A DNA stretch of 10,852 nucleotides, taken from positions 410-11,261 of the forward strand of contig QHWL01000109.1 in NCBI GenBank assembly GCA_003222555.1, written 5' to 3'. The DNA is from Acidobacteriota bacterium (GTDB taxonomy: Bacteria > Acidobacteriota > Vicinamibacteria > Vicinamibacterales > CAVVIG01). Below are positions 1-10,852 of this stretch, in pieces. Under the pieces are notes generated by a model that had not been told where the DNA came from, made no database searches, and saw only the letters and a list, made by a program, of their open reading frames with translations. Made by a program: the position numbers and the translations under genes. Position 1 is the first letter of the stretch; each line of letters opens with the position of its first letter.

Positions 1-124
1 GTCACGCCAGCAGTTGGGTCGGTGATGCAGTGGTTATTGACGAAGAGAAACCGCACAACTGAGCGTACAAACCGGGAAACGGCGCGTCAACAACACGGGG
101 TCCAAATCCCCAAGGAGTATTGAA

Positions 125-679
125 ATGGCTCAGGAAATTGGTCAGACCGAGTTACAGGAAAAAACGCATCGGCTGCTGGACGGACCGCTGAAGCACATCA
201 GGGCGGCGGCGCTCGCCGCGGCGCTCCTGCCGCTGGCCTTAGTGGCTGCCACTCCCGCGGCGGCGGCGGCCCAGTGCTCGTCGGGCATTTGCCCCCCGCC
301 CCCGCCCCCAGCGACTCAGCCGGGCACCGGCACGCCGGGATACTGGAAGAACCACGCGGCCGCGTGGCCGTCCGGTGGCGTCACGGTTGGTGGTGTCACA
401 TACACAATAGCTGAGGCGATCACCTGGCTCGGAAGGGTCGGGTCGGACAAGAGCATCACGATGTTCAGTTCGCTCGTTCCCGCCAAGCTGAACGTGGCGA
501 TCGGCAACGATGGCAGCTGCGTGGCCGACGCGATCGCGGCGGCCGACACCTGGATGATCGCCCATCCGCCAGGCAGCAACGTGGCGGGCTCGAGCCCCGC
601 GTGGGTGATCGGCGAGCCGCTGCACATCACGCTGGACAGCTACAACAACGGCCTGCTCTGCGCTCCGCATCGCCAGTAG
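125..679 (+). CDS. Exported GYWKNH-motif protein of unknown function
   Basis: The 184-residue product has a charged N-region of about 26 residues, a hydrophobic Ala/Leu stretch at about 27-45, and an Ala-rich end near residues 45-50 that looks like a signal peptidase I site. The mature part starts with a Cys pair (CSSGIC) and a run of prolines, then the motif GTPGYWKNH followed by AWP. It ends with a GEPLHITLDSYNNG segment and a late Cys. From memory, GTPGYWKNH-type proteins recur as secreted proteins of unknown function in several environmental phyla; I assign no activity. The start is supported by AAGGAG at 112-117, 7 bases before the ATG. Upstream (1-124) I see only a short GGGG/CCCC hairpin at 97-111 and no convincing promoter. 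It is transcribed separately from the cobalamin operon, since a terminator follows. Confidence is high that it is a real exported protein and nil for function. Confidence 0.8.
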   Translation: MAQEIGQTELQEKTHRLLDGPLKHIRAAALAAALLPLALVAATPAAAAAQCSSGICPPPPPPATQPGTGTPGYWKNHAAAWPSGGVTVGGVTYTIAEAITWLGRVGSDKSITMFSSLVPAKLNVAIGNDGSCVADAIAAADTWMIAHPPGSNVAGSSPAWVIGEPLHITLDSYNNGLLCAPHRQ

Positions 680-687
680 TCGATGGT

Positions 688-725
688 GCCCGATGGCCCA
701 TTCCAAGGGTCATCGGGCCTCTTAC
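688..725 (+). terminator. Hairpin terminator after the GYWKNH gene
   Basis: A 12-pair stem (GCCCGATGGCCC at 688-699 with GGGTCATCGGGC at 707-718, one G-T wobble) encloses a 7-base loop. It starts 8 bases after the stop codon and is followed by CTCTTAC, a weak T-tract. The stem is strong enough for an intrinsic terminator, but the poor T-run makes its efficiency uncertain. It separates the upstream gene from the cobalamin leader. Confidence 0.6.
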
Positions 726-883
726 CCCTCGCGCTGTTGCCCTCCATCTGGCTACTCTGCCACGAATGCCTGCCTGCGAAAAAATGTGACGTTCGAACGC
801 AGTCTCATCCCGACGATCCTCGGCGAACTGGCGGCGGCTGAACCAGTGAGGACACGTGGTTGACTTGCACTGTTGATTTCCAC

Positions 884-913
884 TTGACAGTTTCACGGCG
901 GTCGCTTTATGGT
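884..913 (+). promoter_or_regulatory. Sigma-70-like promoter candidate for the cobalamin operon
   Basis: A perfect TTGACA -35 box lies at 884-889 and a TATGGT -10 box (4 of 6 consensus bases) at 908-913, with an 18-base spacer. Transcription would then begin near 920, a few bases before the first base of the riboswitch P1 helix at 925. That fit with an independent landmark is the main support. A second TTGACT at 860-865 has no matching -10. About 160 bases between the terminator and this promoter hold nothing else I recognise. Confidence 0.55.
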
Positions 914-924
914 TCGTGACATCG

Positions 925-1107
925 CGTCGGTACTTTCACGCATGTAGTGGGAGTCGAAAGAGGGAATCCGGTTCAAAGCCGGAACTGCCCCGCAGCGGTG
1001 AGCGGGAACGAAAGCCGTCATACGCACTAGCCCAAAGGCTGGGAAGCGACGGCGAGTAGGTCCGGCGGCTACAGCCGCCCGCCCGCAAGTCCGAAGACCT
1101 GCCGACG
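925..1107 (+). promoter_or_regulatory. Cobalamin (adenosylcobalamin) riboswitch aptamer
   Basis: The closing helix P1 pairs 925-932 (CGTCGGTA) with 1100-1107 (TGCCGACG), eight pairs including one wobble. Inside it are the family hallmarks. GGGAATCCGG at 962-971 opens a hairpin (967-971 with 979-983). CCCGC at 989-993 pairs with GCGGG at 1002-1006 around the loop AGCGGTGA. A helix joins 1014-1019 (GCCGTC) with 1048-1053 (GACGGC), and a GC hairpin lies at 1064-1079. The 3' end carries the B12 box AGTCCGAAGACCTGCC at 1088-1103, 14 of 16 against AGYCAGGAGACCTGCC. Bases 1108-1112 (TCACC) could pair with the GGTGA of the loop at 997-1001, but I cannot assign the L5-L13 kissing loop with confidence. 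It precedes a TonB receptor and seven cobalamin-linked genes and should repress them when adenosylcobalamin is bound. Confidence 0.95.
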
Positions 1108-1112
1108 TCACC

Positions 1113-1146
1113 CGACGAGCGTCTCCCGGTGATGGACGCTCAGTCG
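1113..1146 (+). promoter_or_regulatory. Hairpin just downstream of the aptamer
   Basis: CGACGAGCGTC (1113-1123) pairs with GACGCTC (1135-1141) and, past a bulged A at 1142, GTCG (1143-1146). This gives an 11-pair stem around an 11-base loop. It begins six bases after P1 closes, where regulatory hairpins of cobalamin riboswitches usually sit. No T-run follows, so it is not an intrinsic terminator. Its loop contains GGTGA, the same pentamer as the aptamer loop at 997-1001, so both could compete for TCACC at 1108-1112. It may be a switching element; that is inference from base pairing only. Confidence 0.5.
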
Positions 1147-1280
1147 ACCTGAACCTCCGAGGGCGAGGCGCAGTCGGCGATCCATCTGGATCTTCCCTTC
1201 CTGCATCGTTCCCGCGACGTTCGGGTCCCGGCCGAGGGGCCGAGGGCGGGCGTCGTGTGCGCGCGGCATCTGCAACGACG

Positions 1281-1356
1281 TGAGTCCTTCCCCTTCGCGC
1301 CGATCTCTGGGCGCGTCGGCGCCCCCAAGGCCGCGAGGGGCGGCAGGAGGGACTCA
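1281..1356 (+). promoter_or_regulatory. Ribosome-binding-site sequestering helix (riboswitch expression platform)
   Basis: TGAGTCCTTCC (1281-1291) pairs over 11 positions with GGAGGGACTCA (1346-1356), with one G-T wobble. The 3' arm contains most of the Shine-Dalgarno AGGAGG (1345-1350) and ends on the A of the ATG at 1356. After a 6-base bulge (1340-1345) the helix continues for 8 pairs (1292-1299 with 1332-1339). A GC hairpin inside it pairs 1309-1314 with 1319-1324. This should block translation initiation, so the riboswitch probably acts at translation. A second pyrimidine run, CCCTTCCT at 1195-1202, could also pair with the Shine-Dalgarno region and might take part in an alternative fold. 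From 1147 to 1280 I see only small hairpins, for example 1179-1192, and no gene. Confidence 0.65.
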
Positions 1357-1673
1357 TGATCGTCGTTCGTGCAGCCGTCGTCTCCGCGCTCGCACTCGTG
1401 CTCTGGCTTCACGCCGCGCCCGCGAGCGCCGCACCCGATCAACCCCGATCACAGCTCGTCGTCCACGTGGTTGATGCCGCCGGTGCGCCGATCGGCGGCG
1501 CACGCGTGTCGGTCTATGCCTCCCAACCTGGCGACGCCAGAAGCGGCGCGACTAATCGCGATGGGACGCGCGTCTTTGTCGATCTTAACCCTGGCAGGTA
1601 CCTCGTCGACGTGCGACGTCCGCCGCTCGTCGCGTCACGCTGGATCCCGGCGCATCTCGCGATCTGCTGCTGA
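1356..1673 (+). CDS. 5' part of frameshifted TonB receptor: signal peptide plus carboxypeptidase-regulatory-like domain
   Basis: This 105-residue frame begins with a clear Sec signal peptide (residues 1 to about 25, cleavage after APASA). A beta-sandwich domain of the carboxypeptidase-regulatory type follows (about 32-87), with the pattern VVDAAGAPIGGARVSVY and the end motif LNPGRYLVDVR. In acidobacteria and Bacteroidota such a domain commonly sits at the N-terminus of TonB-dependent receptors. The frame then turns to non-homologous sequence and stops at 1671-1673. The expected continuation (RRVTLDPGASRDLLLTLAVG) is found in another frame, open from 1589, that leads straight into the receptor plug. 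One base appears to be missing at about 1611-1640, so this is the front of the next entry and not an independent protein. The start is fixed by AGGAGG at 1345-1350, which lies in the sequestering helix. Confidence 0.8.
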   Translation: MIVVRAAVVSALALVLWLHAAPASAAPDQPRSQLVVHVVDAAGAPIGGARVSVYASQPGDARSGATNRDGTRVFVDLNPGRYLVDVRRPPLVASRWIPAHLAICC

Positions 1674-1681
1674 CACTGGCG

Positions 1682-3775
1682 GTGGGCAGCTTCGAAACGC
1701 ACGTCGTCGTCACCGCGTCGGACACCGTCGAACCGCGAGACGACATATCGAAGGCTCTGAGCGTGGTCGATCGACAGGAGATCGAGGCGCGGAATGTCAA
1801 TACCGTGAGCGATGCGATCCGCGAGGTCCCGGGCGCGCGCATCGAACAGCTCGGCGGACTCGGATCACAAACCTCCATCCGGCTGCGCGGCCTTCGCAGC
1901 CAGGACACCGGTGTGCTGATCGACGGCGTGCCCTTTCGCGATTTATCGGCGACCCAGGGAGACGCGACGAGCTTTGTCTCGGATCTGCTCCTCACAAACG
2001 TCGACCGTGTCGAGGTGCTCCGGGGATCGGGCGCCGACGTATACGGATCGAACGCCGTCGGCGGTGCGGTCAACGTGATCTTGCGCCCGGGTGGCGAGCC
2101 TACGAGCGGCGAAGCGCTCGTGGAAGGCGGCGGCCTAGGTTTGGTGCGCACACGCGGCCAGGTTGGGGGCGGCTTGAGCAACGGGCATGCGACGTACAGC
2201 GCGGGCGCGTCCGGCCTGAACATGGCGCGCGGGATCGACGGACGCGATCGTGCGTGGAATACCAGCCTGCAAGCGCGCATGACGGCTCGTCTCGGCGGCA
2301 CTACGGTGTCGGCGTTTCTGCATGGCACGCGCGCCTTTACGGCTCTCAACGCGACGCCCCTCGGCATCGGCACACCAACGGGGAGCGGTGCGCTCGTCGC
2401 GATCCCTCTCAGTCGTGACCTGCTCGCCCAATACCAAAGCGGGACTCCCGTTGCACGTCTCGACATTGGATCGGCGAACGTTATTCCCTCGGCGGACGAT
2501 CCCGACAACACTCGACGATCGAATTCGAGCCTCGCCTCGATCGAGCTGACCAATCACGTCTTCGATCGATTGGCGTACTCCGTCTCGTACCACCGTCTCT
2601 CGACGACACGGAACTTCGAAAACGGTCCCCTGGGCGTCGGCTTTCAGCCGGCTGGGATGTCGCGAGCGGACTTCGACGGCGGCATCAATACGTTCCGCGC
2701 CAAAAGCGATTTCCAGCTCGGAGCCTCGCAGCTGATCACGGGCGCGTACCAGGTCGAGCGCGAGCGCTACGCGAGCGCGTCGATCCCGGTTAGTCCGGCT
2801 CCTCCGTCGTCGGTGGGCATCGCGGAATGGACCCAAACAGCATCGATTCAAGATCGTGCGAGGATTTTCGACGGCTCGTTTCAACTGACCGGTGGCCTCA
2901 GGGCGCAGTTCTTCTCGCCGCGGACGCCCCGGTTCGCGCCCATAACGAGCGCGCCCTACCAGAGCGCCACGTTTCAAGCACCGCCCAGCGCCTATACCGG
3001 CGACGCCTCAGCCGCCTACGTCGTATCAGCCACCAAAACCAAGCTGCGCGCGCATGTCGGTAGCGGCTACCGCGAACCATCGCTGTTTGAGCGCTTCGGT
3101 ACCTCGTTCGGTAGCCGTGGTTATTCGATCTACGGCGATCCACGGCTCGGACCGGAGCGATCGATAAGCGTCGATGTCGGTGTCGATCAGGAAGTGCCGA
3201 GGGGGCGATCGCGCCTTTCAACCAGCGTTTTCACCACGCACCTCGACCATGTGATCGTGTTCGATGCATCTGGTGTGATTACGCGGGCGACTGATCCTTT
3301 CGGTCGCGCAAGTGGGTACCGGACGATTCCCGGAGGGCGAGCCTCGGGTGTCGAGCTGTCGGCGCGCACCGAGCCGACTCCAGGGTTGATCCTCACAGGG
3401 TCGTACACCTTGACGACCGAATCGTCCAGCGACGGCCCCGTCGATCCCTCGCTCAGCTTCGGCGTGTCTCGGCATCAGGCTGCTGTGCGGGCCATCTCCC
3501 ATGTCGGCTCCCGCCTTGAAATGGCCGCGCTCTGGACGGCGGCCAGCTCGTACTTGGCGCCGATCTCTGACGCGGCGACGTTTGTCAGCCGGAGCTATCG
3601 TTTCCGCGGAGTGCGCCGCGTTGATGTGAGCGCCAGCTACACGCGCCCATTCGCCGCCCGCCGTGGCGTGCGAGTCTTCGGCAGACTCGACAACATCACG
3701 AATCAGGTGTACTTCGAAAGCGGATTCAGGACGCCGGGACATGTCGCGGCGCTCGGCGTCGCTGTGGAGTTCTGA
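1682..3775 (+). CDS. btuB: TonB-dependent outer-membrane receptor, probable cobalamin/corrinoid transporter (main part of frameshifted gene)
   Basis: This frame encodes 697 residues from a GTG at 1682. That GTG has no ribosome binding site and the product would lack a signal peptide, so it is almost certainly not the native start; the native start is the ATG at 1356. Residues 5-13 (ETHVVVTAS) resemble a TonB box, compare DTLVVTA of BtuB. The plug domain spans about 20-135, with IRLRGLRSQDTGVLIDGVP and VDRVEVLRG followed by YGSNAVGGAVNVIL. The rest is a beta-barrel ending in an aromatic residue (VAVEF), as outer-membrane proteins do. The barrel is larger than that of E. coli BtuB. Substrate assignment rests on the upstream cobalamin riboswitch and the downstream btuF/btuC/cob genes. 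The stop lies 6 bases before btuF. Whether the gene is truly broken or the base loss is a sequencing error cannot be decided here. Confidence 0.9.
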   Translation: MGSFETHVVVTASDTVEPRDDISKALSVVDRQEIEARNVNTVSDAIREVPGARIEQLGGLGSQTSIRLRGLRSQDTGVLIDGVPFRDLSATQGDATSFVSDLLLTNVDRVEVLRGSGADVYGSNAVGGAVNVILRPGGEPTSGEALVEGGGLGLVRTRGQVGGGLSNGHATYSAGASGLNMARGIDGRDRAWNTSLQARMTARLGGTTVSAFLHGTRAFTALNATPLGIGTPTGSGALVAIPLSRDLLAQYQSGTPVARLDIGSANVIPSADDPDNTRRSNSSLASIELTNHVFDRLAYSVSYHRLSTTRNFENGPLGVGFQPAGMSRADFDGGINTFRAKSDFQLGASQLITGAYQVERERYASASIPVSPAPPSSVGIAEWTQTASIQDRARIFDGSFQLTGGLRAQFFSPRTPRFAPITSAPYQSATFQAPPSAYTGDASAAYVVSATKTKLRAHVGSGYREPSLFERFGTSFGSRGYSIYGDPRLGPERSISVDVGVDQEVPRGRSRLSTSVFTTHLDHVIVFDASGVITRATDPFGRASGYRTIPGGRASGVELSARTEPTPGLILTGSYTLTTESSSDGPVDPSLSFGVSRHQAAVRAISHVGSRLEMAALWTAASSYLAPISDAATFVSRSYRFRGVRRVDVSASYTRPFAARRGVRVFGRLDNITNQVYFESGFRTPGHVAALGVAVEF

Positions 3776-3781
3776 ACAGTC

Positions 3782-4663
3782 ATGCGACTCCTCATTGCTC
3801 TAGCCGTGTTCCTCCACGGTCTCGGGGGACTCGACGTGCAGGCTCCGACCGCCGGATCGGCGTCGCGCGCGCCGATGCGGATCGTGTCCTTGGCGCCAAG
3901 CGTCACGGAATTGCTCTTCGCGCTCGGCCTCGGCGATCGCGTCGTGGGCGTGACCAGTTATTGTCGGTATCCCCCGGAGGTGATCAGGATTCCCAAGATC
4001 GGCGGCTATCTGACGCCCAGTTATGAGGCTCTCGCCTCCCTTCGGCCGGATCTGGCAATCCTGCTCCCTGAACACGACGAGGTACGGGGCCGCGTGGAGG
4101 CGTTGGGAATTCAGGTACTGCGCCTCGATCAAACCAGCGTCGCCGGCATACTCGGCAGCGCGACCGCGACGGGCGAGCGGTGCGGCGCGACCCGCCAGGC
4201 GGCGTCACTCCGTGCGGAGCTGCAAACGCAACTCGATCAGATCGCTCACACGATCGCCGGACGTTCCCGGCCACGCGTGGTCATTTGTATGGGTCGGAAC
4301 GCCGATCCGAATGGGTTCCGATCGATGTCGGCGGCGGGGCCGGGTGGGATCTATGACGACCTGATCGCGCGCGCCGGTGGGACGAACGCGATTGGGCCCG
4401 GCCCGATCTTGCACCCGTCACTGTCGGCCGAGGCGCTCTTGCGGATCGATCCGGACGCCATCGTGGAATTCGCCCCGGGGAGTGGCCCACCAGAGCGTTT
4501 GCAGGCCGGGTGGCGATCGTTATCGTCGCTGCGCGCCGTGCGCACGGGTCGCGTGTACATCTTCACCCAGGATTTTCTCACGATTCCTGGGCCGCGCTTG
4601 ATTCGGTTCGTCGGCGAACTGGCGCGCGTGCTCCATCCTGACGCGGCTTGGAGACACCCATGA
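3782..4663 (+). CDS. btuF: BtuF-like periplasmic corrinoid-binding protein
   Basis: The 293-residue protein has a signal peptide (about 1-21, cut near DVQA) and is the substrate-binding component of a class II ABC importer. The family start MRIVSLAPSVTELLFALG lies at residues 32-49, followed by GVTSYCRYPPEV, a counterpart of the E. coli BtuF SSYSDYPP region. Then comes KIGGYLTPSYEALASLRPDLAI, the usual end of lobe one. Lobe two carries PGGIYDDLIARAGGTNA and ends with GPRLIRFVGELARVLHP. Length is normal for the family. It would accept corrinoid from the receptor and deliver it to the BtuC permease. GGAG at 3766-3769 lies upstream of the ATG. The 3' end shares ATGA with the oxygenase gene, so the two are translationally coupled. 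The siderophore-binding relatives of this fold are the main alternative, but context favours corrinoid. Confidence 0.9.
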   Translation: MRLLIALAVFLHGLGGLDVQAPTAGSASRAPMRIVSLAPSVTELLFALGLGDRVVGVTSYCRYPPEVIRIPKIGGYLTPSYEALASLRPDLAILLPEHDEVRGRVEALGIQVLRLDQTSVAGILGSATATGERCGATRQAASLRAELQTQLDQIAHTIAGRSRPRVVICMGRNADPNGFRSMSAAGPGGIYDDLIARAGGTNAIGPGPILHPSLSAEALLRIDPDAIVEFAPGSGPPERLQAGWRSLSSLRAVRTGRVYIFTQDFLTIPGPRLIRFVGELARVLHPDAAWRHP

Positions 4664-5379
4664 CCGAGTTGACCAGAGAAGGATTTCGCGTCGTGTCCGA
4701 CATCCTGACAAAGACCGACCTGTCTGGAATGCGCGACGCCATCACCGAGACAATCGACCGCGTGGCTCGCGCCCTGCGCACCTCGTTCGATACCAGCCAC
4801 CCGGACGCGCCGTTCGAAGAGCGCCTCGATCGGATCGCCCGGCACGATCGCGCGTACGCCCTCGCCCTATTCCATGCCGTCATGGCCGACGCGCAGCGCG
4901 ATCCACGCATCGCGCGCGTCGCTGATGCACCGCGGCTCGCGTCGATCCTGAAAGACGCCGTGGCACCGGCGACGGTCACGGGCCATGTCGTCCGGACGCG
5001 CGCCGTCGTACCATCGCTCTCCTCACATCGAAGCCCCTGGCATCAGGACGTCCTCGAACGGACCAGCGATGGCCGAGGGTGCGGGTCGGTCCGCGTGGCG
5101 TGCTGGATGCCGCTAGGCGATGTGGACGAGCGATCCGGCGCGCTGGAAGTCATCCCGGGTGCGTGGGAGCCGCTGCCGCACCGGAACGATGACGGACATT
5201 TCTCCATTCCAGACGAGAGCTTGCCGTCCGGGCGGCGATCGGTGGTGACGCTCTGTCGCGGCGACGTGCTGCTTCTGGATCGATTCGTGCCGCATCGGTC
5301 AACGGCGGCAACCCCCCCGCGAGCGCGATGGGCGGTCGTCGCCTGGGTCAAGGCCGCGACACATGCGCCCCAACACTGA
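4660..5379 (+). CDS. Phytanoyl-CoA dioxygenase (PhyH)-like Fe(II)/2-oxoglutarate oxygenase in the cobalamin operon
   Basis: The 239-residue protein has no signal peptide, so it is cytoplasmic. It shows the PhyH-type double-stranded beta-helix signature. The iron ligands are H128 and D130 (PWHQDV) and H212 (DRFVPHRS). R223 lies 11 residues after the distal His, the same spacing as H264 and R275 in human PHYH, where the Arg holds 2-oxoglutarate. Between them are MPLGDVDERSGALEVIPG and CRGDVLLLD, also typical of the family. The active site looks complete, so it should be an oxygen-dependent hydroxylase; its substrate is unknown. I chose the ATG at 4660 because it overlaps the btuF stop as ATGA and has GGAG at 4649-4652. 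An in-frame TTG at 4648 is less likely. The 3' end overlaps btuC by 17 bases. Lying between btuF and btuC, it may act on the incoming corrinoid or on a lower-ligand precursor, which is inference. Confidence 0.88.
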   Translation: MTELTREGFRVVSDILTKTDLSGMRDAITETIDRVARALRTSFDTSHPDAPFEERLDRIARHDRAYALALFHAVMADAQRDPRIARVADAPRLASILKDAVAPATVTGHVVRTRAVVPSLSSHRSPWHQDVLERTSDGRGCGSVRVACWMPLGDVDERSGALEVIPGAWEPLPHRNDDGHFSIPDESLPSGRRSVVTLCRGDVLLLDRFVPHRSTAATPPRARWAVVAWVKAATHAPQH

Positions 5380-6385
5380 ACGTACCGACCGCGTGTTGGT
5401 CGCGGCAAGCGTGTTCTCGACAGGTGTCATCGTCGCCGCCGTGTTCGTCGGCGTGCGATCGATCGCGTGGTTCGACGTGCTTCACGGCGTACCGGGGAGC
5501 GTCGACGCGGACATCCTGTGGCGGATTCGGCTCCCACGTGTGTGCCTGGGGTTCTTGAGCGGCGCCGTGCTGGCCGTCGGCGGCGTGGCCTTACAAGCGG
5601 TGTTCCGCAATCCGCTCGCCACGCCGTACACCCTCGGCATTTCGGCCGGCGCGGCGGTCGGCGCCGCCTTGTACATGAAAGCGGGTTTGAGCCTTACCGT
5701 GGGCGGCATCCCGGGGCTGGCCATCGCCGCCTGGGTCTCCGCCGCCTTCGCCACGGCGCTGATGTTCGGGCTCACGCGCGCAGGCCGCGGGTTCTCCACC
5801 GCGACACTCCTGCTGACAGGTGTCGCCCTCAGCTTCTTCTTCTCGAGCGTCGTCCTCTTCATCCAATACATCGGCGATGTCACCACTTCGTTTCGCGTCG
5901 GTCGCTGGTTGATGGGCGGGTTGGAGGTCGTGGGCTTCGCGCCCGTCTGGCAACTGGCGCCCTTTGCGACGATCGGTCTCGCCACGGTGATCGCTGCACG
6001 ACGCGACCTGGACCTCCTGGCCATGGGGGACGAGAGCGCCGCGAGCCGCGGTGTCGTGGTGAGGCGTGTGAAGGTCCGACTCTTGGTCGCGGTGTCCACG
6101 ATGGTGGCCGGTGTGGTGGCTACCTGCGGCCCGATCGGGTTTGTCGGATTGATCGTGCCTCACGTGGGACGACTGGTGGTCGGACCGAAGCACGATCGGC
6201 TCGTGCCTTTGACGCTGTTGGGTGGCGGCACCTTTCTCGTACTGTGCGATACGGCGGCGCGAACTGTGATAGCGCCAGTGGAAATTCCCGTGGGTGTGAT
6301 CACGGCCCTGCTGGGGGGACCGTTTTTCCTGGCGCTGCTGCTGCGACAGCGCGCCAGCGCGGAACGAGAGCGAGGTGTCGGGTGA
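5363..6385 (+). CDS. btuC: BtuC/FecCD-family ABC importer permease
   Basis: The 340-residue, very hydrophobic protein has multiple transmembrane segments. It shows the FecCD family landmarks: RLPRVCLGFLSGAVLAVGG followed by VALQAVFRNPLATPYTLG near residues 55-95, then the coupling region GPIGFVGLIVPHVGRLVVG with a following HDRLVPL near 253-282. The C-terminal pattern is EIPVGVITALLGGPFFLALL. It forms the membrane channel that would receive corrinoid from BtuF. The ATG at 5363 lies inside the end of the oxygenase gene, and the stop overlaps the GTG of the adenosyltransferase gene (GTGA). No ATPase gene (BtuD) lies anywhere in this window, so the energising subunit must be encoded elsewhere or be shared with another importer. 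Iron-siderophore permeases belong to the same family; the riboswitch context supports corrinoid. Confidence 0.92.
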   Translation: MRPNTERTDRVLVAASVFSTGVIVAAVFVGVRSIAWFDVLHGVPGSVDADILWRIRLPRVCLGFLSGAVLAVGGVALQAVFRNPLATPYTLGISAGAAVGAALYMKAGLSLTVGGIPGLAIAAWVSAAFATALMFGLTRAGRGFSTATLLLTGVALSFFFSSVVLFIQYIGDVTTSFRVGRWLMGGLEVVGFAPVWQLAPFATIGLATVIAARRDLDLLAMGDESAASRGVVVRRVKVRLLVAVSTMVAGVVATCGPIGFVGLIVPHVGRLVVGPKHDRLVPLTLLGGGTFLVLCDTAARTVIAPVEIPVGVITALLGGPFFLALLLRQRASAERERGVG

Positions 6386-6957
6386 GCATTGCGACAATGC
6401 GAGGCGACGGCGGACAGACGAGCCTCATCGGCGGTCGGCGCGTGTCCAAGGGCAGCGGGCGAATAGAGGCTATCGGGACGATCGACGAGCTGGGCGCTCA
6501 GCTTGCGTTCGCACGGGCGATCTGCCCGCACCGGGAGACGGGTGCATTCATGAGGGACGTGCAGCGACAGCTCTTTGCCATCGCCGAGACACTGGCGACC
6601 GAGCCTGCACCGACGGACGCACCTCCATCGCTGGATCGGACACTTGTCGACGCCCTGACGGAGCGCGTCCGTCGAATGGAATCCATCGAGGGCCTGCTGC
6701 TGGACTGGGCCTTACCCGGCGAGGATGCGCCCGCCGCGGCGTGTGAGATGGCGCGCACCACGTGCCGGCGGGCGGAGCGCTCGATCGTGCGCCTGCAGGA
6801 GGCCGGAGAGCCGATCGATCCTTCGGCGCTTGCGTATCTGAACCGTCTGGCGGATGTCTTGTGGCTCATCGGTCGCTTTCTCGAACACGAGTCCAAGGTG
6901 GACGCGCGGCTGCGCCCGAAAGAAGACGGGGGTTTGCGATGGTCGCGCGCATGGTGA
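6382..6957 (+). CDS. pduO: PduO-type ATP:cob(I)alamin adenosyltransferase
   Basis: The enzyme moves the 5'-deoxyadenosyl group of ATP onto Co(I) corrinoid. The N-terminal ATP motif T-x-x-G-D-x-G-x-T-x-L is complete at residues 5-15. It is followed by GGRRVSK and the VDEL-type segment EAIGTIDELGAQLAFAR. The C-terminal half has CRRAER (128-133) and YLNRLADVLWLIGR, with the Arg, Asn and Asp positions that form the active site in PduO and human MMAB. At 191 residues it is the stand-alone catalytic domain. The GTG at 6382 is preferred over the ATG at 6397 because the later start would remove T5 of the ATP motif; GTG also overlaps the btuC stop as GTGA. It overlaps cobT by 19 bases. The LPGEDAP segment differs slightly from the usual LPGG. 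This step lets imported cobinamide enter the CobU/CobS route. Confidence 0.93.
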   Translation: MSIATMRGDGGQTSLIGGRRVSKGSGRIEAIGTIDELGAQLAFARAICPHRETGAFMRDVQRQLFAIAETLATEPAPTDAPPSLDRTLVDALTERVRRMESIEGLLLDWALPGEDAPAAACEMARTTCRRAERSIVRLQEAGEPIDPSALAYLNRLADVLWLIGRFLEHESKVDARLRPKEDGGLRWSRAW

Positions 6958-8057
6958 CCGGCGGCGAGGGAAAGACGGTCGAGGAACTGCACGAGCACTT
7001 GACGCGCGTCATCGCCGGAGTCCGGCCAGTCGATCCGCTGTGCGTGGCGCGCGCACGCGATCGTCTGGACCGCCTAACCAAACCATGCGGGAGCCTTGGA
7101 CGCCTCGAGGAAATCGCCGCCCGGATTTGCGGCATTCAGGCGACAACGCGGCCGAGCGCGACAAAACGTCTCGTCATCGTGTGCGCCGCCGATCACGGCG
7201 TCGCCGTCGAAGGCGTAAGTGCGTACCCTTCCGCCGTCACGCCGCAAATGGTCGCGAATTTCGTGCGTGGCGGCGCCGCGATCAATGCCCTGGCCCGATC
7301 GGTGGGCGCTGACGTGTGGATCGTCGATATCGGCGTCGCTGGCTCGATCCCGGCCAGCGGTGACGCCGCGCAATTGGTCGCGCGGCGCATCCGCGAAGGC
7401 ACGCGGAACATGCTGCGAGAGCCAGCGATGTCAGAGAGCGAGATGCTGCAGGCGATGGCCGTCGGCGTCGAACAGGCCACACGTGCGGCCGACCAAGGGG
7501 TGGAGCTCCTCGGCATCGGCGACATGGGCATTGGCAACACAACGGCGGCGAGCGCGATCACCGCGGCTGTTATGAGGCTGCCGCCGCAGCAGGTCACGGG
7601 ACGTGGCACCGGCGTCGACGAGGCCACGCTAATACGCAAGGTGGACGTCATCGAACGAACCCTCGCCACGCATCGCCCGCGTTCGGATCGCCCGCTCGAG
7701 ATCCTGCAAACCGTCGGCGGCCTCGAGATCGCCGCACTCTGCGGAGTCTGCCTGGGTGGAGCCGCGCGTCGTCTGGTCGTGATGACGGACGGCCTCATTA
7801 CCACCGCCGCCGCGCTGCTGGCTGTGGAACTCTGTCCGGCGGTTTCCGAGTACGTGTTTGCCGCGCACCTCTCCCCAGAACCAGGCCACGCGGTTCAACT
7901 CGAGCGACTCGGGGCGCGTCCGCTGTTGCACCTCGACATGCGGCTCGGCGAAGGCACCGGGGCGGCGCTCGCCATGACCGTGGTAGGAGCCGCATGCGCC
8001 GCGTTCAACGAGATGGCGACGTTTGAATCGGCGGGTGTCTGCGAAGGGCCATGCTGA
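6939..8057 (+). CDS. cobT: Nicotinate-nucleotide--dimethylbenzimidazole phosphoribosyltransferase
   Basis: CobT converts a benzimidazole base and nicotinate mononucleotide into alpha-ribazole phosphate, the lower-ligand half of cobalamin. The 372-residue product has the full set of family blocks: KPCGSLGRLEEIA near the N-terminus, CAADHGVAVEGVSAYPS, FVRGGAAINALAR, EGTRNMLREPAMS, LLGIGDMGIGNTTAASA, TGRGTGVDEATL, TVGGLEIAALCG and HLDMRLGEGTGA. E338 in the last block corresponds to the catalytic Glu317 of Salmonella CobT. The ATG at 6939 follows GGGGG closely; another in-frame ATG at 6951 gives a protein four residues shorter and cannot be excluded. The frame is open further upstream, but that part lies inside the adenosyltransferase gene. 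The last 7 bases overlap cobS. No gene for making dimethylbenzimidazole (bluB) is in the window. Confidence 0.97.
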   Translation: MVARMVTGGEGKTVEELHEHLTRVIAGVRPVDPLCVARARDRLDRLTKPCGSLGRLEEIAARICGIQATTRPSATKRLVIVCAADHGVAVEGVSAYPSAVTPQMVANFVRGGAAINALARSVGADVWIVDIGVAGSIPASGDAAQLVARRIREGTRNMLREPAMSESEMLQAMAVGVEQATRAADQGVELLGIGDMGIGNTTAASAITAAVMRLPPQQVTGRGTGVDEATLIRKVDVIERTLATHRPRSDRPLEILQTVGGLEIAALCGVCLGGAARRLVVMTDGLITTAAALLAVELCPAVSEYVFAAHLSPEPGHAVQLERLGARPLLHLDMRLGEGTGAALAMTVVGAACAAFNEMATFESAGVCEGPC

Positions 8058-8770
8058 CGCGAATCCTCGCAGCGCTGGCGTTACTGACACGTATTCCGGT
8101 TCGCCGCCCCGCGCAAGCGACGCCCTTGCTGCCGGTCATCGGAGCACTCGTTGGCGTCGCGCAAGTGTTCGTCCTTCATCTTCTCGCGCCGTTCCTGCCG
8201 CCGCTTCTGCTCTCGGTCAGCCTTCTTGCCGTGGCAGCCTGTCTGACTGGTGCGCTCCATTTGGACGGGTTGGCGGACACAGCCGATGGGTTTGGGGGCG
8301 GGCACTCACGTGAAGAGACCTTGCGGATCATGCGCGATCCCGCCATCGGTACGTACGGCGCTGTTGCCGTGATGCTCATGCTGATGGCTCGGGCAAGCGC
8401 GCTCAGCACGCTGATTGAACGGCGTGCGGCGGGTCCGTTTTTGTTGCTGGCGCCGGCGCTGAGTCGCTGGACGATGGTGGCGCTCGGCCACGCATTGTCG
8501 TATGCGCGGCCAGAAGACGGCCTCGGATCCCTCGCCGGAACCGTCACTCGCCGTCAGCTCGCGCTCGCGACGGCAATCACAGCCGCCGTGAGCGTCGCCG
8601 CACGAGGCCAGTACGCCATCGCCGCCTGGGGCGCGGCGATCGGCGTGACTGTCATCTGCGGACGGATCTTCGCCCGCCGCTTGGGTGGATTCACCGGGGA
8701 CACGCTTGGCGCGAACAGCGAGCTGACCGAGGCCGCCGTGCTCTTAACCGGTGTCGTGCTGACCCGCTAA
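8051..8770 (+). CDS. cobS: Adenosylcobinamide-GDP ribazoletransferase (cobalamin synthase)
   Basis: CobS is the inner-membrane enzyme that joins adenosylcobinamide-GDP to alpha-ribazole phosphate, giving adenosylcobalamin phosphate. The 239-residue protein begins with the usual ALLTRIPV stretch. Its metal-binding signature is H70-L-D72-G-L-A-D76-T-A-D79-G, followed by FGGGHSREETLRIMRD and AIGTYG. Near the C-terminus is LGGFTGDTLGANSELTE, the second conserved block. The rest is rich in hydrophobic segments. Length is normal for the family. The ATG lies 7 bases inside the end of cobT, and AAGGG at 8044-8048 sits rather close to it, so translational coupling is likely. The product still needs a phosphatase (CobC in enterobacteria), which is not encoded here. 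Confidence 0.97.
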   Translation: MLTRILAALALLTRIPVRRPAQATPLLPVIGALVGVAQVFVLHLLAPFLPPLLLSVSLLAVAACLTGALHLDGLADTADGFGGGHSREETLRIMRDPAIGTYGAVAVMLMLMARASALSTLIERRAAGPFLLLAPALSRWTMVALGHALSYARPEDGLGSLAGTVTRRQLALATAITAAVSVAARGQYAIAAWGAAIGVTVICGRIFARRLGGFTGDTLGANSELTEAAVLLTGVVLTR

Positions 8771-8771
8771 C

Positions 8772-9332
8772 ATGCTGACACTCGTCCTCGGCGGCGCTCG
8801 GAGCGGCAAGAGCCGCTACGCACAGTCCCTCTGCAAGGAAGGGTCGATCGTGTTCATCGCGACGGCCTCGCCGGACGCTGATTCTGAGATGCAGGCCCGC
8901 ATCGCGAAGCACCGTGCCGCGCGTCCCGCCACGTGGATGACGGTCGAGGAACCCGTTCAGGTCGTGGAGGCTGTGACGAGCGCCCAACCCGAACACGCCC
9001 TCGTGATCGTCGACTGCGTCACGGTGTGGCTCTCGAACCTCCTCTGGGAATATCGCGCCATGACCAGCAACGCGGTGGAAGATGTAGTGCTCGCCGCGGT
9101 CGACGCCTTGACCGTGGCCGCTCGTGGCCGGGACGTTATTGCGGTCAGCAACGAGGTCGGGAGTGGAATCGTGCCCGAACATCCCGTCAGCCGGCTGTTT
9201 CGAGATGTGCAAGGGTTCGCGAACCAGCGACTCTCACATGCGGCCGCGCGGGTGGTGCTGGTTGTCGCCGGTCTCCCCGTGATCCTGAAGGATGGTCCGA
9301 CCCGAAGCGAGCGGCGGACCGAAGGGCCGTAG
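8772..9332 (+). CDS. cobU: Bifunctional adenosylcobinamide kinase / adenosylcobinamide-phosphate guanylyltransferase
   Basis: CobU phosphorylates adenosylcobinamide and then transfers GMP to it, producing the substrate of CobS. The 186-residue protein has its nucleotide-binding loop GGARSGKS at residues 7-14. A segment with RIAKHRAARP carries H47, corresponding to the guanylylated His46 of Salmonella CobU. Then come TVEEP, DCVTVWLSNLL and VSNEVGSGIVPEHPVSRLFRD followed by NQRL. The C-terminal strand VVLVVAGLPVILK is also typical. The start lies one base after the cobS stop with no clear Shine-Dalgarno, so it probably depends on coupled translation. It opens with ATGCTGAC, the same eight bases as cobS. 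The last codons (TRSERRTEGP) look like an extension beyond the family core and run into a 13-base tandem repeat that contains the stop codon. It is the last clear gene of the operon. Confidence 0.96.
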   Translation: MLTLVLGGARSGKSRYAQSLCKEGSIVFIATASPDADSEMQARIAKHRAARPATWMTVEEPVQVVEAVTSAQPEHALVIVDCVTVWLSNLLWEYRAMTSNAVEDVVLAAVDALTVAARGRDVIAVSNEVGSGIVPEHPVSRLFRDVQGFANQRLSHAAARVVLVVAGLPVILKDGPTRSERRTEGP

Positions 9333-9352
9333 CGCAGGACCGTAGCGCAGGA
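9327..9352 (+). repeat. 13-base tandem duplication across the cobU stop codon
   Basis: The unit CCGTAGCGCAGGA occurs twice without a gap, at 9327-9339 and 9340-9352, followed by CTTTTT. The first copy contains the cobU stop TAG at 9330-9332. The T-run suggests a terminator, but the repeat is direct rather than inverted and I cannot fold a strong stem next to the Ts. It is most simply a replication-slippage duplication. Confidence 0.7.
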
Positions 9353-9443
9353 CTTTTTGCCCTGCTCACACGCCCAAACTAATTTCGAGTCCAGGGCCAA
9401 CGAACGTTCTGATACAGTCACGCAAGAACCCAGAGGAGGTGTC

Positions 9444-9938
9444 ATGTCTGACAAGTTGAAGGCTTTCGTGGGAATCGGGATCGCTGTGAGCTGGTCCGGC
9501 CTTCTCATCGCGCAAGGCGTGGTGACGCAGCGCAACCTTTCTCTGGCGATGGCGAAGACGATTGCCGAAGCCGCACTCGCGGAATGCAAGGCGAAAGGGT
9601 TCAATACTTCCGCGGCGGTGGTCGACCGCGCCGGCCAGGTGCTCGTGATCATGCGGGACGAGCAGGCGACTGCACAGACAGCCGAAATGGCCCGGCGGAA
9701 GGCTTATACCGCGCGCATGTTTCGAATCACAACGATGGAGTTTCAGAAACGCACGACAGAGGATCCGGCGCGCGCGGCTCAGCGCGATCTTGCGGACATT
9801 CTCGCCCTGAGTGGAGGAGTACCTGTCCAGGTCGGCAACGACACAATCGGAGCTGTCGGCAGTGCGGGTTCCACACTGCAACAGGATGACGCCTGCTCCA
9901 AAGCGGGCGTCGCGAAGGTGGCGGACCTGTTGAAATAA
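9444..9938 (+). CDS. Exported or membrane-anchored GlcG/HbpS-like (DUF336) protein
   Basis: The 164-residue protein has a short charged start, then a hydrophobic segment (about 7-23) that is either a signal peptide ending near LIAQG or a membrane anchor. The rest is a GlcG/HbpS domain: LSLAMAKTIAEAALAECKAKG, then SAAVVDRAGQVLVIMRDEQA, AEMARRKAYTA, and near the end SGGVPVQVGNDTIGAVGSAGS with DDACSKAGVAKV. The same fold forms the C-terminal domain of Salmonella PduO and the haem-responsive HbpS, so tetrapyrrole binding is plausible but not shown by the sequence alone. The start is decided by AGAGGAGGT at 9432-9440 just before the ATG. It lies 111 bases after cobU with its own strong ribosome binding site; whether it is in the cobalamin transcript is uncertain. 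I found no good promoter in the gap. It ends 10 bases from the convergent phosphofructokinase gene. Confidence 0.85.
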   Translation: MSDKLKAFVGIGIAVSWSGLLIAQGVVTQRNLSLAMAKTIAEAALAECKAKGFNTSAAVVDRAGQVLVIMRDEQATAQTAEMARRKAYTARMFRITTMEFQKRTTEDPARAAQRDLADILALSGGVPVQVGNDTIGAVGSAGSTLQQDDACSKAGVAKVADLLK

Positions 9939-9958
9939 TCACGAAGATTCAACCCGGT
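9925..9958. terminator. Weak hairpin between convergent genes
   Basis: ACC (9925-9927) and GTTGAA (9929-9934) pair with TTCAAC (9948-9953) and GGT (9956-9958) across a small internal loop, making a 9-pair interrupted stem. It covers both stop codons of two convergent genes, where a bidirectional terminator is expected. There is no T-run on either side and the loop is long, so support is modest. Confidence 0.25.
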
Positions 9959-10347
9959 CCTCGGCGGCGCGTTTCGGCTCCATCGGGGATCGGCACGCGC
10001 TCTCCCAACTCGTCCATCGCGAGCGGCGGCGGCTCGGCAGCCATCAGGTACTCGAACTCGCGGCGAAACTGTTCCGGCGACACGTGTGCCGTCGCGGCCA
10101 GCTTCGCCAACTCGAGGGAATCCTCGAAGTCGTCGCGGCGCAGGCGGATCATGTACCGGCGTGCAATCGCGTACCGAGTGGACGTGACATCGACCAGACG
10201 GATGCGCGTGCGTCCCGTCTCACTATCGATCATCTGTCCGAACGGCACCGGCACGAAGTGGCCTCCCTGAATCGAGATCATCGCGGCGTTGCCGCCGGCC
10301 ACCAGATACTTGGCCGCGCAATAGCCGAGGTCGCGCGTGTACTCCAT
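9949..10347 (-). CDS. 3' part of frameshifted 6-phosphofructokinase gene
   Basis: This frame gives the C-terminal part of a long-type phosphofructokinase. The open frame continues upstream of the Met at 10347 to about 10398, adding AKNIGYELRCADPIPFD before MEYTRDLGYCAAKYL. GYELRCADPIPFDMEYTRDLG is the conserved region that supplies an Arg to the sugar-phosphate site. It continues with GGNAAMISIQGGHFVPVPF, RIRLVDVTSTRYAIARRYMIRLRRDDFED, and a charged C-terminus. The ATG at 10347 is an internal Met, not a native start. The preceding part of the enzyme lies in another frame (next entry), and one base seems to be missing at about 10396-10410. The gene is convergent with, and functionally unrelated to, the cobalamin operon. 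Confidence 0.8.
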   Translation of the reverse strand: MEYTRDLGYCAAKYLVAGGNAAMISIQGGHFVPVPFGQMIDSETGRTRIRLVDVTSTRYAIARRYMIRLRRDDFEDSLELAKLAATAHVSPEQFRREFEYLMAAEPPPLAMDELGERVPIPDGAETRRRGPG

Positions 10348-10852
10348 GTCGAAGGGAATCGGATCGGCGCAGCGCAGCTCGTAGCCGATGTTCTTGGCCG
10401 CGAGCGCGCAGCGACTTGCGCCTTGAGAATCTCGCCGATATTCACTTCTCCGATGCGGAGGTGGCCGTGAGGGTCGCGTTCGACCTCGCGAAGCCCCTCG
10501 AGATCCTCTGGCGCCACATCGAGGACGACGCCTTCGGCGATGATGGCGACGCCATCGGGCCGGCCGTAGCTCAGGCGCTTGATGATGGCGCCCGCGAGCG
10601 AATCGACGATGGCCTGGACTCGAATCGGCTTGGGGAACTCCTCCGAGGTGAGCGTCAACGTCGCCCCCGCCGCCTTGCCGATACCGAGGGCCAGGTGTCC
10701 CGCCTTACGCCCCATCGCGATCACGAAGTACCACCGCGAGGTCGTCCTCGCGTCAACCATGAGATTTTTGACGATCTCGGCGCCGAAGTGGCGCGCCGTC
10801 TGGTACCCAAAGGTGTCGACGTAGGGCGGCAGATCCAAGTCGTTTTCGATGG
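10278..10852 (-). CDS. Middle part of 6-phosphofructokinase, running off the window (frameshifted)
   Basis: The enzyme phosphorylates fructose 6-phosphate to the 1,6-bisphosphate in glycolysis. At the right edge the frame reads IENDLDLPP, the place of the catalytic TIDND motif, then YVDTFGYQTARHFGAEIVKN. Next comes FVIAMGRKAGHLALGIGKAAG, containing the substrate-binding MGR, then SEEF and LSYGRPDGVAIIAEG. DLEGLREVERDPHGHLRIGEV and NIGEILKAQV follow. After about 10400 the reading becomes non-homologous because of the apparent frameshift, although the frame stays open to 10278. The N-terminus, including the GGD motif, is outside the window, so ATP versus pyrophosphate as donor cannot be settled. 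The family resemblance suggests the pyrophosphate-dependent or related long group. Where the family usually has TIDND, this copy reads IEND. Confidence 0.82.
   Translation of the reverse strand, partial: IENDLDLPPYVDTFGYQTARHFGAEIVKNLMVDARTTSRWYFVIAMGRKAGHLALGIGKAAGATLTLTSEEFPKPIRVQAIVDSLAGAIIKRLSYGRPDGVAIIAEGVVLDVAPEDLEGLREVERDPHGHLRIGEVNIGEILKAQVAARSRPRTSATSCAAPIRFPSTWSTRATSAIARPSIWWPAATPR

What the first reader, a model, noticed from the sequence alone, without database searches (positions are those of the whole stretch)
4660..5379. A complete Fe(II)/2-oxoglutarate oxygenase wired between btuF and btuC
Sequence shows H128-x-D130, H212 and an Arg at +11 (R223), the full PhyH-type metal and 2-oxoglutarate set. 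The gene overlaps btuF by ATGA and btuC by 17 bases, downstream of a cobalamin riboswitch. I know of no PhyH-family enzyme with an established role in corrinoid uptake or salvage. Inference: it could modify incoming corrinoids (for example oxidative trimming or dealkylation of side chains or upper ligands), process a lower-ligand precursor for CobT, or protect cobalamin handling under oxygen. Its placement in the transport block favours an act on the imported corrinoid.
Basis: partly seen in the sequence, partly recalled or inferred. Interest (0 to 1): 0.82.

Follow-up and report, generated by a model that had tools for sequence, protein, structure and literature searches.

The report
Oxygenase paired with vitamin B12 importer
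A bacterial oxygen-using enzyme sits inside, and is inherited together with, a vitamin B12 importer in several uncultured bacteria, which suggests an undescribed step that chemically processes imported B12-type molecules.

Summary
The window carries an intact 239-residue PhyH-family Fe(II)/2-oxoglutarate oxygenase (4660-5379) between btuF and btuC, in a riboswitch-headed corrinoid uptake and salvage operon (btuB-btuF-phyH-btuC-pduO-cobT-cobS-cobU). The linkage recurs: in all 4 genome loci found with a close homologue, phyH is followed by (btuD-)btuC; in metagenomes, 29 of 118 homologue clusters share contig length and source with a close BtuC or BtuF, against about 1 expected per list. PhyH-bearing BtuC and BtuF form clades apart from those of PhyH-less operons, while flanking genes of one PhyH-less operon are as close to the window as those of a PhyH-bearing one. 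One locus holds the cassette in another backbone with a non-homologous adenosyltransferase. So btuF-phyH-(btuD)-btuC behaves as a cassette beside adenosyltransferase and nucleotide-loop genes. In the window's own order, cobT was found only in the 3 PhyH-bearing genomes; CbiZ, CbiB and BluB were not found in them. Best reading: the enzyme oxidises the corrinoid that its importer delivers, so that the salvage enzymes can use it. The reaction is inferred, not shown. I found no published description in the searches made.

The parts
911..1120 (+). Cobalamin riboswitch (RF00174) heading the operon
   Evidence: 106.6 bits against gathering score 31.5, full model 1-189
1682..3775 (+). btuB-like TonB-dependent receptor; its N-terminal part lies in another frame upstream (about 1332-1646)
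   Evidence: Plug and beta-barrel Pfam domains; best solved-structure match is BtuB, over residues 8-139 only; frame break
3782..4663 (+). btuF-like periplasmic binding protein of the PhyH-linked clade
   Evidence: PF01497; closest solved structures are haem- and B12-binding proteins; clade support 98/98
4660..5379 (+). PhyH-family Fe(II)/2-oxoglutarate oxygenase, 239 aa; no signal peptide by eye (no predictor was run)
   Evidence: PF05721; invariant H128, D130, H212, R223; model and fold match
5363..6385 (+). btuC-like permease of the PhyH-linked clade
   Evidence: PF01032 283 bits; clade support 100/99
6382..6957 (+). PduO-type ATP:corrinoid adenosyltransferase
   Evidence: PF01923; TIGR00636 over cut-off
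6939..8057 (+). CobT, lower-ligand phosphoribosyltransferase (exact start uncertain)
   Evidence: PF02277 443 bits; TIGR03160 over cut-off
8051..8770 (+). CobS, cobalamin-5-phosphate synthase
   Evidence: PF02654
8772..9332 (+). CobU, cobinamide kinase and guanylyltransferase
   Evidence: PF02283
9357..9938 (+). HbpS/GlcG-like protein at the 3' end; membership in the operon uncertain
   Evidence: PF03928; no match in the other loci compared

Best explanation
The gene encodes an intact, probably cytosolic Fe(II)/2-oxoglutarate oxygenase that works as the first enzyme behind a dedicated corrinoid importer. Shown: intact invariant active-site residues; operon context; recurrence; a btuF-phyH-(btuD)-btuC cassette next to an adenosyltransferase and nucleotide-loop genes in two different operon backbones. 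Inferred: the importer delivers a corrinoid that the cell cannot use directly; the oxygenase hydroxylates it, using O2 and 2-oxoglutarate, so that a group falls away or a block is removed; the product is adenosylated (PduO or CobA) and finished by CobU, CobT and CobS. The most attractive single reaction is oxidative opening of the nucleotide loop, for example at the ribose carbon that carries the phosphate, giving a cobinamide-type product that CobU accepts. That would be an O2-dependent counterpart of CbiZ remodelling. The general claim (acts on the imported corrinoid) carries the confidence below; the specific loop-opening reaction I put at about 0.25.
For: Active-site set invariant in 46 of 46 aligned sequences. 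Close homologues (52-58% identical) in 3 further genome loci, all followed by (btuD-)btuC and salvage genes; riboswitches on L002 and L003 and on the G104 contig that carries its btuB-btuF half. BtuC tree: the 4 PhyH-bearing rows are one clade, 100/99; BtuF 98/98; with contig-matched metagenome rows, 21 PhyH-bearing against 23 PhyH-less BtuC rows split once (99). PhyH and BtuC distances correlate, r 0.97, n 20. PhyH-less L046 has PduO/CobT/CobS/CobU/BtuB 54/61/49/58/49% identical to the window, against 54/60/44/54/43% in PhyH-bearing L003 and 50/62/50/64% (plus BtuB 47% in L059) in PhyH-bearing L004/G104, but BtuF/BtuC only 34/44% against 52/62% in L003. L002 holds the cassette in another backbone with CobA instead of PduO. 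In the own order, cobT occurs only in the 3 PhyH-bearing genomes. CbiZ and CbiB were not found in 4 of 4 PhyH-bearing genomes.
Against: No biochemical evidence and no structure with a ligand. PhyH-less operons of the same backbone exist (L046, L047), so the oxygenase is not needed for corrinoid salvage as such. The salvage-gene tree itself weakly groups the PhyH-bearing loci (76/82), so the swap rests on depth of divergence more than on conflicting topology. Of 8 contigs that the BtuC and BtuF lists share, only 2 have a listed PhyH; one without, 40,917 bases, has BtuC 74% and BtuF 68% identical to the window's, so a PhyH-less member of the clade is possible. Correlated distances can come from shared descent. 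BtuF and BtuC score below NCBI's B12-specific cut-offs, so the cargo is inferred from context.
Confidence: 0.55

Rival explanations
1. Upper-ligand remover: the oxygenase hydroxylates the Co-bound alkyl group (methyl- or adenosylcobalamin), releasing an aldehyde and reduced cobalamin for PduO or CobA, an O2-dependent counterpart of the human CblC/MMACHC step.
For: An adenosyltransferase is present in all 4 genome loci, PduO in three and CobA in L002. The gene sits at the transport step.
Against: Would not need CobU/CobT/CobS, yet these accompany it in 4 of 4 genome loci. The known dealkylation chemistry is reductive or thiol-based (recalled).
Confidence: 0.13
2. Lower-ligand enzyme: it makes or trims the base (for example a benzimidazole) that CobT activates.
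For: CobT is in the operon. BluB was found in 0 of 4 PhyH-bearing genomes and, over the cut-off, in 0 of 193 class genomes (118 of 193 have weaker, nitroreductase-like matches).
Against: CobT-bearing operons without PhyH exist in the same class, also without BluB over the cut-off. The oxygenase tracks BtuF and BtuC more closely than CobT.
Confidence: 0.12
3. The transporter carries something other than a corrinoid (a haem, siderophore or metal chelate), and the oxygenase releases or degrades that ligand; the B12 operon is only its regulatory home.
For: The best solved-structure match of BtuF is a haem-binding protein and that of BtuC is the haem permease HmuU. BtuF and BtuC are below NCBI's B12 equivalog cut-offs. 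An HbpS-like haem-domain gene lies downstream.
Against: Cobalamin-type riboswitches head the PhyH loci. B12-specific BtuF and BtuC structures are also among the matches. Corrinoid salvage genes adjoin it in two backbones. The HbpS-like gene is not found in the other loci compared.
Confidence: 0.1
4. A hitchhiker or moonlighting oxygenase with a small-molecule or protein substrate unrelated to corrinoids (for example redox protection).
For: PhyH-family substrates are very diverse (the titles include terpenoid, antibiotic, amino-acid and acyl-CoA enzymes). No function has been shown.
Against: Overlapping genes, recurrence in two operon backbones, and co-inheritance with the transporter.
Confidence: 0.1

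Closest known systems
PhyH family oxygenases (PF05721): PtlH, human PHYH, SnoN/SnoK, EctD
   Same: Pfam domain, double-stranded beta-helix fold, HxD...H metal set and 2-oxoglutarate arginine
   Different: 15-19% identity for those named; none is recalled to act on corrinoids; this clade is tied to a corrinoid importer
CbiZ corrinoid remodelling (amidohydrolase that opens the nucleotide loop; passages of PMC6461909 seen)
   Same: Proposed purpose: let a salvager rebuild an imported corrinoid with CobU/CobT/CobS
   Different: Unrelated protein; oxidative instead of hydrolytic; CbiZ and CbiB not found in these genomes
Import-then-oxidise systems such as PhnY*/PhnZ for aminoethylphosphonate (passages of PMC8316502 seen) and TauD/AtsK for organosulfur (recalled)
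   Same: Nutrient assimilation that begins with a 2-oxoglutarate dioxygenase; that such genes lie beside importers is recalled
   Different: Cargo is a cofactor precursor, not a phosphorus or sulfur source; the oxygenase sits inside the transporter genes
Corrinoid uptake and salvage operon btuB-btuF-btuD-btuC-pduO-cobT-cobS-cobU (L046, L047)
   Same: Same backbone, riboswitch and salvage enzymes
   Different: Lacks the oxygenase and has a different BtuF/BtuC clade

Membership tests
PhyH family (PF05721) | Profile match over the curated cut-off | tested here: met
   33.8 bits against 22 for the window protein; L002 50.1 and L003 43.9 bits
PhyH family (PF05721) | HxD...H metal set and C-terminal arginine for 2-oxoglutarate | tested here: met
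   H128, D130, H212, R223 invariant in 46 of 46; their roles are recalled from the family
PhyH family (PF05721) | Double-stranded beta-helix fold of the family | tested here: met
PhyH family (PF05721) | Fe(II)/2-oxoglutarate-dependent oxygenation | not testable with these tools
   needs the purified protein
CbiZ | PF01955 domain | tested here: not met
   Pfam scan at E 0.001 lists only PhyH for the protein; works-like claim only
BluB | TIGR02476 match | tested here: not met
   0 NCBIfam families at E 0.001 for the protein
Vitamin B12 importer BtuFC | Pfam families of the binding protein and permease | tested here: met
   PF01497 93.8 bits, PF01032 283 bits
Vitamin B12 importer BtuFC | NCBI B12-specific equivalog cut-offs | tested here: not met
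   BtuF 72.4 of 234 bits; BtuC 206.8 of 461 and 194.5 of 334 bits; so corrinoid cargo rests on context
Cobinamide salvage operon | Adenosyltransferase, CobT, CobS, CobU under a cobalamin riboswitch | tested here: met
Complete ABC importer | Own BtuD ATPase in the operon | tested here: not met
   no BtuD match in the window or in L003; present in L002 and L004

The most novel reading that the evidence does not exclude
This would be the first Fe(II)/2-oxoglutarate oxygenase known to me that is dedicated to corrinoids: an O2-dependent way to remodel or unlock imported cobamides, replacing CbiZ-type hydrolysis or CblC-type dealkylation, coupled to its own BtuFC importer clade and spread between bacteria as a cassette.
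Probability: 0.45. Interest if true: 0.88.

Novelty: new variant of a known kind. Interest (0 to 1): 0.73.

Why it matters
Many bacteria live on scavenged cobamides, and the enzymes known to make a scavenged corrinoid usable are few (CbiZ, adenosyltransferases, CobU/CobS/CobT). A transporter-coupled oxygenase would add an O2-dependent step to that list. It would also hint that some bacteria reach a corrinoid pool that others cannot, and give a concrete enzyme to test with a short list of substrates.

Tried and rejected
Rejected: (1) chance neighbour, because of recurrence. (2) BluB or DMB shortage as a specific cue: BluB is over the cut-off in 0 of 193 class genomes, so its absence does not mark PhyH genomes. 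(3) Functional swap with CbiZ: CbiZ was also not found in the 5 PhyH-less, CobT-bearing genomes searched (of 6; G019 was not searched), so there is no anti-correlation. (4) Mobile carriage: no relative in viral contigs or plasmids. (5) Sequence search for a solved relative of the oxygenase: one chance-level match. (6) The single-sequence scan of genome contigs found nothing; the alignment scan found 9 loci, of which 6 are 26-28% identical Alphaproteobacterial proteins whose ORF lists show no window-gene match other than phyH; the ABC-transporter look of their neighbours is my reading.

Limits: the protein searches list only the best 120 hits, so 219 of 339 PhyH hits, and most BtuC and BtuF hits, were never seen. 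Contig matching rests on equal length and a shared source, not on contig names; it used 118 PhyH, 118 BtuC and 119 BtuF clusters (the window's own clusters P0001, P0121, P0241 and two without a contig length dropped). Chance matches averaged 0.54 and 0.89 per list (maximum 4 and 5 over 300 shifts). Its sensitivity is low: the window's own adjacent genes carry three different contig lengths (2487, 1344, 4741). By hand count, 8 of 28 PhyH clusters with a contig of 10 kb or more are matched and 20 are not, among them P0004 (72% identical, 25,468 bases); and 6 of 8 contigs shared by the BtuC and BtuF lists have no listed PhyH. Non-matches therefore neither show nor exclude PhyH or transporter genes elsewhere. 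In the G104 genome the operon is split over two contigs (L059 with riboswitch-btuB-btuF, L004 with phyH onward), so its btuF-phyH junction is inferred. L002 is binned as Elusimicrobia; misbinning was not excluded. RF00174 was not found in the L002 genome; its riboswitch matches RF01482, 56.6 bits against 50. The PhyH tree root is on a long outgroup branch, and the fork holding 120 rows has support 83. The BtuB tree does not reject holding three PhyH-bearing rows together (p 0.17). De novo corrin genes other than CbiB were not searched.

Full report

The linkage recurs in genomes. An alignment-based scan of the species genomes returned 9 loci; 3 are close homologues (L002, an Elusimicrobia MAG; L003 and L004, Acidobacteria MAGs; 52-58% identical), and 6 are 26-28% identical Alphaproteobacterial proteins in other surroundings. 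In the three close loci phyH is followed by (btuD-)btuC, an adenosyltransferase, and cobT, cobS and cobU in varying order. The btuF-phyH junction is seen directly in the window, L002 and L003. In the L004 genome (G104) it falls on a contig break: a riboswitch-btuB-btuF half is on another contig, and that BtuF belongs to the same clade. Riboswitches head L002 (RF01482) and L003 (RF00174). Within the class, 3 of 193 genomes carry the clade (G000, G104, G139; six further genomes gave weaker matches, E 2e-18 or worse, to other proteins). A draw of 396 from the phylum gave 1, the window's own, and a draw of 294 from the phylum of the L002 genome gave 1, its own. So the clade is rare among sequenced species.

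The linkage recurs in metagenomes. The protein search found 339 homologues, of which 120 are listed. Comparing contig lengths and sources with the listed BtuC and BtuF relatives, 17 of 118 PhyH clusters match a BtuC cluster and 14 a BtuF cluster (union 29 of 118). Length-shifted controls averaged 0.54 and 0.89. For contigs of 3 kb or more the matches are 16 and 8, against 0.08 and 0.10. In a tree of 123 clade proteins the four B12-linked members lie in both main halves, and their common ancestor covers 120 of 123 rows (support 83, rooted on a long outgroup branch), so the linkage is probably old in the clade.

It behaves as a transporter cassette. I hand-picked 20 class-typical B12 loci from the BtuC matches; on the stretches fetched, 20 of 20 lack phyH and the salvage genes, and 19 of 20 show the order btuD-btuC-btuF (the other is cut short). 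The three PhyH-bearing class genomes each also keep such a class-typical BtuC, so the PhyH operon is a second one. In other orders of the class, PhyH-less operons with the same salvage backbone exist: L046 and L047 read btuB-btuF-btuD-btuC-pduO-cobT-cobS-(histidine phosphatase, seen in L047)-cobU. The flanking genes of L046 are as similar to the window's (BtuB 49, PduO 54, CobT 61, CobS 49, CobU 58%) as those of PhyH-bearing L003 (43, 54, 60, 44, 54%), with L004/L059 at 47, 50, 62, 50, 64%; but BtuF and BtuC are not (L046 34 and 44% against L003 52 and 62%). By path length the window's salvage genes lie 1.14 from L046 and 1.39 from L003, whereas its BtuC lies 1.12 from L003 and 2.81 from the nearest PhyH-less row. 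Trees: PhyH-bearing BtuC 100/99 and BtuF 98/98; salvage genes group the PhyH-bearing loci only weakly (76/82); BtuB is not one group with L002 included, and the other three are not rejected as one (p 0.17). L002 keeps the cassette (BtuF 58, PhyH 54, BtuC 62%; BtuD 61% to L004) in a different backbone (BtuB 27, CobT 44, CobS 37, CobU 40%) whose adenosyltransferase is CobA, not PduO. Among 20 PhyH-BtuC pairs (17 contig-matched, plus window, L003, L004) the distances correlate at r 0.97 (permutation p 0.0002), though shared descent also contributes to this.

What it implies. CobT occurs in 9 of 193 class genomes at E 1e-20, and within the window's own order only in the 3 PhyH-bearing ones. In PhyH-bearing genomes CbiZ was found in 0 of 4, CbiB in 0 of 4 (within 0 of 9) and BluB in 0 of 4, although three of the four are drafts of limited or unstated completeness. 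They look like cobinamide or cobamide salvagers that cannot rebuild the aminopropanol arm. An oxygenase bound to the importer and beside an adenosyltransferase and CobU/CobS/CobT in 4 of 4 genome loci is best explained as acting on the incoming corrinoid. I favour oxidative processing that yields something CobU, CobS and CobT can finish. Hydroxylation at the ribose carbon carrying the phosphate would collapse to cobinamide phosphate, a CobU substrate; this step is chemical inference. Upper-ligand removal and lower-ligand chemistry are the main rivals. The BtuF of the four PhyH-bearing loci has a tyrosine at the position of a B12-contacting tryptophan of E. coli BtuF (contact and wild-type residue recalled; alignment, where the E. 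coli chain itself shows tyrosine), which fits corrinoid binding but proves nothing.

Results against. PhyH-less operons of the same backbone exist without it; 6 of 8 contigs shared by the BtuC and BtuF lists have no listed PhyH, the closest being 40,917 bases with BtuC 74% and BtuF 68%; P0004, a 72% identical PhyH on a 25,468-base contig, has no listed BtuC or BtuF partner; BtuF and BtuC miss NCBI's B12 cut-offs; the BtuC best match in solved structures is a haem permease. No anti-correlation with CbiZ or BluB was found.

Literature. Searches pairing phytanoyl(-CoA) with cobalamin riboswitch, btuF, cobinamide or cobamide found 0 papers. Two broader searches found one paper, whose passages describe an ordinary B12 operon. 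A four-term search gave 3 papers and a Vicinamibacter-cobalamin search 7; of these only the listings were seen, and none looks related. So I know of no description, within this open-access library. Passages on CbiZ (PMC6461909) and PhnY* (PMC8316502) were read, found through the listings; the other literature statements are recalled.

Noticed in passing
window 1332-1682: The N-terminal part of btuB lies in a different frame from the rest; L003 btuB aligns on both sides of a break near 1646-1664, L046 on the later side. Sequencing error or real break not decided.
   Followed up: partly
window 9949-10838, minus strand: A phosphofructokinase-like gene appears as two overlapping ORFs in different frames (10278-10838 has the PFK domain; 9949-10347 looks like its continuation by eye).
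   Followed up: no
window 9357-9938: HbpS/GlcG-like protein at the 3' end of the operon with a possible N-terminal membrane segment (by eye); no match in the other loci compared.
   Followed up: no
L026 3900-4577 and, by eye, L032, L033, L036: The class-typical B12 locus carries a diphthamide-synthase-like ATP pyrophosphatase (PF01902 in L026) near or between btuF-like genes.
   Followed up: no
L002 9532-10515: An asparagine-synthase-like protein (PF00733) lies between cobS and a second btuF-btuC-btuD set.
   Followed up: no
L005-L010: 26-28% identical PhyH proteins in Alphaproteobacteria; in several of these loci the neighbours look like a sugar-type ABC transporter (identities of neighbours by eye).
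   Followed up: no
window 5363-6385 and L003: No btuD in the PhyH operon of the window and L003, though both genomes have one in their class-typical B12 locus (L026, L028), so the importer may borrow an ATPase.
   Followed up: partly
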